Assembly: GCA_017416765.1 (NCBI GenBank)
Contig: JAFQBE010000030.1
Location: 1-64,000, forward strand
Reading direction: 5' to 3'
Source: Clostridia bacterium
GTDB taxonomy: Bacteria > Bacillota > Clostridia > Oscillospirales > Acutalibacteraceae
Length of the DNA stretch: 64,000 nucleotides
Made by a program: the position numbers and the translations under genes. This document shows, piece by piece, positions 1 through 64,000 of this stretch. Position 1 is the first letter of the stretch; each line of letters starts with the position of its first letter. Below the pieces are notes generated by a model. It ran no database searches and was not told where the DNA came from. It saw only the letters and a list, made by a program, of their open reading frames with translations.

Positions 1-110
1 CGTCATTGCTTCGCAATGCCACCTCTGACGGAGCCGTCCCCCTTTGTCCGCTTTGCGGACATTTCCCCCACACTGTGGGGGAATCTTCCTTTCAAAAGGA
101 GGTTTTGACA
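1..110. repeat. REP/MITE-like palindromic intergenic repeat
   Basis: No gene is seen here. The stretch is a chain of short perfect hairpins: CATTGC/GCAATG (4-18), GTCCGC/GCGGAC (46-60), a stem of ten pairs around 63-83 (TTCCCCCACA/TGTGGGGGAA), and CCTTT/AAAGG near 88-99. Such strings of palindromes are typical of dispersed non-coding repeats in gut Clostridia, but that it is repeated in this genome is inference from the look of it, since no second full copy lies in the window. Confidence 0.45.
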
Positions 111-229
111 AACATTTCAACAGAGCGATAAGCTGTAATTTGTCATAAAGACGAAAAAATGCCCTGAAATTTGTAACAGTACACAATAATTTTTAAAAAT
201 TAAAAGTGAGCAAATCATATAAAAAACGG

Positions 230-276
230 AGCAAACGCGAGAAAAACGGAGCTTGCGTTTGCTAAATTAATTTTTT
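230..276 (+). terminator. hairpin with T-run, likely terminator of an upstream unit
   Basis: A 9-bp perfect inverted repeat AGCAAACGC (230-238) / GCGTTTGCT (255-263) is followed by an AT-rich tract with seven T residues. It sits just before the rplM promoter and probably ends transcription coming from outside the window. Between the repeat at 1-110 and this hairpin nothing coding was recognised. Confidence 0.45.
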
Positions 277-288
277 TCAAAATAAGTG

Positions 289-317
289 TTGACATTAGTT
301 TGGGCTTGTGGTAGTAT
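289..317 (+). promoter_or_regulatory. SigA-type promoter of rplM-rpsI
   Basis: TTGACA at 289-294 and TAGTAT at 312-317 are separated by exactly 17 bp. The predicted transcript starts near 324 and has only about 38 nt before the rplM start, so there is no room for an L13-type leader. Confidence 0.85.
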
Positions 318-361
318 ATTCGAGCAATGAAATTAAAAATCTAAATTCGGAGGGAAAGTTA

Positions 362-790
362 ATGTCAACTTATATGCCCAAAGCAAGCGAAATCACACGC
401 AGCTGGTATGTACTTGACGCTGCAGGCAAGCCTCTGGGTAAGGTAGCTGCTCAGGCCGCTGTTCTTCTTCGCGGTAAGCATAAGGCTATCTTCACACCCA
501 ATGTTGATTGCGGCGATCATGTAATCATCATTAACGCTGAAAAAGCAGTTCTCACAGGTAACAAAATCAACCAGAAAATGTACTACCACCACACAGGTTA
601 CATCGGTAACATGAAGGAAGTTAAGTACAGCACCCTTATGAAGACAAAGCCCGAGTTTGCTATGCAGCTCGCAGTTAAGGGTATGATTCCGGACAACACT
701 CTTGGCCGCAACGCTCTCGGTCGCCTTCGCATCTACAAAGGCGCAGACCATAAGCACGCAGCTCAGAAGCCCGAAGAGTGGGCTCTTTAA
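362..790 (+). CDS. rplM: 50S ribosomal protein L13
   Basis: The 142-residue product is the usual length for L13 and has the family's landmarks: an N-terminal SWYVLDA-type segment followed by GKVAAQAA and LRGKH, then the central YYHHTGYIG and the C-terminal region MIPDNTLGRNALGRL. The frame is open back to 308, but that upstream start lies inside the promoter. ATG 362 is preceded by GGAGGG at 349-354 with normal spacing, so it is chosen. It is cotranscribed with rpsI 21 nt downstream, the standard L13-S9 pair. L13 binds 23S rRNA early in assembly of the large subunit. Confidence 0.97.
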   Translation: MSTYMPKASEITRSWYVLDAAGKPLGKVAAQAAVLLRGKHKAIFTPNVDCGDHVIIINAEKAVLTGNKINQKMYYHHTGYIGNMKEVKYSTLMKTKPEFAMQLAVKGMIPDNTLGRNALGRLRIYKGADHKHAAQKPEEWAL

Positions 791-811
791 TCGAAGGGAG
801 GCAAATGAATA

Positions 812-1210
812 ATGTACGAAACTAATCCTTATTTCTATGGTACAGGCCGCAGAAAGCAGTCTGTTGCTCGTGTACGTGTTTATGCAGGTACAGGTAAAAT
901 CATCATCAACGACCGTTCAATCGACGATTACTTCGGTCTTGATACACTCAAGCTTATCGTTCGCCAGCCCCTCGAACTCACAGGCACAACTGAAAAGTTC
1001 GACATCATCTGCCGCGTAAACGGCGGTGGCGTAACAGGTCAGGCAGGCGCAATCCGCCACGGTCTTTCCAGAGCTCTCCTTCAGTACGACGAAGCAGTTC
1101 GTCCCGTCCTCAAGAAGGCAGGCTTCCTCACTCGTGACCCGAGAATGAAGGAAAGAAAGAAGTACGGTCTCAAAGGCGCACGTCGTGCACCCCAGTTCTC
1201 AAAGAGATAA
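812..1210 (+). CDS. rpsI: 30S ribosomal protein S9
   Basis: The 132-residue protein shows the S9 pattern: [14 protein letters not shown] at the N terminus, [14 protein letters not shown] in the middle, and the very basic tail ending in FSKR, which reaches the P-site tRNA in the ribosome. A GGGAGG site at 796-801 serves ATG 812; a nearer ATG at 805 is out of frame. It is the second and last gene of the rplM operon, closed by a terminator 19 nt downstream. Confidence 0.97.
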
Positions 1211-1228
1211 TTTCATGTTTTCAAAATT

Positions 1229-1257
1229 GCACTCCGATTTTTTCGGGGTGCTTTTTT
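1229..1257 (+). terminator. Rho-independent terminator of rplM-rpsI
   Basis: GCACTCCGA (1229-1237) pairs with TCGGGGTGC (1243-1251) with one G-T pair, followed by six T residues. It directly follows rpsI. Confidence 0.88.
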
Positions 1258-1279
1258 ATTGCGGTTTTTATAACGAGTA

Positions 1280-1308
1280 TAGACGCGGCGCAAAAAAGCT
1301 GATATACT
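1280..1308 (+). promoter_or_regulatory. weak SigA-type promoter for the TPR operon
   Basis: TAGACG (1280-1285) and TATACT (1303-1308) are 17 bp apart. A second TATAAT at 1314-1319 lacks a matching -35 hexamer. The position, between the rpsI terminator and the TPR gene, fits a promoter for the next two genes. Confidence 0.45.
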
Positions 1309-1338
1309 GAATATATAATAATTCATCTGGGGGATTTT

Positions 1339-2100
1339 ATGGCTCGGAGTAACAGCATACCCGTAGGCAGAGTGGTTGAAAAGCTGGACGAATATTTCAG
1401 GCAGAATGATTATGCAGGTGCAAAAAGACATCTGCTTTACTGGCTTAGCGAAGCTGAATCTTTGGGCGACGGTAATAGTGTTCTGTTTTTAAATAATGAG
1501 CTTATGGGTCTTTGCCGAAAGCTCGGCGAAGGTGAACAGGCGTTGGGTTTTGTCAGAAAGGCACTTGACCGGATTGAGAAAATGGGCATTGAAAATAATG
1601 TCGGTGCGGCAACAACCTACCTTAATTGTGCTACGGTTTATAAAGCGTTTGAGCGCGCACAGGACGCAATTCGCCTTTTTGAAAAAGCGAAAATGATTTA
1701 TGAGAATAATCTGTCCCCGCAGGATGAACGGCTTGGCGGGCTTTATAACAATATGGCTCTGGCTATGGTTGACCTGGAACGGTTTGACGAAGCGGATGTG
1801 CTTTATAATAAGGCGATTTCTGTTATGCAGGCAAATGAAAACAGTCAACCCGAGCAGGCTATAACCTACCTGAATATGGCGACGGCTGCAGAAATGCGCT
1901 ATGGGCTTGAAGGGGCGCAGGATATTATTTCCGAGTGTGCCGAAAAAGCAATGGAGCTTATGGATATGTGTAAAGACCGCACAGACGCGAACTATGCTTT
2001 TGTTTGCGATAAATGTTCCTCTGTGTTTGGATATTACGGATATTTTTTATATAAAAAAGAGCTTGAGCAGCGCAGCAGGAGGATATATGAAGGGGCTTGA
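1339..2100 (+). CDS. tetratricopeptide-repeat protein
   Basis: 253 residues, soluble, no signal peptide or membrane segment. Helical repeats of TPR type fill residues about 70-215: the clearest units contain YLNCATVYKAFERAQDAI, LYNNMALAMVDLERFDEA and YLNMATAAEMRYGLEGA, with the alanine/tyrosine/glycine spacing of the motif. TPR arrays bind protein partners. It overlaps the following DUF4037 gene by 14 nt, so the two are translationally coupled and probably act together. No enzymatic motif is visible and the partner is unknown. A GGGGG site precedes ATG 1339. Confidence 0.8.
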   Translation: MARSNSIPVGRVVEKLDEYFRQNDYAGAKRHLLYWLSEAESLGDGNSVLFLNNELMGLCRKLGEGEQALGFVRKALDRIEKMGIENNVGAATTYLNCATVYKAFERAQDAIRLFEKAKMIYENNLSPQDERLGGLYNNMALAMVDLERFDEADVLYNKAISVMQANENSQPEQAITYLNMATAAEMRYGLEGAQDIISECAEKAMELMDMCKDRTDANYAFVCDKCSSVFGYYGYFLYKKELEQRSRRIYEGA

Positions 2101-3031
2101 ACTTTCGGAAAAATTTTATAAAGAGTTTGGCGAACCGATGTTGAACGAACGGTTCAGCCATGTTCTGCCCTTTATTGCTGTCGGACTTGCGGGCAGCGGC
2201 TCGGAATGCTACGGATATGACGATGAAATTTCGCATGACCATGATTTTGAGCCGGCTTTTTGTATATTTCTGCCCGATGAAAGCGTGGTTGACCGTAAAA
2301 CGGCTTTTGAGCTCGAACGGGCTTATTCCAAGCTGCCCAAGGAGTTTATGGGATATAAGCGCAGCTTTGTAAGCGCAGTGGGCGGCAACAGGCACGGTGT
2401 AATCAGAACAGCAGATTTTTTTGAAGCCAGAACAGGTTGTGCAGACGGCAATCTTTCTGCCGTACAGTGGCTTTCACTGCCTGATTACATGCTTGCGGAG
2501 TCGGTGAACGGCGCAATCTTCTGTGATAACTACGGTGAAATTACAAGGATAAGAGAACTTCTTAAACATTACCCTGAGGATATACGGCTGAAAAAGCTTG
2601 CAGGTAATTTGTTGCTTATGGGTCAGTCAGGTCAGTACAATTATAAAAGATGTATTGACAGAAATGAAACGGGGGCAGCGCAGCTTGCCGTAAACGAATT
2701 TGTTAAAAGCACGATAAATGCAGTTTTTCTGCTGAATAAAAAATACGTACCTTATTATAAGTGGAGCTTCCGCGCGCTGCGCGAGCTTTCCGCAGAATAT
2801 TCAGTGCTTTCTTCCGAACTTGAATTTTTGCTTTCAAGCGGAAATGACAGCGATACAGTGAAAAAGAAATGCGGAATAATTGAAAAAATCTGCCTTGCTG
2901 TTTCGCTTGAAATGCAGCAGCAGAATCTTACCGATGCTCCGGGTGCGGAAATGGAATGGCTGGCTTATGCTGTAAATGATTTGATCAAGGATAACGGTAT
3001 ACGGAATATGAATATCCTGTGTGCAGTCTGA
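2087..3031 (+). CDS. DUF4037 protein, nucleotidyltransferase-like
   Basis: 314 residues from ATG 2087, which has AGGAGG at 2077-2082. The frame is open further upstream, to 1901, but that part lies inside the TPR gene. The N-terminal third has GLAGSGSECYGYDDEIS followed by HDHDFEP, a Gly-Ser plus acidic cluster like that of minimal nucleotidyltransferases. The C-terminal two thirds (from about residue 160) are helical, as in DUF4037. The substrate is unknown. The coupling with a TPR protein is found in related bacteria by recollection only. The downstream hairpin at 3056-3093 ends the unit. Confidence 0.75.
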   Translation: MKGLELSEKFYKEFGEPMLNERFSHVLPFIAVGLAGSGSECYGYDDEISHDHDFEPAFCIFLPDESVVDRKTAFELERAYSKLPKEFMGYKRSFVSAVGGNRHGVIRTADFFEARTGCADGNLSAVQWLSLPDYMLAESVNGAIFCDNYGEITRIRELLKHYPEDIRLKKLAGNLLLMGQSGQYNYKRCIDRNETGAAQLAVNEFVKSTINAVFLLNKKYVPYYKWSFRALRELSAEYSVLSSELEFLLSSGNDSDTVKKKCGIIEKICLAVSLEMQQQNLTDAPGAEMEWLAYAVNDLIKDNGIRNMNILCAV

Positions 3032-3055
3032 TTTGAATAAAATATGTACAATGAA

Positions 3056-3093
3056 AAATCACCCGAAGCAGTTTTGACCGCTTCGGGTGATTT
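3056..3093. terminator. bidirectional terminator between convergent genes
   Basis: A 14-bp perfect stem, AAATCACCCGAAGC (3056-3069) with GCTTCGGGTGATTT (3080-3093), lies between the DUF4037 gene and the end of the minus-strand operon. It has an A/T-rich edge on both sides and can serve both directions. Confidence 0.85.
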
Positions 3094-3097
3094 GGTT

Positions 3098-3655
3098 TTA
3101 TTTAAGCTTTTGGCCGTCTGAAAAAGCTTTTCCTATTCTTTCGCCAAGCCTTGTATACGCAAGGTGTACCGGGTCGAACGCTATCGGGTCAAGCTTTGCG
3201 GGGTCTATTTTACCGTTTTCATCAAGCACCGCTTCGTCTGCGGAAACATTAATGATTTCACCGATGCATATTCCGTCTTCGTTGAACTTTATCAGCTTAC
3301 ATTCGAGCGTCATCATAAGCTGTTCAATAACAGGCGCGTTTACATATTCCGATTTAACGGTTGTAAAGCCTGCTTTTTCCATTTTGTCGGCTGTGCCGTT
3401 GCCTGAAACAATGCCCACATAGTCTGCTTCAACCATGTGCTTTGCGTCTGCAATGCTTACGGTGAATGCGCCGCTTTCTTTAATGTTTTTGGTCGTTTTA
3501 TGGCTTTCTGCCAGACAAATCATAATCTGGTTTTCTTCGTAAATTCCGCCCCATGCGGCATTCATGCAGCAGGGTTTTCCGTCTTTATCGTAAGAAGCAA
3601 CAATTAAAACAGGCATGGGATATATCCATGGCTTTGAACCGAAATTTTTACGCAT
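3098..3655 (-). CDS. flavin reductase family protein (FMN-binding)
   Basis: 185 residues. The N-terminal segment with PMPVLIVASYDKDGKPCCMN and AAWGGIYEE, then ESHKTTKNIKESGAFTVSI, is the signature of the flavin-reductase-like FMN-binding split barrel. Proteins of this type bind FMN and reduce flavin or act as small NAD(P)H-dependent oxidoreductases; the actual substrate cannot be read from sequence. It is the last gene of a minus-strand series, 17 nt after the MFS transporter gene, and is followed by the 3056-3093 terminator. Confidence 0.85.
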   Translation of the reverse strand: MRKNFGSKPWIYPMPVLIVASYDKDGKPCCMNAAWGGIYEENQIMICLAESHKTTKNIKESGAFTVSIADAKHMVEADYVGIVSGNGTADKMEKAGFTTVKSEYVNAPVIEQLMMTLECKLIKFNEDGICIGEIINVSADEAVLDENGKIDPAKLDPIAFDPVHLAYTRLGERIGKAFSDGQKLK

Positions 3656-3672
3656 AATATCTACTCCGTAGG

Positions 3673-5067
3673 TTATTTTATTTCATCAAGGTTTGCACCC
3701 TTTGTTTCCTTAACTTTAAGGACGAAAAGTACTGCGGCAACAGTAACCGTCGGTATGGATACGGCAAGGCAAGCCCACCATATCGGCAGAATTGTCATAC
3801 CGATTATTATGCTTGCGTAGCCTATAACAAGACCTATGATAACCAGCAAACCTTCTGCGCCTACAACTGATGCGCGGATATCGGTCGGTACTTTTTCTGT
3901 CATCATAACATTCATGTAATCTCTGCCAATCCAGTATGAGCCCTGATAAAGCCCTGCAAACGAGCCTATAAGGTAAGGATTCCAGCCGTTGAGTATGCCG
4001 ACAACAAAAAGAATATAGCCGATTACGCAGGTTGAGGAAAACAGAGTTACTGTTGCTTTTCTGCCTGCTTTGTCTGCAATAAAGCCTGAAAGGAAGGTAA
4101 TGCTTGCATAAATTACAGGCACCATGAAAAGGGCTTTTGTGATACTGCTTGTGTTCATACCTGCGCGGTGCATTGCAGATTCAAAATACAGCGCAATTGC
4201 GGGCATTGCAGTATCAAAAATGATGTGAGATATAATGAGCATTTTTGTATCTTTGTTGGCAAAAATGTATTTTACGCCGTTAAATACGCCCGATTGATTT
4301 CTCTGCGCCTGCTTCTGCTGCTTTTTGAGTGCTTTCTCTGCCTGCCTATCTTCATAAGAGCGGGAGAGGTATGCGATTCTTTCGCTTACAAAAACCTTTG
4401 TGTCCTTTGCAAAAAGAATTACAAGCACGCTTGCCGCAAAGCCTATAAGCGCGGGCACAAGGAAAATTGTGCGCCATTTTGTCGGGTCGTTTCCCATGAG
4501 TATATCGCGCAGGGTGGGGATAAGCACAACACCTAAAATGCCGAAGCTTTTGAGCAGACTGTATATTTTTGCGCGGTGCTTGTCGGGTGCTTCTTCCAGT
4601 ATGTAGATTATCTGTATATCATGTCCCATAAAGAAGCTTATAACCGCAAAGCCTACAAGGAACATTATATAGCTTGTTGACAGATTAATTATAAGCAGAC
4701 CCGCCGCCATACCGAGTGTTGACATAAAAAACAGCGGCTTTCTGCCAAGCTTGTCAGCAAGTGCTTTGTAAAACGGTGTGAACAAGCCCAGTACATATGT
4801 GAAAACGCCTATGCCCGAATGGAGGGCAAGACCGTCTTCGTAGATGTAGTACTTGCCCAGAAACGGATTGTTAACAAAAAATTCCGTAATGAAAGATGAC
4901 TGTACGGTAACGGTAAGGTTACTCGTAACTTCATCAAGAATATTTACAACGGCAATAAGCGAAAGCAATACAAGAAAATATTTACTGCCGCTGTTGCGCC
5001 CCTGCATTTTTGTAAGTTTTTCAAGCTGGCGTTTTTCGCTTGCTATTATTTTTTCTTTTGTTTTCAT
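3673..5067 (-). CDS. major facilitator superfamily transporter
   Basis: 464 residues with about twelve hydrophobic helices. Helix 2-3 carries the MFS loop motif (ADKLGRKPLFF) and the second half repeats it as ADKAGRKATV, which marks the two six-helix bundles. An unusually long charged cytoplasmic loop around residues 225-260 (RSYEDRQAEKALKKQQKQ) joins the halves. The start ATG overlaps the stop of the glycerophosphodiesterase gene by 4 nt, so the two are coupled. A role in uptake of glycerophosphodiesters or their products would fit that coupling but is inference; sugar-porter-like MFS proteins are equally possible. Confidence 0.85.
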   Translation of the reverse strand: MKTKEKIIASEKRQLEKLTKMQGRNSGSKYFLVLLSLIAVVNILDEVTSNLTVTVQSSFITEFFVNNPFLGKYYIYEDGLALHSGIGVFTYVLGLFTPFYKALADKLGRKPLFFMSTLGMAAGLLIINLSTSYIMFLVGFAVISFFMGHDIQIIYILEEAPDKHRAKIYSLLKSFGILGVVLIPTLRDILMGNDPTKWRTIFLVPALIGFAASVLVILFAKDTKVFVSERIAYLSRSYEDRQAEKALKKQQKQAQRNQSGVFNGVKYIFANKDTKMLIISHIIFDTAMPAIALYFESAMHRAGMNTSSITKALFMVPVIYASITFLSGFIADKAGRKATVTLFSSTCVIGYILFVVGILNGWNPYLIGSFAGLYQGSYWIGRDYMNVMMTEKVPTDIRASVVGAEGLLVIIGLVIGYASIIIGMTILPIWWACLAVSIPTVTVAAVLFVLKVKETKGANLDEIK

Positions 5068-5843
5068 GCTTCTTTGTGTCCGTTCATTTCGTTGAGAATG
5101 TAACGCACTCTGTCGGGACAGTCGGTTATTATGCCGTCAACCCCTGCTTTAATCATTTCACGGATTTCCTCTGCTTCGTCAACTGTCCATACATTTACCT
5201 GTAAGCCGTTTTCGTGAGCTTTTTTAACAAAATCGCCTCGTATGCACAGCTTATGCGGATGTGCGGCAAAGCAAGCCATCTTCTTCATTTCCTTAAAGGG
5301 CGGGAATACGGCAAGATGGGCTTTTGTGTAGCCAGTGGGATAAAGGTAGGCTGTTTTAACTTCAGGTGCAATCTGCTTGATGTATTCAAGTATCTCTGTG
5401 CTGAAGCTTGAAATGAGAAGTGCGTCCTCAAGTTCGTACTGTTTTACAAGCTCAAGCGTTTTGCGAACAAGTGTTTCGCGTCTTGCATCATTTTTTTCGG
5501 GTTTGAGCTCAATGTTGAGTATTTTAAGCCCTTTGCCCTGCGCAAGCTGGAGGAATTCTTCAAGGGTGGGCAGGGGAATGCCGCGGAAATCCTTGTGGTA
5601 ATACGCGCCGAAATCGTAGGTCTTGAGCTGCTCAAGCGTCATCTTTTCAATTTCGCCCGTGCCGTTTGATGTTTCGTCGATTGTGTAATTGTGGCAGATT
5701 ACAGGTACACCGTCAAGCGTCAGGTGAACATCGGTTTCAAAGCCGTCTGTACCCATTTCTATTGCCTTCTGAAATGCGGGGAGAGTGTTCTGCGGTGCGC
5801 GCTTGTTTGCACCTCTGTGAGCGATAATGTTTACGCTGTACAT
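5064..5843 (-). CDS. glycerophosphodiester phosphodiesterase
   Basis: 259 residues, no signal peptide, so cytoplasmic. The catalytic set of the GDPD TIM barrel is complete: HRGANKRAPQNTLPAF with the first His, then DGFETDVHLTLDGVPVICHN with the Glu, Asp and second His. LNIELKP and the C-terminal VNVWTVDEAEEI, which precedes GVDGIITDCP, complete the fold. It hydrolyses glycerophosphodiesters to sn-glycerol 3-phosphate and an alcohol. It lies 16 nt after argS and is translationally coupled to the MFS transporter gene. Confidence 0.93.
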   Translation of the reverse strand: MYSVNIIAHRGANKRAPQNTLPAFQKAIEMGTDGFETDVHLTLDGVPVICHNYTIDETSNGTGEIEKMTLEQLKTYDFGAYYHKDFRGIPLPTLEEFLQLAQGKGLKILNIELKPEKNDARRETLVRKTLELVKQYELEDALLISSFSTEILEYIKQIAPEVKTAYLYPTGYTKAHLAVFPPFKEMKKMACFAAHPHKLCIRGDFVKKAHENGLQVNVWTVDEAEEIREMIKAGVDGIITDCPDRVRYILNEMNGHKEA

Positions 5844-5859
5844 TCGTCATTTCTCCTTG

Positions 5860-7554
5860 TTACATTGATTCGGGAACTTCAATTTTAAGCATTGTAAGCA
5901 CGCTGTGAAGGGTTGATTTTACGCAGGAGCAAAGGTAAAGTCTTGCGCGGGTAAGTGCCTCATCGTCTGTGCTGACTCTGCAGGCATTGTAGAACTTGTG
6001 GAAAAGTGTTGCAAGCTCAACGCAGTAGCGCGTGATTCTTGCAGGGTCGTAATTCTTTGCAGCGTTTACAATTTCACCCGTGAGCGAAGCAAGGTGGCTG
6101 ATAAGCTCCCTCTCTTCGGGTGCTGTAAGCAGGGCGAGTTCATCATCAGCTGCGTTTATATCTTCAATAGAAGCAATGCCGAGCTTTTTGAATATGCTGC
6201 AGATTCTTGCATGGGCATACTGGCAGTAGTAAACAGGGTTCTGTGAACTTTGCTCAACTGCAAGGTCAAGGTCAAAGTCCATCTGTGAACCGGGTTCACG
6301 CATATTGAAAAGGAAACGCACCGCATCAATCGGAATTTCTTCAAGCAGGTCAACAAGTGTTATTGATTTGCCTGTACGCTTGCTCATTCTTACTACTTCG
6401 CCGCCGCGTGTAAGGCGGACAAGCTGCATAAGAATGATATCGAGCTTTGATGAATCTGTTCCGAGTGCTTCAAGTACACCCTTCATTCTTGCAACATGGC
6501 CGTGGTGGTCAGCACCCCAGATGTTTATTGCTTTGTCAAACTTTCTGCTTTCAAGCTTGTTGCGGTGGTAGGCGATATCTGCGGCAAAGTATGTCGGGTT
6601 GCCGTTTGCGCGTACAAGAACCTCGTCCTTTTCACCGCCGTGTTCGGTAGCTTTGTACCAAACAGCGCCGTCTTTTTCGTAGGTGAGTCCCTTTTCTTTA
6701 AGCAGCTTGAGTGTTTCTTCAAGCTCACCGTTTTTATAGAGTGTGCTTTCGTGGAACCACATATCGTAATAAATTCTGTATTTGTCAAGGCTTTCGTGCA
6801 TCTTGTCAATATTGAGCGGAAGTGCAAATTCTACAAGTGCGGCTCTGCGTTCTTCTTCGGATGCGTTCATGTATTTGTCGCCGTGGATTTCGGCAAACTG
6901 CTGTGCGCGCTCCTTTATATCTTCGCCGTGGTAGCTGTCCTCAGGCAGTTCAACGGCATCTTCACCCTTGAATATCTGCTGATATCTTACATCGAGTGAA
7001 AGTCCGAATTTGGCAATCTGGTTGCCGGCATCGTTTACATAGAATTCGCGTGTTACCTTGTAGCCTGCTCTGTCCATAACCGCTGCAAGGCAGTCGCCCA
7101 GTGCGCCGCCGCGTGCATTGCCCATGTGCATGGGACCTGTGGGGTTGGCGGAAACAAATTCAACGTTTACTGTTTTGCCGCCGCCGAAATCGGAACTGCC
7201 GTAGCTGTCGCCGCAGGCTCTTACATCGCGCAGAATTGCGGAATAGTAGCTGTTGCCAAGGTAGAAGTTGATAAAGCCTGCGCCTGCAACCTCGCACTTT
7301 TCAACATATGTGCCGTCAAGGTCAAGGTTTGCGCAGACTGCGTCTGCAATCATGCGGGGGGCTTTGCGGAAGGCTCTTGCGCCTGCCATTGCCGCATTTG
7401 TTGAAAAATCGCCGTTTGCGCGGTCGGCAGGTACTTCAATATTGAATGAAGGAATTTCCGCTTCGGGAAGCGTGCCTGAAGCTATTGCTTTTTCAAAAGC
7501 TGATGTGATGGCGCAGGAAAGCTTGTCCTGAACCTGTTTTACAATTTTAGACAT
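5860..7554 (-). CDS. argS: arginyl-tRNA synthetase
   Basis: 564 residues, the usual length. The class I signature appears as PTGPMHMGNARGGALGD (HIGH variant HMGN, around residue 140) and the second signature as VVRMSKRTGKSITL (KMSK variant MSKR, around residue 385). The N-terminal tRNA-binding domain with NGDFSTNAAM and the C-terminal DALR anticodon-binding domain with YCQYAHARI are present. It charges tRNA-Arg. It follows the DUF1934 gene by 12 nt in the ddl operon. Confidence 0.97.
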   Translation of the reverse strand: MSKIVKQVQDKLSCAITSAFEKAIASGTLPEAEIPSFNIEVPADRANGDFSTNAAMAGARAFRKAPRMIADAVCANLDLDGTYVEKCEVAGAGFINFYLGNSYYSAILRDVRACGDSYGSSDFGGGKTVNVEFVSANPTGPMHMGNARGGALGDCLAAVMDRAGYKVTREFYVNDAGNQIAKFGLSLDVRYQQIFKGEDAVELPEDSYHGEDIKERAQQFAEIHGDKYMNASEEERRAALVEFALPLNIDKMHESLDKYRIYYDMWFHESTLYKNGELEETLKLLKEKGLTYEKDGAVWYKATEHGGEKDEVLVRANGNPTYFAADIAYHRNKLESRKFDKAINIWGADHHGHVARMKGVLEALGTDSSKLDIILMQLVRLTRGGEVVRMSKRTGKSITLVDLLEEIPIDAVRFLFNMREPGSQMDFDLDLAVEQSSQNPVYYCQYAHARICSIFKKLGIASIEDINAADDELALLTAPEERELISHLASLTGEIVNAAKNYDPARITRYCVELATLFHKFYNACRVSTDDEALTRARLYLCSCVKSTLHSVLTMLKIEVPESM

Positions 7555-7566
7555 AGTTTATACCTC

Positions 7567-7983
7567 TTATTCAAAACGGAATGATATGTTGAGTATGTTG
7601 TGCGAAGAAAAGCCTGTGTTGAAATCGAGCGTGTAGCTGAAATACAGCTCGCCCGAATCCTCCTTTACCCTTGCGCGTACATCCTTACCCTGTACGCCGA
7701 GCATTAAATCGGCATACTCTGTGGCGTACATACAGCTGTAGCGTTTGCCGGGTTCAACAATAAGCTGTGCATTGTGCTTTAATCCTCGTCGTTTCATTTC
7801 AACGGATTTGCCCGTGTAGGCTACGGTTGTAATGCTGCCGCTGAAATCTTCCGATTCGTTATATGTTAAAACAAAACCGTTTTCGGTTTCTTCGTATTCG
7901 CCGACTGTGGTCAGCTTGGCTTCTTCCTGCTGACCGTCTATAACATGCACATCGGCTATGGTTATAACTGCTTTTCTGGTCAT
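7567..7983 (-). CDS. DUF1934 family beta-barrel protein
   Basis: 138 residues, soluble, strand-rich, with the closing segment LYFSYTLDFNTGF typical of DUF1934, a small calycin-like beta-barrel family whose genes often sit next to argS in Firmicutes. The biochemical role is not known. Its start overlaps the ddl stop by 4 nt and its end is 12 nt from argS, so all three are read together. Confidence 0.8.
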   Translation of the reverse strand: MTRKAVITIADVHVIDGQQEEAKLTTVGEYEETENGFVLTYNESEDFSGSITTVAYTGKSVEMKRRGLKHNAQLIVEPGKRYSCMYATEYADLMLGVQGKDVRARVKEDSGELYFSYTLDFNTGFSSHNILNISFRFE

Positions 7984-9056
7984 TGCTCGCTCTCCTTTTT
8001 TTCAATGGCGAGCTTTATGAGCCTGTCGATAAGGTCGGAATATTCTATACCGCTGTGTGCGAAAAGCTTGGGATACATGCTGATTGATGTGAAACCGGGT
8101 ATAGTGTTGATTTCGTTGAGAAGGATTTCTTCACCGTTTACAAAAAAGTCAACTCTTGAAAGTCCGGAACAGCCGAGGGCTTTATATGCCTTTATAGCCT
8201 GTTGCTGAACCTTTTTAAGCATATCCTCGCTGATTCTTGCAGGAATGAAAAGTCCGCTTGTGCCGGCTATATATTTTGCTTCATAATCGTAGAATTCGTT
8301 GCAGGGTGCTATTTCGCCGGGAGTTGCTGCAATGGGGTCTGCGTTGCCGAGTACGGCACATTCAACTTCAGCACCGGTAACGGTTTCTTCAAGCACAACC
8401 TTGCTGTCGTTTGCAAAGGCTGTTTCGAATGCATCTGCAAGTTCATGTACATTGCTTGCCTTGCTGATACCTACCGATGAGCCTGCCTTGGCAGGCTTTA
8501 CGAATATCGGGTAGCCGAGCTTTTCGACACATTCGTCAAGAGCCTTCTGAGGGTTGCTTCGGTATTCGTGCTCTGTATAGCTGAGCCATTTTGCCTGTGC
8601 AATGCCTGCCTGGTCTGCAAGTGCGTTTGTAATTGCCTTATCCATGCAAGCGGCGCTTGAAGTCATATCGCAGCCGACATACGGGATTTCGGCAAGCTGA
8701 AGCAAGCCCTGAACTGTGCCGTCTTCACCGTTTTTGCCGTGAAGCACGGGAAATACTGCGTCAATCTTTGTCGTTTTAACACCGCTGTCGGTAATTTCAA
8801 TAATTCCGCCTACTGTCGGGTCGGGCGATAAAAATGCGGGTACAAGGTTTGCGGTATCTTCAACCCACTTGTCTTCGGGCAGAAGCTCAACATCGCCATT
8901 GTAGCGGTACCATGCACCTTCCTTTGTGATGCCCATTTTTATTATGTCATATTTGTCCTGCGGTATGTTTTTAATTACGGAAGAAGCGGAAACGGTTGAA
9001 ACATCGTGTTCGCTGCTTTTGCCGCCGAACAGAATAAGAACGGTCTGTTTATCCAT
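7980..9056 (-). CDS. ddl: D-alanine--D-alanine ligase
   Basis: 358 residues. The N-terminal LFGGKSSEHDVSTVSA, the central LHGKNGEDGTVQGLLQ and KPAKAGSSVGISKA, and the C-terminal ATP-grasp core with GLSRVDFFVNGEEILLNEIN and TIPGFTSISMYP are all diagnostic. The SEHDVS motif and a Tyr in the omega-loop region (EFYDYEAKYIAGTSG) agree with a D-Ala-D-Ala rather than D-Ala-D-Lac ligase, with moderate certainty. It makes the terminal dipeptide of the cell-wall precursor in the cytoplasm. It is the first gene of the minus-strand operon. Confidence 0.95.
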   Translation of the reverse strand: MDKQTVLILFGGKSSEHDVSTVSASSVIKNIPQDKYDIIKMGITKEGAWYRYNGDVELLPEDKWVEDTANLVPAFLSPDPTVGGIIEITDSGVKTTKIDAVFPVLHGKNGEDGTVQGLLQLAEIPYVGCDMTSSAACMDKAITNALADQAGIAQAKWLSYTEHEYRSNPQKALDECVEKLGYPIFVKPAKAGSSVGISKASNVHELADAFETAFANDSKVVLEETVTGAEVECAVLGNADPIAATPGEIAPCNEFYDYEAKYIAGTSGLFIPARISEDMLKKVQQQAIKAYKALGCSGLSRVDFFVNGEEILLNEINTIPGFTSISMYPKLFAHSGIEYSDLIDRLIKLAIEKKESEQ

Positions 9057-9124
9057 TGGTATAATTCTCCTTAAAACTAAATAAAAGAAATTAATATATT
9101 ATATTTATACTCATACAAATATAT

Positions 9125-9153
9125 ATAATACCATATTATTTCACTTTAGGCAA
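9125..9153 (-). promoter_or_regulatory. SigA-type promoter of the ddl-argS operon
   Basis: On the minus strand TTGCCT (9153-9148) and TATTAT (9130-9125) are separated by 17 bp. The start of ddl is about 70 nt downstream. The leader is AT-rich without a clear hairpin. Confidence 0.8.
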
Positions 9154-9199
9154 TTGTTTACTTGCACAGATTTCTGCAGTGTTCAGGGTAAAAAAATAT

Positions 9200-9234
9200 A
9201 AAGCGTTGCCGTCAATCAGGTAACGGCAACGCTT
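9200..9234 (-). terminator. Rho-independent terminator of the phosphoribosyltransferase gene
   Basis: AAGCGTTGCCGT (9201-9212) and ACGGCAACGCTT (9223-9234) form a 12-bp perfect stem, followed on the minus strand by TATATTTTTT. Confidence 0.85.
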
Positions 9235-9253
9235 TTATACAGTTTGAATTTTA

Positions 9254-9901
9254 TCAGCCGAGCTTTGAGAAGCCGTAGCTGTTTATAAGCGCATCAAGCT
9301 TTTTGCCCTGCTTGCAAAGCGGACACTCGTGTGAAGGAACGGTGAAATACCCGTCGAGGTCATTGGGGTTGAAAACGGAGTTGACCGTATATCCGTCACA
9401 TTCGTCGCTTGTGGCAAAAATTGATGCGACGCCCGAAACTTCGCCGCCGTAGTAGCGTACAGCCTCAATAGCTGCTTTGGCTGTGCCGCCGGTAGCTACG
9501 GAAACTGCAAGCACAAGCACATGCTTGCCCTGAATCATGGGTACAATATTGTCGCGGAAAAGCATTTGTGAGCTGCCGGTCATTTCGGGTGTGACAACAT
9601 AAATTGTCTGGTGAGCGTTTATATTCATAAAAGCATTTTTTGTAAGCTCGTTTGCAAGGCATGCACCTATAACCTCTGTACCGTCAAGGCAGAGTACGGT
9701 GTCAACTATTGTTGTTGTGTAGCTGTAGCTGGAGCAAAGCGCTTTTGCAACTGCTTTTGCTTCGGAAAGGCGGGATTTCTGGGCAACAACATCAATATAG
9801 TAGTTGCTGTGTGAATGGTTTGTTGCAAAGTGACCGCTTGCAACGCGCAGGAAAAGGTTGGGCTGCTTTGTCTTGATTTTTACTGTGTTGTTTGTAGGCA
9901 T
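9254..9901 (-). CDS. phosphoribosyltransferase family protein (orotate PRTase-like)
   Basis: 215 residues. The PRPP-binding region is VLVLAVSVATGGTAKAAIEA, a hydrophobic strand followed by a loop with SVATGGT in place of the usual acidic pair plus TGGT. N-terminal SHSNYYIDV resembles the orotate phosphoribosyltransferase start. The C terminus has a CPLCKQG pair of cysteines that could bind metal. The loss of the normal acidic residues before TGGT makes catalysis as a standard OPRTase uncertain; a regulatory or salvage role is possible. Single gene with its own promoter and terminator, AAGGAGG ribosome site before the start. Confidence 0.75.
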   Translation of the reverse strand: MPTNNTVKIKTKQPNLFLRVASGHFATNHSHSNYYIDVVAQKSRLSEAKAVAKALCSSYSYTTTIVDTVLCLDGTEVIGACLANELTKNAFMNINAHQTIYVVTPEMTGSSQMLFRDNIVPMIQGKHVLVLAVSVATGGTAKAAIEAVRYYGGEVSGVASIFATSDECDGYTVNSVFNPNDLDGYFTVPSHECPLCKQGKKLDALINSYGFSKLG

Positions 9902-9933
9902 TACGGTACCTCCTTGGGTTGGGTTGTGTGCTT

Positions 9934-9962
9934 ATTGTACAATAAACGAGATTGAATTGCAA
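9934..9962 (-). promoter_or_regulatory. SigA-type promoter of the phosphoribosyltransferase gene
   Basis: On the minus strand TTGCAA (9962-9957) and TACAAT (9939-9934) have a 17-bp spacer. It is divergent from the infC promoter about 60 bp away. Confidence 0.8.
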
Positions 9963-10019
9963 GATTTTTAAGCGATTTTGTCACAAAATTTTATCAAGGC
10001 AAAAAAATGAAAAAAACTG

Positions 10020-10048
10020 TTGACAGTTCGGCTTAATTTTGGTATTAT
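10020..10048 (+). promoter_or_regulatory. SigA-type promoter of infC-rpmI-rplT
   Basis: TTGACA (10020-10025) and TATTAT (10043-10048) are 17 bp apart. The transcript would begin near 10055 and run through about 150 nt of structured leader before infC. Confidence 0.88.
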
Positions 10049-10054
10049 CTATGA

Positions 10055-10200
10055 GCAAAACAAAGCAGGACTATCCGCGTCCTCACCGTCGGGGCAAGGC
10101 TCTACGGCGGTCAATAATCTACACTTTGCCGCATTGCGGCTTGCAGTTTGGTGTATTATTGTGCGTGGGTAGCTTTCTGCCCACGCATTTATTATTTTTT
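10055..10200 (+). ncRNA. structured leader with attenuator (L20-leader type)
   Basis: The gap before infC holds no gene. CAATAAT/ACAC (10112-10124) can pair with GTGT/ATTATTG (10151-10161) as an 11-bp stem with a CT bulge, enclosing a small GCCGC/GCGGC hairpin (10128-10140). Directly after comes a terminator hairpin TGCGTGGG (10162-10169) / CCCACGCA (10180-10187) with a T-rich tail to 10200. In Firmicutes the same operon is controlled by L20 binding such a leader. That this is the same mechanism follows from position and the terminator, not from a matched covariance model. Confidence 0.8.
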
Positions 10201-10214
10201 GGGGGTGCTTGAAC

Positions 10215-10733
10215 ATTAGTGCTAAAGAACTGCAGATCAATGAGGAAATAAAAGATAAGGAGCTGCGTATCATCAGTAACGACGGTGAACAGCTGGGCAT
10301 CATGTCCGCAAGCGAGGCTCTTAAAATCGCAGAGGAAAGAAACCTTGATTTGGTTAAAATTTCTCCTCAGGCTAAGCCGCCCGTATGTAAAATTATGGAC
10401 TACGGCAAGTATCGCTTTGATATGGCTAAACGCGAAAAAGAAGCAAGAAAGAACCAGAAGGTTGTCGATATCAAAGAAATCCGCCTTTCTGTAAACATTG
10501 ATACGCACGATTTTGACACTAAGGTCGGTCACGCAAAGCGTTTTATCGCAAGCGGCGACAAGGTCAAGGTTTCAATCCGTTTCAGAGGCCGCGAAATGGC
10601 TCATACCAATCTCGGTCTTGAAATCATGCAGCGTTTCGCACAGTCCTGTGTAGAATTCGCCAGCATTGAAAAACCCGCAAAACTTGAGGGACGCCAGATG
10701 CTGATGTTCCTCGCACCTAAATCAGCAAAATAA
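10215..10733 (+). CDS. infC: translation initiation factor IF-3
   Basis: IF-3 prevents early joining of the subunits and checks start-codon pairing. The N-terminal domain starts [12 protein letters not shown] and continues with [17 protein letters not shown]; the C-terminal domain contains [17 protein letters not shown] and [10 protein letters not shown]. The nearest usual start is TTG at 10209, but it is only 3 nt after GGGGG (10201-10205). ATT at 10215 has a 9-nt spacer and matches where IF-3 proteins usually begin. A rare AUU start is known for infC in E. coli and Bacillus relatives, where IF-3 represses its own translation. I prefer ATT. rpmI follows by 16 nt. Confidence 0.95.
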
Positions 10734-10749
10734 CAAGGAGGATAAAAAA

Positions 10750-10947
10750 ATGCCTAAAATCAAAACACACTCCGGTGCAAAAAAGCGTTTTAAGCTTTCA
10801 AAGAACGGCAAGCCCATGAGAGGTCACGCCAACAAATCACACATCCTTACAAAGAAGAGCACAAAGCGTAAGAGAAACCTTCGCAAGACAGCTGTTGCTG
10901 ACGCAACAAACTGCAAGCAGATCAAGCGCCTTATCCCCTACAAATAA
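10750..10947 (+). CDS. rpmI: 50S ribosomal protein L35
   Basis: 65 residues, very basic, with the L35 start [17 protein letters not shown] and the motif [16 protein letters not shown]. It lies between infC and rplT, its universal place. AAGGAGG lies 9 nt before the ATG. Confidence 0.97.
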
Positions 10948-10994
10948 GAAGTAGGCACGGCTCAAGAAAGTATAATTATTGGAGGTAACTAATC

Positions 10995-11348
10995 ATGGCT
11001 CGTATTAAGGGCGCAACTATGACTCGCAAGAGAAGAAATAAAGTTCTCAAAATGGCAAAGGGCTACTACGGCTCAAAGGCAAAGCTTTTCAAGACTGCTA
11101 AACAGGCTGTTATGAAGTCCGGCCAGTACGCATACATCGGCCGTAAGCTCAAGAAGAGAGATTTCCGCCGTCTCTGGATTTCCCGTATTTCCGCTGCTGC
11201 AAAGGCAAACGGCATGAACTACTCAACACTTATCAACGGCCTCAAGAAGGCAGGCATCAACCTCAACAGAAAGATGCTTTCCGAAATCGCTATTGCAGAC
11301 CCCGCTGCTTTCACAGCAATCTGCGAAAAGGCAAAGGCTGCTCTTTAA
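10995..11348 (+). CDS. rplT: 50S ribosomal protein L20
   Basis: 117 residues, the standard length. RRKKVLK-type and [18 protein letters not shown] at the N terminus and [14 protein letters not shown] in the middle are diagnostic. L20 is an early 23S rRNA binder and, in Firmicutes, the repressor of its own operon through the infC leader. GGAGG at 10981-10985 serves ATG 10995. Last gene of the operon. Confidence 0.97.
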
Positions 11349-11364
11349 TAATCAATAATTCTGT

Positions 11365-11401
11365 CAAGCCCTCGGATATAACCGTGGGCTTGCGGTTTTT
11401 T
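11365..11401 (+). terminator. terminator after rplT
   Basis: CAAGCCC (11365-11371) pairs with GGGCTTG (11386-11392), followed after CGG by six T residues. No clear promoter is seen between it and the next gene, so partial read-through may feed the dprA-smc operon. Confidence 0.75.
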
Positions 11402-11412
11402 GTGAGGGAATT

Positions 11413-12198
11413 ATGCAGACCGTATTAACTGCAAAAAATAACGATAAAATCAAGGCGGCAGTCCGCCTGCGCGACAGCGCAAAGGCACGCAGGGAAGAAG
11501 GCTTATTCTTCCTTGAAGGGGCAAGGCTTTGCGCCGATGCCGCGGTCAATACACAGCTTGTGCGCCTTTTTTATACCGAAAGGGCAAAGGAAAAATATTT
11601 TGCCGAAGTTTCTCTGCTTGAAGAAAAGGCAGAGGAAATTTGTATTATAAGCGAAGAAGTAGCGCTTAAACTGTCGGATACTCTTTCTCCGCAGGGCATT
11701 TTTTGTGTGTATAAAACTATTGACAAAAAACATTATATAGATAAAATATATAATAGCGCAAAATTGGTAGCGTTGGAAAATATTCAGGACCCGTCAAATC
11801 TCGGTGCAATTGCCCGTACTGCAGAGGCACTCGGAATCGGCGGCGCAGTGCTTTGCGGCTGTTGCGATATTTACAATCCCAAGGCACAGCGTGCGGCTAT
11901 GGGTTCGCTTTTGCGCCTGCCTGTAATTACGGTTGACAGCATGCCCGATGAGCTTAAAAAGCTTGAATCCCTCGGTTACACAACCCTTGTTTCAACTCCC
12001 GCCGAAAGGGCGGAGGATATAACAAGGTGTGACCTCGGCGAAAAAACGGTGTGCGTTATCGGCAACGAAGGCAATGGCGTTACGGCTGAAACTGCCGCGG
12101 CAGGTATGCACCTTGTGCGTGTACCGATGAAGGGCAGGGCCGAATCGCTCAACGCATCAATGGCGGCAGCAATAATCATGTGGGAGTTAATGCGATGA
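11413..12198 (+). CDS. TrmH/SpoU-family RNA 2'-O-methyltransferase
   Basis: 261 residues. An N-terminal substrate-binding domain (residues 1-100) precedes the SPOUT knot with its three motifs: ENIQDPSNLGAIARTAEALG, IGNEGNGV and VPMKGRAESLNASMAAAI. These enzymes add a methyl group from S-adenosylmethionine to ribose 2'-OH in rRNA or tRNA; the target nucleoside is not decided by sequence. Its stop overlaps the start of dprA (ATGA). A second SpoU paralogue lies at the right end of the window. Confidence 0.92.
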   Translation: MQTVLTAKNNDKIKAAVRLRDSAKARREEGLFFLEGARLCADAAVNTQLVRLFYTERAKEKYFAEVSLLEEKAEEICIISEEVALKLSDTLSPQGIFCVYKTIDKKHYIDKIYNSAKLVALENIQDPSNLGAIARTAEALGIGGAVLCGCCDIYNPKAQRAAMGSLLRLPVITVDSMPDELKKLESLGYTTLVSTPAERAEDITRCDLGEKTVCVIGNEGNGVTAETAAAGMHLVRVPMKGRAESLNASMAAAIIMWELMR

Positions 12199-13340
12199 AC
12201 GGCAAATATCCGGACAGCGTCTATCAGATATGGCTTGCCGAAGCACTCGGTGCAGGGTCGGACTACCTGACTGCCGTTACCGAGTTTGAAAGCGCAAGGG
12301 GCGTTTTTGAAGCAAGTGAAATCGAATGGCGCATGCTCGGTATATTTACGCCTAATCAGCTGGCAAGGCTTTCAAGGCGTGATTTGTCCGTTGCCGCAAG
12401 AAGTGTACAGATATGCTCAAACAACGGCTGGCATATAATTGCACAGGACAGCGAATATTATCCCGTCCACTTGAAAAATATAAAGGATGGTCCTGCGCTG
12501 CTGTATGTCAACGGTGACCCGGATTGTCTTACTGCACCGGTATGTATTTCCGTGGTTGGTGCGCGTGAAGCGTCAAACTACGGCAAAGAGGTTGCTTTCC
12601 GTCTTGCAGCGTCGCTCGTAAAGGGCGGTGCAACGGTAGTCAGCGGCGGCGCATTGGGCATTGATTCCGCATCGCACGAGGGCGCAATAAGCGCGGGCGG
12701 CAAAACTGTTGCTGTTATGGGCTGCGGACTCGGTGCTGCATATCTGCCTGAAAACGAGGCGCTGCGTAACAGCGTTTCAAAGCACGGTGCGGTAATCAGC
12801 GAATATCTGCCGCTTTCAAAGCCGACAAGGGCAAGCTTTCCCATGCGTAACCGTATAATCAGCGGTATGTCGCTTATGACGGTTGTTATTGAAGCAGGTG
12901 AAAGAAGCGGCTCACTCGGCACGGCAAAGCACGCGGCTGCGCAGGGGCGCGATGTCGGTGCAGTACCGGGCGATGTTATAAGTTCAGCTTATATCGGCTC
13001 TAATGTGCTTATTTCAAACGGTGCAAAAATGATTACAAGCGCGGCTTCCGTTTTGGAGGATTATGTATGTCAGTACCCTGAGCTTATTGCTTTTGATAAG
13101 CTGGAGCGTACCTTGTGGCAGAAGCCGCAGTCTGCCGAGCCTGTAAAGCAGCGTACTCCCGACCACCTTTCCGATATGCAGAAAAAGGTGTATGAGCTGA
13201 TAGGTGCTGAATCTGTCAGCTACGATTATCTGATAATAAACAGCTCTCTGGAAGCGCCCGAGCTTTCACTCACGCTGACAGAGCTTGAACTTGAAGGTCT
13301 GATTGTTCAGCAGCCCGGTTCAAGGTATAAAATTTCGTAA
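12195..13340 (+). CDS. dprA: DNA-processing protein DprA/Smf
   Basis: 381 residues from ATG 12195, which overlaps the methylase stop and has GGGAG at 12182-12186. An in-frame GTG at 12180 is less likely. An N-terminal helical domain is followed by the Rossmann-like core: VVGAREASNYGKEVAFRLA, VVSGGALGIDSASHEGA, AVMGCGLGAAYLPEN, FPMRNRIISGMS and EAGERSGSLGTAKHA. A C-terminal winged helix (residues about 315-381) is present. DprA loads RecA on incoming single strands in transformation. It is widely kept, so it does not by itself prove competence. Confidence 0.95.
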   Translation: MNGKYPDSVYQIWLAEALGAGSDYLTAVTEFESARGVFEASEIEWRMLGIFTPNQLARLSRRDLSVAARSVQICSNNGWHIIAQDSEYYPVHLKNIKDGPALLYVNGDPDCLTAPVCISVVGAREASNYGKEVAFRLAASLVKGGATVVSGGALGIDSASHEGAISAGGKTVAVMGCGLGAAYLPENEALRNSVSKHGAVISEYLPLSKPTRASFPMRNRIISGMSLMTVVIEAGERSGSLGTAKHAAAQGRDVGAVPGDVISSAYIGSNVLISNGAKMITSAASVLEDYVCQYPELIAFDKLERTLWQKPQSAEPVKQRTPDHLSDMQKKVYELIGAESVSYDYLIINSSLEAPELSLTLTELELEGLIVQQPGSRYKIS

Positions 13341-13366
13341 GTAAAGCAATGAAAGGACATTAGTTT

Positions 13367-15478
13367 ATGTCAAAGCTTGTTATAGTTGAGTCAATTTCAA
13401 AGGCAAAGGTAATCAAGGGCTTCCTTGGTGACGGATATGAGGTTATGGCTTCCGTTGGTCATGTGCGTGATCTGCCCGCATCAAAACTCAGCGTTGATGT
13501 AAGAAACAACTTTGCCCCCAAGTACGAAATAGTAAAGGGAAAGGAAAAGCTTGTTGCAGAGCTTAAAAGCGCAGTAAAAAAGAGCGACGGCGTTTTACTC
13601 GCAACTGACCCTGACCGCGAAGGTGAGGCTATTTCGTGGCATCTTGCAACAATTCTTAATCTCAATCTTAAAGATAAAAACCGTGTAACATTTAATGAAA
13701 TTACACGTTCAGGTATAGAAAAGGGTATGTCTGCACCCCGTCAGGTTGACCTTGATATGGTCAACGCACAGCAGGCAAGACGAATTCTGGACAGACTTGT
13801 GGGTTACAAATTAAGCCCCTTCGTCAGCCAGAAAATCCGCCGCGGTCTTTCCGCGGGCCGTGTTCAGTCCGTAGCGGTAAGACTTATTGTTGATAAGGAA
13901 AACGAAATAAACGCTTTTGTACCCGAAGAATACTGGTCGCTTGATGCAAAGTTCACTTCTTCCGCACGCAGAGTTTTCTCTGCCGCCTTTGCAGGCGATG
14001 AAACAGGCAAGGTAAAGCTTGTTTCCGAGGAGCAGACCAAGGGCTATATCGAAAAGCTTGACGGTGCTGTGTATACAGTCGGCGCAGTCAAAAAGGGTAC
14101 ACGCAAAAAGAGCCCTGCACCGCCCTTTACAACCTCTACCATGCAGCAGGAGGCTTCACGCCGTCTTAACTTCCAGTCGCAGCGCACTATGAAGATTGCG
14201 CAGGAGCTGTATGAAGGTATCAATATAAAAGGCCACGGCTCAATGGGTCTTATAACCTACATGAGAACGGACTCACTTCGTATTTCCGACCAGGCAAGGG
14301 AACAGGGCAATGATTATATAAAGGCAACCTACGGCGATAAGTTCCTGCCCGAAAAGCCCCGCTATTTCAAACAGCGTGCAAATGCACAGGACGGTCACGA
14401 GGCTGTCCGCCCGACTAATCCCGCGCTCACCCCCGCTATGGTAAAGGACAGCCTTACAACCGAGCAGTATAAGCTCTATAACCTTATCTGGCTGCGCTTT
14501 ATGGCAAGCCTTATGGCTGATTGCATACAGAACACCGTAAAGGCTGAAATCAAGGCTCAGAAGCCCGGTGAGGAAAGCTATTGCACATTTACCGCAACAG
14601 GCTATGAGGTCAAATTTGAAGGCTTTACGGCACTTTATGAAGAAACAACCGAAGAAGATGACGAAAAGGACGGCAAGCTTCCCGAACTCAAGAGCGGCGA
14701 AACTTTAAAATTAAAAGAGCTTGTACCCGGTCAGCATTTCACTCAGGCTCCCCCCAGATACACCGAAGCTTCACTTATCAAAGCCCTTGAAGAAAACGGT
14801 GTCGGCCGTCCGAGTACCTATGCAACAATTATTACAACAATTATTAAGCGCGAATATGTAAAGCGTTCTTCCAAGCAGCTTGTTCCTACCGAGCTTGGCT
14901 TTGCAACAACAAACCTGCTCGGCGAACGCTTTCCGAAAATAGTTAATGTCAAGTTTACCGCACAGATGGAAACAACGCTTGACGGTGTTGAAGAAGGCAA
15001 GGAAGACTATGTTGCCATGCTTCACGAATTCTACGGCGATTTTGAAAAGACACTTGAAAAGGCAAAGTCCGATATGCAGGGTGTCAAGATAGAGCTTGAA
15101 GAGGATAAAACCGATATTCCCTGCGATAAGTGCGGCGCAATGATGATTATAAAAACGGGCCGCTACGGCAAGTTCCTTGCCTGCCCGAACTATCCTTCAT
15201 GTAAAAATGCAAAACCCCTTGTTCAGGAAACAAATGCAACCTGTCCCAAGTGCGGCGGCAAGATTATAGAAAAGCGCAGCCGTAAGGGTCACACTTTCTT
15301 TGGCTGTGAAGCCTGGCCCAAGTGCGATTTTGCAACATGGGATAAGCCCACAAACGAAGCCTGCCCCAACTGCGGCAAAACGCTGTTTAAAAAGCGCGGC
15401 GGTGTAGTTGCCTGTCTTGCAGACGGCTGCGGCTTTGAAAAAAAGGCAAGCAGAAAGAAAGGCAAAGAAGATGAGTAA
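13367..15478 (+). CDS. topA: DNA topoisomerase I
   Basis: 703 residues. The TOPRIM domain carries LATDPDREGEAISWHLA (around residue 85) and the active-site region GLITYMRTDSLRIS holds the catalytic tyrosine (around residue 300). The C terminus has three zinc-ribbon units beginning CDKCGAMM, CPKCGGKI and CPNCGKTL, each with a second cysteine pair (the last one CLADGC). It relaxes negative supercoils. It is followed by trmFO with an 8-nt overlap, a common dprA-topA-trmFO order in Firmicutes. Confidence 0.97.
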   Translation: MSKLVIVESISKAKVIKGFLGDGYEVMASVGHVRDLPASKLSVDVRNNFAPKYEIVKGKEKLVAELKSAVKKSDGVLLATDPDREGEAISWHLATILNLNLKDKNRVTFNEITRSGIEKGMSAPRQVDLDMVNAQQARRILDRLVGYKLSPFVSQKIRRGLSAGRVQSVAVRLIVDKENEINAFVPEEYWSLDAKFTSSARRVFSAAFAGDETGKVKLVSEEQTKGYIEKLDGAVYTVGAVKKGTRKKSPAPPFTTSTMQQEASRRLNFQSQRTMKIAQELYEGINIKGHGSMGLITYMRTDSLRISDQAREQGNDYIKATYGDKFLPEKPRYFKQRANAQDGHEAVRPTNPALTPAMVKDSLTTEQYKLYNLIWLRFMASLMADCIQNTVKAEIKAQKPGEESYCTFTATGYEVKFEGFTALYEETTEEDDEKDGKLPELKSGETLKLKELVPGQHFTQAPPRYTEASLIKALEENGVGRPSTYATIITTIIKREYVKRSSKQLVPTELGFATTNLLGERFPKIVNVKFTAQMETTLDGVEEGKEDYVAMLHEFYGDFEKTLEKAKSDMQGVKIELEEDKTDIPCDKCGAMMIIKTGRYGKFLACPNYPSCKNAKPLVQETNATCPKCGGKIIEKRSRKGHTFFGCEAWPKCDFATWDKPTNEACPNCGKTLFKKRGGVVACLADGCGFEKKASRKKGKEDE

Positions 15479-16763
15479 GGCTACGGTTATCGGCGCAGGT
15501 CTTGCCGGTGTTGAGGCTGCGTGGCAGCTTGCAAAAGCAGGTATCGAAACCGAGCTGTGGGAAATGAAGCCGATTAAGTTTTCACCTGCACATAAAATGA
15601 GCGGCTATGCAGAGCTTGTCTGCTCGAATTCGCTCAAGGCTATGCGCCTTGACAGCGCGGCAGGTATGCTTAAAGAAGAAATGCGCCGCTTCGGCTCAGT
15701 CTGTATGTTGGCTGCCGAAAAATGCGCTGTAGCCGCAGGCGGTGCGCTTGCGGTGGACAGAGATAAGTTTTCAGAGATTATAACCGAGCTTATTGATAAC
15801 GAACCGCTCATTACCGTTAAGCACGGCGAGGTTGAGAAAATTCCCGAGGGTGTGGTTATTGTTGCCGCAGGTCCGCTTGTGTCGGACAGCCTCGCAGCCG
15901 ATATTGATTCACTCTGCGGCGGCAGACTCAGCTTTTTTGATGCGGCAGCACCCATAGTTACCGCCGAAAGCCTTGATAAGGACCATATCTTCACCCAGTC
16001 CCGTTATGACAGGGGCGGTGAAGATGACTATATAAACTGCCCGATGAATAAGGAAGAGTATGAAGCTTTTTATGAAGCTATTACCACCGCTGAAAGGGCA
16101 GGCGTGCACTCTTTTGACGAGCGGCATGATGTTTACGAGGGCTGTATGCCCATAGAAGCTATGGCTTCACGCGGTGCGGAAACCATGCGCTACGGTCCTT
16201 TGCGCCCTGTAGGTCTGCGCGACCCTAAAACCGGTCATCGCCCGTGGGCTGTGCTTCAGCTGCGTAAAGAAAATGCAGAGGGTACGCTGCTAAACCTTGT
16301 CGGTTTTCAGACCAACCTTAAATTCGGCGAGCAAAAGCGTGTGTTTTCTATGATTCCTGCACTAAAAAATGCCGAGTTTGTCCGCTTCGGTGTAATGCAC
16401 CGCAACACATTTATTGATTCCCCGAAAATGCTGAATGCGGATTATTCCTTCCGCAACCGCGAGGGGCTGTATTTTGCAGGTCAGATTACGGGTGTTGAAG
16501 GCTATATGGAATCAGCTTCTTCGGGTATACTTGCGGGTATAAATGCCGCAAGATATATAAAAGGCAAAAAACCGCTTATACTTAAAAATACTACCATGAT
16601 GGGTGCGCTGGCTGAATATATCAGCTCGTCGCCGTCAAAGGATTTTCAGCCCATGGGTGCAAATTTCGGTATTCTGCCGCCCTTGCCCGAAAAAATAAGG
16701 GACAAGCGTGAGCGTTATGCCGCTCTTGCAAACCGCGGACTTGACGAACTGGAAACAGAATGA
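15471..16763 (+). CDS. trmFO: methylenetetrahydrofolate--tRNA-(uracil-5-)-methyltransferase
   Basis: 430 residues from ATG 15471; the frame is open from 15408, but that part is inside topA. The FAD-binding start is ATVIGAGLAGVEAAWQLA, followed by YAELVCSNSLKAMRLDSAAG and the C-terminal GQITGVEGYMESASSGILAG, all standard for TrmFO. The enzyme makes ribothymidine 54 in tRNA with methylenetetrahydrofolate as carbon donor and FADH2 as reductant, the Gram-positive alternative to SAM-dependent TrmA. Length is normal. Confidence 0.96.
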   Translation: MSKATVIGAGLAGVEAAWQLAKAGIETELWEMKPIKFSPAHKMSGYAELVCSNSLKAMRLDSAAGMLKEEMRRFGSVCMLAAEKCAVAAGGALAVDRDKFSEIITELIDNEPLITVKHGEVEKIPEGVVIVAAGPLVSDSLAADIDSLCGGRLSFFDAAAPIVTAESLDKDHIFTQSRYDRGGEDDYINCPMNKEEYEAFYEAITTAERAGVHSFDERHDVYEGCMPIEAMASRGAETMRYGPLRPVGLRDPKTGHRPWAVLQLRKENAEGTLLNLVGFQTNLKFGEQKRVFSMIPALKNAEFVRFGVMHRNTFIDSPKMLNADYSFRNREGLYFAGQITGVEGYMESASSGILAGINAARYIKGKKPLILKNTTMMGALAEYISSSPSKDFQPMGANFGILPPLPEKIRDKRERYAALANRGLDELETE

Positions 16764-16776
16764 AGAAGGAATAAAC

Positions 16777-17763
16777 ATGAAGATTATTGTTGATGCTTTC
16801 GGTGGCGATAATGCACCGCTTGAAATACTCAAGGGCTCTGCAAAGGCTGTTGAAGAGCTTGGTGTTGAAATTCTGCTTTGCGGCAGCGCAGATAAAATCC
16901 GTGCCTGCGCAAAGGAAAATTCAATATCACTTAAAAAAATGGAAATTCTTGAAGCCGAAGCCGTTTTTGAAATGGAATATGACCCGCGTTCGGTGCTTAA
17001 AGAACACAGCAATACATCACTTGCCGTAGCTATGAAGGCTCTTGCCGAGGGTAAAGGCGATGCCTTTGTTTCAGCCGGCAGTACAGGCGCTATAGTAGTC
17101 GGTGCAACCTTTATTGTAAAGCGTATAAAGGGCGTAAAGCGTACCGCAATTGCAAGTGTTATGCCGTCGGATAAGGGTCCGTTTATGTTACTTGACAGCG
17201 GTGCGAATATTGACTGCAAGCCGGAGCATCTTGTACAGTTTGCGACAATGGGCAGCATTTATATGAACCGCATTATGGGCTACGAAAACCCGAGTGTCGG
17301 CCTTGCCAATATCGGCGTTGAGGAAACAAAGGGTACACAGCTTCAGCTTGATACCTATGCCCTGCTTAATGAGAGCAAGCTCAACTTTATCGGCAACGCA
17401 GAGGTGCGCGATATTGCAGCAGGTGTTGCCGATGTTATAGTAGCTGACGGCTTTACGGGTAATGTAATTCTTAAAATGTATGAGGGTGTTGCCAAAATGC
17501 TCATGGGCAACATCAAGGCTGTTTTCAAAAAGAATGTTCTGTCAATGCTTTCATACCTCGGTGTAAAAAAAGGTATGGACAGCTTCAAAGCTAAAATGGA
17601 TTATAAGGAATATGGCGGTGCCGTGCTTTTAGGTGTTACAAAGCCCGTAATCAAAGCACACGGCTCGTCAGATGCAAGGGCATTCAAAAATGCCATTCGC
17701 CAGGCAGTAAACTGCGTGGATAAAAATGTAATTACAGTTATTACGGAAAACATCGGAGAGTGA
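16777..17763 (+). CDS. plsX: phosphate acyltransferase PlsX
   Basis: 328 residues from ATG 16777 with AAGAAGGA in front; a longer open frame from 16708 overlaps trmFO. The start IIVDAFGGDNAPLEILKG, then SAGSTGAIVVGATF and VADGFTGNVILKMYEG, mark PlsX, which turns acyl-ACP into acyl-phosphate for phospholipid synthesis at the membrane. In many Firmicutes acpP follows plsX; here rnc follows directly with overlap, so acpP must be elsewhere. Confidence 0.96.
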   Translation: MKIIVDAFGGDNAPLEILKGSAKAVEELGVEILLCGSADKIRACAKENSISLKKMEILEAEAVFEMEYDPRSVLKEHSNTSLAVAMKALAEGKGDAFVSAGSTGAIVVGATFIVKRIKGVKRTAIASVMPSDKGPFMLLDSGANIDCKPEHLVQFATMGSIYMNRIMGYENPSVGLANIGVEETKGTQLQLDTYALLNESKLNFIGNAEVRDIAAGVADVIVADGFTGNVILKMYEGVAKMLMGNIKAVFKKNVLSMLSYLGVKKGMDSFKAKMDYKEYGGAVLLGVTKPVIKAHGSSDARAFKNAIRQAVNCVDKNVITVITENIGE

Positions 17764-17768
17764 TTTGT

Positions 17769-18455
17769 TTGAAAACAAATCTTAAAAGTTTTCAGGAAAA
17801 AATCAACTATCAATTCAATAACGAAAATCTGCTTTTAACCGCACTTACTCATTCTTCCTATGCCAACGAATGCGGCGGCGCATATAATGAGCGGCTTGAA
17901 TTCCTGGGTGACAGCGTACTCGGCATGATAACCGCCGAATACTTTTTCAGCCAGAATAAAAAGGTACCCGAGGGTGAGCTTACAAAATTGCGCGCGGCAA
18001 CCGTTTGCGAAAAATCGCTTTTCGGTTTTGCAAAGGAAATTGATTTGGGTTCATATATTCTGCTCGGCAAGGGCGAAATGAACACCGGCGGCAGAGAGCG
18101 TCCGTCAATTCTTTCTGATGCGTTTGAAGCGGTTATTGCCGCAATTTATCTTGACGGCGGAATGGATAAAGCACGCGAATTTGTGCTTCGCTTTGTTAAG
18201 GAAGCCGTTGCGCACAAGAATACGGAAGCGTTCAAGGATTATAAAACAATCCTTCAGGAAATCATACAGCGCAACCCCGAAGAAAGGCTTGAATATGTCC
18301 TTACGGGTGAAAGCGGTCCTGCGCACGATAAGGTGTTTGAAATGGAAATCCACCTAAACAGCAACTGTATCGGCAAGGGCAGCGGTCACAGCAAAAAGCT
18401 TGCAGAGCAGGCAGCAGCAGGTGAGGCGCTCAAATTGATGGGCGTTGAAATATGA
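17769..18455 (+). CDS. rnc: ribonuclease III
   Basis: The RNase III domain has NERLEFLGDSVLGMITAEY and the second acidic set DAFEAVIAAIYLDGG; the C-terminal double-stranded-RNA-binding domain ends SGHSKKLAEQAAAGEALKLM. It processes rRNA precursors and cleaves long duplex RNA. Two starts are possible: GTG 17760, which overlaps the plsX stop, and TTG 17769. The only Shine-Dalgarno sequence, GGAG at 17755-17758, is well spaced for TTG and abuts GTG, so TTG is preferred (228 residues). The end overlaps the next gene by 4 nt. Confidence 0.95.
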   Translation: MKTNLKSFQEKINYQFNNENLLLTALTHSSYANECGGAYNERLEFLGDSVLGMITAEYFFSQNKKVPEGELTKLRAATVCEKSLFGFAKEIDLGSYILLGKGEMNTGGRERPSILSDAFEAVIAAIYLDGGMDKAREFVLRFVKEAVAHKNTEAFKDYKTILQEIIQRNPEERLEYVLTGESGPAHDKVFEMEIHLNSNCIGKGSGHSKKLAEQAAAGEALKLMGVEI

Positions 18456-19462
18456 AACATGCAAATATAGCTGTTTTCGTGCCGCACAGCGGCTGTCCGC
18501 AGCAGTGCAGCTTTTGCAACCAAAAAACAATATCGGGTCATGCAACGCAGCCGACGGCTGAAGATGTTAAAAAAGCCTGTGAAACCGCAATGGTGCAGGG
18601 CTGTGAGGGCAGATTTGTTCAGCTTGCTTTTTTCGGCGGCAGCTTTACCGCCATTGACAAAAGCTATATGCTATCGCTTCTTGAAGCGGCTCAACCATAC
18701 ATAAAAAGCAGCTTTTTAAACGGCGGTATCCGTATTTCCACCCGACCAGATTTTATTGATGATGAAATTCTTACTCTTTTACAAAAATACGGCGTGCGTG
18801 CAATTGAACTTGGCGCACAGAGTACGGATGAGAAAGTGTTGAGCATCAATAAAAGGGGGCATACTGCGGCTGAAATTTTTGCAGCGGCAAAAAAAATAAA
18901 AGAATTTGGCTTTGAGCTTGGCTTGCAGATGATGACGGGGCTTTACGGTTCAACTCCCGAAAAGGATAAAAAAACTGCCGAGGATTTTATTTTTATGCAG
19001 CCCGATACGGTGCGTATTTATCCGACGGTTGTTTTGAAGAATACACTGCTCGGCGAGCTTTTTGAAAAGGGTGAATATAATCCGCCCGATGTTGAAAGTA
19101 CGGTTGAGCTTTGCGCAGAGATTTTGCAGATGTTTGAAAGCAGCGGCATAAAGGTTATCCGTTTAGGGCTTCACGCGCAGGACGGTGTGGAGCAGGATTT
19201 TCTTGCAGGTGCGTATCACCCGGCATTGCGCGAGCTTTGCGAAGGTGAACAGTTTTACCGCAGGATACTTGAAAAATTAAAAGATAAACCCGAAGGCAGC
19301 TATGAAATATCAGTAAATAAAAAGGATATTTCAAGGGCTACGGGTCAGAAAAAGAAAAATTTGCTCCGCTTGAAATCGCAGGGCTATACCTGTAAGGTCA
19401 GCGGAGATGACAGTATACAGTTACACGAATTTACTTTAAGGAATGTGACAGAATGTTTTTAA
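18452..19462 (+). CDS. Elp3-like radical SAM protein between rnc and smc
   Basis: 336 residues. The radical SAM cluster motif is CPQQCSFCNQ (CxxxCxxC) near residue 15, followed by AFFGGSFTAID and a TIM-barrel core with IELGAQSTDEKVL and GLQMMTGLYG. The C-terminal part (IRLGLHAQ, RATGQKKKNLLRLKSQG) resembles the Elp3/YhcC group. The gene is a regular occupant of the rnc-smc interval in Clostridia but its reaction is not established; a tRNA-modifying role is only suggested by the family. It overlaps rnc by 4 nt and smc by 10 nt. Confidence 0.85.
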   Translation: MKHANIAVFVPHSGCPQQCSFCNQKTISGHATQPTAEDVKKACETAMVQGCEGRFVQLAFFGGSFTAIDKSYMLSLLEAAQPYIKSSFLNGGIRISTRPDFIDDEILTLLQKYGVRAIELGAQSTDEKVLSINKRGHTAAEIFAAAKKIKEFGFELGLQMMTGLYGSTPEKDKKTAEDFIFMQPDTVRIYPTVVLKNTLLGELFEKGEYNPPDVESTVELCAEILQMFESSGIKVIRLGLHAQDGVEQDFLAGAYHPALRELCEGEQFYRRILEKLKDKPEGSYEISVNKKDISRATGQKKKNLLRLKSQGYTCKVSGDDSIQLHEFTLRNVTECF

Positions 19463-22400
19463 AATCGCTTGAAATGCAGGGCTTTAAGTCCTTCCCCGAC
19501 AAAACCGTGCTTGAATTTGGTCAGGGTATAACCTCTGTTGTCGGTCCCAACGGTTCGGGTAAAAGTAATATTTCCGATGCTGTTCGTTGGGTTCTCGGTG
19601 AACAGTCTACCAAAAATCTGCGCGGCTCCAAAATGGAGGACGTTATTTTCAGCGGTACGGGTGTACGCAAGGCAAAGGGCTTTGCCGAGGTAACATTAAG
19701 GCTTGACAATTCAGACCGCGCTTTGAAATGCGATAAGGACGAGGTTTCGGTTACCCGCCGCTATTTCCGTTCGGGCGAAAGTGAATATATGCTCAACGGC
19801 GAAACAGTAAGACTCAAGGATGTAAACGAGATGTTTATGGATACGGGTCTTGGCCGTGACGGCTATTCAATGGTCAGCCAGGGCAGAGTTGCGGATATGG
19901 TTTCTTCAAAATCCAGCCAGCGCCGCGATATGCTCGAGGAAGCTGCAGGCATTTCTGCCTACCGTTACCGCCGTAACGATGCTACGCGTAAGCTTGACCA
20001 GGCAGAGGAAAATATGATCCGTCTGCGTGATATTCTTACCGAGCTTGAGGACAGAGTAGGTCCGCTTAAAATTCAGAGTGAAAAGGCACAGAAATTTTTA
20101 GTTCTTGCGGAAGAACGCAAGGTGCTTGAAATAGGTCTTTGGCTTCATACAATAGATAAGGTGCGTGAGCAGCTTAAAGCCCACGCAGATAAGCTCGATA
20201 CCGCTACCGCACAGTATGAAGCGGTTGAAAACGAGCTGAACGCAATAGTTGAAGAAATGGAAGCTGCTATTGAAAGCAGCCATCAGATTACCGCAAAGAT
20301 TGATGAAATCCGTCTTGGTGCGTCCAGCATTGAGGAGCAGGCGGCACAGCTTGATGCACAGGTTGCAGTTGAGCTTAACTCAATTGAGCATAACAACGAA
20401 ACAATTGCCAGAATTACACGCGAAATGGAAATTGCCGTTGAATCAAAGCAGAACCTCGACGACGAAATAACAGAAACCATGAAAACGGTTGAGCTGCTCA
20501 AAAATGCCGAAAAGCAAAAGCGCGCCCAGCTTGCCGAGGCGGCTGAAAAAATTGAAGGTATCAGAAACGAATCAAGAGTTTTTGTTGAAAAAATCGCAAC
20601 TCTTTCCGATGAAATAGCACAGTACTCGGTTAAAATTGCAGATTGCCGCGTTGAAATTTCAACTGCAAATTCCTCCGTTGAAGAAATAAATTCGCGCCTT
20701 GAAGCTATTGATGATATAGTTACTTCTCGTCAGGATGCCAAGGCACAGCTTGAAGAAAAGAAAAACCAGTGCGTTCTCAAACTCAACGAAGCTAAGGAGC
20801 TTGTTGTTTCAACAGGTAACGCCGTTCGCGGATATGAGCTTAAAGTTCAGTCCCGCACAGAAAAGGCAGAAAACTTAAAGCGTGAAATTGACGAACTCGG
20901 TCTTGAAATTGACCGCAGACGCTCCCGCGCCAGAATGCTTGACGATTTAGAGAAGAACATGGAGGGCTATTCAGGCTCGGTTAAAGCCGTTATGCGTGAA
21001 GTAAAGCGCGGAACCCTGCGCGGTATTGACGGCGTTCTTTCACAGCTCATAACAGTAAGCGAAGAATATTCCGTTGCTATTGAAACTGCGCTCGGTGCGG
21101 CACTTCAGAACATTGTTACACAAACGGAAAACGATGCAAAGCGTGCTATTAATTTCCTTAAAGATAATAAATCCGGCCGCGCAACCTTCCTGCCGCTTAC
21201 TGCTGTAAAGGGCAGAAGCCTTGAAGAAAAAGGGCTTGACGATTGCTTTGGCTATGTTGCGGTTGCAAGCGAGCTTGTAGGCTGTGACAAAAAATATAAC
21301 GATATTATCAGCTCTCTGCTTGGCAGAACGGTTGTTGTTGAGGATATGGACTGCGCAATTATGATTGCCAAGAAATATAACCACAAGCTGAAAATAGTAA
21401 CACTTGACGGTCAGGTTATCAATCCCGGCGGCTCAATGACGGGCGGCTCCCGTACACAGAATTCGGGTATTTTAAGCCGCGCCAACGAAATTGAACGCCT
21501 CAACGCAGAATGTGTAAAATTAAATAATGAGCTTGAAGAAAAACAGCTTGCAAACAAAGAGCTTCTTTCCGACTTGTCTGCCTGCCGTGCAGACCTTGCA
21601 GGTACTCAGGCCGATTTTACCCGTGCGCAGGAAGATGTTATCCGCTGCGAAAGTGACCTGATGCTTGTTGAGGAAAAGCTCGAAGATACACTGCGTTCAA
21701 TTGATGAACTGGCTGATGAAAAGGCAAATGCCGGTGAGCGTCTTGCACAGCTTGCAAAAACGGTTGAGGATGCACGCGAAAGGGCAAAACAGCTTGAAGA
21801 GCATACAACAGCTCTGCGTGAAGAAATTGAAAAATCCAACCTCGGCAGAGCAAAGCTCAGCGAAGATGAAGCAGAGCTTCAGAAGGCTGAAAACAGGGCA
21901 AAGCTCGATATCCTTGCCGCACAGAAGGACGTGCAGGCAAAGATGGAGGCTGTTGCAAACCTTCGCCACCGTATGTCCACACAGGGTATACGCATGGAAG
22001 ACCTCAACCGCGAAATTGCCGAAATCGCACAGAAAAACTGCGATATAAAGAACAATATTACCGTGCTTGAAGAGCAGGCGGCAGCTCTGCGCAACAAGGG
22101 TAAGGAATCAAAAGAAGATGTTGCAAAGCTGATTGAAGAAAAGAACGGTCTTGATATGCGTGCTGCACAGCTTCGTGTTGAAGAACGCAGCAAGTCGGGC
22201 GACCGTGAAAAGCTCAGCGGCGAAGTTGCAAGGCTTGAAGAACGCAAGTCCGTTATGGAAAAAGAGCTTGACGATACCGTATCAAAGCTATATGACGAAT
22301 ATCAGCTTACCCGTAACGAAGCGCTTGAACTCAATATTGATTTAGGTGATGCGGCAGAAGCAAAACGCCGTTTGCAAGAGCTTAAAAACAAAATCCGTGC

Positions 22401-23022
22401 ACTCGGCAGCGTAAATGTTGCGGCAATTGATGAATACAAGGAAGTTTCCGAGCGCTATGAATTCATGAGTGCACAGATAGCCGATATTGAAAAATCAAAG
22501 TCAGAGCTTGAAAAGCTGATTACGGAGCTTACCTCAAAAATGGCGGCACAGTTCCGCGAACAGTTTGCAAAAATCAACCGCTATTTCGGCGAAACCTTCT
22601 CCGAACTGTTTGACGGCGGTAAGGCAGAGCTTATTCTTGAAGATGAACACAATGTTCTTGAGTGTCCCATCGAAATCAAGGTTCAGCCGCCCGGTAAGAA
22701 TGTTCAGAACATCGACCTGCTTTCAGGCGGTGAAAAAGGACTTTCCGCTATTGCGCTTCTGTTTGCAATACTCAAGGTTTCTCCCGCACCGTTCTGCTTC
22801 TTTGATGAAGTTGAAGCGGCGCTTGACGAAGTCAATGTTGCGCGCTACGCACAGTATGCCCGCCGAATGACGAAGAACACACAGTTCATTCTCATCACCC
22901 ACCGCAGGGGTACAATGGAAGAAGCCGATGTGCTTTACGGTGTAACCATGCAGGAAAAGGGTGTATCAAAGCTGCTTGAACTCAAAACGGCAGAAATGGC
23001 AAGCAAACTCGGAATTGCATAA
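19453..23022 (+). CDS. smc: chromosome segregation protein SMC
   Basis: 1189 residues, full length. The N-terminal head has the Walker A GPNGSGKSNISDAVRWVLGE and SQGRVADMVSSKSSQRRDML. Two long coiled coils surround a hinge at about residues 500-670 (GVLSQLITV, NIVTQTEND, GGSMTGGSR). The C-terminal head has the signature LLSGGEKGLSAIALLFAIL and Walker B FCFFDEVEAALDEVN. It condenses and separates sister chromosomes with ScpA/ScpB. It is the last gene of the operon, with a strong terminator directly after. Confidence 0.98.
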   Translation: MFLKSLEMQGFKSFPDKTVLEFGQGITSVVGPNGSGKSNISDAVRWVLGEQSTKNLRGSKMEDVIFSGTGVRKAKGFAEVTLRLDNSDRALKCDKDEVSVTRRYFRSGESEYMLNGETVRLKDVNEMFMDTGLGRDGYSMVSQGRVADMVSSKSSQRRDMLEEAAGISAYRYRRNDATRKLDQAEENMIRLRDILTELEDRVGPLKIQSEKAQKFLVLAEERKVLEIGLWLHTIDKVREQLKAHADKLDTATAQYEAVENELNAIVEEMEAAIESSHQITAKIDEIRLGASSIEEQAAQLDAQVAVELNSIEHNNETIARITREMEIAVESKQNLDDEITETMKTVELLKNAEKQKRAQLAEAAEKIEGIRNESRVFVEKIATLSDEIAQYSVKIADCRVEISTANSSVEEINSRLEAIDDIVTSRQDAKAQLEEKKNQCVLKLNEAKELVVSTGNAVRGYELKVQSRTEKAENLKREIDELGLEIDRRRSRARMLDDLEKNMEGYSGSVKAVMREVKRGTLRGIDGVLSQLITVSEEYSVAIETALGAALQNIVTQTENDAKRAINFLKDNKSGRATFLPLTAVKGRSLEEKGLDDCFGYVAVASELVGCDKKYNDIISSLLGRTVVVEDMDCAIMIAKKYNHKLKIVTLDGQVINPGGSMTGGSRTQNSGILSRANEIERLNAECVKLNNELEEKQLANKELLSDLSACRADLAGTQADFTRAQEDVIRCESDLMLVEEKLEDTLRSIDELADEKANAGERLAQLAKTVEDARERAKQLEEHTTALREEIEKSNLGRAKLSEDEAELQKAENRAKLDILAAQKDVQAKMEAVANLRHRMSTQGIRMEDLNREIAEIAQKNCDIKNNITVLEEQAAALRNKGKESKEDVAKLIEEKNGLDMRAAQLRVEERSKSGDREKLSGEVARLEERKSVMEKELDDTVSKLYDEYQLTRNEALELNIDLGDAAEAKRRLQELKNKIRALGSVNVAAIDEYKEVSERYEFMSAQIADIEKSKSELEKLITELTSKMAAQFREQFAKINRYFGETFSELFDGGKAELILEDEHNVLECPIEIKVQPPGKNVQNIDLLSGGEKGLSAIALLFAILKVSPAPFCFFDEVEAALDEVNVARYAQYARRMTKNTQFILITHRRGTMEEADVLYGVTMQEKGVSKLLELKTAEMASKLGIA

Positions 23023-23025
23023 AAA

Positions 23026-23061
23026 GATTAAGGCTTGCACGCTCAGGTGCAAGCCTTAATT
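23026..23061. terminator. terminator between smc and the pyrimidine operon
   Basis: A 15-base arm GATTAAGGCTTGCAC (23026-23040) pairs with GTGCAAGCCTTAATT (23047-23061) with one end mismatch. The hairpin overlaps the last base of the stop codon of the convergent gene and has A/T tails both ways, so it can serve both strands. Confidence 0.85.
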
Positions 23062-23741
23062 TATGTCGTTATTATTTTTTCTATTTCATCATAGCTGTTC
23101 GTAATATATGTGGGGTTGATTGACGGATTAGGTTTGTCCGAAAAATAGCATGTGTCTATTCCTGCATTTATGCCGCCCTTTATATCCGAAGTAGGGGAGT
23201 CACCGATTATAAGAATTTTGGTTTTATCCTTTTCTTCAATGTTAGCAAAAACAAAGTCAAAATATTCTTTGTCGGGCTTCTGATAGCCTATTTCCTCCGA
23301 AACAAAGGTTCGTATAAACACCTTATCAAGTCCGCTGATTTTCATTCTGCTTTCCTGAATATACTGTGTGCCGTTGGTAACTGCGTAAAGCATAATACCT
23401 TTACTCTTTAATCGTTCACACAGTTCAATCGCTCCGTCGTACAGTATTCCGCTTTCGGCGAGCATAGCCTTGTAGGTTTCGCCGCAGAGCTTAAAATCAG
23501 CCTCTATACCGTATTCGTCAAACAGCAGTTCATATCTTTTAGTGCCTATAATTTCTTTGCTAATTTCCTTTCGCTCAAAGGCTTTCCAAAGGCTGTCATT
23601 AATTGCGGAATACCGCTCATAAATGGCTTCATTACAAGGAATACCCAGTTTTTCAAAGGCTTTGAAAAAGCCCTGCTTTTCAGCAGTTAAAAAGTCAAGC
23701 AGTGTTCCGTCCAAATCAAAAAGTGCAGTAGTGTATCTCAT
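23061..23741 (-). CDS. YjjG-type HAD phosphatase (pyrimidine nucleotidase)
   Basis: 226 residues with the HAD motifs in order: FDLDGTLLDF near the start, YAVTNGTQYIQESRM in the middle, QKPDKEYF and then IIGDSPTSDIKGGINAGID. It resembles the YjjG subgroup, which dephosphorylates non-canonical pyrimidine nucleotides. Its place as the third gene after cytidine deaminase and pyrimidine-nucleoside phosphorylase supports a pyrimidine substrate. The gap to pdp is 4 nt. Confidence 0.85.
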   Translation of the reverse strand: MRYTTALFDLDGTLLDFLTAEKQGFFKAFEKLGIPCNEAIYERYSAINDSLWKAFERKEISKEIIGTKRYELLFDEYGIEADFKLCGETYKAMLAESGILYDGAIELCERLKSKGIMLYAVTNGTQYIQESRMKISGLDKVFIRTFVSEEIGYQKPDKEYFDFVFANIEEKDKTKILIIGDSPTSDIKGGINAGIDTCYFSDKPNPSINPTYITNSYDEIEKIITT

Positions 23742-23745
23742 AGAT

Positions 23746-25047
23746 TTACCTCATGCTGCCGAGTATTATCGGCATAACCTCAACAGGGGTATCAGACAGC
23801 GTAATTGCCGCCTTGTATTCGTTTGCAGCTGCATCAAACAGCTTTTCATCATTTGTGTACAGCTTGGCAAGTATATCTCCTTTACACACCTTACTGCCGG
23901 TCTTTGCAAGTATTTCAAGCCCTGCCGCCGGGTCAATGCTGTCCTCTTTTGTCTTTCTGCCCGCACCGAGCATACATGCGGCATTGCCTATGCGCTCCGA
24001 ATCCATAGCAGTAATATATCCGTCACAGTCAGCTTTTATTTCAAGCGTGTATTTTGCGCTGTCAAAAAGCTCGGGGTTATCAATATAATCTGTATTGCCG
24101 CCGTGTGCTGCAACACATGCCTTCAGCGTTTCAAAAGCCGCACCGCTTTCAAGTGCCTGCAAGGCAAGCCCCCTGCAATTATCAAGGCTGCCTTTGCTTG
24201 CGAGAGTCAGCATGTTAGCGGCAAGCTCAACACAAAGCTCTTTAAGGTCAGCCGGTCCGTTGCCGTGAAGCGTTTCAACCGCTTCAATAACCTCAAGGCT
24301 GTTACCTACATTTTTACCGAGCGGTATGTCCATGTTTGAAATAACTGCGGCAGTCTTTCTGCCGGCGGCTGTACCTATATCTATCATTTCGCGGGCAAGC
24401 ATTTCAGCTTGCTCTTTTGTTTTCATAAATGCACCGCTGCCTACTTTAACATCAAGCACTATGCATTCGGCGCCTGCGGCAATTTTTTTGCTCATTATTG
24501 ATGAAGCAATAAGCGGTATGCTTTCAACCGTTGCGGTAACATCGCGTATTGCGTACAGCTTTTTGTCTGCGGGTGCAAGGTTGCCGGATTGACCTATTAC
24601 GCTCATTCCGCTTGAAGCTGCAGCCGCAAAAAATTCGTCTTTTGAAAGTGTGGTTTTATATCCGGGAATTGATTCAAGCTTGTCAACAGTACCGCCCGTG
24701 TGTCCGAGACCGCGTCCGCTCATTTTAGCTACCTTTATTCCGCAGGCAGCAACAATGGGCGCTACAATAAGCGTGGTTTTATCGCCGACTCCGCCTGTTG
24801 AGTGCTTGTCGGCAGTTACAGTACCAAGAGCAGACAAATCAACCATGTCACCTGAAGCCGCCATAGCAACCGTAAGGTCAGCGGTTTCTTGCTTTGTAAG
24901 CCCTTTAAAATATATAGCCATAAGCATGGCTGAAAGCTGATAATCGGGTATGTTGCCGTCAGCCGCACCGAAGGCAAAAAATTCAATTTCAGCCTTTGTC
25001 AGTTCAAAGCCGTCACGCTTTTTCTTTATAATATCATACATTCTCAT
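23746..25047 (-). CDS. pdp: pyrimidine-nucleoside phosphorylase
   Basis: 433 residues. The N-terminal helical domain and the hinge GTVTADKHSTGGVGDKTTLI (phosphate site) are as in thymidine/pyrimidine phosphorylases, as are KMSGRGLGHTGGTVDKLES and the C-terminal domain from about residue 340. It splits uridine or thymidine into base and (deoxy)ribose 1-phosphate. Broad pyrimidine specificity (Pdp) is expected in Firmicutes rather than strict DeoA, but the two cannot be told apart safely by eye. It follows cdd by 11 nt. Confidence 0.93.
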   Translation of the reverse strand: MRMYDIIKKKRDGFELTKAEIEFFAFGAADGNIPDYQLSAMLMAIYFKGLTKQETADLTVAMAASGDMVDLSALGTVTADKHSTGGVGDKTTLIVAPIVAACGIKVAKMSGRGLGHTGGTVDKLESIPGYKTTLSKDEFFAAAASSGMSVIGQSGNLAPADKKLYAIRDVTATVESIPLIASSIMSKKIAAGAECIVLDVKVGSGAFMKTKEQAEMLAREMIDIGTAAGRKTAAVISNMDIPLGKNVGNSLEVIEAVETLHGNGPADLKELCVELAANMLTLASKGSLDNCRGLALQALESGAAFETLKACVAAHGGNTDYIDNPELFDSAKYTLEIKADCDGYITAMDSERIGNAACMLGAGRKTKEDSIDPAAGLEILAKTGSKVCKGDILAKLYTNDEKLFDAAANEYKAAITLSDTPVEVMPIILGSMR

Positions 25048-25058
25048 GAAAACTCACC

Positions 25059-25445
25059 TCATAACAAAAAGCTGTGCGGCAAAAGCTCGCCTAAAGTGTA
25101 TTCTTCAAAATCGGTTTCACTGCGTGCAATTATAACCTTAAAATCTTTATCGCAGAATTCGCTCAAAACCTGCCTGCACATTCCGCAAGGGTAGGGCAGG
25201 TCAGCTTCACCGTCTTTACCGCCGACTATAGCTATTGCAGTAAAATTTTTATGTCCTGCGGCAATAGCGGAAAAAATTGCAGTACGCTCGGCACACATAG
25301 TTGCGCCGTAGCTTGCATTTTCAATGTTGCAACCGCTAAAGATTTCACCGCTTGCCGTAAGTACAGCTGCACCAACGCTGTAGCCCGAATACGGGGAATA
25401 GGATTCCATCCTTGCCTGCATAGCGGCATTAATCAGCTTTTGCAT
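25059..25445 (-). CDS. cdd: cytidine deaminase
   Basis: 128 residues, homotetramer-type length. The zinc site is complete: CNIENASYGATMCAERTAIF with the Cys-Ala-Glu core and PYPCGMCRQVL with the second cysteine pair. YSPYSGYSVGAA near the start binds substrate. It turns cytidine into uridine, feeding the phosphorylase encoded next. First gene of the cdd-pdp-phosphatase salvage operon; AGGAGTG ribosome site in front. Confidence 0.96.
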   Translation of the reverse strand: MQKLINAAMQARMESYSPYSGYSVGAAVLTASGEIFSGCNIENASYGATMCAERTAIFSAIAAGHKNFTAIAIVGGKDGEADLPYPCGMCRQVLSEFCDKDFKVIIARSETDFEEYTLGELLPHSFLL

Positions 25446-25478
25446 ATCGTATCACTCCTGATATATCCGATTAACAAT

Positions 25479-25506
25479 ATTATACCATTTTACATAATAT
25501 ATACAA
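25479..25506 (-). promoter_or_regulatory. SigA-type promoter of cdd operon
   Basis: On the minus strand TTGTAT (25506-25501) and TATAAT (25484-25479) are 16 bp apart, 33 nt before the cdd start. Confidence 0.75.
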
Positions 25507-25564
25507 GAGTAACGACGGCTTAATTTTTGCGTCGTCTCAATTTTACGAAAAGGAGTAATGTGAT

Positions 25565-25789
25565 ATGCGTATGAACGAGCCCAACCGTATGAGCTGCGAT
25601 ATCTGCAATAAGCGCAATGACCTGCAGTTTCACCGCCATGTGCACCCGTTCCCCGATGATTTTGCAGTAGCTATGGCATATGTGCCCATGCAGACTGATA
25701 CATCGGTTTACGATTGCAAGCAGGCTCTGTGCGAGGGCACGCTTTTCCCATGCCTCAACAAACCTTTTAAAAGAGGGTGCGTTAAATGA
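25565..25789 (+). CDS. cotJA: spore coat protein CotJA
   Basis: 74 residues. The segment AVAMAYVPMQTDTSVYDCKQ followed by ALCEGTLFPCLNKPFKRGC is the CotJA domain. CotJA is needed for assembly of the CotJ proteins in the inner spore coat of Bacillus; the order cotJA-cotJB-cotJC is kept here. The N-terminal 28 residues carry an extra CDIC pair and several His residues. AGGAG at 25551-25555 serves the ATG. The stop overlaps cotJB by 4 nt. No convincing sporulation-sigma promoter could be fixed in the 120 bp upstream, which is shared with the cdd promoter. Confidence 0.9.
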   Translation: MRMNEPNRMSCDICNKRNDLQFHRHVHPFPDDFAVAMAYVPMQTDTSVYDCKQALCEGTLFPCLNKPFKRGCVK

Positions 25790-26040
25790 ACTCAAACAGA
25801 GCAGAGCTTACCAAAAAGCTTGCCGCGGCAGATTTTGCGCTGTGGGATTTACATCTTTACCTTGATACCCACCCCGATGACCTGAGTGCGGTAGGACTTT
25901 ACAATAAGCTGCAGAAAAATGCGGCAATGCTCAGAGCAGAGTATGAACAAACCTGCGGCAAACTCACAGCCTTTGATGCACAGGGTGTCGAATGGCTGTG
26001 CGACCCCTGGCCGTGGGAGAAATGCGGGTGTGATGGCTGA
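25786..26040 (+). CDS. cotJB: spore coat protein CotJB
   Basis: 84 residues with the CotJB signature: FALWDLHLYLDTHPDDLSAV, then LYNKL and the ending GVEWLCDPWPWEKCG. It is an inner spore-coat component. It overlaps cotJA by 4 nt and its stop shares a base with the ATG of cotJC (TGATG), so the operon is translationally coupled up to the point where cotJC is interrupted. Confidence 0.92.
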   Translation: MNSNRAELTKKLAAADFALWDLHLYLDTHPDDLSAVGLYNKLQKNAAMLRAEYEQTCGKLTAFDAQGVEWLCDPWPWEKCGCDG

Positions 26041-26150
26041 TGTTTGTTTATGAAAAGAAATTACAGTATCCTGTAAATATCAAAACCCCCAACGCAAAAC
26101 TTGCGCAGGTTATCGTAAGCCAGCTCGGCGGCACGGACGGTAAAAGGTGA
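26040..26150 (+). CDS. cotJC: cotJC 5' part, interrupted by an inserted element
   Basis: ATG 26040 opens MFVYEKKLQYPVN, the unmistakable start of CotJC, the manganese-catalase-like spore coat protein. The homologous reading stops after codon 34 (ending QLGGTDG); two foreign codons and a TGA at 26148 follow. The rest of the gene resumes at 30380. Joining the two parts at the CGGACGG repeat gives a complete 202-residue protein in frame. As it stands this fragment encodes 36 residues and is not functional alone. Confidence 0.93.
   Translation: MFVYEKKLQYPVNIKTPNAKLAQVIVSQLGGTDGKR
26134..26140 (+). other. left attachment core (attL) of the cotJC element
   Basis: CGGACGG, identical to 30380-30386. 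It falls in the same reading phase of cotJC in both places (spanning codons 32-34: third base of one Gly/Thr/Pro codon region, GAC, and GG of the Gly codon), so the exchange leaves no scar. Confidence 0.85.
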
Positions 26151-26153
26151 TAA

Positions 26154-27578
26154 TCAATAGTAAAAAAATAAAGAGAAGGTTTTTTCGAGCTTATTGAACA
26201 CCACTTTTCTGATAATTGAACGCAGGGCTTGGTTTTTAGCTTCGGTTGATTTTTCAGGGTCGGTGATTATGTTAAATATTTTTTCGCACCGTTTGCTGTA
26301 TGTGTATATATCTGCTTTTTTTGCTGTAATTTCGTTTAGTTGATTTTCAAGCTTTTGGATAGCTTTTAATATTTCGTCTTTATTCGCTTTGTATTCTTCT
26401 GTGCTGTCTATTCCTGTAAGGTAAGCTTTCTTTGCCCGTTCAAGTTTAATTTCTTCCTTTTTTATCAATGCGGAGTAATCAATTGCTGAGGCAGCTGCTC
26501 TTTCTGTTGGTTGAATTGTAAAAGAGCAGTTTTTTACGCAGTTTTGCAACGCCTGAACAATAATTTTCTCAGCTCTTTCTATACTGACGCAGTGCGATAC
26601 CTTGCAATCTCTGCCTTTGGTATACTGATGGCACTGAACATAAAAATCTCTTGATTTTACCAGCGTTGCACCGCAGTTACCGCAGTGCAGCAGCCCTTTC
26701 AGCATCCATTCGTGCGGTTGTTCCGCCCGCTGATATCTGCCGTATAGCTGCTTTTGTTTTTTAAGCTTTTCCTGCACAGCTTCCCAGGTTTCTATGTCTA
26801 TAATCGGTGTGTGTTCACCGTCAACAATAAGTATGTCCGGGTCATCAAAGTTTCTGGTCTTTGAAAAAGAATTCTCACCGCTTGACCAGCGTATTTTGCC
26901 GATATATAAAGGGTTATACAGCATATACTGAATTGTTCTTGCTTCAAGCGGGTTGCCTTTGCGGGTAGTAAGACCGGCTGCGGTGTATTTGATTGCAATT
27001 TGCCGTATCGTAATACCGTTCAGATAATCTTGAAAAATTTGCTGAACAAATACTGCTTGATGGTTTGGTATATATTTCTTGTTAACGAGGTCGTAGCCTA
27101 TTGCAGGTGCGCACATGGCTTCGCCGCGGCTTGCTTTTTCAAGCATACCGCGCTTTACTTCGGTTGAAAGGTTAATCAGATAGTATTCGTCCATCCATTC
27201 TATAATACGCTCAATCAGTTCGCCAAAGGGAGAATCTGTAATTGGTTCGGATATACTTATTACCTGTATGCCCTTTTTACGGAGAATGTTTTTGTATACT
27301 ATGCTCTCTTCCTGGTTTCGTGCAAAACGGCTGAACTTCCACACAAGTATTGCTTCAAACGGATTGTTTTTATCCTTAGAAAGTGCTATCATCCGGTTGA
27401 ATTCGGGACGCTTTTTTGCTGTTTTCGCAGATATGCCGTCATCATAAAACACATACTCCGGCGGAACAAAATATCCGTTTTTTTGCGCAAATTCATTTAT
27501 TAATTTCAGCTGTGAGTCGGGCGAATATTCGTCCTGCCGTTCGTCCGAAACCCGTATATAAGCTGCTGCTGTTTTCAT
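26154..27578 (-). CDS. large serine recombinase
   Basis: 474 residues from the ATG at 27578, which has GGTGAT in front; a second ATG four codons upstream is possible. The catalytic domain begins AAAYIRVSDERQ with the nucleophilic Ser at residue 11, followed by VWKFSRFARNQEES. The recombinase domain (about 165-260) has GYDLVNKKYIPN and YNPLYIGKIRW, the zinc ribbon CGNCG plus CHQYTKGRDCKVSHC follows, then a coiled coil. The architecture is that of SpoIVCA and SprA, which excise intervening elements from sporulation genes, and of phage integrases. It should cut and join at CGGACGG. Confidence 0.95.
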   Translation of the reverse strand: MKTAAAYIRVSDERQDEYSPDSQLKLINEFAQKNGYFVPPEYVFYDDGISAKTAKKRPEFNRMIALSKDKNNPFEAILVWKFSRFARNQEESIVYKNILRKKGIQVISISEPITDSPFGELIERIIEWMDEYYLINLSTEVKRGMLEKASRGEAMCAPAIGYDLVNKKYIPNHQAVFVQQIFQDYLNGITIRQIAIKYTAAGLTTRKGNPLEARTIQYMLYNPLYIGKIRWSSGENSFSKTRNFDDPDILIVDGEHTPIIDIETWEAVQEKLKKQKQLYGRYQRAEQPHEWMLKGLLHCGNCGATLVKSRDFYVQCHQYTKGRDCKVSHCVSIERAEKIIVQALQNCVKNCSFTIQPTERAAASAIDYSALIKKEEIKLERAKKAYLTGIDSTEEYKANKDEILKAIQKLENQLNEITAKKADIYTYSKRCEKIFNIITDPEKSTEAKNQALRSIIRKVVFNKLEKTFSLFFYY

Positions 27579-27663
27579 AATTATCACCATTAATAATCTA
27601 TTCTTTTTGCAGTTTTGTCATAACACAGTCTGAAAATAAATAGATATAAAACGGGTGATTGCT

Positions 27664-27843
27664 GTGGTAAAAAAAGAATATACATACAAGTGCTTTGTTG
27701 AACACTCCGACGGACGGGTTGAACGGCTTGAGGATATATCACAGGCAGAAAAGGAAAGGTTGGCTGAACTTTGGGGTCAGCGCGTGGCAGAGACCTTGGC
27801 TCAGTATTATTCTGCTAATCCGGAGGAGTTCGGGTTGGCTTGA
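27664..27843 (+). CDS. small acidic protein divergent from the recombinase
   Basis: 59 residues from GTG 27664; GGG at 27653-27655 is the only weak Shine-Dalgarno, and an in-frame GTG lies at 27655. The product starts MVKKEYTYKCFVEHSDG and contains a charged helix (SQAEKERLAELWGQRVAE) ending in PEEFGLA. I do not recognise a named family. Small proteins next to serine recombinases are often recombination directionality factors, so it is the best candidate in the element for the excision partner, but that rests on size and position only. Confidence 0.6.
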   Translation: MVKKEYTYKCFVEHSDGRVERLEDISQAEKERLAELWGQRVAETLAQYYSANPEEFGLA

Positions 27844-27874
27844 CTTTTTTAGGAATATAGCAGGCTTTATTTTT

Positions 27875-27917
27875 GCTGTTTGTTTTCGGCTGCGGAAACA
27901 GGCGGCATTTTTCTTTT
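27875..27917 (+). terminator. terminator of the small-protein gene
   Basis: GCTGTTTGTTTTC (27875-27887) pairs over 13 bp with GGAAACAGGCGGC (27894-27906), using several G-T pairs, and is followed by ATTTTTCTTTTT. It isolates the small gene from the next promoter. Confidence 0.7.
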
Positions 27918-27919
27918 TA

Positions 27920-27949
27920 GTGTAACTTTGTTGAAAAAACTGCATTTTA
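27920..27949 (+). promoter_or_regulatory. ECF-type promoter motif, copy 1
   Basis: GTGTAACTTT at 27920 and GCATTTTA at 27942-27949, with an AAAAA run between. It matches copy 2 (28839-28868) at 24 of 30 positions with identical spacing. It lies 41 nt before the 60-residue gene. The TGTAAC-like -35 and fixed spacing recall ECF sigma promoters. That the element's own sigma uses it is inference. Confidence 0.65.
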
Positions 27950-27989
27950 TTTTCGGCGGTTTTTGCTGTTAAACAACAGGAGGCACCGA

Positions 27990-28172
27990 ATGTATAAAGA
28001 AATTTTTTACGATAATAACCATATGTATGTTGCCGTTTTAGAAAACGGCGCTTTTATTATAGCCTATGAAAATGGCACGGCGATTGACTTGCAAGGAAGA
28101 AAATATAAACATATTACCGAATTTGATGAAAACGATGTTATGATATCCGATGGTTGGGAGCTTGCAGAATAA
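27990..28172 (+). CDS. 60-residue protein of the element, unknown function
   Basis: Starts at ATG 27990 with a perfect AGGAGG at 27978-27983; the frame is open from 27963 but without a site. The product, opening MYKEIFYDNNHMYVAVLENG and ending SDGWELAE, is acidic, strand-rich and soluble, with no signal peptide. No family recognised. It sits behind promoter motif copy 1 and ahead of the sigma-factor gene's own promoter, so it is probably a one-gene target of that sigma factor. Confidence 0.7.
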   Translation: MYKEIFYDNNHMYVAVLENGAFIIAYENGTAIDLQGRKYKHITEFDENDVMISDGWELAE

Positions 28173-28234
28173 CCCTAATTTAGAATAGTAAACACAGCAA
28201 AGCCGTCTTTGTTTTCGACAATATAAAACAATAT

Positions 28235-28263
28235 TTGCAATTTTAAAAATTTATGTTTATAAT
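28235..28263 (+). promoter_or_regulatory. SigA-type promoter of the element's sigma gene
   Basis: TTGCAA (28235-28240) and TATAAT (28258-28263) are 17 bp apart, 39 nt before the sigma-factor start. The sigma gene is thus probably made by the housekeeping polymerase while its targets carry the other motif. Confidence 0.75.
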
Positions 28264-28302
28264 TACTTTATATTTACAAAAAACAGAAATGGAGTTTGTA
28301 GT

Positions 28303-28833
28303 ATGAGTGATTCACAAGAAAGAATATATGAAGAAATATGGAATAAGCATGTCGTGGCGGTGAGGAACTTTTGCTACACCAAGCTGAACGGTCGCCCGGA
28401 GGATGCCGAAGATATGCTTATGTCCGCATTCGGACTGCTGTGGAAAAAGATTGTTACGGATGATGTGCCGCCCAACCCCAAAGCGTGGCTTTTGGCAACC
28501 GTAAACAATTTATCGTATACAGAATACAGGCATACCGAAAAGGATAAAAACAACATGACTAAAGCACCGCTTAATGAAACGGTTGCGCTTTATTATTTGG
28601 TTGACGATGTTGCGGAAGTTCTGGAGAAAGAGGAAAGGAACGCCGAACTCTGGAAGATATTGCTGGAAGAGCTTAACAATGAAGAACGGTATATATTGAA
28701 GTGCGATACGGTTGACGGTATTCCGCAGGCGCAGATTGCCGAAATGATAGGCAAAAATCACGGTTCAACCAAAGCGCAGATATTCAGGCTGAAACGCAAA
28801 ATTAAACTGTCGAAAAAAGAAAAAATTTTTTGA
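28303..28833 (+). CDS. ECF-type RNA polymerase sigma factor
   Basis: 176 residues with the two-domain layout of ECF sigma factors. Region 2 covers about residues 10-85 (FCYTKLNGRPEDAEDMLMSA, then NPKAWLLATVNN); region 4 covers about 115-172 (LNNEERYILKCDTVDGIPQ, then AQIAEMIGKNHGSTKAQIFR). It should direct polymerase to a small set of promoters; the best candidates are the two related motifs in the same element. The gene is followed 53 nt later by the anti-sigma candidate, with motif copy 2 in that gap. A very basic tail (KLSKKEKIF) ends the protein. Confidence 0.88.
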   Translation: MSDSQERIYEEIWNKHVVAVRNFCYTKLNGRPEDAEDMLMSAFGLLWKKIVTDDVPPNPKAWLLATVNNLSYTEYRHTEKDKNNMTKAPLNETVALYYLVDDVAEVLEKEERNAELWKILLEELNNEERYILKCDTVDGIPQAQIAEMIGKNHGSTKAQIFRLKRKIKLSKKEKIF

Positions 28834-28838
28834 TTTTC

Positions 28839-28868
28839 GTGTAACTTTTTCCGAAAAATCGCATTATA
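28839..28868 (+). promoter_or_regulatory. ECF-type promoter motif, copy 2
   Basis: GTGTAACTTT at 28839 and GCATTATA at 28861-28868, 24 of 30 positions the same as copy 1. It starts six bases after the sigma-factor stop codon and is 18 nt from the anti-sigma start, giving a very short predicted leader. It would drive anti-sigma and the secreted protein. Confidence 0.65.
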
Positions 28869-28886
28869 GAGATAGAAGGGACAAAT

Positions 28887-29759
28887 ATGGCAGAAAAAAT
28901 TGAAATCACAAAAGAAATGCTTGAAAAAATTCTTTCAGAAAAAAGCATGGAATTTACCCTTGAAGAAATTGAAGAATTAATGAATTCCGAGGTTGAAAAG
29001 CCTGAGGATGAAATGGATACCGAGCTTGTTGATATGTGCGCCGAAATATTGGCAAAAGCATACAACCCCGGCTTCAATGCAGAAAAACCTGCAAAAATGT
29101 ATCGCCCCTGGGAAGCGGAAAACAAAGCAGAAAATGTAACACCCGCAAAGCCAAACAAAAAGCGCGCTGTTCGTTTTAAATATGTTGCTTTGGTCGCAGC
29201 AATCCTTGCCGTGCTTGGGTTTATTGTTGCTTTGCCCGCAGGCGCAATGCTGTTTGATGACCAAGCTTCGGGCGGAATAATTGAGTTCTATGCGGATTTT
29301 TTCCATATTAATTTAAATAAAGATAAACCGTCGGCTGACGATATTCCGCAGAACGATGCCGTCAGCAATATGATTATAAATAACCTCGATAATTTTATGC
29401 TGCCGGAAGTGCTGCGCGGTGAGGAATACAAGAAGCAAGGTCGCTTGACACAAGATGATTTTATGACAACATTCTATATTGATTTAGTAAATGCTACAGC
29501 GGGTATAAGCGGATATATTCAAATAGTTCAATATAATGATATAAGTCACGCTATGACGAACGGTCAGGTTAATGTTCCTGATAATACATATAACTACTTT
29601 AAAGAAATTTTAATCGAAGGTAAACAAATAATTGTATTTGGAAAAGGGGAACAATCCTATATTAACTATTCCGACGGTGCTACAAATTTTGAGATTTTGC
29701 TTGACTGTGATTTTGACACTATGGTTTCAATTGCCGAAACAATAAATGTTAAAGGATGA
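28887..29759 (+). CDS. membrane anti-sigma candidate (DUF4367-like)
   Basis: 290 residues. The N-terminal 95 are acidic, helical and cytoplasmic (LEKILSEKSMEFTLEEIEE). One membrane helix follows at about 97-120 (YVALVAAILAVLGFIVALPA). The outer domain of about 170 residues (MLPEVLRGEEY, QIVQYND, IIVFGKGEQSYINYSDG) resembles DUF4367-type domains of anti-sigma factors in Clostridia. A role in holding the adjacent sigma factor at the membrane until an outside signal is inferred from topology and gene order. Ribosome site GAAGGGA. Confidence 0.75.
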   Translation: MAEKIEITKEMLEKILSEKSMEFTLEEIEELMNSEVEKPEDEMDTELVDMCAEILAKAYNPGFNAEKPAKMYRPWEAENKAENVTPAKPNKKRAVRFKYVALVAAILAVLGFIVALPAGAMLFDDQASGGIIEFYADFFHINLNKDKPSADDIPQNDAVSNMIINNLDNFMLPEVLRGEEYKKQGRLTQDDFMTTFYIDLVNATAGISGYIQIVQYNDISHAMTNGQVNVPDNTYNYFKEILIEGKQIIVFGKGEQSYINYSDGATNFEILLDCDFDTMVSIAETINVKG

Positions 29760-29768
29760 TATAAAATT

Positions 29769-30275
29769 ATGAAAAAATTTCTTCTCTCGGTTATTTCAAT
29801 TATTATGGTTGTGTTTACCCTTGTGCCTACCGCCTTTGCGGCGAACGAACAGCCGCCCGAATGGCAGGATTTGATATTGACGGAGGAAGAATTCAACGCA
29901 ATCTTATCCAACAATACTATCCACACAGTTGATGAAGAAACACGTGCTACCGGTTTGATTGCGGCTTATGCCATAGCAATTTCCAAAAGCGGAACAAACA
30001 CATTAAACATTGCAGGTAAAACCACAGGTACAACGGAAGTTGTTAAAAGCGGTTTTAAAGAAATTGTTGTTCAACGCAGAACAAGCAGCAGCGCATCGTG
30101 GACCGATTATTATACATATGAAGATGTGTATATTAATGAACCTGCTTATACTATAGGCAAATCCCTTACCGTTCCTACCGGCTATCAGTACCGCGTAACC
30201 TGTATCCACTACGCAAAGAAAAATATCTTCTCCGTTCAGAAAATTGATAATGTTTCAAATGTTATTCAGTTTTGA
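29769..30275 (+). CDS. secreted protein of the element, unknown function
   Basis: 168 residues. A clear signal peptide (MKKFLLSVISIIMVVFTLVP, then TAFA and cleavage before ANEQ) is followed by an acidic linker and a strand-rich domain with repeated Thr/Ser segments (NTLNIAGKTTGTTEV, RRTSSSASWTDYYTYEDVYI). No cysteine-rich or catalytic motif is seen and no family is recognised. It lies 9 nt after the anti-sigma gene, so it is probably induced by the same sigma factor and might be its signal sensor or effector at the surface. Confidence 0.75.
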   Translation: MKKFLLSVISIIMVVFTLVPTAFAANEQPPEWQDLILTEEEFNAILSNNTIHTVDEETRATGLIAAYAIAISKSGTNTLNIAGKTTGTTEVVKSGFKEIVVQRRTSSSASWTDYYTYEDVYINEPAYTIGKSLTVPTGYQYRVTCIHYAKKNIFSVQKIDNVSNVIQF

Positions 30276-30311
30276 TTGAAAAGTAAAATCAAAGCTCCTT
30301 TTTTGACTGCG

Positions 30312-30335
30312 CCCCGAAGGCTTTGCCCTTCGGGG
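30312..30335 (+). terminator. hairpin at the right end of the element
   Basis: CCCCGAAGG (30312-30320) and CCTTCGGGG (30327-30335) form a 9-bp perfect stem; a modest T tract follows. It would stop sigma-module transcripts before the right attachment site. Confidence 0.7.
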
Positions 30336-30379
30336 TTCAGTTTTGCTGCTGTTTTATCTCCTTTATCCACCCAGCGGTC

Positions 30380-30386
30380 CGGACGG
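30380..30386 (+). other. right attachment core (attR) of the cotJC element
   Basis: CGGACGG, the second copy of the direct repeat, at the exact position where CotJC homology resumes (PDGELGASMRYLNQRY). Confidence 0.85.
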
Positions 30387-30894
30387 CGAGTTGGGCGCCT
30401 CCATGCGCTACCTTAACCAGCGTTATGCAATGCCCTGGGGTGAACTCAAAGGCTTGCTGACCGATATCGGTACGGAAGAGCTTTCTCATATCGAAATGGT
30501 TGGTACATTGCTTTATCAGCTGACAAAGAATCTTACCGTTGATGAAATTAAGCGGCAGGGATTTGATAAATACTTTGTTGACCACACAACAGGCGTTTAC
30601 CCTGTTGCGGCAAGCGGTATGCCGTGGACTGCTGCTACAATCCAGTCAACGGGCGATACCTTGGCAGACCTTTACGAAAACCTTGCCGCAGAGCAAAAGG
30701 CGAGAAAGACCTACGATAACATTCTCCGCCTTTCCGATGACCCCGATGTAAGCGATGTCATAAAATTCCTGCGCGCAAGAGAAGTTGTCCACTTCCAGAG
30801 ATTTGGCGAAGGACTTCGCTTTGTAACTGATAAGCTCGACAGCAAGAATTTCTATGCCTGCAACCCAAGCTTTGACAAAAACTGCGGCTGCTGA
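30380..30894 (+). CDS. cotJC: cotJC 3' part, interrupted by an inserted element
   Basis: The remaining 168 codons of CotJC resume at GGACGGCGAG and end at TGA 30894. The product is the manganese-catalase-like coat protein: LTDIGTEELSHIEMVGTL and EQKARKTYDNI and REVVHFQRFGEGL carry the Glu/His ligands of the dimanganese site. The frame is open upstream to 30343, but those codons belong to the element and have no ribosome site. The intact protein would have 202 residues, the normal CotJC length, with no other damage, so the coding sequence is under selection despite being split. Confidence 0.93.
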
Positions 30895-30906
30895 ACTGAA
30901 ATATAA

Positions 30907-30960
30907 AAAACCAAGGTCGGTGTGCGGAGAAAATCCGTACATCGACTTTCTTTTGGTTTT
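30907..30960 (+). terminator. long hairpin after cotJC
   Basis: AAAACCAA (30907-30914) pairs with TTGGTTTT (30953-30960); inside, GTCGGTGTGCGG (30916-30927) pairs with CCGTACATCGAC (30935-30946) with two G-T pairs. It shares the 16-mer TCGGTGTGCGGAGAAA with the terminator at 58802-58837 at the other end of the polysaccharide locus. Confidence 0.75.
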
Positions 30961-31020
30961 GCCATTATTGTAAATTGTAAGCAATCCAAGCTTTATAATT
31001 TTATAAGTTTAATATTTATG

Positions 31021-31049
31021 TTGCTTTGTTCTGCAATTTGTGCTAAAAT
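31021..31049 (+). promoter_or_regulatory. SigA-type promoter of the polysaccharide locus
   Basis: TTGCTT (31021-31026) and TAAAAT (31044-31049) are 17 bp apart, and the -10 is extended (TGC directly before it). It lies 56 nt before the first gene of the locus. Confidence 0.75.
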
Positions 31050-31104
31050 TACAGAGTATATGTGGAAGTGTTTTTTTGTGCAAATTTTATGTTAGGTGAT
31101 GCTT

Positions 31105-31830
31105 GTGTTTGATATTCATTGCCATATATTACCTTGTGTTGATGACGGCTCGGGAAGTATGATTGATTCGGTAGAAATGGCGGAGCTTGCGGTTTGTTCG
31201 GGAACGGGCGGAATTATCGCGACGCCCCACTGCAATGTGCCGGGAGCGTTTGAAAACTTCTGGTCAGCAGAATTTGATGCAAAGGTTAAAGAACTGAACG
31301 ATATTCTGCTGAAACGGAACATTCCGGTTACGGTTTATCCGGGTCAGGAAATATTTGCTTATGGCGATATTATTGAGCGGATAAAAAATAATGAGCTTAT
31401 TACGCTTAACAATTCCGGATATCTTCTTGTTGAGTTTGACTTTTCGGTTTCTGAACGGGAACTGTTCAAATACATTCAAAGTATAACGGCAGAAGGATAT
31501 GTGCCGATTGTTGCGCATCCAGAGCGGTATTTTCTTTTCGGTGAAGCCCCTGAAACGGTCAGGGGGATTCGTTCTGCCGGTGCACTTGTTCAGGTCAACA
31601 GCTCAAGCATTATGGGTAACTTCGGCTATTATCCTGAACATGCGGCTTCATATTTCCTTGCAAATCAACTGGCTGATTTTGTTGCAAGCGATGCACACAG
31701 TCAGTATTCGAGAACGCCTGACCTTTTTCAGGTGCACGAAATAATCTGCGAAAATTATTCCTATGAATATGCAGATTTGTTGTTGGACGAAAATCCTCTG
31801 AAAGTGATAAATAACAAAGAAATACGGTGA
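31105..31830 (+). CDS. CpsB/CapC-type PHP tyrosine phosphatase
   Basis: 241 residues. The PHP metal motifs are present: FDIHCHILPCVDDGS, IIATPHCN, YPGQEIF, VPIVAHPERYFLF and FVASDAHSQ. Enzymes of this family remove phosphate from the tyrosine tail of the BY-kinases of capsule synthesis, and both kinase genes follow. AGGTG at 31094-31098 fits GTG 31105 best; the in-frame ATG 31099 directly abuts it. First gene of the operon, 6 nt from the next. Confidence 0.9.
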   Translation: MFDIHCHILPCVDDGSGSMIDSVEMAELAVCSGTGGIIATPHCNVPGAFENFWSAEFDAKVKELNDILLKRNIPVTVYPGQEIFAYGDIIERIKNNELITLNNSGYLLVEFDFSVSERELFKYIQSITAEGYVPIVAHPERYFLFGEAPETVRGIRSAGALVQVNSSSIMGNFGYYPEHAASYFLANQLADFVASDAHSQYSRTPDLFQVHEIICENYSYEYADLLLDENPLKVINNKEIR

Positions 31831-31836
31831 TGATTT

Positions 31837-32664
31837 ATGGTTAAACTGTTGCGAAAACTTACATTGGTGCTGTTTGTCCTGGTGTTGTTGGCTTTTATAG
31901 CTTTTTCGATTGCAGAAAGATTTACGACGGACACAACAATGCCCTATATTACGGTTGATTCCGAAGTTATTGAAATAAGCGTAAAGGATAAAAAAGAAAT
32001 TCTGCTTTCAGGGGTTACGGCTTACGACGGAAAAGACGGAGATATTTCAGACAGAGTACTCATTGAATCAATTTCGAAATTTATTGAGCCCGGTGTTTGC
32101 TCGGTAACCTATGCAGTGGCTGATTCTGATAAGCATGTTGCAAAGCAGACGCGTACGGTTCGCTATACCGATTATACTCCGCCCGAATTTTATATGAAGC
32201 GTGCGTTGGTTTACGGTGTTGATGAGGCGCTTGACATAAGGGCTGCCGTTGGCGCACGCGATAGTATAGACGGTGATATAAGTGACAGAGTTTCAATTGT
32301 CACAACTGACTATGTTAAAAACACAATAGGCGTCTTTACTGTTTCACTTCAGGTTTCAAACAGTATGGGCGATACGATTTATCTTGATGTTACGGTTCAT
32401 GTTGAAGGTAACGAAACAATGGCACCGCAGATTCAGCTTAAAAAGAGCCTGATTTATGTAAAGAAGGGCGAGGAGCCGAACTTTGAGGAGTATCTCGGTG
32501 ATGTTACGGTTAACGGTGTGCTTATGAAGAAGGACGAAATTCAACTTCTTATATCTACCAACTTTGATTCCGAAGAAACCGGCACTTATAACGTACATTA
32601 TTATATTTCAACCAATGAAGGTTATGAGGGTCACTCAATTCTGACGGTTGTTGTAGAGGAGTGA
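31837..32664 (+). CDS. membrane-anchored protein with Ig-like (DUF5011-type) repeats
   Basis: 275 residues. One N-terminal membrane helix (residues 8-27, LTLVLFVLVLLAFIAFSIAE) leaves the rest outside. Two repeats with the DUF5011 hallmark are obvious, AYDGKDGDISDRV (about 68) and ARDSIDGDISDRV (about 145), and a third divergent unit follows. Such domains are beta sandwiches of cell-surface proteins. It sits between the phosphatase and the first kinase (4-nt overlap), so it may be an outer component of the polysaccharide machinery. That role is not described as far as I know. Confidence 0.8.
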   Translation: MVKLLRKLTLVLFVLVLLAFIAFSIAERFTTDTTMPYITVDSEVIEISVKDKKEILLSGVTAYDGKDGDISDRVLIESISKFIEPGVCSVTYAVADSDKHVAKQTRTVRYTDYTPPEFYMKRALVYGVDEALDIRAAVGARDSIDGDISDRVSIVTTDYVKNTIGVFTVSLQVSNSMGDTIYLDVTVHVEGNETMAPQIQLKKSLIYVKKGEEPNFEEYLGDVTVNGVLMKKDEIQLLISTNFDSEETGTYNVHYYISTNEGYEGHSILTVVVEE

Positions 32665-32669
32665 TGGGA

Positions 32670-34178
32670 ATGAAAAACAGAAATTCAGAAATAACTTTTA
32701 ATTTTGAATGGAACAGCCTGATAAAAGATATGGTACACAGTCTGTGGTGTATTGTTCTTATTGCTCTGGCTGCGCTGATGAGTATTCAGGTTGTTGAAAA
32801 GAGCATTTATACTCCTGTATATACCAGCTCGGCTGTTCTTGTTGTACGCTCAAGGGTTGGCACAACGGGTGCATTCAGCAGCCTGACTGCATCCATGGAA
32901 ATGGCAAACATTTTTACAGATGTGTTCAAGCAGAATTCTCTTAAAAAGCTGGCGGCAGAGAACATAGGGCTGGATTCCTTTGACGGTACAATTACCACAA
33001 GCCTTACAGAGGCTACAAACCTTCTCAATATTTCCGTTAAAGCAAAAGATCCCGAGCTTGCTTTCAGGCTGCTCAGGTCGATACTTGAGGTCTATCCTGA
33101 AGTTACTGAGGCTGTTTTTACAGATTCGGTTATAGATATTGTTTCTGAACCTAAAATGGCAACCTTCCCTTCGAATTCAAGACTTACTGTGTACAGAAAT
33201 GAAATAATATTTCTTGCTATGCTGCTGGAAGGCGGTCTTATTGCAGTTCTTTCCCTGTTCAGAGGTACGGTTAAGGAGGAAAAAGGCTTTGACGATAAGG
33301 TCGATGCCAAGCTTCTCGGCACAATATCTCACGAAAAGCCTCACCTTTCCAGAAAAGAACGCTTCAGACGCAAAAAAAGAGCGCTTCTTATCAACGATGC
33401 TTATTCAAGCCTGAGATTCACAGAGGATTATCAGAAGCTATGTAACAAGTTTGAATATATGTACAAAAACCAGGGTAAACAAACTTTTGTTATTTCCAGC
33501 GTCGCTGAAAACGAAGGTAAATCAACTGTTGCGTCAAATATTTCGCTTGCTCTTGCAGAGCGTGGATATAATGTTATCCTTCTTGATATGGATTTGCATA
33601 AGCCGTCAATTTATAAGATTTTCGATTTTCATGATGCAATTGAAACGGATTGGGCTGATGTGCTGTCAAGCAAAACAGAGCTTGTCAATATGAGATTTTA
33701 CCGTTACAGAAAAAGCGGGCTTATAATTGCGTTCAACAAGAAAACAAAAGCAAATAAAAAAGTTATGATAAACAATCAGGTGGTGGGTAGCAGGCTTGAA
33801 AAGCTTAAATCCAAGGCTGATTTCATAATTATTGATACTCCGCCCACTTCTGTTTCGGCAGATGCGGTCGCAATTGCCGAAAAAGCGGATGCAACAGTGC
33901 TTGTTGTTCGAACGGACTGCGTGCTTGTTGAAGATATAAACGAGGCAGTTCTGAACATTACGGAATCCGGCGGAAAGCTGGAAGGCTGCATACTCAACAA
34001 TGTTTATGAACCGTTCACTCTGTTCGGTCAGATTGGCGTTGATGAAAGAGGTTACTATTCCCGCAGTAACCATTACGGCTATTCTAAGGCTGCCTGGCAG
34101 TATTCGGACAGCTATTTGCGTAACCGTGAGGCGGGATATTCTCACGACTCATCAGATGATATAAGAAGTGACAAATAA
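32670..34178 (+). CDS. Wzz-like/BY-kinase fusion, copy 1
   Basis: 502 residues from ATG 32670, 8 nt after AGGAG. The N-terminal chain-length (Wzz) part has a first helix near residues 28-45 and a second near 178-198. The tyrosine-kinase part has SVAENEGKSTVASN (Walker A), VILLDMDLHKPS (Walker A') and FIIIDTPPTS. The C-terminal tail holds a tyrosine cluster (YYSRSNHYGYSKAAWQYSDS) for autophosphorylation. It should control polysaccharide chain length together with the CpsB phosphatase. Confidence 0.92.
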   Translation: MKNRNSEITFNFEWNSLIKDMVHSLWCIVLIALAALMSIQVVEKSIYTPVYTSSAVLVVRSRVGTTGAFSSLTASMEMANIFTDVFKQNSLKKLAAENIGLDSFDGTITTSLTEATNLLNISVKAKDPELAFRLLRSILEVYPEVTEAVFTDSVIDIVSEPKMATFPSNSRLTVYRNEIIFLAMLLEGGLIAVLSLFRGTVKEEKGFDDKVDAKLLGTISHEKPHLSRKERFRRKKRALLINDAYSSLRFTEDYQKLCNKFEYMYKNQGKQTFVISSVAENEGKSTVASNISLALAERGYNVILLDMDLHKPSIYKIFDFHDAIETDWADVLSSKTELVNMRFYRYRKSGLIIAFNKKTKANKKVMINNQVVGSRLEKLKSKADFIIIDTPPTSVSADAVAIAEKADATVLVVRTDCVLVEDINEAVLNITESGGKLEGCILNNVYEPFTLFGQIGVDERGYYSRSNHYGYSKAAWQYSDSYLRNREAGYSHDSSDDIRSDK

Positions 34179-34190
34179 GGTTGGTAGACT

Positions 34191-35645
34191 ATGAAAAACA
34201 ATCCTGTTAATAAAGATAATAATGGGTCGAGCGTTGAGTTGCGCATATTTTTAGGAGATATATGGCGCGGCGTGAGAAAATTCGGCTGGGTTGTGGCTGC
34301 TCTTGCGGTGCTGCTTGGCGGAGTGCAGTTTTATCGCAGCTATACAAGCTTTGTGCCTGCGTATAATGTTTCTGCAACCTTTACCGTTCACACCGAAAAC
34401 GAAGTGCTTACGGGTGATAACGGAATAGCTGCTTATTCTTTCTATTATGACCGTGAAACGGCTGACCAACTGGCAACGGTTTTTCCGCATATTATCAGCA
34501 ACCAGATTCTCCGTACCAAGGTTTGCAATGACCTGGGTGTTGAAAGTATGCCTGCTTCTGTCAGTGCAAAATGTGTACAGGGTACAAACATGGTTACTCT
34601 TACAGCAACCGGTACTGACCCTCAGATGACGTATGATACGCTGCTTTCTGTTATAGAAAATTATCCGGAGCTTGCAGATTATATTATCGGTCGCACTAAA
34701 GTTGTAATGATAAATGAGCCTTCTGTGCCTGAAAAGCCCGCCAACGAAGGGGCGTGGATAGCTTCTGTATCAAGAGCTGTTCTTATCGGAGCAGCGCTTG
34801 GCTTGGCGTGGATTGTTGTGTATGCGTTCATGCGTAAGACAGTACGCACAAAAGAGGATATCAGAACGGTGTTCAACCAGCATTGTATTGCGGTTCTTCC
34901 TCAGGTTGTGTTCAAAAAATACCGCAGAGAAATTGACAAAAGCATACTTATTACCAATCCTCTTGTAGGTAATGATTTTCTTGAATCCCTGCGTCTTATG
35001 AGAGGCTCGCTTCAGAGCTTGCTGGCGGAGGACAAAAAAACCGTAATGGTTACAAGCACTGCTCCCGCAGAGGGCAAAACCGTTGTTGCGGCAAACCTTG
35101 CTTCGATTTTTGCAAAGGAGGAGAAAAGGGTTCTTCTGATAGATGCTGACCTTCGTAATTCCGGCCTTAAAGAGCTGTTCGGAAAAGTAAATGTTCCGAA
35201 AACCGAGAAGGCGAAGAACAGTTTTTACCGTGTGGATACAATAGATTCTCTCGGTTTTGATTTGCTTACTTTTAATAAGCAGATTAACACTGTTCGGAAA
35301 ATTGTCACTACAGATGAACTCAAGCGAAAACTTAATGAGTTAAAGGCAGAGTACGATTTCGTCTTTGTTGATACTCCGCCTTGCGGAATAATTTCCGATG
35401 CCGCTATGGTTGCGCAGTCGGTTGACGCAATTGTTTATGTAATAAGAGAAGATGCCGTTATGCAGAAAACAATTCGCACCGGTATCAGCTCAATGCTTGA
35501 AACTGATGCACAATTCCTTGGCTGTATACTGAACGGTGCAGCAATCGGTTTTGGCGGATATTACCGATATGGCGGCTATTACAGCAACTACCGCTATGGG
35601 TATTCGTCAAAATACGGCTACGGCAAAAATAAAATAAAAAAATAA
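34191..35645 (+). CDS. Wzz-like/BY-kinase fusion, copy 2
   Basis: 484 residues, the same layout as its neighbour: helices near residues 35-50 and 195-215 around an outer Wzz domain, then STAPAEGKTVVAANLASIFA (Walker A), VLLIDADLRNSGLKELF and FVFVDTPPCG. The tail is extremely rich in Tyr and Gly (YYRYGGYYSNYRYGYSSKYG). The two kinases are clearly diverged, not a recent duplication. Two full kinases in tandem suggest hetero-oligomers or control of two different chain lengths. Confidence 0.92.
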   Translation: MKNNPVNKDNNGSSVELRIFLGDIWRGVRKFGWVVAALAVLLGGVQFYRSYTSFVPAYNVSATFTVHTENEVLTGDNGIAAYSFYYDRETADQLATVFPHIISNQILRTKVCNDLGVESMPASVSAKCVQGTNMVTLTATGTDPQMTYDTLLSVIENYPELADYIIGRTKVVMINEPSVPEKPANEGAWIASVSRAVLIGAALGLAWIVVYAFMRKTVRTKEDIRTVFNQHCIAVLPQVVFKKYRREIDKSILITNPLVGNDFLESLRLMRGSLQSLLAEDKKTVMVTSTAPAEGKTVVAANLASIFAKEEKRVLLIDADLRNSGLKELFGKVNVPKTEKAKNSFYRVDTIDSLGFDLLTFNKQINTVRKIVTTDELKRKLNELKAEYDFVFVDTPPCGIISDAAMVAQSVDAIVYVIREDAVMQKTIRTGISSMLETDAQFLGCILNGAAIGFGGYYRYGGYYSNYRYGYSSKYGYGKNKIKK

Positions 35646-35676
35646 CAAAAGTAATTCCTGAATCGGAGGTGATAAC

Positions 35677-37392
35677 GTGAAAAAACCGGCTGAATATTTA
35701 TCCTTGTTCCGCTCTATGGGTAAGGAGTGGGGGTGGATTCTGCACTATGTTTCGCGTTATCGTCTTCAGATAATTATTTATGTTGTAATAGGTATTTTGA
35801 GTACGGCGATGGGTATTGGTTCAACCGTTGCCTCGAAATATCTTATAGATTCTGTTGTTTCCCGTGATACAAAAACCGTTGCCGTAAGTGCTGCTTTGGC
35901 AGTGGGTCTTGCTTTGGCACAGATTATTGTAAATGCAGTAACATCAAGGGTTGCAACCGTTGTGGGAACAAAGGTCAGCAACGAAATCCGTTCAAATGTG
36001 TATGAACATATGGTTTATTCGGATTGGGAGGCTATAAGCAAATATCATTCGGGTGACCTGCTCAACAGAATTGAGGGTGATGTTTCTGCTTTGGCAAGCA
36101 GTGTAATTTCTTTCGTTCCCAACGTTTTTATGAGAATAACTCAGTTTGCAGGCTGCCTTGCAGTTGTGCTTTATTATGATCCGATAATGGCATTTTTTGC
36201 TTTGATGAGCGCTCCGTTTCTTGCAGTTACATCAAACATTTCTGCAAAAATGATGCGCAAGTATAATGTTGAAAGCCGTAATATGAACGGAAAAATCCTT
36301 TCGTTTTATTCGGAGTCGATACAGAATATTCAGACTATCAAGGCATTCGGCGTAACGGGAAGATATGTCGGTCAACTGAAGGCTTATATGTCTATTTACA
36401 GAAAAATGAGGCTTGACCACAACAAGTTTTCCGTTATAATGACGACAAGCCTTTCGGTTATAGGTTTGCTGGTTGCATATATCTGTTACGGCTGGGGCGT
36501 ATGGCGGTTGTGGCAGGGATTCATAACTTTCGGTACAATGACGCTGTTTTTGCAGATTTCCGGTCAGCTTACATCATCATTTTCTGCTATTGTTTCATTG
36601 CTGCCTACTTCTATTTCTATTGCTACTGCCGCAGGCAGAATTATGGAGATTACTGATATTCCGTTGGAAAAAAGCGACGATGATTCCGCTGCAGAGGCTA
36701 TGGCTGCGGAGGCTGAGAAATCAGGAATTTATCTTAGGTGCGATAGCCTGACTTATGCGTATAATGGCACGGATACACCTGTCGTAAAGGATATATCGTT
36801 TTATGTAAATCCGGGCGAAACAGTTGCTTTGGTTGGACCTTCGGGTGAGGGCAAAACAACAATACTCCGCCTTATTCTTGGCCTTGTAAAGCCGCAGGAC
36901 GGATGCATGACAATGTCAGTTGCTGACGGCAGAGTGCTTGATGTTTCTGCAAGCACCAGAAGATTCTGCTCGTATGTGCCGCAGGAAAATGCGGTTTTTG
37001 CAGGCAGTATAGCCGATAATTTACGCATTGTAAATCAGCAGGCTACGGATGAGGAGCTTATTAAAGCACTGAAGAATGCAGCCGCATGGAGCTTTATCGA
37101 AAAACTCCCTGACGGAATTTATACGCAGATGAATGAAAAAGGTGTGAATTTTTCGGAGGGACAGGTGCAGCGTATTTCAATTGCGCGGGCATTGTTGAGA
37201 AATGCTCCCGTTCTTGTAATGGACGAGGCAACGAGCGCACTTGATGCGGCAACGGAAGCAACAGTTCTTGCCAATATTATGAAATCGTATCCTAACAGAA
37301 CTTGTGTTATTACCACTCACAGACCGAGTATGCTGCAATATTGCAACAGGGTGTATGAGGTTGATGAGGCAGGCAATCTGACACTCAAATAA
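35677..37392 (+). CDS. ABC transporter, fused permease and ATPase
   Basis: 571 residues from GTG 35677 with CGGAGGTGAT in front. Six membrane helices (about 30-310) form a type IV exporter core; the ATPase has GPSGEGKTTILRLILG, SYVPQENAVFAGSIADNL, NFSEGQVQRISIARALL and VLVMDEATSALDA. The signature FSEGQ departs from LSGGQ at two places. No N-terminal peptidase domain. It lies directly upstream of the peptide-modification genes and is likely the exporter of their product, although a strong terminator and new promoter separate it from them; lipid or glycan export is the alternative. Confidence 0.88.
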   Translation: MKKPAEYLSLFRSMGKEWGWILHYVSRYRLQIIIYVVIGILSTAMGIGSTVASKYLIDSVVSRDTKTVAVSAALAVGLALAQIIVNAVTSRVATVVGTKVSNEIRSNVYEHMVYSDWEAISKYHSGDLLNRIEGDVSALASSVISFVPNVFMRITQFAGCLAVVLYYDPIMAFFALMSAPFLAVTSNISAKMMRKYNVESRNMNGKILSFYSESIQNIQTIKAFGVTGRYVGQLKAYMSIYRKMRLDHNKFSVIMTTSLSVIGLLVAYICYGWGVWRLWQGFITFGTMTLFLQISGQLTSSFSAIVSLLPTSISIATAAGRIMEITDIPLEKSDDDSAAEAMAAEAEKSGIYLRCDSLTYAYNGTDTPVVKDISFYVNPGETVALVGPSGEGKTTILRLILGLVKPQDGCMTMSVADGRVLDVSASTRRFCSYVPQENAVFAGSIADNLRIVNQQATDEELIKALKNAAAWSFIEKLPDGIYTQMNEKGVNFSEGQVQRISIARALLRNAPVLVMDEATSALDAATEATVLANIMKSYPNRTCVITTHRPSMLQYCNRVYEVDEAGNLTLK

Positions 37393-37437
37393 AAACAGTT
37401 TGTGCGGTTTGTAAAACTGTGCAGACTGTTTTGTTTT
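37392..37437 (+). terminator. terminator after the ABC transporter gene
   Basis: AAAACAGTTTGTGC and GTGCAGACTGTTTT form a 14-bp stem with three G-T pairs around a 13-nt loop, followed by GTTTTTG. It closes the first polysaccharide transcript. Confidence 0.7.
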
Positions 37438-37476
37438 TGCATTGTTTTATATATTATATATTTATATAAAATTTTG

Positions 37477-37505
37477 TTGATTTATGTGTACGATAGTGAT
37501 ATAAT
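37477..37505 (+). promoter_or_regulatory. strong SigA-type promoter of the peptide-modification cluster
   Basis: TTGATT (37477-37482) and TATAAT (37500-37505) are 17 bp apart, with an extended -10 (TGA before TATAAT). It starts a unit with at least six overlapping genes. Confidence 0.8.
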
Positions 37506-37553
37506 TAATTCTGTATAAGAAGATGGAATGATGGTTTTAAGGAGGGATTGGCA

Positions 37554-37820
37554 ATGTACCGTGTTAAAGAAGGCTTCATCATACGCAAAATCGGTGGGTA
37601 TGTTATGGCTGTACCGACAGGAACGCAGACATCAGAGATGCACGGTATGATAGCGCTCAATGAAACCGGAGAGCTGCTGTGGAAGCTGCTCGAAAAAGGT
37701 GCTGATGCCGATGTACTTGCCAATGCACTTGCCGAGCACTATGAAGTGGAAAAGTCAGTCGCTCTCAATGATGTAATCAGGTTTATTGATATGCTTAAAG
37801 AGCAGGGAGCTTTACAGTGA
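37554..37820 (+). CDS. PqqD-like peptide-binding protein
   Basis: 88 residues from ATG 37554, 7 nt after GGAGGG. The PqqD/RRE fold is visible: three-strand start (YRVKEGFIIRKIGGYVMAVP), the conserved IALNETGELLWKLLEKGA and a C-terminal helix set ending FIDMLKEQGAL. Such proteins hold the leader of a precursor peptide for the radical SAM enzyme, encoded next with a 4-nt overlap. Confidence 0.88.
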   Translation: MYRVKEGFIIRKIGGYVMAVPTGTQTSEMHGMIALNETGELLWKLLEKGADADVLANALAEHYEVEKSVALNDVIRFIDMLKEQGALQ

Positions 37821-38881
37821 CTAACAACTGCGAAAATTTCGGTGAAGGTTTTCTCGGTAAACTTAATATCTGGGCAAAAGAGACCTGTGTACCGTTCAGT
37901 ACATCCTTTGAGCTGACACCTTTTTGTAATTTCCGTTGCGTTATGTGCTATGTCCGTCTTGAAAAGGAACAGGCAGAGCAGCAAGGCAGGCTGCTGTCGG
38001 CTTCGGAGTGGCTGGAAATAGCAAGAGGATTGCGCGATATGGGTACACTTCAGATTGACCTTACGGGTGGCGAAGTTTTTGTCTACCCTGAATTCTGGGA
38101 GCTGTACAGCGAACTTAACAAAATGGGCTTTCTGATAGCAGTACTTTCAAACGGTTCACTTATTGATGAATCGGTTATGGAAAAATTCCGTTTGTATGGT
38201 ATGCCGCACAGCGTAAAACTCACACTGTACGGTGCAAGCGATGATACCTATGCAAGGGTATGCGGTTCATCAGACGGTTTTTCAAAAATTTCAAAAGCAA
38301 TAGATCTCTTGCAGGGAGCGGGCGTGCCGGTGTCAATGTCGGCAACCATTGTGCACGAAAATGCAGATGACCTGCAGGCTATGTATAAATTTGCCGCAGA
38401 AAAAGGAATAAGGCTGCATCATTCAGTGGCGGTGCTCAAGCCGTCACGCGGTGCGGTTAATACGGCAGAAAGCTCAAGGCTCGGATTTCTCGACTATTCT
38501 TACGAATACACCTTGGAGGATTTGGAAAAAAGTCGGTACCGTATACCTGAATATCCTTTTTCGATGTGTGCCGGCTACCGTAAGTCATTGTTTATCACCT
38601 GGAACGGACATCTTCAGCTCTGTTCTTTTTTGAGCAATCCTTATGTGAACTTTTCAGGAGATATAAAAACTGATTTTTCGAAGCTTTACGGTTTGCTTGA
38701 ACAAATAAATAATCCGCCTGAATGTGCGGCTTGCGAATGGAAAGAGTTTTGTCAGAGATGTCCGGCAGTATTGTGTTGTGAAAGCGGTCATCCTGAAAAA
38801 ATTGATAAAAATTTCTGTGAAACAGCAAAACAGTTAAAGATGTTATATGATATGAAAAGGGGTATGAATTATGAAGAATAA
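37817..38881 (+). CDS. radical SAM/SPASM peptide-modifying enzyme
   Basis: 354 residues from GTG 37817. The SAM cluster motif is CNFRCVMCYVR (about residue 38), with LTGGEVFVYPEF after it. The C-terminal SPASM region has CSFLSN, then CAACEWKEFCQRCPAVLCC and a last Cys in NFCE, enough for auxiliary iron-sulfur clusters. Enzymes of this build cross-link or epimerise residues in ribosomal peptides, or process quinohemoproteins. Its last 11 nt overlap the small gene at 38871, the natural candidate substrate. Confidence 0.9.
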   Translation: MTNNCENFGEGFLGKLNIWAKETCVPFSTSFELTPFCNFRCVMCYVRLEKEQAEQQGRLLSASEWLEIARGLRDMGTLQIDLTGGEVFVYPEFWELYSELNKMGFLIAVLSNGSLIDESVMEKFRLYGMPHSVKLTLYGASDDTYARVCGSSDGFSKISKAIDLLQGAGVPVSMSATIVHENADDLQAMYKFAAEKGIRLHHSVAVLKPSRGAVNTAESSRLGFLDYSYEYTLEDLEKSRYRIPEYPFSMCAGYRKSLFITWNGHLQLCSFLSNPYVNFSGDIKTDFSKLYGLLEQINNPPECAACEWKEFCQRCPAVLCCESGHPEKIDKNFCETAKQLKMLYDMKRGMNYEE

Positions 38882-39152
38882 GTATGTTGCTCCCGAAAGT
38901 AAGCTCATCGCACTCAACTTTAAAGAGAGTATTGCTGCTTCTGAAAGCGGCGATATAGTCAGCGGTATGGCTGTTATCAAGTTCCACGCAGCCAAGGATG
39001 CTTGCAGAGAAACCTATACCAAGCGTATTCCCGTAACACAAGGCGTAGGTCCTGATTTTGTCGACTATTACAGCGATTTTATGGCGCTGGTACAGTCAAC
39101 CGGTAATTTTGAAGCATACTTTTACTGCTTCAACGGTATGCAGGATATATGA
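38871..39152 (+). CDS. candidate RiPP precursor peptide
   Basis: 93 residues, starting inside the end of the radical SAM gene with GGGG before ATG 38871, and overlapping the kinase gene by 4 nt. The N terminus MKNKYVAPESKLIALNFKES, followed by IAASESG, looks like a leader: hydrophobic pattern, then small residues and Gly. The C-terminal 60 residues are rich in aromatic residues (DFVDYYSDF, FEAYFYCFNG) and have two Cys. No known RiPP class is recognised. Precursor status is inferred from size, position and leader-like start. Confidence 0.6.
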   Translation: MKNKYVAPESKLIALNFKESIAASESGDIVSGMAVIKFHAAKDACRETYTKRIPVTQGVGPDFVDYYSDFMALVQSTGNFEAYFYCFNGMQDI

Positions 39153-39913
39153 TTTGTATTGCGGACTTACTCATTGAGTGGGACGATGACCGCCGCAGCT
39201 TTATAAAAGATTTTGTTGCGGATTCTCACGGCTCGCCTGTTATGAGAATAGATTTCAAAAGCAGATTACCTGAATGCCACAGCGTGAAATATACCGACAG
39301 TACGGCAGACAGATTTCTCTGTGCAGACAACGGCGGCTTCCTTTTTGCCAACAAGGATTGGTCTGAGGCAACCTCATATCTTCTGCCCGAATCTAATGCG
39401 GATTATACCTTGCCGCTGGCGGCAATATGCTCAAGGCTTTCGTATTACAACGCTCTGCTTGCACATTCTTCGTTTGTTGTGTATCAGGGTAAGGGTATTA
39501 TTTTTACCGGATATTCCGGTGTGGGCAAAACAACGCAGGCTGAACTCTGGGCAAAGCATATGGCTGCCGAGATAGTAAACGGCGATAAGGCTTTGCTGCG
39601 TGAAACGGGTGGCAGATTTTATGCATACGGTCTGCCTTGGAAGGGTTCGTCGGAATATTGTCTGAATAAAAAAGCAGAGCTTTGCGGCGTGGTTGTACTC
39701 AGGCAGTCTGAGGTAAACCGTATAACAAGGCTTGATAAAGAAGCGGCAGAATACTTTATGCCGCATATCTTCCTTCCTCATTGGGATAAAGAATGTTTAA
39801 GCAGTGCGTTGGATACTTTTGATAAACTTATCGGTAATGTACCGGTGTATCTGCTTGAATGCAGACCTGATGAAGAAGCTGTTCAAATTACAAAAACTGC
39901 TGTTTTCGGGTGA
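39149..39913 (+). CDS. HprK-like kinase
   Basis: 254 residues. The P-loop FTGYSGVGKTTQAELWA (about residue 122) and the following EIVNGDKALLRE and AYGLPWKGSSEY match the HPr kinase-related group found in lasso-peptide and other peptide clusters and in some polysaccharide loci. It lacks the N-terminal domain of true HprK. In paeninodin-type clusters such a kinase phosphorylates the precursor tail; the target here is unknown. It overlaps the precursor candidate by 4 nt and precedes the peptidase gene by 3 nt. Confidence 0.82.
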   Translation: MICIADLLIEWDDDRRSFIKDFVADSHGSPVMRIDFKSRLPECHSVKYTDSTADRFLCADNGGFLFANKDWSEATSYLLPESNADYTLPLAAICSRLSYYNALLAHSSFVVYQGKGIIFTGYSGVGKTTQAELWAKHMAAEIVNGDKALLRETGGRFYAYGLPWKGSSEYCLNKKAELCGVVVLRQSEVNRITRLDKEAAEYFMPHIFLPHWDKECLSSALDTFDKLIGNVPVYLLECRPDEEAVQITKTAVFG

Positions 39914-39916
39914 GTT

Positions 39917-40426
39917 ATGGAAAAGCTTGACTGTTCCGCGTATGATGTGGCGGGTTCAATTGAAGAAATGATACAAAGCGGCGCAACCGTGCCGGTATAT
40001 GTCAGCGGAAACAGCATGAATCCGTTTCTGGTCAGCAGACGGGATATCGTTTATCTGAAAGGTTTATGCGATGCTGAACTGAAGAAAGGTATGATTATCC
40101 TGTTCAGACGAAACGACGGTCAGTTGGTTCTGCACAGGCTGCACCGTTCACTTTTTGACGGAAGGCTTCTGGTTGTCGGTGACGGTCAGGTGGAGTGCGA
40201 AACAATAGATAAAGCTCAGGTTGTTGCGGCAGTCAGCGATATTGAGCGAAAGGGTAAAAAATTCAGTGCAGATTCTTTGAGGTGGAAAACGGCAATCTTT
40301 TTCTGGCAACTGCTTATGCCGTTACGCCCTTTTATTATGAGAATCTGGCGTAAATTAAGAAAAATTCGGCGGAGCAAGAGTTATGGAGCAAGCAGTTCAG
40401 ATAATAATGCAGCTTATCGGCAGTGA
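39917..40426 (+). CDS. S26/SipW-type signal peptidase-like protein
   Basis: 169 residues. The serine region is VPVYVSGNSMNPFL (catalytic Ser before Met) and LVLHRLHRS supplies the His of the Ser-His dyad used by ER-type/SipW peptidases instead of Lys. A C-terminal hydrophobic helix (about 122-140, TAIFFWQLLMPLRPFIM) and a basic tail suggest membrane attachment. It could cleave the leader of the neighbouring peptide. It overlaps the nucleotidyltransferase gene by 44 nt. Confidence 0.8.
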   Translation: MEKLDCSAYDVAGSIEEMIQSGATVPVYVSGNSMNPFLVSRRDIVYLKGLCDAELKKGMIILFRRNDGQLVLHRLHRSLFDGRLLVVGDGQVECETIDKAQVVAAVSDIERKGKKFSADSLRWKTAIFFWQLLMPLRPFIMRIWRKLRKIRRSKSYGASSSDNNAAYRQ

Positions 40427-41537
40427 AGTTTTCGGAAATAAGCTCTCTTTGCCTGATGAAGGCTGCTTTACGGACAAATTGCTTATAGAAATGCTTATTA
40501 TTTCCCGTAATCATAACATTGCACAGCTCGTTGCTTCCGCTTTACTGAAAAGCGGTATTATTGAAAACAGTCCGCAAAAGGGACTGTATCTTAACGAAAT
40601 TTATTCTGCGGTATATTCGCAGGAAAAAATGAGCGAAACATGCCGTGAAATATATGCATTATTGGAAAGGGAGAAAATCCCGTATATCCCGCTCAAAGGA
40701 GCGGTTGTGCGCGGGCTGTATCCCGAGCCGTGGATGCGTGTGAGCGGCGATATTGATATTCTTGTAAAAGAAAAAGACAAGCAGGCTGCAACAAACGCGA
40801 TTTTGGAATCCGGCGGATATGAGCTGAAAAAAGAAAGCGCTTATGATGTTGCGTTTGTATCTCCTAACGGTACGCTGCTTGAACTTCACTACAGACTTTT
40901 TTCAGATAAAAAAAGTGTAAAGAGAATCCCGGATGTGTGGGCTTCGGCAGAGTGCGACGGCGATTCGGAGTACAGATATAAATTGAATGACGGTATTTTC
41001 TGTTATTATCATATTCTGCACATGGCAAAGCATTTAAAAAACGGTGGCTGCGGTATAAGGTCATTTATTGATTTGCGGCTGATTGAGCAGACTTACAACC
41101 TTGATTCTGATGAGGTTGAAAAGCTGCTGAAAAAAAGCGGACTTTCTGTTTTTGCTTACTGTGCAAGAAGGCTGTGTGCCGTATGGTTTGACGGACAGAA
41201 GCATGATGAACAAACTTTACAGTTGGAAAAATATATTCTTGATGGCGGAGTTTTCGGAACGGAAAAAACAAAAATAATATCTCAACAGCAGCGTACAGGC
41301 GGAAAACGGCAGTATTATCTGTCGAAAATATTTGTACCGTACAGGTCGCTGAAATATTTGTATCCTGCTCTTGAAAAATATCCGTTTCTGTTTCCGTTTT
41401 ATGAAGTGCATCGTTGGTTTTCTTTTTTATTCGGTAAAAGAAAAAAGTTCAGAAAAAATTACGCTGCACTGTTTGACAGAGTGTTGAGCGAACAGCCTGA
41501 AGATTATTCACTGTTTGAAGGTTTGGGACTTAAATAA
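40383..41537 (+). CDS. nucleotidyltransferase family protein (NTP_transf_5-like)
   Basis: 384 residues. The motif IPLKGAVVRGLYPEPWMRVS followed by GDIDILVKEKD is the nucleotidyltransferase core of the uncharacterised group (Pfam NTP_transf_5) that occurs beside PqqD, HprK-like and asparagine-synthetase genes in peptide clusters. The rest is helical with a basic end. The reaction and acceptor are unknown; nucleotidyl transfer to a peptide or sugar is possible. ATG 40383 lies inside the peptidase gene. Confidence 0.8.
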   Translation: MEQAVQIIMQLIGSEVFGNKLSLPDEGCFTDKLLIEMLIISRNHNIAQLVASALLKSGIIENSPQKGLYLNEIYSAVYSQEKMSETCREIYALLEREKIPYIPLKGAVVRGLYPEPWMRVSGDIDILVKEKDKQAATNAILESGGYELKKESAYDVAFVSPNGTLLELHYRLFSDKKSVKRIPDVWASAECDGDSEYRYKLNDGIFCYYHILHMAKHLKNGGCGIRSFIDLRLIEQTYNLDSDEVEKLLKKSGLSVFAYCARRLCAVWFDGQKHDEQTLQLEKYILDGGVFGTEKTKIISQQQRTGGKRQYYLSKIFVPYRSLKYLYPALEKYPFLFPFYEVHRWFSFLFGKRKKFRKNYAALFDRVLSEQPEDYSLFEGLGLK

Positions 41538-41568
41538 AGCAGGTTTCTTTTGATAAGAGGTTTGAATA

Positions 41569-42249
41569 ATGTACGAAAAAGTGATTAAAAGAGTAATGGA
41601 TTTTCTGCTGGCTTTGGCAGCGCTTATAGTTTTGTCACCGCTGCTTTTTGCACTGATAATTATCGGTTCAGTGGTGATGAAAGGCAATGTGTTCTTTGTT
41701 CAGCCGCGTCCCGGTAAGAATGAGCGGATTTTCAAGCTTATAAAATTCAGCTCAATGACGCAGGAAAAGGATGCTCACGGAAATTTGCTGCCTGATGAAA
41801 AAAGACTTACTAAATACGGCAAATTCCTGCGTGCAACATCGCTTGATGAGCTGCCGGAGCTTATCAATATTCTCATAGGTGATATGTCCGTTGTCGGTCC
41901 GCGACCGCAGCTTGTTAGGGATATGGTTTTTATGACTCCGGAACAAAGACGCCGACACAGCGTTATGCCGGGGCTTACAGGTCTTGCTCAGGTCAACGGC
42001 AGAAACAATATCTCCTGGGAAAAGAAATTTGAATATGATCTTGAGTACATAGATAGTGGCATTACCCTTGCAAAGGATATAAAAATTGTTCTGCAGACTG
42101 TATTTAAGGTTTTTGCCCAAGACGATGTCGTACGCGAAGGTACGGTCAGTGACCTTGATTTCGGCGACTATCTGCTTGAAAAAGGTGAAATAACTCAGGA
42201 AGAATATAAAATTTGTCAGCAAGAGGCTAAGGAACTGCTGGAGGTATAA
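41569..42249 (+). CDS. initiating sugar-phosphate transferase (WcaJ/PglC type)
   Basis: 226 residues. One N-terminal hairpin/helix (LLALAALIVLSPLLFALIII) is followed by the catalytic domain: FVQPRPGKNERIFKLIKF, LRATSLDELPELINI, MSVVGPRPQ and PGLTGLAQVNGRN. It transfers the first sugar phosphate to undecaprenyl phosphate on the inner membrane face, starting repeat-unit synthesis. A 35-residue acidic C-terminal extension (EGTVSDLDFGDYLLEKGEIT) is unusual. It follows the peptide cluster by 31 nt. Confidence 0.93.
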   Translation: MYEKVIKRVMDFLLALAALIVLSPLLFALIIIGSVVMKGNVFFVQPRPGKNERIFKLIKFSSMTQEKDAHGNLLPDEKRLTKYGKFLRATSLDELPELINILIGDMSVVGPRPQLVRDMVFMTPEQRRRHSVMPGLTGLAQVNGRNNISWEKKFEYDLEYIDSGITLAKDIKIVLQTVFKVFAQDDVVREGTVSDLDFGDYLLEKGEITQEEYKICQQEAKELLEV

Positions 42250-42251
42250 AA

Positions 42252-43076
42252 ATGGATATAACCGGCTGGGAATACTATAATCATGCGGCAATACCAACAA
42301 CAGCTCCTCATATATCTCCGGACACAAAGCCAATTGCAGATGGTACTATTTGGAAAATGGAAGGCACTCCACTTTTGGCAAGATGGACAACTGAATTTGA
42401 TTGCGGATATGAAACAAATTGGTGGTTTGTAATTAGGGAAGCTCCTTTTATTCCAGAACAGATTTCAAAAAAAGAAATGAAATCAATTTGTCAGGCATTA
42501 AAAAAGTGTTATGTAAAAAAAATAGATTTTGCCGATTACTCGGAAGAAATATATGAGTGTTATTGTTCAGCATTCTCAAAATATGAAAATGCCGATAATA
42601 TGCTGCCTAAAGATAGGTTTATGGAAATAAGTAAAAGTGAGCCTGATAATGTTGAATATTGGGGCGGATTTGATGTTGAAAGCAATAAACTTATAGGTTA
42701 TATAACAGCGTGGGTGTATGAAGTTTATGCAGAAACAAGAATTGCTAAATTCAATCCTGATTTTTCAAAAAAACGTGTTTCAGATGCTTTGTATTATACA
42801 GTGCTTAACTATTATCTAAACGATTGCTCAAAAAAATACATAAGCTCTGGTAGCAGAAATATTAACCATAAAACTAATACTCAAGAATACAAAATACGAC
42901 GTTTCGGTTACAGAAAAGCTTACTGCAAATTACATATTGAATACAATCCAAAAGTAAGAATTATTATGAAGATAGCGTATTTTTTTAAAGATGTATTGAA
43001 AAAGTTCGATAACATTACACTAATTCATCAGATAAATTCCCTGTTAAAAATGGAAGAATTGTTAAAGAACAATTGA
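42252..43076 (+). CDS. unknown protein, weak GNAT-like features
   Basis: 274 residues, start 2 nt after the sugar transferase stop, with GGAGG in front. The middle part (WGGFDVESNKLIGYITAWV, RVSDALYYTVLNYYL) has the look of a GNAT or FemAB-type acyltransferase fold, but no clear acetyl-CoA motif is present. Base composition turns AT-rich here, unlike the genes upstream. It could modify a sugar of the repeat unit. Function not established. Confidence 0.6.
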   Translation: MDITGWEYYNHAAIPTTAPHISPDTKPIADGTIWKMEGTPLLARWTTEFDCGYETNWWFVIREAPFIPEQISKKEMKSICQALKKCYVKKIDFADYSEEIYECYCSAFSKYENADNMLPKDRFMEISKSEPDNVEYWGGFDVESNKLIGYITAWVYEVYAETRIAKFNPDFSKKRVSDALYYTVLNYYLNDCSKKYISSGSRNINHKTNTQEYKIRRFGYRKAYCKLHIEYNPKVRIIMKIAYFFKDVLKKFDNITLIHQINSLLKMEELLKNN

Positions 43077-43135
43077 AATGTCATTTGTTTCGTTATTTGA
43101 AAGTGATATAAGCATAGTGTTGAAAGGAAAGAGCA

Positions 43136-43630
43136 ATGAGTTTGCTTTATTGTAAAGAAAAAACATTAGCCAATGATAGCGGCTTTATTGGATTTGAAGT
43201 TGCTGAATTCTCACCGTCTTTGTTTAAAGTTTATCTTGAAGGGGAAAAACACAATTTCAAAACAACTTTTGTTAGGCTCTATTTTCAATTAATGACATTT
43301 GGAAAAGCAAAACTATTTTGCGCTTTGGACGAATTTGGTAAGGTAACACACACATCATATGTTGTTCCTAAATGTTTTAAATTTTCATTTTTGAAAAAAG
43401 GTGATTATATTATAGGACCTTGTTACACTAAAGCGGAACATAGAGGTAAAGGAATATATCCTCAAATGTTAGGCTATATTTGTTCAAATGTCGGTAGTAA
43501 AAGCACAGTGTTTTACATGAGTGTAGATGAAAATAATTTTCCGTCTGTTAAAGGTATTGAAAAAGCAGGATTTAAAAATTGTGGAACCGTAAAAAAAACA
43601 CGCTTATTTAAAAGATATAAACGGGATTGA
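43136..43630 (+). CDS. GNAT-family acetyltransferase
   Basis: 164 residues. The acetyl-CoA-binding segment is GPCYTKAEHRGKGIYPQML (R/Q-x-x-G-x-G/A form as RGKGIY), and SVDENNFPSVKGIEKAGFK is the usual GNAT end. It probably adds an acetyl group to an amino sugar of the polysaccharide. AT-rich codons. GAAAGGA stands before the ATG. Confidence 0.8.
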   Translation: MSLLYCKEKTLANDSGFIGFEVAEFSPSLFKVYLEGEKHNFKTTFVRLYFQLMTFGKAKLFCALDEFGKVTHTSYVVPKCFKFSFLKKGDYIIGPCYTKAEHRGKGIYPQMLGYICSNVGSKSTVFYMSVDENNFPSVKGIEKAGFKNCGTVKKTRLFKRYKRD

Positions 43631-43631
43631 G

Positions 43632-44450
43632 ATGGGTGAAGATAAAAGAATGAAAGACTTGGTTTCTGTAATAATGCCTTCATACAATACGGAGGCATAT
43701 ATAAAAAAAGCGATTGAATCTGTGTTGTCACAGACATATCCTTATTGGGAATTGATTATTGTTGATGATGGTTCTACTGATGATACAGACGCGATAGTTA
43801 ATAGTTTTCTGAAAGATTCAAGAATAAAATACTTAAAAAATGAAACGAACAACGGTGCAGCTGTGTCGAGAAACAGAGCTTTGCGAGAGGCTAAAGGAAA
43901 GTGGATTGCATTTCTTGACAGTGATGATATTTGGCATCCTGAAAAACTTGAAAAGCAGATTGCTTTTATGGTTGATAACGGTTATGCATTTACTTATACA
44001 GATTACAGAATACAGCTTAACGGCAAATGGTTGCCCTATATTTATATTGGACCTAATATAATTAATAAACGAAGAATGAAGAATTATTGCTATTTTTCTA
44101 CCATTACCGTTATGTATGACAGCGAAAAAATCGGTTTGATTCAGATTGAGCCGTTAAGAAAAAATAATGACTATGCAATGTGGCTGAAAGTTATAGAAAA
44201 ATCTTCTTGCTATCGTTTGAACGAATGTTTGTCATATTACATAAAGCATGATGGTTCTGTTTCAAGCGGCAGCAAATGGAAGCTGATAAAATATCATTAT
44301 TACTTATGGAGAATAGCGGAACATAAGGGTCCATTGAGTTCGTGCCTATATACATTTAGAAATTTATTCTGGGGTATAATAAAGAAAATTAGGTACAGAG
44401 TGAGGATAGAAGGGGACGAAATAAATGTCACTTTATCAAAAAATAATTAA
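43632..44450 (+). CDS. glycosyltransferase family 2
   Basis: 272 residues. The GT-A core is plain: VSVIMPSYNTEAYIKKAIES, IIVDDGSTDDTDAIV, AVSRNRALREAKGKWIAFLD with SDD of the metal site. It adds one sugar to the lipid-linked repeat unit in the cytoplasm. An in-frame ATG at 43650, giving MKDLVSVIMPSYN, is also possible. The end overlaps the dehydrogenase gene by 26 nt. Confidence 0.9.
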   Translation: MGEDKRMKDLVSVIMPSYNTEAYIKKAIESVLSQTYPYWELIIVDDGSTDDTDAIVNSFLKDSRIKYLKNETNNGAAVSRNRALREAKGKWIAFLDSDDIWHPEKLEKQIAFMVDNGYAFTYTDYRIQLNGKWLPYIYIGPNIINKRRMKNYCYFSTITVMYDSEKIGLIQIEPLRKNNDYAMWLKVIEKSSCYRLNECLSYYIKHDGSVSSGSKWKLIKYHYYLWRIAEHKGPLSSCLYTFRNLFWGIIKKIRYRVRIEGDEINVTLSKNN

Positions 44451-45747
44451 TAACGAAGAAGCAGTTTCAGTTATAGGCCTAGGCTATGTTGGTATGCCAA
44501 TAGCGGTTGCATTTGCAAATAAAGGGGTCAAAGTAATCGGTTATGACCTTAATAAGAAAAAAATAGAGATGTATAAAGCAGGTATTGATCCGACAAAAGA
44601 AGTAGGAGATGGAGCTGTAAAGAACACAACAGTTGAATTTACTTGCAATGAAAAAGATTTGAAAAAGGCAAAGTTTCATATTGTCGCAGTTCCCACACCT
44701 GTGAATACAGACCATACTCCTGATTTAACACCCGTAATCGGTGCATCTGAAATTGTTGGCAGAAATCTTACAAAAGGTTCTTATGTTGTGTTTGAATCAA
44801 CGGTATATCCTGGCTGCACTGAAGATGTTTGCGTTCCGATATTAGAAAGAGAATCGGGACTAAAAAGTGGGGTTGATTTCAAAGTAGGCTATTCACCGGA
44901 AAGAATTAATCCGGGTGATAAGGTGCACAGACTTGAAAATATAACGAAAATAGTATCAGGCTGTGACGAAGAAGCTCGGGCTACGATAAAAGAGGTTTAC
45001 GATATTGTTATCGAAGTAGGTACATATCCTGTAAGCAATATCAGAACTGCAGAAGCAGTTAAGGTTGTTGAAAACAGTCAGCGTGATATAAATATTGCAT
45101 TTATGAATGAATTGGCTATGGTTTTTGACAAAATGGATATTGATACCAACGAAGTTGTCGATGGTATGAATACAAAGTGGAATGCTCTTGGTTTTCGTCC
45201 CGGTCTTGTAGGCGGACACTGTATTGGTGTGGATCCGTATTATTTTACGTATCAGGCAGAAAAACTTGGCTATCATAGCCAGATAATTCTAAACGGAAGA
45301 ATGGTTAATGACAAAATGGGTAAGTTTGTTGCTGATGCAGCAATAAAGAATATGATTGCATGCGGACAAGCACCCAAAAAGTCAAAGGTAGTAATTTTAG
45401 GCCTTACTTTTAAAGAAAATTGCCCTGATATAAGGAATTCAAAAGTAGAAGATATTATCAAAAGATTTGCAGAATATGAGATTTTACCGATTGTTGTTGA
45501 TCCTTGGGCAAGTGAAGAAGAGGCGAAAAAAGAATACGATGTTAGTCTAACAAAGTTAGAAGATGTAAAAGATGCAGATTGTGTAATTGTTGCTGTAGCG
45601 CATAATGAATTTAAAGAATTGTCTATTTGTGAAATAAAGAAAATGTTCAAAAAGTCGGAAGATTCTGAAAAGGTTTTTATTGATGTTAAAGGGATTTACA
45701 GCATATCCGATTTGAAAGCAAGCGGTATGAAATATTGGAGACTTTAA
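44425..45747 (+). CDS. nucleotide-sugar dehydrogenase (WbpA/TviB-like)
   Basis: 440 residues with the UDP-sugar 6-dehydrogenase pattern: VSVIGLGYVGMPIAVAFANK, VAVPTPVN, FESTVYPGCTEDV, YSPERINPGDK, the catalytic-Cys region LVGGHCIGVDPYYFT and a C-terminal domain. The PGCTED and GYSPERINPGD forms match the UDP-GlcNAc/UDP-GalNAc 6-dehydrogenase subgroup, so it should make a uronic acid of an N-acetyl hexosamine. It differs clearly from the second dehydrogenase at 52947. AAGGGG at 44410 serves ATG 44425. Confidence 0.9.
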   Translation: MSLYQKIINNEEAVSVIGLGYVGMPIAVAFANKGVKVIGYDLNKKKIEMYKAGIDPTKEVGDGAVKNTTVEFTCNEKDLKKAKFHIVAVPTPVNTDHTPDLTPVIGASEIVGRNLTKGSYVVFESTVYPGCTEDVCVPILERESGLKSGVDFKVGYSPERINPGDKVHRLENITKIVSGCDEEARATIKEVYDIVIEVGTYPVSNIRTAEAVKVVENSQRDINIAFMNELAMVFDKMDIDTNEVVDGMNTKWNALGFRPGLVGGHCIGVDPYYFTYQAEKLGYHSQIILNGRMVNDKMGKFVADAAIKNMIACGQAPKKSKVVILGLTFKENCPDIRNSKVEDIIKRFAEYEILPIVVDPWASEEEAKKEYDVSLTKLEDVKDADCVIVAVAHNEFKELSICEIKKMFKKSEDSEKVFIDVKGIYSISDLKASGMKYWRL

Positions 45748-45769
45748 TTTGAGAATTGAGGTTTAACTG

Positions 45770-46588
45770 ATGTCGAGATTTGAAATTTTGTGTGTCACAA
45801 TGCACCAAAATGATTTTTCTAAAATTGAACAGATGAATATTCATTCCGATGTTGTTTTTGCTAACCAGGCGGATACCACGCGTTTTGATGAAAAAGAGTT
45901 TAACGGTCACTATGCCCGTATGATTACTACGGATACGCGAGGTGTTGGTATTAATCGCAATCTTGCACTTATTTACGCTAAGGGCGAAATCTGCCTTTTT
46001 TCTGATGATGATATTACTTATAACGATGATGTAGAGAAGAAAGTCCTTGCTGAATTTGATACACACCCGGATGCAGATATAATAATTTTTCATTTGAATT
46101 CGGATGATCCGACTAGAACCCCTAAAAAATATTCAAAAACTAAAAAACATTCTCGTCTCAAGGGCTTGCGCTGGGGTGCAACAAGGGTTGCGTTTAGGCT
46201 GTCAGCAGCCAAAAAAGCGAATTTATGGTTTACAACTCTGTTCGGTGGCGGCTGTGTTTTTGCTGCAGGTGAAGACAGTTTGTGGCTTAATGAGGCTAGA
46301 AAAAAGGGCTTGAAGTTTTATGTATCAAAAGAAACCATAGGCAATGTGTCTTTTGAATCATCAACATGGTTTACCGGTTATGATGAAAAGTTGTTTTACG
46401 GTAAAGGTGCGTTTTGTGCTCAAAAATCTCCGCGATTTGCAAATATTTGGCCTATATACTATGTCTGGCGTTTTATAAATAAAAAAGAGTTATCAAGCAA
46501 AGAAAAATATGTATGGATGAAACACGGCATTAAAGGATACAGAGAAATGTTGTCGTTTAATGCGTATAAAGAAAAATATAAACTGTAA
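45770..46588 (+). CDS. glycosyltransferase-like protein (GT-A type)
   Basis: 272 residues. The region GVGINRNLALIYAKGEICLF followed by SDDDI is a GT-A core with the metal-binding acidic run, and the later FGGGCVFAAGEDSLWL places an Asp where processive family-2 enzymes have the ED motif. A divergent family-2 member is the best call. It continues the repeat-unit assembly genes with an AT-rich composition. Confidence 0.82.
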   Translation: MSRFEILCVTMHQNDFSKIEQMNIHSDVVFANQADTTRFDEKEFNGHYARMITTDTRGVGINRNLALIYAKGEICLFSDDDITYNDDVEKKVLAEFDTHPDADIIIFHLNSDDPTRTPKKYSKTKKHSRLKGLRWGATRVAFRLSAAKKANLWFTTLFGGGCVFAAGEDSLWLNEARKKGLKFYVSKETIGNVSFESSTWFTGYDEKLFYGKGAFCAQKSPRFANIWPIYYVWRFINKKELSSKEKYVWMKHGIKGYREMLSFNAYKEKYKL

Positions 46589-46619
46589 GGTTTAACAGCA
46601 TATAGTCTATGGAGGCAAT

Positions 46620-47849
46620 ATGGGACTTAATGTACTTTTTCTCGGCAGGCTTTTTCCGCACGAAAAAGAATCAGAAATAAAAGCAAAAATGAAAACAGGC
46701 ATGCAGGATGCTGCCAATGCGCTTCAATGGAACATTATTGACGGTCTGGAAGCAAATGATTGCGGCAGGATGAGAATTCTCAATTACCTTCCTGTTGACA
46801 GTTATCCTAAGGGATATACAGAAAAAAACATAGAAAAATTCAGCTTTGTACATACGGATAAATACGATTGTGAAGACCTAAATGTCGGATGTACAAATTT
46901 GTCGGTAATAAAGCAGTTTGTTAACGTTTATCCGTTTAAGCGTGAGATAAAAAAATGGGCACTTGATAAAAATAAAGAAAAAAAGGTTCTTGTTCTTTAT
47001 ACTGCTACCCGTATGTTTTTATCTTTGGCGGAATATGCCAAAAAGTTGAATCCGGTTATAAAAACATGTTGCATAATTGCTGATATTCCCGAATATGCGA
47101 CTGCAAGTGATTTGCACGGTGTAAGAAAACTGTACAGCTTGTATCAGACCAACAAATGTGCTTCACTTTATAAATATATTGATAAGTTTGTTCTGCTGAC
47201 AAAGCAGATGGCAGAGCGGCTGAACATAAAGGTGCCGTATACAGTTATGGAGGGAATAGCTCCCGAAAACGATTCAGGTTTAAAATCTGAAACAGCAGAA
47301 ATATATAAAAACCAAAAATACATTCTTTATACCGGTACGCTTAATTATAAATTCGGTATAGGTGAGCTTCTTGATGCGTTTGCGATGATAAAAGATGAAA
47401 ATGCAAATCTTATAATTTGCGGCTTCGGTCAGGCGGAAGAACGGATAAAAGAAGATATGAAATGTGATTCTCGCATTGTATATCTTGGCAAGGTAGATCG
47501 AACAGATGCTTTGGCACTGCAGCGAAATGCAACCGTGCTTGTCAATCCCAGACAGAATAATGAGGAGTTTACAAAATACAGCTTTCCGTCAAAAACTATG
47601 GAATATCTTGCTTCGGGTGTTCCGTTGGTTGCGTATAAGCTTGACGGCATGCCGGATGAATACGATTCATACATAAACTATGTTCCGGATAATTCACCTG
47701 AGTCCCTTGCGCGTGAAATATCAAAGGTGCTCAATATGAGCGATGAAGAACATGTGTGTGCAGGTAAAACGGCGCAGGCTTTTGTTGCTGAAAACAAAAA
47801 TTATATTGTACAGTCTAAAAAGATACTGGATTTTATATCATATACTTAA
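46620..47849 (+). CDS. glycosyltransferase family 4 (group 1)
   Basis: 409 residues. The C-terminal Rossmann half has YILYTGTLNYKFGIGELLDA, LIICGFGQAEERIK and NPRQNNEEFTKYSFPSKTME, the E-x7-E type donor site of GT4 enzymes. The N-terminal half begins NVLFLGRLFPHEKE. It retains the anomeric configuration of the donor sugar. Ribosome site GGAGG before ATG 46620. Confidence 0.88.
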   Translation: MGLNVLFLGRLFPHEKESEIKAKMKTGMQDAANALQWNIIDGLEANDCGRMRILNYLPVDSYPKGYTEKNIEKFSFVHTDKYDCEDLNVGCTNLSVIKQFVNVYPFKREIKKWALDKNKEKKVLVLYTATRMFLSLAEYAKKLNPVIKTCCIIADIPEYATASDLHGVRKLYSLYQTNKCASLYKYIDKFVLLTKQMAERLNIKVPYTVMEGIAPENDSGLKSETAEIYKNQKYILYTGTLNYKFGIGELLDAFAMIKDENANLIICGFGQAEERIKEDMKCDSRIVYLGKVDRTDALALQRNATVLVNPRQNNEEFTKYSFPSKTMEYLASGVPLVAYKLDGMPDEYDSYINYVPDNSPESLAREISKVLNMSDEEHVCAGKTAQAFVAENKNYIVQSKKILDFISYT

Positions 47850-47867
47850 CCGAACGGAGGAATAAAA

Positions 47868-49082
47868 ATGGGCGTTGCTCTTAAACTCAATATGCCTGCG
47901 GCAACACCCAAAACAATGTTCCGCTTTTTGGTGCTGGTGTTCTGGACACAGTATACGGTTTTAAGCTTTGTTGAAGAGGTTATTGAGCGTCTGCCGTTCG
48001 TAAGCCGCTTTGCGCCGTTCTTCATTCCTGTTTTATTTATGTCATTGTTTGCGTTGTCCTTGCCTTATATTGTGCGGCAGTTACGCAAGGCGGATGTGCT
48101 GTTTGTGCTGTCAGTTGTGCTTGTGGTTGTTATGACACTGCTTATTTATCCCGACAGCAAAGAATATATCTCTCCTCAGCTGTGGCGCATATTCGGTATG
48201 GCTGTTCCACTTTATTTTGTCGGAGTAATTTATGACAACGAAGAAACAAAAAAAGATTTATTCTGGTGCTCTCTTGTAGGTGTGGTTGTTGCACTTTTAT
48301 ACCAGCTTTATTCTTTGGCATCAGGTCGAGTGCTGGAAAGCGATAATATGAACACATCGTACAATGTTCTGCCCAGCGTTATGTACCTAATTTATTGGGC
48401 GATTATTAACAACGGAACGAAAAACTGGATTATTGCTTTTGCGGCATCAGCTCTGCCGTTTATATTCGGTACACGCGGTCCCATAGTTGCTATAGCAGTT
48501 TTTTGTGCTATAGGTCTGATTTACAGATTTTCAAAAATTAAAAACATAGCCATTAAAATATTTTTAATTCTGATTGTTGGTGTATTAGCAGTTTATATCA
48601 GTTCAGGGAACAGAATACTTGAATGGGCAGAAATACTTTCCAAACGATTCGGCGAGATAGGATTCAGTACGCGAATATTTGAATTTTTTATTGAAGAAGA
48701 TTTAGCATATTTATCGGGCCGAGAGGATTTAAGCGAAGCTGTATGGAAGGCGATAAAGCAAAACGCGATTTTTGGTTATGGCTTTATGGGCGATAGAGCA
48801 ATTATATCACCGTATGTTCATAATATTGTACTTGAATATTGGTGTAGCTACGGTGTTTTTGCCGGAAGTGCAGCAATTGTTTTGACGGTAGTTATGCCAC
48901 TGAAAGCCATGTTTCGTTCGAAAGATACGGATAATTTGTGGCTGATTATTATGTTTACGTGTATGGTGTTTATAAAACTTATGCTTACAGGTAGTTATGT
49001 TTATGAACCGTATTTTTATTTGTTGATTGGTTTGTGCGTAGGTTCATTAAGAAAATACAATAATCCTTTAAAGGTGTATTGA
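47868..49082 (+). CDS. O-antigen polymerase-like membrane protein (Wzy)
   Basis: 404 residues with about ten to twelve membrane helices and one larger outer loop near residues 255-330 (SKRFGEIGFSTRIFEF and FGYGFMGDRAIISPYVHNIV). The pattern with YVHNIVLEYWCSYGVFAG resembles the ligase/polymerase domain of Wzy and WaaL proteins. It should join repeat units on the outer membrane face with the Wzz parts of the kinases setting chain length. Confidence 0.85.
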   Translation: MGVALKLNMPAATPKTMFRFLVLVFWTQYTVLSFVEEVIERLPFVSRFAPFFIPVLFMSLFALSLPYIVRQLRKADVLFVLSVVLVVVMTLLIYPDSKEYISPQLWRIFGMAVPLYFVGVIYDNEETKKDLFWCSLVGVVVALLYQLYSLASGRVLESDNMNTSYNVLPSVMYLIYWAIINNGTKNWIIAFAASALPFIFGTRGPIVAIAVFCAIGLIYRFSKIKNIAIKIFLILIVGVLAVYISSGNRILEWAEILSKRFGEIGFSTRIFEFFIEEDLAYLSGREDLSEAVWKAIKQNAIFGYGFMGDRAIISPYVHNIVLEYWCSYGVFAGSAAIVLTVVMPLKAMFRSKDTDNLWLIIMFTCMVFIKLMLTGSYVYEPYFYLLIGLCVGSLRKYNNPLKVY

Positions 49083-49083
49083 T

Positions 49084-50298
49084 ATGAAAATAGCTCAAAT
49101 TAATATGTTGCCGTACGGAAGCACCGGTAAGATAATGTTTCAAATTGCTAAGACTGCAAGGGCACAAGGTCATATAGTGAAAACTTTTTCAACTATACCT
49201 TTGGATAAAGAGGCAGTGTTGTTTAAGGCGTTTCCGGAGGAGCATTTTGTATTTGGCTCATATTTAGAAAATAAAATACATTGTTATTTAGGCATTGCTT
49301 TGGGCAGAAACGGTATGTATTCCCATATAGGTACAGCTGAATTGATTAAGCAGCTCAAGCTGTTTGATCCGGATGTTGTTCACCTTCATAATCTCCATAA
49401 ATTCTGTATAAATTTACCTATGCTTTTTAGATATCTGAAAAAAAGCAAGGTTAGGGTTGTATGGACATTGCATGATTGTTGGGCCTTTACAGGACAATGT
49501 CCATATTTTACAATGAGCGGATGCGAGAAATGGAAAACCGGATGCCATAATTGCACACAGATAGACCGATATCCGAAAAGTTTGGTTGACAATACCGGAC
49601 ATATGTATAAGCTTAAGAAAAAGTGGTTTACGGGAATTGAAAATATGGTGATTGTTACTCCGTCGCAATGGTTAGCTGACTTGGTGAAGCAGTCATTTCT
49701 CAATTTGTATCCCGTAAAGGTAATACACAACGGAATCGATATTGGTGTATTTAAACCTACTGTCAGTACTTTTAGGGACAAGTATAATATACCTTATGAT
49801 AAAAAGATATTGTTAGGTGTAGCGTTTGACTGGGGAATCAGAAAAGGGCTGGATGTGTTTTGCGAACTGGCAAAAAAATTGGATGCTCAAAAATATACAA
49901 TAGTGTTGGTTGGCACAAACGATATAATTGATAAACAGCTTCCTGAGAATATAGTTTCTATTCATAAAACGCATAACCAAGAAGAGCTTGCTGAGATTTA
50001 TTCTGTGGCGGATTTGTTTATTAATCCGACGAGAGAAGAAAACTATCCGACAGTCAATATGGAATCAATTGCATGCGGCACTCCTGTGCTGACTTTTCGT
50101 ACAGGTGGAAGCCCCGAAATACCAGATGAGAATAGCGGAAGCGTTGTAGAAAGTGAAGATATTGATTCTTTGGAAAAAGAGATAATTCGTATATGTGAAA
50201 CGATGCCTTATTCTGAACGTATGTGCGTAGAAAGGGCAAAGCTTTTTGAAGCAAAAAAGTGTTTTGAAAAATATGCCGAATTGTACAGTCAGCTTTAA
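49084..50298 (+). CDS. glycosyltransferase family 4 (group 1)
   Basis: 404 residues, start 1 nt after the wzy stop. The N half has QINMLPYGSTGKIMFQIAK and DVVHLHNLHKFCIN, then TLHDCWAFTGQCPYF, which is typical of fucose/colanic acid-type GT4 enzymes. The C half has GVAFDWGIRKGLDVFCELA and FINPTREENYPTVNMESIAC (E-x7-E site). It adds a sugar to the repeat unit; the donor is not readable. Confidence 0.9.
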   Translation: MKIAQINMLPYGSTGKIMFQIAKTARAQGHIVKTFSTIPLDKEAVLFKAFPEEHFVFGSYLENKIHCYLGIALGRNGMYSHIGTAELIKQLKLFDPDVVHLHNLHKFCINLPMLFRYLKKSKVRVVWTLHDCWAFTGQCPYFTMSGCEKWKTGCHNCTQIDRYPKSLVDNTGHMYKLKKKWFTGIENMVIVTPSQWLADLVKQSFLNLYPVKVIHNGIDIGVFKPTVSTFRDKYNIPYDKKILLGVAFDWGIRKGLDVFCELAKKLDAQKYTIVLVGTNDIIDKQLPENIVSIHKTHNQEELAEIYSVADLFINPTREENYPTVNMESIACGTPVLTFRTGGSPEIPDENSGSVVESEDIDSLEKEIIRICETMPYSERMCVERAKLFEAKKCFEKYAELYSQL

Positions 50299-50315
50299 GA
50301 AAGTGTGATAAAGTA

Positions 50316-51386
50316 ATGAGTTACGGGCAACAAAAGAAAAGAGTTTTAATAATACAGTCGTTAATTCCGCACTACAGAGTTCCGGTTTTTAATGAGCTTT
50401 CAAAATATGTGGATTTAACAGTTGTGTACGATAAAGGAACTGTACCCGATAATGTTGAATTTGGAATAGTGAAGATCGATACGATGCACATTAAACACAT
50501 TCCGCGTATACATAAAAAGAATATTTTGCGTATGGCTAAAAAATATGATGTAGTTATAACTATGCTGGATGGCTCTTTCCTTACAACTCATTTGCTGTGT
50601 TGGCTCAGAGGCAAGACAAAACTTATTCTTTGGGGAATCGGTGTTGCGGCAGGGTACAATACTAGATTCGATTCTTCACAAGAAACATCAGAAAAATATT
50701 TTAAGATGATTCAAAAAGCTGATGCGGCATTATTTTATTCGAAATATCCTGTAGAAAAGTACAGTGCACTTGGCGAAGCTAAGGAAAAACTTTTTGTTGC
50801 AAATAATACTGTACGTGTATTGCCGACAGAAAAAAAAGAAAAAGAGAGTATTTTGTTTGTTGGTTCGTTGTATAAAGCAAAAAAAATATTTGAATTATTG
50901 GAAGGCTATAAGAAAGCTCATGAGGTTTGTGAGCACCTGCCTAAACTTGTTATTATCGGAGACGGAGATGATTCCGCAGATGTAGCAAAATGGGTTAATG
51001 ACAATGGGCTGAAAGATAATGTTGTATTAACAGGTGCTATTTATGACGAAGAGATTTTAGCTGATTATTTTTCGCGTGCCATTATGTGCATTTCTCCCGA
51101 TCAAGCGGGACTAACTGTATTGCAGTCGTTTGGATACGGTGTTCCTTTTGTGACACATAAAGATTCAATTACAGGTGGAGAAAGATTAAACATAAAGAAT
51201 AAAGAAAACGGATTGTTAGTTGACTCTTTTGATGAAATAGCAGAAGTTATATGTGATTGCGAAAAAAACAAAAATTCTTACATTGAAATGGGAAAAAATG
51301 CTAAGATTTTTTATGATGAGAACAGAACGGTAGAGCATATGGTTAACGGATTTTTAGAAGCAATTACATTTGTTACAACTGATTAG
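50316..51386 (+). CDS. glycosyltransferase family 4 (group 1)
   Basis: 356 residues. The start VLIIQSLIPHYRVPVFNELS and the later LWGIGVAAG, ILFVGSLYKAKKIFELLEGY and CISPDQAGLTVLQSFGYGVP show a GT4 fold, with the acidic donor site altered (DQAGLTVLQS in place of E-x7-E). That change may affect donor choice. AT-rich like its neighbours. Start ATG 50316 has GAAAGTG in front. Confidence 0.87.
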   Translation: MSYGQQKKRVLIIQSLIPHYRVPVFNELSKYVDLTVVYDKGTVPDNVEFGIVKIDTMHIKHIPRIHKKNILRMAKKYDVVITMLDGSFLTTHLLCWLRGKTKLILWGIGVAAGYNTRFDSSQETSEKYFKMIQKADAALFYSKYPVEKYSALGEAKEKLFVANNTVRVLPTEKKEKESILFVGSLYKAKKIFELLEGYKKAHEVCEHLPKLVIIGDGDDSADVAKWVNDNGLKDNVVLTGAIYDEEILADYFSRAIMCISPDQAGLTVLQSFGYGVPFVTHKDSITGGERLNIKNKENGLLVDSFDEIAEVICDCEKNKNSYIEMGKNAKIFYDENRTVEHMVNGFLEAITFVTTD

Positions 51387-51419
51387 TTTGAACTACGAGC
51401 ATTACAGAGGTAATTTTTA

Positions 51420-52931
51420 ATGGCAAAAAATGAGGTCAAATGGGGCGCAATAATTTCCTATTTGCTTATTGTTTTCAATTCGCTTTACGGCTTTTTGATA
51501 GTTCCGTATATACTTTCTTCGTTAGGAGATGTTGAATACGGAGTGTATAAAACGATATCTTCCTTGTCATCGGCTCTTATGGTTTTGGATTTGGGCTTGG
51601 GCGGTACAACCATGCGATACATAGCCAAATTCAAAAGCGATAGCCAAAGAGATAGAATTGAATCTTTTATATCTATGGCATTGGGCGAAGGGTCTATTAT
51701 TGGCGTTGTGTTAATTGCTGTAAGCGTAATTATTTATTGCCTTATACCATCTATATATTCAGAGGGCTTATCAGGTAATGAAATTGAACTTGCAAAAAAG
51801 CTTTTTATTATTCTTTCAGTAAACATGCTTTTTCATATATTTGAAAATGTGCTGAACGGAATAATTTCCGGGCATAACAAATTCACTTTTGCAAACGGGA
51901 TGAAACTTATTCGTATTTTTATGCGAATTTTGATATTGTTTGTTGTGTTCAGTTTTGTTAAGAGTTCCATTGCTTTAGTTTTGATTGATCTCTTTCTTAC
52001 TTTTTTTCAGATTATAGTTGAATTAATTTATATACGGGCTAAATTAAAAACAAAAATCAGATTATCGTTTAAAGGTTGGGATAAAGAAGTATTCCAAGAA
52101 TCTTTTAAATATACAATATTATTATTTATTACAACTATTGCGGCACAAGTAAATAATAATTTGGATAATGTAGTTATCGGAGCAATCCGTGGAGCGGCAT
52201 TTGTTTCAGTTTATTCTATAGGTTTACTGATATTCGGTATGTTTGAACAGCTTTCAACTGCACTTTCCGGAGTTATGCTGCCGACAGTAACTAATATTCT
52301 TAAAAGTGATAATGATGGATCTAAAATAGAAAAGACAATTGTGCAGATAGGACGAATTCAGTTTATGCTATTAGGTGCTGCCTTAATTGGCTTTGTAATT
52401 TTAGGTAAGCAGTTTATAAGTTTATGGTTAGGGGACAATTATTTTGATGCATATAATATTACACTTATATTAATGGTTCCGGCGTTGCTTGAGCTGTGTG
52501 TGAATGTTTGTCTTTCTGTATTGCGAGCCAAAAATATGCTGGGATTTAGGACAGGTGTGCTGTTGGCGACAACAATTATGAATGCAATAATAACTGTTGT
52601 TGGTGTTAAACTATTTGGTTATTATGCTGCTGCTATTGGAACAGCATTAAGTTTTTTGGTTGGCAGCGTAATAATAATGAATATATATTATTACAAAAAG
52701 TTTTCATTCAAAATGTTGAAGATATATAAGAAGATATTCAGTGGAACTTGGCTGTGTTTGCTCATTTCCGGTGGCGCAATATGGATTTCTTCGAGGTTTT
52801 TGAATGAAGGCTGGTTTGCTTTTGCTTTAAATATTGTTGTCTTTTGTATTGCTTATGTAACTTCTATGTTGCTCTTCGGCTTTAAAAAGGATGAAAAGAA
52901 AAACATTCCGTTAATTGGAAAATATTTTTAA
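51420..52931 (+). CDS. repeat-unit flippase (Wzx, MATE/MOP superfamily)
   Basis: 503 residues with about fourteen membrane helices. The N-terminal segment AIISYLLIVFNSLYGFLIVP followed by VEYGVYKTISSLSSALMVLD is the polysaccharide-transport start. It should move the lipid-linked repeat unit across the membrane to Wzy. It is the last gene of the AT-rich block. Confidence 0.92.
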   Translation: MAKNEVKWGAIISYLLIVFNSLYGFLIVPYILSSLGDVEYGVYKTISSLSSALMVLDLGLGGTTMRYIAKFKSDSQRDRIESFISMALGEGSIIGVVLIAVSVIIYCLIPSIYSEGLSGNEIELAKKLFIILSVNMLFHIFENVLNGIISGHNKFTFANGMKLIRIFMRILILFVVFSFVKSSIALVLIDLFLTFFQIIVELIYIRAKLKTKIRLSFKGWDKEVFQESFKYTILLFITTIAAQVNNNLDNVVIGAIRGAAFVSVYSIGLLIFGMFEQLSTALSGVMLPTVTNILKSDNDGSKIEKTIVQIGRIQFMLLGAALIGFVILGKQFISLWLGDNYFDAYNITLILMVPALLELCVNVCLSVLRAKNMLGFRTGVLLATTIMNAIITVVGVKLFGYYAAAIGTALSFLVGSVIIMNIYYYKKFSFKMLKIYKKIFSGTWLCLLISGGAIWISSRFLNEGWFAFALNIVVFCIAYVTSMLLFGFKKDEKKNIPLIGKYF

Positions 52932-52946
52932 ATTGAGGCGAATGAA

Positions 52947-54167
52947 ATGATTAACGTAATCGGACTTGGATATATCGGTCTTCCTACTGCGCTTATGCTT
53001 GCGTCACACGGTGTAGAGGTTATTGGTACGGACTATAACGAGGAGCTTGTTGCCACACTTAATGCAGGCAGAACCACATTTAAAGAAAACGGTTTGGACG
53101 AGCTTTTTGCGGATGCGCTAAAAGCCGGCATCAGGTTTTCAACGGAGTATCAGGTGACGGATACATATATCGTTTCCGTTCCCACACCGTATGATAAGTT
53201 TTCAAAAAAGGTTGATGCCTGTTACATAATATCGGCAGTTAAAAGCGTTATGCGAGTTTGCCCCAAGGGTGCTACAGTTGTTATTGAGTCAACGGTTTCA
53301 CCCGGAACGATTGACAAGTTTATCCGCCCGGTGATTGAAGAAAACGGCTTTGTGATAGGTGAAGATATCAACCTTGTTCATGCGCCGGAAAGAATTATAC
53401 CCGGAAATATGGTGTATGAGCTTCTTCATAATGACCGTACGGTTGGCGCAGATGACAGAGTGATAGGAGAGCGGATAAAAGAGCTTTATGCATCCTTCTG
53501 TCAGGGCGAAATTGTTGTTACCGATATCCGTACGGCAGAGATGACAAAGGTTGTTGAAAACACATTCCGTGCGGTCAACATTGCGTTTGCAAATGAACTT
53601 GCCAAAATTTGCCGTCACGATAATATGGATGTTTATGAAATTATCAGAATCTGCAATATGCATCCGCGTGTAAATATTCTTCAGCCCGGTCCCGGTGTCG
53701 GCGGACACTGTATTTCTGTTGACCCGTGGTTCCTTGTCGGCGATTATCCAAGCCTTGCAAAAGTAATTGACGAATCAATGAAAACAAATGACGGCATGCC
53801 CGATTTCGTCCTTAACAGAATATATGAAATTATGCAGGAAAACGGAATAAAGGATACTTCGCGTGTAGGCCTTTACGGACTTACATACAAAGAGAATGTT
53901 GATGATATGCGTGAATCTCCGACGCTTCAGCTTCTCGAAAGTCAGGCTCGCCATCTTGCCGCACCGCTCAAGGTTTATGATCCTTTTATAACAGAGGATG
54001 CTGTCGAAAATCAGTATCATGACCTTGATGAGTTTCTTGCAGATACAGACCTTGTTGTAATTATGGTTAAGCACAATGAGATTAAAGAAAATATAGACAA
54101 GCTGAGCGGAAAATTTGTGCTTGACTGTCATAATATTTGTGATTTACCCGGTGTATATCATATATAA
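52947..54167 (+). CDS. wecC: UDP-N-acetyl-D-mannosamine dehydrogenase (WecC/CapO type)
   Basis: 406 residues. NVIGLGYIGLPTALMLASHG, SVPTPYDKF, ESTVSPGTIDKFI, HAPERIIPGNM and the catalytic region GVGGHCISVDPWFLVG match the ManNAc dehydrogenase subgroup. It oxidises UDP-ManNAc to UDP-ManNAcA. The neighbour at 54206, a UDP-GlcNAc 2-epimerase, provides its substrate, which supports the call. GC-richer codons return here. Confidence 0.9.
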   Translation: MINVIGLGYIGLPTALMLASHGVEVIGTDYNEELVATLNAGRTTFKENGLDELFADALKAGIRFSTEYQVTDTYIVSVPTPYDKFSKKVDACYIISAVKSVMRVCPKGATVVIESTVSPGTIDKFIRPVIEENGFVIGEDINLVHAPERIIPGNMVYELLHNDRTVGADDRVIGERIKELYASFCQGEIVVTDIRTAEMTKVVENTFRAVNIAFANELAKICRHDNMDVYEIIRICNMHPRVNILQPGPGVGGHCISVDPWFLVGDYPSLAKVIDESMKTNDGMPDFVLNRIYEIMQENGIKDTSRVGLYGLTYKENVDDMRESPTLQLLESQARHLAAPLKVYDPFITEDAVENQYHDLDEFLADTDLVVIMVKHNEIKENIDKLSGKFVLDCHNICDLPGVYHI

Positions 54168-54205
54168 TTTCAAAATCTGATAACCCATCGGAAAGGGTGA
54201 ATAAT

Positions 54206-55300
54206 ATGAAAACTGTTATGCTTGTTTTTGGCACAAGACCGGAAGCTATAAAAATGTGTCCGCTTGTAAATGAACTGAAGACAAGAGAATTTTTCAAAAC
54301 GGTTGTTTGCGTAACGGGTCAGCACCGTCAGATGCTCGATCAGGTACTGGAAGCCTTTGGCGTTGAGCCTGATTTTGATCTGTCAATAATGAAAACGGGT
54401 CAGACTCTGTTTGATATTACAACCAATATTCTTAACAAAATCGGAGCAGTGCTGGATGAGGTGAAGCCTGATGTTGTTCTTGTTCACGGCGATACTTCCA
54501 CAACGTTTGTAACAGCACTTGCGTGCTTCTATAAGCAGATTCCCGTAGGCCATGTAGAAGCAGGACTCCGTACTTATAATATCTATTCGCCTTATCCCGA
54601 AGAGTTCAACCGTCAGGCGGTTGGTATTGTTGCAAAGTATAATTTTTCTCCGACTGAACTGTCAAAGCAGAATTTACTTAATGAGGGGAAAAACTCCGAA
54701 TCAATTTTTGTTACAGGTAATACGGCGATTGATGCACTTAAAACAACTGTCCGTGAGAATTATACTCACCCTGAGCTTGAGTGGGCAGAGGGCAGCCGCC
54801 TTATTATCATAACCGCTCATCGCAGGGAAAATCTTGGCGAACCCATGCACAATATGTTCCGTGCAATTCGCAGGACTATGGATGAATACCCCGATGTGAA
54901 GGCGATTTACCCGATTCATATGAATCCTGTTGTCCGCAAAGCTGCAGATGAAGAACTTGGCGGTTGCGACAGAATTCATATTATTGAGCCGCTTGAAGTG
55001 CTTGATTTTCATAATTTCCTTGCCCGCAGCTATCTTATTCTTACAGACAGCGGTGGAATTCAGGAGGAAGCCCCCTCACTCGGTAAACCTGTTCTTGTCA
55101 TGCGAGATACAACCGAAAGACCTGAGGGAATAAAGGCAGGTACACTTAAACTGGTCGGAACAGATGAAACAGTAATTTATAATAGCTTTAAAGAACTTCT
55201 TGATAATAAAGAAGCATACGATAAAATGGCTCAGGCAAGCAATCCATACGGTGACGGTTTTGCTTGCAAGCGTATTGCCGATATATTGGAGGAAACATAA
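54206..55300 (+). CDS. wecB: UDP-N-acetylglucosamine 2-epimerase (WecB/CapP type)
   Basis: 364 residues from ATG 54206, 8 nt after GGAAAGGG; an in-frame GTG lies at 54197. The start VMLVFGTRPEAIKMCPLV, VHGDTSTTFVTALACF, GHVEAGLRT, ITAHRRENLGEP and LTDSGGIQEEAPSLGKPVLV are diagnostic of hydrolysis-free epimerases. It turns UDP-GlcNAc into UDP-ManNAc, feeding the dehydrogenase before it. The stop is 1 nt before the next ATG. Confidence 0.94.
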   Translation: MKTVMLVFGTRPEAIKMCPLVNELKTREFFKTVVCVTGQHRQMLDQVLEAFGVEPDFDLSIMKTGQTLFDITTNILNKIGAVLDEVKPDVVLVHGDTSTTFVTALACFYKQIPVGHVEAGLRTYNIYSPYPEEFNRQAVGIVAKYNFSPTELSKQNLLNEGKNSESIFVTGNTAIDALKTTVRENYTHPELEWAEGSRLIIITAHRRENLGEPMHNMFRAIRRTMDEYPDVKAIYPIHMNPVVRKAADEELGGCDRIHIIEPLEVLDFHNFLARSYLILTDSGGIQEEAPSLGKPVLVMRDTTERPEGIKAGTLKLVGTDETVIYNSFKELLDNKEAYDKMAQASNPYGDGFACKRIADILEET

Positions 55301-55301
55301 T

Positions 55302-56336
55302 ATGTCCTTATTCAAAAACAAAACTTTGCTTATTACTGGTGGAACAGGTTCTTTCGGTAATGCTGTGCTTAACCGCTTTCTTGATACTGATATCGGAGAA
55401 ATCCGCATTTTTTCACGCGATGAAAAGAAGCAGGACGATATGCGTCATGAGTTTCAGGTGAAAATGCCCGAGGTGGCCGATAAAATAAAATTCTACATTG
55501 GCGATGTCAGGGATATTGCATCTGTAAGAAATGCGATGCACGGTGTTAACTACATATTCCACGCAGCGGCGCTCAAGCAGGTGCCGTCGTGTGAGTTCTT
55601 TCCGATAGAAGCAGTTAAAACTAATGTTCTCGGAACGGAAAATGTTCTTGTTGCAGCAATTGAAGCAGGTGTTGAGAACGTTGTTTGCCTTTCTACGGAT
55701 AAAGCGGCTTACCCAGTAAATGCTATGGGTACTTCGAAAGCAATGATGGAAAAGGTAATCGTTGCCAAGGCGCGCACAACAAACAAGACCAAAATATGCT
55801 GCACCCGCTACGGCAATGTTATGTGTTCGCGCGGTTCTGTAATTCCGCTCTGGATTGACCAGATAAAAAGCGGAAATCCCATTACGGTTACTGACCCGAA
55901 TATGACCCGTTTCATTATGTCGCTTGATGAGGCGGTTGACCTTGTTTTGTTTGCGTTTGAACACGGTCAGTCGGGTGATATTCTCGTACAGAAAGCACCT
56001 GCCTGTACTATTCAGACTCAGGCTGAGGCGGTGTGTGAGCTGTTCGGTGGCGATAAGAATAATATCAAAATAATCGGTATACGCCACGGCGAAAAGATGT
56101 ATGAAACTCTGCTTACAAATGAGGAATGCGCTCACGCTGTCGATATGGGAGATTTCTATCGTGTACCTTGCGATAACAGAGGACTCAATTACGATAAGTA
56201 TTTCAATCAGGGCGACACTACACGCAACCCCTTGGAACAGTTCGATTCAAACAATACACAGCTTCTTACGGTTGAACAGACAAAGGATATACTGTCTTCG
56301 CTTGAGTACATAAAAGCCGAGCTTAGGGGGAACTGA
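55302..56336 (+). CDS. capE: UDP-GlcNAc 4,6-dehydratase/5-epimerase (CapE/FnlA)
   Basis: 344 residues from ATG 55302 with GGAGGAAA in front; the frame is open upstream inside wecB. The extended-SDR start is TLLITGGTGSFGNAVLNRFL, followed by FSRDEKKQDDMRHEF, AAALKQVPSCEFFPIEAVKT and LSTDKAAYPVNAMGTSKAMM. In this group the catalytic Tyr of the YxxxK motif is replaced (here MGTSKAMMEK), as in FlaA1/CapE enzymes. It makes the first keto-sugar of the UDP-L-FucNAc route. CapF- and CapG-like genes follow in order. Confidence 0.93.
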   Translation: MSLFKNKTLLITGGTGSFGNAVLNRFLDTDIGEIRIFSRDEKKQDDMRHEFQVKMPEVADKIKFYIGDVRDIASVRNAMHGVNYIFHAAALKQVPSCEFFPIEAVKTNVLGTENVLVAAIEAGVENVVCLSTDKAAYPVNAMGTSKAMMEKVIVAKARTTNKTKICCTRYGNVMCSRGSVIPLWIDQIKSGNPITVTDPNMTRFIMSLDEAVDLVLFAFEHGQSGDILVQKAPACTIQTQAEAVCELFGGDKNNIKIIGIRHGEKMYETLLTNEECAHAVDMGDFYRVPCDNRGLNYDKYFNQGDTTRNPLEQFDSNNTQLLTVEQTKDILSSLEYIKAELRGN

Positions 56337-56340
56337 AAAA

Positions 56341-57540
56341 ATGAATATATTGGTAACCGGCGCGAAAGGTTTTGTAGGAAAAAACCTTTGCGAAAGCTTG
56401 AAAAATATTCGCGACGGTAAGGACAGAACTCGCCCGAATCTTAAAATTGACAATATATTTGAGTGCGATATTGATACTCCTGTCGAGACTGTTGATGAAT
56501 TCTGCGCTACGGCGGACTTTGTTTTTAACCTTGCAGGTGTAAACCGCCCGCAGAATCCCGAGGAGTTTATGCAAGGCAACTATGGCTTTTTGTCATCGTT
56601 GCTTGAAGCTCTGAAAAAGCACAACAATACTTGCCCCGTAATGCTTTCTTCATCAATTCAGGCATCGTGTGAAGGACGCTATGACAGTGATTACGGACGC
56701 TCCAAAAAAGCAGGCGAAGAGCTTTTATTTAAGTTTGCGCAGGAAAGTGGAGCAAAGGCACTCGTTTACCGTTTCCCGAATCTTTTCGGCAAATGGTGCA
56801 GACCGAACTATAACAGTGCGGTAGCCACTTTTTGCAATAATATTGCCAACAATTTGCCGATTACGATAAGCGACCCCGCAATTGGGCTGGAGTTGCTTTA
56901 TATTGATGACCTTGTAAACGGAATGCTTGATGCTCTTGAAGGAAAAGAAAAGCGTTGTGAATATCCGGGGACTCAAGCTGTTCCCGACCCTGACGGAAAA
57001 TATTGCTTTGTGCCGCTTACTCATAAGGTGACACTTGGCGAAATTGTAGATTTGCTTAACACTTTCAGAGCCCAGACAAGCACTCTGGTTATGCCCGAGA
57101 TTCCCGAAAACTCATTTGCCAAGAAACTGTACAGCACATATTTGTCATACCTGCCCAAAGAGAAAATTTCTTTCCCGCTCAAGATGAATGAAGATGCAAG
57201 AGGCAGCTTTACCGAACTGCTCAAAACTGAAAAATGCGGACAGTTTTCGGTAAATATTTCAAAACCCGGCATAACCAAGGGTCAGCACTGGCACAACAGC
57301 AAGTGGGAATTTTTTATTGTTGTAAGCGGTAAGGGTCTTATTCAGCAGCGTAAAATAGGCACAAATGAAGTTATTAACTTTGAAGTCAGCGGAGACAGGA
57401 TTGAAGCGGTACATATGCTTCCCGGTTACACGCACAATATTATCAATTTATCACAAACAGAAAACCTTGTTACCGTAATGTGGGCGAATGAGCAGTTTGA
57501 TCCCGAGCATCCGGATACATTTTTCGAGGTTGTTGAATAA
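56341..57540 (+). CDS. capF: bifunctional reductase/epimerase CapF (FnlB)
   Basis: 399 residues, two domains. The N-terminal short-chain dehydrogenase has ILVTGAKGFVGKNLCESL, FNLAGVNRPQNPEEF and SDYGRSKKAGEELL (YxxxK). The C-terminal cupin (from about residue 280) has GITKGQHWHNSKWEFFIVVS with the zinc-binding His residues and MLPGYTHNI. This two-domain form is that of CapF, which epimerises C3 and reduces C4 of the CapE product to UDP-2-acetamido-2,6-dideoxy-L-talose. Confidence 0.94.
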   Translation: MNILVTGAKGFVGKNLCESLKNIRDGKDRTRPNLKIDNIFECDIDTPVETVDEFCATADFVFNLAGVNRPQNPEEFMQGNYGFLSSLLEALKKHNNTCPVMLSSSIQASCEGRYDSDYGRSKKAGEELLFKFAQESGAKALVYRFPNLFGKWCRPNYNSAVATFCNNIANNLPITISDPAIGLELLYIDDLVNGMLDALEGKEKRCEYPGTQAVPDPDGKYCFVPLTHKVTLGEIVDLLNTFRAQTSTLVMPEIPENSFAKKLYSTYLSYLPKEKISFPLKMNEDARGSFTELLKTEKCGQFSVNISKPGITKGQHWHNSKWEFFIVVSGKGLIQQRKIGTNEVINFEVSGDRIEAVHMLPGYTHNIINLSQTENLVTVMWANEQFDPEHPDTFFEVVE

Positions 57541-57580
57541 TTGATAACTGAACTACCGAACTCTGAAAGAGGTATTATAT

Positions 57581-58765
57581 ATGGGTATTAAACTTGATTA
57601 CAGCGATGTGAATTTTCAGAACAACGGAAAAATAAAACTTCTTATTATTGTAGGTACAAGACCTGAAATTATCCGTCTTTCTGCAGTTATCAATAAGTGC
57701 CGCAGGTATTTTGATACAATTCTTGCGCACACCGGTCAGAATTATGATTATAACCTCAACGGAGTGTTTTTCAAGGATCTGAAAATTGCAGAGCCTGAGG
57801 TTTATATGGATGCAGTCGGTGATGACCTTGGCTCAACCGTAGGTAATATTATCAACTGCTCGTACAAACTGATGAATCAGATAAAGCCGGATGCGCTTCT
57901 TGTGCTGGGTGATACAAACTCATGCCTTTCCGCAATATCTGCTAAAAGGCTTCATATTCCTATCTTTCATATGGAAGCAGGTAACAGATGCAAGGATGAA
58001 TGCCTTCCGGAGGAAACCAACCGCCGTATTGTTGATATCATTTCCGATGTTAACCTTGCATATAGTGAGCATGCACGCAGATATCTTCATGAGTGCGGTC
58101 TGCCTAAGGAAAGAACCTATGTAACAGGCTCTCCTATGGCAGAGGTGCTCAAACAGAATTTTGCAGAAATAGAGGCAAGCGATGTGCTTGAAAGACTTGG
58201 TCTGAAAGCAAAACAATATATTCTGCTCTCTGCACACAGAGAAGAGAATATTGATACGGAAAAGAATTTTATAAGCCTGTTTACGGCAATAAATAAACTG
58301 GCAGAAAAATACGATATGCCGATTCTTTATTCCTGCCATCCGCGAAGCAGAAACCGCCTTGAAAAGAGCGGGTTTGTGCTTGATAAAAGGGTTATTAAAA
58401 ATGAACCGCTCGGATTCCATGATTATAATAAACTGCAGATGAATGCTTTTGCGGTTGTTTCTGACAGCGGAACCCTGCCCGAAGAATCAAGCTTTTTTAC
58501 CAGCGTAGGCTATCCTTTCCCTGCGGTTTGTATAAGAACATCTACCGAGCGTCCTGAGGCGCTTGACAAAGCCTGTTTTGTTCTTGCAGGCATTGATGAA
58601 AACAGCCTGTTGCAGGCTGTGACAACCGCTGTCGATATGAACAACAGCGGCGATTACGGCATTCCCGTTCCTGATTATGTTGAAGAAAATGTCAGCACAA
58701 AGGTGGTTAAAATAATTCAATCTTATACCAATGTTGTGGACAGAATGGTATGGAGAAAATACTGA
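57581..58765 (+). CDS. capG: UDP-L-FucNAc-forming 2-epimerase (CapG/FnlC)
   Basis: 394 residues with the 2-epimerase fold: LLIIVGTRPEIIRLSAVINK, HTGQNYDYNLNGVFF, VLGDTNSCLSA, FHMEAGNRCKDECLPEETNR and SAHREENID. It is clearly diverged from wecB at 54206 and matches the CapG/FnlC subgroup by these motifs and by its position after capF. It would convert UDP-L-pneumosamine-type sugar to UDP-L-FucNAc. Last gene of the locus, followed by a strong terminator. Confidence 0.92.
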   Translation: MGIKLDYSDVNFQNNGKIKLLIIVGTRPEIIRLSAVINKCRRYFDTILAHTGQNYDYNLNGVFFKDLKIAEPEVYMDAVGDDLGSTVGNIINCSYKLMNQIKPDALLVLGDTNSCLSAISAKRLHIPIFHMEAGNRCKDECLPEETNRRIVDIISDVNLAYSEHARRYLHECGLPKERTYVTGSPMAEVLKQNFAEIEASDVLERLGLKAKQYILLSAHREENIDTEKNFISLFTAINKLAEKYDMPILYSCHPRSRNRLEKSGFVLDKRVIKNEPLGFHDYNKLQMNAFAVVSDSGTLPEESSFFTSVGYPFPAVCIRTSTERPEALDKACFVLAGIDENSLLQAVTTAVDMNNSGDYGIPVPDYVEENVSTKVVKIIQSYTNVVDRMVWRKY

Positions 58766-58801
58766 CAGCAATTTAATTTACGCCTGCATAATATTTATAG
58801 A

Positions 58802-58837
58802 AAAATCGGTGTGCGGAGAAATCTGCACACCGATTTT
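58802..58837 (+). terminator. terminator of the polysaccharide locus
   Basis: A 13-bp perfect stem AAAATCGGTGTGC (58802-58814) / GCACACCGATTTT (58825-58837). It shares a 16-mer with the hairpin at 30907-30960. The rest of the gap up to 58947 is AT-rich, with GTGATA...TATCAC imperfect symmetry at 58878-58919 and no gene. Confidence 0.85.
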
Positions 58838-58947
58838 AAGTAACGGGATACTTAATGGTTGCCGGTTTATCGCGTATGTGATACAATAAATATTGTAATA
58901 TTGATTATATATATATCACGAATGTATAAATAATAAGGGGTGATAAA

Positions 58948-60018
58948 ATGCCGTTGCAGATTATCCGTCAGGATATAACCAAAATGAAGGTTGATGCCAT
59001 TGTAAACACCACCAACGAGGAAATGGTGGGCTACAGCGGTGTTGACTATGCGGTGCATACTGCCGCAGGACCTGAGCTTGATAAAGAGTGTCAGCGTATT
59101 GCTCCGCTCGGGCTCGGTACAGCGAAGCTAACGAAAGCGTATAATCTTGATGCAAAGTACATAATTCACACTTCGGGTCCGATATGGCAGGGCGGTTTGG
59201 CAGGTGAAAGTATAATTTTAAAATCCTGCTACCTTGAATCATTAAAGCTTGCTGTTGAATACGGCTGTGAATCCGTTGCATTTCCGCTTATCTCCGCAGG
59301 TGCTTACGGCTACCCGAAGGACAAGGTGCTGAGGTTTGCAATTCAGGTTATAACCGACTTTCTGTTTGAGCACGAGCTTACGGTATATCTCTGCGTTTTT
59401 GACCGCAGCTCATACGAATTCAGCAAAGAACTTTTTGACGAAATCAGCGAGTTTATTGATGACGGTTATGAGGCAAGAAAAAAATCCAAGTCAGGCTTTA
59501 CAATGAGATTCAACAAGCGTGCTTTTGCCCGCAAGTGCGATGCTTACGAAGGTGAAACGGCAGAGGCTGATTTTTCCGAATGTGTGTCGGATTCTGAAAT
59601 AATGCCGTGTGCTTCAATGCCCGCACCCTGCAGCAGTATTGCAAGAGAATCGCTTGAAGAATATATGAAAGCAATGGATAAATCCTTTGCGTATAAGCTT
59701 TTTGATTATATAGACAGCAAGGGTATGACAGATGTTGAATGCTACAAAAAAGCCAATGTCGACAAAAAGACGTTCTCAAAAATTAAGTGTAATCCTCAAA
59801 GCTACAAGCCCTCAAAGCAGACTGCCGTTGCCTTTGCTATTGCGCTTGAACTCAGCCTTGACGAAACGCAGGATTTATTATCTTCCGCAGGTCTTACGCT
59901 TTCCCGCAGCTTTGCCTTTGACAAAATCATCAGGTACTTTATCCAAAAAGGCAATTACAATATTTTTGAAATCAATGAAGCACTGTTTGAATTTGACCAG
60001 GTACTTTTGGGCTGTTGA
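58948..60018 (+). CDS. macro-domain protein with C-terminal helical domain
   Basis: 356 residues. The macro domain (1-170) has KVDAIVNTTNEEMVGYSGVD, GTAKLTKAYNL, IIHTSGPIWQGG and PLISAGAYGYP, the ADP-ribose-binding loops; proteins with this fold bind or hydrolyse ADP-ribose derivatives. A linker rich in Cys, Ser and acidic residues (about 200-235) leads to a helical domain (about 245-350) with YKKANVDKKTFSKIKCNPQS, which looks like a helix-turn-helix of XRE type. Such fusions occur in Firmicutes, role unknown. Possible NAD or RNA metabolism link. AAGGGGTG ribosome site. Confidence 0.85.
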   Translation: MPLQIIRQDITKMKVDAIVNTTNEEMVGYSGVDYAVHTAAGPELDKECQRIAPLGLGTAKLTKAYNLDAKYIIHTSGPIWQGGLAGESIILKSCYLESLKLAVEYGCESVAFPLISAGAYGYPKDKVLRFAIQVITDFLFEHELTVYLCVFDRSSYEFSKELFDEISEFIDDGYEARKKSKSGFTMRFNKRAFARKCDAYEGETAEADFSECVSDSEIMPCASMPAPCSSIARESLEEYMKAMDKSFAYKLFDYIDSKGMTDVECYKKANVDKKTFSKIKCNPQSYKPSKQTAVAFAIALELSLDETQDLLSSAGLTLSRSFAFDKIIRYFIQKGNYNIFEINEALFEFDQVLLGC

Positions 60019-60032
60019 GATGGAGATTAAAT

Positions 60033-60761
60033 ATGTTGAAAAGATTTTTTGAAAAGCACGAAACACTTATGTGCATACTGTTAATAGCTCTGTATATTAT
60101 TATCAATGCATTCTGTGTGAACAGCTTTGGCAGCGATGATTACAGAAGTGCGCTGATAAATACAGCCTTTTCCGCTGTGCTGATACTTCTTGCAGTAAGA
60201 TTAAAAAGGGTATCGTACTATGGGCTGACAAAACCGCAGAATGTAAAAAAGCTTTTGTACTTTCTTCCGCTTGTGCTTATTGTTTCCGTAAATCTCTGGT
60301 CGGGAATCAATATAAACAACACAGCTGCAGAAATCCTTTTTCACACATTGGTTATGTTTAACGTTGGTTTTGCCGAAGAAATTATTTTCCGCGGTTTCCT
60401 TTTTAAAATGATGGCAAAGGATAATGAGAAAACTGCCGTTATTGTAAGCTCGGTAACCTTTGGTATAGGGCATATAGTCAATCTGTTCAACGGCAATGAA
60501 CTTGTGCCGACGTTACTTCAGGTTTGCTATGCAACGGCAATCGGTTATCTTTTTGTGGTTATATTCCGCAAGAGTCAATCAATAATTCCCTGCATAGTGG
60601 CACATGCGCTCAATAATTCGCTGTCCGTTTTCAATGAGGAAAACTTTTTATCGCGTTATATAATACCCGCCTTTCTTGTTGTTGCGCCGATTTTATATGC
60701 GGTTTATATCAACAAAGTTACCAAAGAGCAAAAGTCGCCTGACGAGCGACCAATTGAATAA
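60033..60761 (+). CDS. CPBP-family intramembrane metalloprotease
   Basis: 242 residues from ATG 60033 with TGGAG in front; a TTG at 60015 would add six residues. Six to seven hydrophobic helices; the CPBP (Abi) motifs are FAEEIIFRGFLF, VTFGIGHIVNLFNG and IVAHALNNSLSVF with the paired Glu and two His/Asn sites. Family members cleave prenylated or other membrane substrates or give bacteriocin immunity. 14 nt after the macro-domain gene, probably cotranscribed. Confidence 0.9.
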   Translation: MLKRFFEKHETLMCILLIALYIIINAFCVNSFGSDDYRSALINTAFSAVLILLAVRLKRVSYYGLTKPQNVKKLLYFLPLVLIVSVNLWSGININNTAAEILFHTLVMFNVGFAEEIIFRGFLFKMMAKDNEKTAVIVSSVTFGIGHIVNLFNGNELVPTLLQVCYATAIGYLFVVIFRKSQSIIPCIVAHALNNSLSVFNEENFLSRYIIPAFLVVAPILYAVYINKVTKEQKSPDERPIE

Positions 60762-60774
60762 CACGAATCGCTAT

Positions 60775-60813
60775 AATGTGGTTGTAAGGTGAATGAAGCC
60801 TTACAGCCACATT
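60775..60813 (+). terminator. terminator after the CPBP gene
   Basis: AATGTGGTTGTAAGG (60775-60789) pairs with CCTTACAGCCACATT (60799-60813), 15 bp with one G-G or mismatch place, then TTATATT. Confidence 0.75.
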
Positions 60814-60835
60814 TTATATTAAGGAGTTTTGAATT

Positions 60836-61501
60836 ATGAAAGAAAAAATCAGAAACAACATTACGGAGCTTGTATTTATCCTTGACAGAAGCGGCTCGAT
60901 GGCAGGGCTTGAGGCGGACACAATCGGCGGCTTTAACGCTATGATTGAAAAGCAGAAAAAGCAGGACGGTGAGTGCTTCGTTTCTACTGTTCTTTTTGAC
61001 GGAGTAAGTGAAGTTCTTCACGACAGAGTACGCTTAAGTGAAATCAAGCCGATGACAGACGAGGATTATACAGTCAGAGGCTGTACGGCGCTTATTGATG
61101 CACTCGGCGGAGCAATCCATCATATTGGCAACATTCATAAATATGCTCGTCCCGAAGATGTACCCGAAAACACAATGTTTATCATCACAACTGACGGTAT
61201 GGAAAACGCAAGCCGCAAATATTCAAGCCACAAAGTAAAATCAATGATTGAAAGGCAGAAGGAAAAATACGGCTGGGAGTTTCTGTTCATCGGTGCGAAT
61301 ATCGACGCTGTTGAAACAGCGGCAAGATATGGCATCGGTGCCGACAGAGCGGTGAATTATAACGCCGATAAAGAAGGTACAAGCGTTTTGTATAAGGCTG
61401 TGGCAAATGCAGTGTGCAGTGTCAGGGCAAGTGCACCGCTTGATGAAAGATGGAGCGAAGAAATAAACGAAGACTATATCCGCAGAGGTAAAACCAAATA
61501 A
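60836..61501 (+). CDS. von Willebrand factor A-domain protein
   Basis: 221 residues, cytoplasmic. The MIDAS motif is complete: VFILDRSGSMAG (DxSxS), a Thr in GCTALIDALGG and an Asp in MFIITTDGMENAS. It resembles TerY-type stand-alone vWA proteins, which act with metal ion in stress or phosphorylation complexes. No Ter genes are next to it, so function stays open. TAAGGAG ribosome site. Confidence 0.88.
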   Translation: MKEKIRNNITELVFILDRSGSMAGLEADTIGGFNAMIEKQKKQDGECFVSTVLFDGVSEVLHDRVRLSEIKPMTDEDYTVRGCTALIDALGGAIHHIGNIHKYARPEDVPENTMFIITTDGMENASRKYSSHKVKSMIERQKEKYGWEFLFIGANIDAVETAARYGIGADRAVNYNADKEGTSVLYKAVANAVCSVRASAPLDERWSEEINEDYIRRGKTK

Positions 61502-61510
61502 GAAATTCAG

Positions 61511-61540
61511 AAGCCGTCCGATTAATCGGGCGGCTTGTGT
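61511..61540 (+). terminator. terminator after the vWA gene
   Basis: AAGCCGTCCG (61511-61520) pairs with CGGGCGGCTT (61527-61536) with one G-T pair, followed by GTGTTTG, a weak T tract. Confidence 0.7.
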
Positions 61541-61601
61541 TTGTATGCTCATATTAACATTTTACATCTCTCACACAAAGTAAACATCACAAAAATTCAT
61601 G

Positions 61602-61629
61602 TTGTATTTTGGCAAGGTTATGATATAAT
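61602..61629 (+). promoter_or_regulatory. SigA-type promoter with extended -10
   Basis: TTGTAT (61602-61607) and TATAAT (61624-61629) are 16 bp apart, with TGA directly before the -10. It lies 28 nt before the reductase gene. Confidence 0.75.
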
Positions 61630-61656
61630 TTAATAAAAAACAGCGGAGAAATTACA

Positions 61657-62370
61657 ATGAACAGACCTTATATTATCTGCCATATGGTAACATCACTTGA
61701 CGGCAAGGTTACGGGAGATTTCCTTTTCACTCACGAATGCGCAGGCGCAACTGAAATATATTATGAAATCAACCGAAAGTTAAGATGTGACGGATTTATC
61801 TGCGGCAGAGTCACTATGGAAGGCAGTTTCACGGGCGGATATTATCCTGACCTTTCGGAGTATGAACCTGTGCGCCACGACCTTGATTTAAAAATGGACT
61901 ATATGCTTGACGATATGACAGGCTTTTACGCAATTGCCTTTGACCCGAAGGGTAGACTCGGCTGGAAATCGAACAAAATAATCGATCCTGACGCAGTCCC
62001 GGGTTATGACGGCGCACAGATTATCGAAGTACTGACAGAACAAGTTGATGAGCGTTACCTCGGCTATCTTGAAAGCATGGAAATACCGTATATTTTTGCG
62101 GGCAAGGATGAAATTGATATTGATTTTGCCTTATTCAAGCTTAAAAACATTATCGGCTGTGATACTCTGCTTTTAGAAGGCGGCAGTATTATAAACGGCT
62201 TTTTTCAGAGAGCAGATGTTATTGATGAACTGAGCCTTGTTACGGCGCCGATTGTTGCAGACAAGGGCGGTAAACCGCTGTTTATGAACGGCACACTTTC
62301 AAATTATGAGCTTGTAAAATCTGAAATCATAAAAGGAAATATCGTTGTAAACTATAAAAGGAAAAGATAA
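61657..62370 (+). CDS. RibD-C/dihydrofolate-reductase-fold protein
   Basis: 237 residues. The start YIICHMVTSLDGKVTGDF and the later DGFICGRVTMEGSF, then LLLEGGSIINGFFQRADVID and ELSLVTAPIVADKGGKPLF match the RibD C-terminal reductase group, an NADPH enzyme fold used in riboflavin synthesis and by many stand-alone oxidoreductases. No deaminase domain and no riboflavin genes are near, so a riboflavin role is doubtful. 23 nt before the next gene. Confidence 0.85.
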   Translation: MNRPYIICHMVTSLDGKVTGDFLFTHECAGATEIYYEINRKLRCDGFICGRVTMEGSFTGGYYPDLSEYEPVRHDLDLKMDYMLDDMTGFYAIAFDPKGRLGWKSNKIIDPDAVPGYDGAQIIEVLTEQVDERYLGYLESMEIPYIFAGKDEIDIDFALFKLKNIIGCDTLLLEGGSIINGFFQRADVIDELSLVTAPIVADKGGKPLFMNGTLSNYELVKSEIIKGNIVVNYKRKR

Positions 62371-62393
62371 AAATTTGTATAAATGGTGATGAA

Positions 62394-63356
62394 ATGCTGA
62401 ATCTGACTTTTGAACAATTCAATAACATTGAATTTAAACTCTACGAAAAAAATCCTGTATTAAGAAATCCGATAAATAGTTTTGTAGTTGCTGATCCCAG
62501 TGTGTTAACGCCTTCGGATTCACATGACGGAAAATGGCATTTATTCTGCCACACTTTTTTTGGTGTGTACCGATATGAAAGCACTGACGGAATAAGCTTT
62601 GAAAACAAGGGTAGAATTGTCAACCGCGCTATGCGTCCGAATATCAATTATATTGACGGAAAATATTATCTCTATTTTGAGAGAACAAGACCGGTTATAT
62701 TTAATCTGTTAAGTCTTATCGGAGCAAAATGGAAGTCGGAAATTTACTGTATACAGTCCGAAAATCTTGCTGACTGGAGTGAACCTTATCTTGTAATCGG
62801 TAAAACCCGCAGCTTTGAAGGTGATGAGAGAGGAACCGCTATTTCCAATCCGTTTTTGTTGAGTTTTGAAAACGGCTATCGTCTGTATTATTCCTGCGGA
62901 CAGACTTTTATCAAGGATTGCGGCTTCTGTGAGCCTACACATATCAGCTTTGCAGAAAGCAAGAGTATTGCCAGCGGTTATATTTCAAGGGAAACACCTA
63001 TTATCAGCCCCGACAAGAATAAACAATATCTTAATCTTTGTTCGGGTTGCTTAAAGGTGTATAAATTGGCTGACTGCTACATCGGATTGCAAAACGGAAT
63101 TTATGAAGAAGGCGGTAAAAGTTATTCTGCCATTATGCTTCTCAAGTCTGATGACGGCATCAGCTTTGATCTTGTAAAGCCGTTCTTAACACCCCAAAAG
63201 TGCGGTGCTAACAATTGGATGGCGCAGTATGTTTATGCTTGCTGTCTTACATATCACGATAATAAATTAAGACTTTATTTTAATGCCCGTAATGTGTCAG
63301 ACAATATCCGGGGCAGAGAGTGTATTGGCATTTACGAGGCAGAAATAAAGGCTTGA
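62394..63356 (+). CDS. five-bladed propeller protein, GH43/GH32-like
   Basis: 320 residues, no signal peptide. Repeated blades of the form WHLFCHTFFGVYRYESTDGI, YIDGKYYLYFERTRP, GYRLYYSCG and NKLRLYFNARN match the beta-propeller folds of families 43, 32 and relatives. AVADPSV-type acidic residue appears as VVADPSVLTPSD. It could be an intracellular glycosidase or phosphorylase. The catalytic set cannot be assigned by eye, so activity is open. Confidence 0.7.
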   Translation: MLNLTFEQFNNIEFKLYEKNPVLRNPINSFVVADPSVLTPSDSHDGKWHLFCHTFFGVYRYESTDGISFENKGRIVNRAMRPNINYIDGKYYLYFERTRPVIFNLLSLIGAKWKSEIYCIQSENLADWSEPYLVIGKTRSFEGDERGTAISNPFLLSFENGYRLYYSCGQTFIKDCGFCEPTHISFAESKSIASGYISRETPIISPDKNKQYLNLCSGCLKVYKLADCYIGLQNGIYEEGGKSYSAIMLLKSDDGISFDLVKPFLTPQKCGANNWMAQYVYACCLTYHDNKLRLYFNARNVSDNIRGRECIGIYEAEIKA

Positions 63357-63392
63357 TTTTAATCTTTTTGAGAAAGCCTAACGGAGAATAAT

Positions 63393-64000
63393 ATGAATAG
63401 AATTACAGAAATAACAGATTTTCTTGCACCCGAGCTGGATGTATATGCACGGCTAACAGAGGTTCAGCTGTTAAACAGGGAGTTCCCCGAAAAAGGCTTG
63501 TTTATAGCAGAAAGCCCCAAGGTTATTGAACGGGCTCTTGATGCAGGATACGAACCGGTTTCGTGCCTTATGGAAAAAAGGCATATCGAGGGTGAGGGCA
63601 AGCGAATTCTTGACAGAATAAACGATGTTCCTGTTTTTTGTGCGGAATTTGATATTCTGACGCAGCTGACGGGCTTCAAGCTTACGAGAGGTATGTTATG
63701 TGCCATGAAACGAAAGCCTCTGCCTGACACAAGAGAAATCTGTGAAAATAAAAGAAGAATAGTTATACTTGATAAGGTTATGAATCCGACTAATGTGGGT
63801 GCTGTAATCCGCTCTGCTGCGGCACTTGGAATGGATGCGGTAATCCTCACTCCCGGCTGCTCCGACCCTTTGTACAGGCGTGCCGCAAGAGTCAGCATGG
63901 GCACCGTATTTCAGATTGATTGGACATTTTTATCCGACGACAGTCTTGATGAAATAAAGGCTCTTGGGTTCAAAACCGTAGCTATGGCACTAAAGGATGA
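63393..64000 (+). CDS. TrmH/SpoU-family RNA methyltransferase, cut by the window end
   Basis: Starts at ATG 63393 with ACGGAG in front and stays open to the last base, so at least 202 codons are present and the end lies outside. The N-terminal substrate-binding part has EFPEKGLFIAESPKVIERAL; SPOUT motif 1 is LDKVMNPTNVGAVIRSAAAL. Motifs 2 and 3 would lie beyond 64000. It is a paralogue of the methylase at 11413, but of a different subgroup by its N-terminal domain. Confidence 0.88.
   Translation, partial: MNRITEITDFLAPELDVYARLTEVQLLNREFPEKGLFIAESPKVIERALDAGYEPVSCLMEKRHIEGEGKRILDRINDVPVFCAEFDILTQLTGFKLTRGMLCAMKRKPLPDTREICENKRRIVILDKVMNPTNVGAVIRSAAALGMDAVILTPGCSDPLYRRAARVSMGTVFQIDWTFLSDDSLDEIKALGFKTVAMALKD

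Follow-up and report, generated by a model that had tools for sequence, protein, structure and literature searches.

A serine recombinase element within the spore coat gene cotJC of Clostridia may be excised to rebuild the gene during sporulation

Introduction

Several sporulation genes are described as interrupted by DNA that is cut out to rebuild them. The skin element, which encodes a large serine recombinase (LSR), lies in the mother-cell gene sigK of B. subtilis and C. difficile, and its excision rebuilds the gene (PMC5025042, PMC10747680); SPbeta in spsM, vfbin in spoVFB, and yin in yabG are likewise reported to be excised with the same outcome (PMC4191935, PMC10747680). The gin element in gerE of B. 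cereus is described as a nonprophage element with an LSR (GirC) and a recombination directionality factor (RDF; GirX), with crossover at the center of an inverted repeat (PMC5595907). The heterocyst interruption elements of cyanobacteria, in nifD and other genes, are excised in the differentiated cell, and the account in PMC4874684 gives 10 of 87 interrupted genes with several elements (one nifD with four) and 48 serine recombinases. The published sporulation cases that we found (sigK, spsM, spoVFB, gerE, and yabG) are each reported with a single element in the gene. We met no cotJC element of the skin, SPbeta, gin, or yin kind in the literature searched, and the main text of the yin paper (PMC10747680) does not contain the term “cotJ.” Here, we describe an element of 4,246 bp, its LSR intact, that interrupts cotJC in a 64,000-nucleotide stretch of Clostridia DNA (the window) and a cotJC split that, as a widespread and multielement phenomenon, appears to be newly seen.

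Results

cotJC is a Mn-catalase spore coat gene in the cotJABC operon. In the window, its N-terminal part starts at 26040 and its C-terminal part ends at 30894, and the joined frame encodes 202 amino acids. The features of the locus are as follows.

25474..25501, plus strand: sigmaK-like promoter of the cotJ operon, AC-N17-CATANNNTA, at about the same place in 8/8 genus members examined
25565..25789, plus: cotJA, intact (Pfam CotJA, 2.1e-16)
25786..26040, plus: cotJB, intact (Pfam CotJB, 1.2e-23)
26040..26131, plus: cotJC exon 1, codons 1 to 30 and the GG of codon 31, homologous to the N terminus of intact CotJC
26130..26131, plus: probable attL crossover dinucleotide GG, codon 31 positions 1 and 2 (attP symmetry maximum)
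26132..26155, no strand: right arm of attP, in attL (attP symmetry analysis)
26132..30377, no strand: putative excisable element, 4,246 bp (repeat spacing and attP symmetry)
26154..27590, minus: LSR, 478-aa open reading frame (ORF), likely start at 27578 (Pfam Resolvase, Recombinase, and Zn_ribbon; phrog_95 integrase, 2.3e-105)
27655..27843, plus: 62-aa ORF, candidate RDF (phrog_26314, 7e-11)
27963..28172, plus: small ORF, ATG at 27991 (no PHROG and no significant Pfam or NCBIfam match)
28303..28833, plus: ECF-type sigma factor, cargo (TIGR02937, 1.8e-15)
28887..29759, plus: 290-aa protein with one hydrophobic stretch, cargo (no significant family match)
29769..30275, plus: 168-aa protein, N terminus signal-peptide-like as judged by eye, cargo (relatives in G010 and G003)
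30354..30375, no strand: left arm of attP, in attR (attP symmetry analysis)
30376..30377, plus: probable attR crossover dinucleotide GG (attP symmetry analysis)
30378..30894, plus: cotJC exon 2, third base of codon 31 to the stop (Pfam Mn_catalase, 1.9e-42)

A sequence-only reading of the locus had recognized the split from the 4,246-bp spacing of CGGACGG (26134-26140 and 30380-30386) and from the 202-aa joined frame, and had called cotJA and cotJB intact; all of this stands, the last through the Pfam matches. Its choice of CGGACGG as the crossover has been given up: this is sequence that both ends share next to the crossover, with a third copy at 27711, and attP symmetry favors the GG of codon 31. 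Across 10 codon-31 breaks with both sides available, including that of the window, the symmetry shows a single sharp maximum at bases 1 and 2 of the codon (0.727 versus a mean of 0.282), so that the most likely crossover in the window is this GG (26130-26131 and 30376-30377), the symmetry center of attP. Joining there gives back the conserved LGGPDGELG; the joint, formerly read as LGGTDG, falls between LGG and PDGELG and carries the proline of nearly all the intact relatives shown. The element thus has att sites with a shared core whose joining restores the cotJC frame. Because conservative site-specific insertion always restores the frame, this is by itself no evidence of function.

The Resolvase, Recombinase, and zinc-ribbon domains of the window LSR all score above the Pfam cutoffs, and the protein sits in a codon-31 LSR clade. 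The 62-aa ORF has counterparts (55 to 66% identical) in the elements of three genus mates; an iterated profile finds homologs at 6 of the 13 codon-31 LSR loci and at 29 of the 75 viral ones. It may serve as the directionality factor and matches a PHROG family of unknown function. The ORF at 27963..28172 has no counterpart in eight genus-mate loci sets. In the cargo, the sigma factor matches a sigma-factor PHROG, the 290-aa product may be anti-sigma-like to judge by gene order and position, and relatives of the 168-aa protein adjoin cotJC in G010 (61% identical) and G003 (78%). Among the six element ORFs tested, no phage structural or replication family was matched besides the integrase, and the element, as judged from its genes, would not be classed as a prophage.

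The split extends well beyond the window. An orthologue of CotJC is present in 75 of 97 genomes (our own and relatives) and is split in 33, with breaks at five fixed sites (codons 31, 55, 62, 136, and 175) and one to three breaks per related carrier. Each site has its own LSR clade or clades, six over the five sites: on the tree of 54 LSRs bearing five site labels, there are 4 label changes against a shuffled mean of 26.3, and none of 200 shuffles was as low (rows G012 and G048x of the first tree version were replaced or dropped in the second). At every site, the best attP symmetry center falls on codon positions 1 and 2, peaking at 0.73 (codon 31, GG), 0.78 (codon 55, AA; next best, 0.58), 0.57 (codon 62, GG), 0.61 (codon 136, GA), and 0.66 (codon 175, GA). 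In a genus that we take to be Ruminiclostridium, the codon-31 LSRs belong to an unrelated clade and use this GG too (symmetry, 0.83), and the codon-62 center is again best, if less sharp (0.52; next, 0.42). A further candidate split gene, L129, was rejected: its frame shifts within a run of Gs, probably through an error of sequencing.

Discussion

We are fairly confident in reading the 4.2-kb segment as a gene-intervening element that its LSR would excise to rebuild cotJC, most likely in the sporulating mother cell. In this model, whose excision, timing, and RDF are read from sequence, the element's own LSR, probably with the small directionality factor, would recombine attL with attR at the codon-31 GG; the element would leave as a circle, and cotJC would be rebuilt. 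The most likely setting is the mother cell, with the operon probably transcribed from a sigmaK-type promoter. Because the mother cell dies, the germline copy in the spore would retain the element. Clostridial cotJC is, in this model, a repeated, ancient target, and where elements are stacked, up to three, all would have to go.

The timing of expression bears on this model. The sigmaK-like promoter of cotJA recurs in all eight genus members examined, which are related sequences, against a summed shuffle expectation of 0.14, the pattern having been picked after viewing the alignment and after a sigmaE-like scan (ATA-N16-18-CATANNNT) that gave no match upstream of cotJA, the LSR, or the 62-aa ORF. 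An AC in the −35 region is described for sigmaK, the −10 being common to sigmaK and sigmaE, and the cotCB and cotD operons are reported as lowered in a C. difficile sigK mutant (PMC3789822); B. subtilis cotJC is listed under sigmaE (PMC3416734). The sigmaK-like promoters fit mother-cell expression, and from promoter and listing together, we read the window cotJC as a sporulation gene interrupted by an element.

Could excision instead promote mobility, or act as an on/off switch in vegetative cells (active lysogeny), with cotJC repair a by-product in some cells? We think this unlikely as a general account, while it could hold in some species alongside mother-cell excision. The yin element in yabG is reported as excised at all culture time points (PMC10747680), and the DNA upstream of the window LSR and of the 62-aa ORF yielded no sigmaE- or sigmaK-like site, a CATA block in three of four genus members being all that precedes the ORF. 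Against such a switch, the only recognized phage gene of the window element is its integrase, the cotJ promoter looks to be of the mother-cell type in the 8/8 genus members and in 3/3 Ruminiclostridium loci examined, and a sigmaK-like site precedes 5 of 11 Ruminiclostridium LSR operons (0.27 expected; the five form one clade).

Another alternative is that ordinary LSR phages or islands land on conserved cotJC motifs and that the gene is dead in carriers, whose insertions would be too recent for the pieces to look decayed. In keeping with this, 8 of 75 relatives of the window LSR in IMG/VR contigs adjoin a cotJC piece, and split status varies between close species, with empty sites in G005 and G008 where G004 is split and in G003 where G010 is split; the comparison with relatives that the sequence-only reading looked to thus did turn up intact genes. 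The codon-175 LSRs of G030 and G049, from different genera, are nearly alike, which points to recent transfer, and the window species' own insertion could be recent, given intact G005 and G008.

Selection and age argue the other way. The absence of decay noted earlier holds across 19 split genes that assemble to 197 to 201 codons from exons each open from site to site, so that no inactivating change is seen in those genes. The pieces were taken from stop-to-stop open frames, and the lack of internal stops is therefore partly built in; a fairer test is that the mapped exon ends coincide with the sites, except at contig ends, in extra copies, and in a paralogue. Since the mapped exons reach the sites, stops flagged in G043, G086, G093, and others appear to lie past the break in the alignment. 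In codon fits from our own scripts (kappa = 1.1), omega is 0.043 on split tips and 0.041 on intact tips (26 split and 87 intact genes), and forcing omega to 1 on split tips worsens the fit by 926 lnL; these fits left out seven split genes with fewer than 120 codons, pieces of G001, G008, G038, G040, G060, G066, G072, and G090, and extra 3' copies, one of G004's being retained. In Ruminiclostridium, codon 31 is broken in 11 of 11 species (in G347, the N-terminal part alone was found). In G212, codon 62 is broken too. With G152 excluded as a long branch, exon omegas are 0.045, 0.024, and 0.027 and the LSR omega is 0.077; synonymous tree lengths are 5.76 for exon 3 (nine taxa) and 5.65 for the LSR (10 taxa), and the LSR codiverges with cotJC. 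An all-split genus, low exon omegas, and matching synonymous lengths together indicate that the break predates the genus and that the gene stayed under selection. In the window's genus, LSR identities of 80, 76, and 71% track deoA (78 and 76% in the two mates with deoA) and the topologies agree, which is only suggestive of vertical descent; with four taxa and intact sisters, the age argument rests on Ruminiclostridium. Synonymous distances, with pairwise dS often above 1, are close to saturation.

The split thus seems old and the interrupted gene still working, in which case regular excision would be needed. Up to three elements occur in a single 202-codon cotJC with the exons still open, which also tells against dead genes. 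SpoIVA is kept in 30 of 33 split genomes in the relatives sample (the other three are less than 90% complete), though also in 39 of 41 contiguous ones. In the window genome, where a second intact cotJC would have told against the sequence-only reading, the sole other Mn-catalase match is a 37%-identical paralogue elsewhere, a type of gene that the intact G005 and G008, two species of that genus, carry as well; G290 does have an additional contiguous cotJC. All told, we consider dead genes improbable. The skin- or SPbeta-like reading has gained support from empty sites, purifying selection, the all-split genus, its codiverging recombinase, and the cotJA promoter. The att structure, the clustering of LSRs by site, and the presence of SpoIVA also count in its favor.

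Could the pieces work as separate protein fragments, given that the large ones are all open frames and evolve under purifying selection? This is barely credible, since certain internal exons are merely about 31 codons and a 21-nt micro-exon could not act as a protein. Direct joining of exons 2 and 3 at codon 62 in G126, G261, G289, and G346 gave garbled codons and one stop, a failure that led to the prediction of a micro-exon of seven codons (codons 55 to 62) implied by an unseen codon-55 element; it was present in all four of these Ruminiclostridium genomes, in the correct place and on the correct strand, an outcome that also favors the excision model.

To generalize the preferred reading of regular excision, we think it likely that cotJC in many Clostridia is a multipart gene assembled by programmed DNA splicing in each mother cell, a process that, in at least one genus, was already obligatory when its species began to diverge and has stayed so. 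If true, such early obligatory splicing would make several LSR systems a standing part of spore coat development in at least that genus. Are the elements parasites that the death of their host cell has tamed, or do they serve as useful timers? How are several LSR/RDF pairs coordinated within one cell? Both are testable. The loci also provide naturally occurring collections of LSRs with their att sites, in which one crossover dinucleotide serves unrelated enzymes. For annotators, the lesson is that cotJC in pieces is unlikely to be a pseudogene.

Comparison with known systems

Like skin, the window element carries an LSR within a mother-cell sporulation gene; sigK, however, has one element, whereas in cotJC there are five sites and six LSR clades, and as many as three elements can coexist. 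SPbeta, vfbin, and yin also lie in spore envelope or other sporulation genes but are described as prophages or prophage-like, in contrast to a 4.2-kb element with an integrase as its only recognized phage gene. The gin element shares the nonprophage LSR organization and the crossover at an inverted-repeat center; it is described as 28.6 kb long with three recombinases, in another target gene and lineage. The heterocyst elements come from a different phylum and cell type, XisF resembles the window LSR only weakly (107.7 bits versus a cutoff of 375), and the text of PMC4874684 available to us mentions no micro-exon like that of cotJC. Our analysis suggests that bacteria related to that of the window reassemble cotJC during sporulation by cutting and rejoining their DNA. 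A single coat gene that six or more LSR clades target across a class, and in which both stacked elements and a micro-exon occur, would be a sporulation counterpart to heterocyst excision.

The split gene and its element in the window

The sequence-only description of the window was borne out: cotJA and cotJB are intact, and the two parts of cotJC, the Mn-catalase spore-coat gene, lie 4,246 bp apart. The large serine recombinase (LSR) of the intervening element is on the minus strand, its ORF ending 22 bp from the crossover, and within this element we recognised no phage genes besides the integrase.

Features of the split locus
26040 (start) to 30894 (end of second part): cotJC, broken in codon 31
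27655-27843: 62-aa ORF of the element, candidate recombination directionality factor
28303-30275: operon in the element; products: ECF-type sigma factor, 290-aa protein, and 168-aa protein whose start resembles a signal peptide
Also in the element: a second small ORF

The window comes from a genome of 2.77 Mb that is 98% complete and has a sporulation genotype: SpoIVA scores above its cut-off, and there are two long open genes of sigmaE/K type, each scoring below the SigK cut-off. A second intact cotJC elsewhere in this genome had been raised as evidence against a developmental element; the sole other Mn-catalase match is a 37%-identical paralogue.

Distribution of split cotJC

A first sample of 97 genomes, drawn from the window's own genome, genus, family and order, gave a CotJC match in 78, three of which (G021, G061 and G091) hold the paralogue alone. 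Among the remaining 75, cotJC is contiguous in 41 (including G038 and G090, which carry pieces as well as a contiguous copy), split in 33 and unclear in 1 (G060, both pieces at contig ends). At least one break has both flanks in hand in 23 of the 33 split genomes; the others show one flank only, and the pieces of G028 and G039 end at the contig end. Nineteen of the 33 split genes assemble to 197-201 codons. SpoIVA is found in 30 of 33 split genomes, 39 of 41 contiguous genomes and 10 of 19 genomes without a CotJC match.

A second, partly overlapping sample of 243 class-wide genomes (at least 95% complete) gave CotJC matches in 158. Of the 142 whose best match was listed, 89 are contiguous, 30 start near codon 62, 15 start near codon 31 and 7 break off early (near codon 175 or 136), leaving 1 of another kind; some of the partial matches may be contig ends. 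The best 80 named loci (codons 36-202) comprise 68 contiguous and 12 noncontiguous records. L129, one of the 12, was rejected as a split gene, being a probable sequencing error. Ten of the 12, L129 included, were searched further: the N-terminal part was located elsewhere in the genome for eight of the other nine and was not found in that of L065. One of these records is Ruminiclostridium cellobioparum subsp. termitidis CT1112, in which the two parts lie ~76 kb apart on one contig.

Crossover sites and their recombinases

To place the crossovers, attP was rebuilt from both half-sites of 29 two-flank breaks in the window and its relatives (one of them from G090), and dyad symmetry was scored around every possible dinucleotide. 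A single clear best centre emerged at each site (means 0.28-0.29).

Crossover dinucleotides by symmetry
Codon 31 (10 breaks): GG, symmetry 0.73
Codon 62 (10 breaks): GG, symmetry 0.57
Codon 136 (4 breaks): GA, symmetry 0.61
Codon 175 (5 breaks): GA, symmetry 0.66

All four best centres fall on the first two bases of a codon for a conserved Gly or Glu, and at a fifth site, codon 55, symmetry places the crossover at AA (0.78, next 0.58). For the window, symmetry shifts the joint from the CGGACGG proposed earlier to 26131|30378, giving LGGPDGELG.

The LSRs near cotJC breaks are site-specific. An initial 34 grouped by site once two mis-picked rows were set aside; after these rows were corrected and Ruminiclostridium was included, the set of 54 LSRs resolves into clades for codon 55 (n=4), codon 62 (n=15), codon 136 (n=3) and codon 175 (n=8), and two unrelated clades for codon 31 (n=13 and n=11) that use the same GG. 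Site labels change 4 times on this tree, the minimum possible, while shuffled labels average 26.3 changes, with 0 of 200 shuffles as low (quick method). The codon-175 LSRs of G030 and G049 (L150, L183) resemble each other very closely, with end branches of 0.11 and 0.02, although these genomes belong to different genera, which could reflect recent transfer or mis-binning.

A predicted micro-exon and the order of pieces

In four genomes (G126, G261, G289 and G346), exon 2 ends near codon 56, yet exon 3 retains the codon-62 right arm; we therefore predicted, ahead of any search, a further element and a 7-codon exon in between. Scanning 541,864 strand bases for the pattern LTDIG (base-shuffled expectation, 0.8) returned 6 matches. 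Each of the four genomes contributes one predicted micro-exon, in gene orientation and accompanied by the attP arm expected there (which in G289 lies on the exon-3 contig). Of the other two matches, one falls in G345, where this exon is unsplit and serves as a positive control, and one is unrelated. Measured from the micro-exon, the Ruminiclostridium codon-62 break is again centred on GG (0.52, next 0.42).

Closed or near-closed genomes resolve exon order. In G092 (four exons, the last a weak match at 8.6e-5) and in G126, G212 and G261 (three each), the exons follow one another in gene order along a single strand of a single contig; the three of G225 are in order provided its single contig is circular. 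Of the four exons in G030, three are in order on a single contig. G192 fits no simple order, with pieces on opposite strands: a weak N-terminal match (C1 225284-225487, minus) and a C-terminal piece (C1 452992-453495, plus), perhaps inverted or unrelated.

The cotJC halves lie 157 kb apart on one contig in G134 (C1 2541492-2698809) and 118 kb apart in G191 (C7 758233-876341); these gaps could represent very large elements, stacked elements or rearrangement. G001, G008 and G004, the last with three copies, carry additional cotJC 3' ends (codons ~168-201) separate from the main gene, at loci L187 (6569-6661), L188, L189, L140 and L141; perhaps codon-175 elements bring their own 3' end, or elements are stacked. 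Of 75 IMG/VR contigs bearing an LSR related to that of the window (L228-L302), 8 include a cotJC piece broken at codon 31; 4 of these pieces have a second end near codon 63-68.

Selection and antiquity

The codon analysis covered 26 split genes and 87 intact ones. It put omega at 0.043 for split tips, 0.041 for intact tips and 0.096 for internal branches; setting omega to 1 on split tips is 926 log units worse. Recent insertion could yield a low omega on split tips, but the genus of G126, which we take to be Ruminiclostridium, removes most of this escape. All 11 species have the codon-31 break (in G347 the N-terminal part alone was found, with an LSR adjoining), and no contiguous orthologue was found in any of them. 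The main clades of the LSR and cotJC codon trees agree; disagreement lies within the G261/G289/G346 group and in the placement of G152, and several nodes of the cotJC tree are weak.

Selection in Ruminiclostridium (omega; lnL cost of omega=1; synonymous tree length)
Codons 1-31: 0.045; 54; 3.96 (9 taxa)
Codons 32-56: 0.024; 72; 6.78 (9 taxa)
Codons 63-194: 0.027; 308; 5.76 (9 taxa)
LSR: 0.077; 905; 5.65 (10 taxa)

Based on the 11 broken genes, these omegas and the synonymous lengths, the codon-31 break predates the Ruminiclostridium crown, and both gene and recombinase have been kept under selection. The structure, antiquity and selection of split cotJC are well supported.

The element and its cargo in the window's genus

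One LSR is common to G000 (the window's genome), G004, G006 and G010, the latter three at 80, 76 and 71% identity to the first. These values are close to those of deoA (78% in G004 and 76% in G006, with no deoA found at the G010 locus), and the LSR branching matches that of SMC. Intact cotJC in relatives, a comparison proposed from the sequence alone, was found: the gene is contiguous at the same codon in G005 and G008 (both nearest to G004) and in G003 (nearest to G010). Because split G004 and G010 have contiguous nearest relatives, the element seems to be gained and lost cleanly.

The sigma/290-aa/168-aa operon accompanies cotJC: it lies within the element beside exon 2 in the window and G010 and just downstream of intact cotJC in G003 (relatives' loci: L195 5561-7547; L143 5936-7847).

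Control signals and comparison with known systems

We infer the excision of the element and its timing. All 8 genus members examined carry AC-N15-18-CATANNNTA/G upstream of cotJA (0.14 expected), as do the 3 Ruminiclostridium loci examined. In Clostridioides difficile, the cotCB and cotD operons are sigmaK-dependent, the sigmaK -35 element being AC, and a third Mn-catalase gene, cotG, is assigned to sigmaG (PMC3789822). In all 11 Ruminiclostridium genomes a small MTKKEILDEVIEILIKKA-like ORF (~41-53 aa; L314-L332), a possible LSR partner, lies upstream of the codon-31 LSR and reaches or overlaps its start. Five of the 11, which belong to a single clade, have a sigmaK-like site ahead of this ORF. 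No such site was found ahead of the window LSR.

Sporulation gene elements in print include skin, SPbeta, vfbin, gin and yin. Our search of the open-access literature, at the level of titles and abstract openings, found no cotJC element, and "catalase" is absent from the main text of a survey of LSR targets (PMC10083194). In C. difficile R20291, prophage phi027 adjoins a 678-bp CotJC-like Mn-catalase gene, CDR20291_1465 (PMC11222575). Multiple elements per gene are already known in heterocyst cyanobacteria (PMC4874684).
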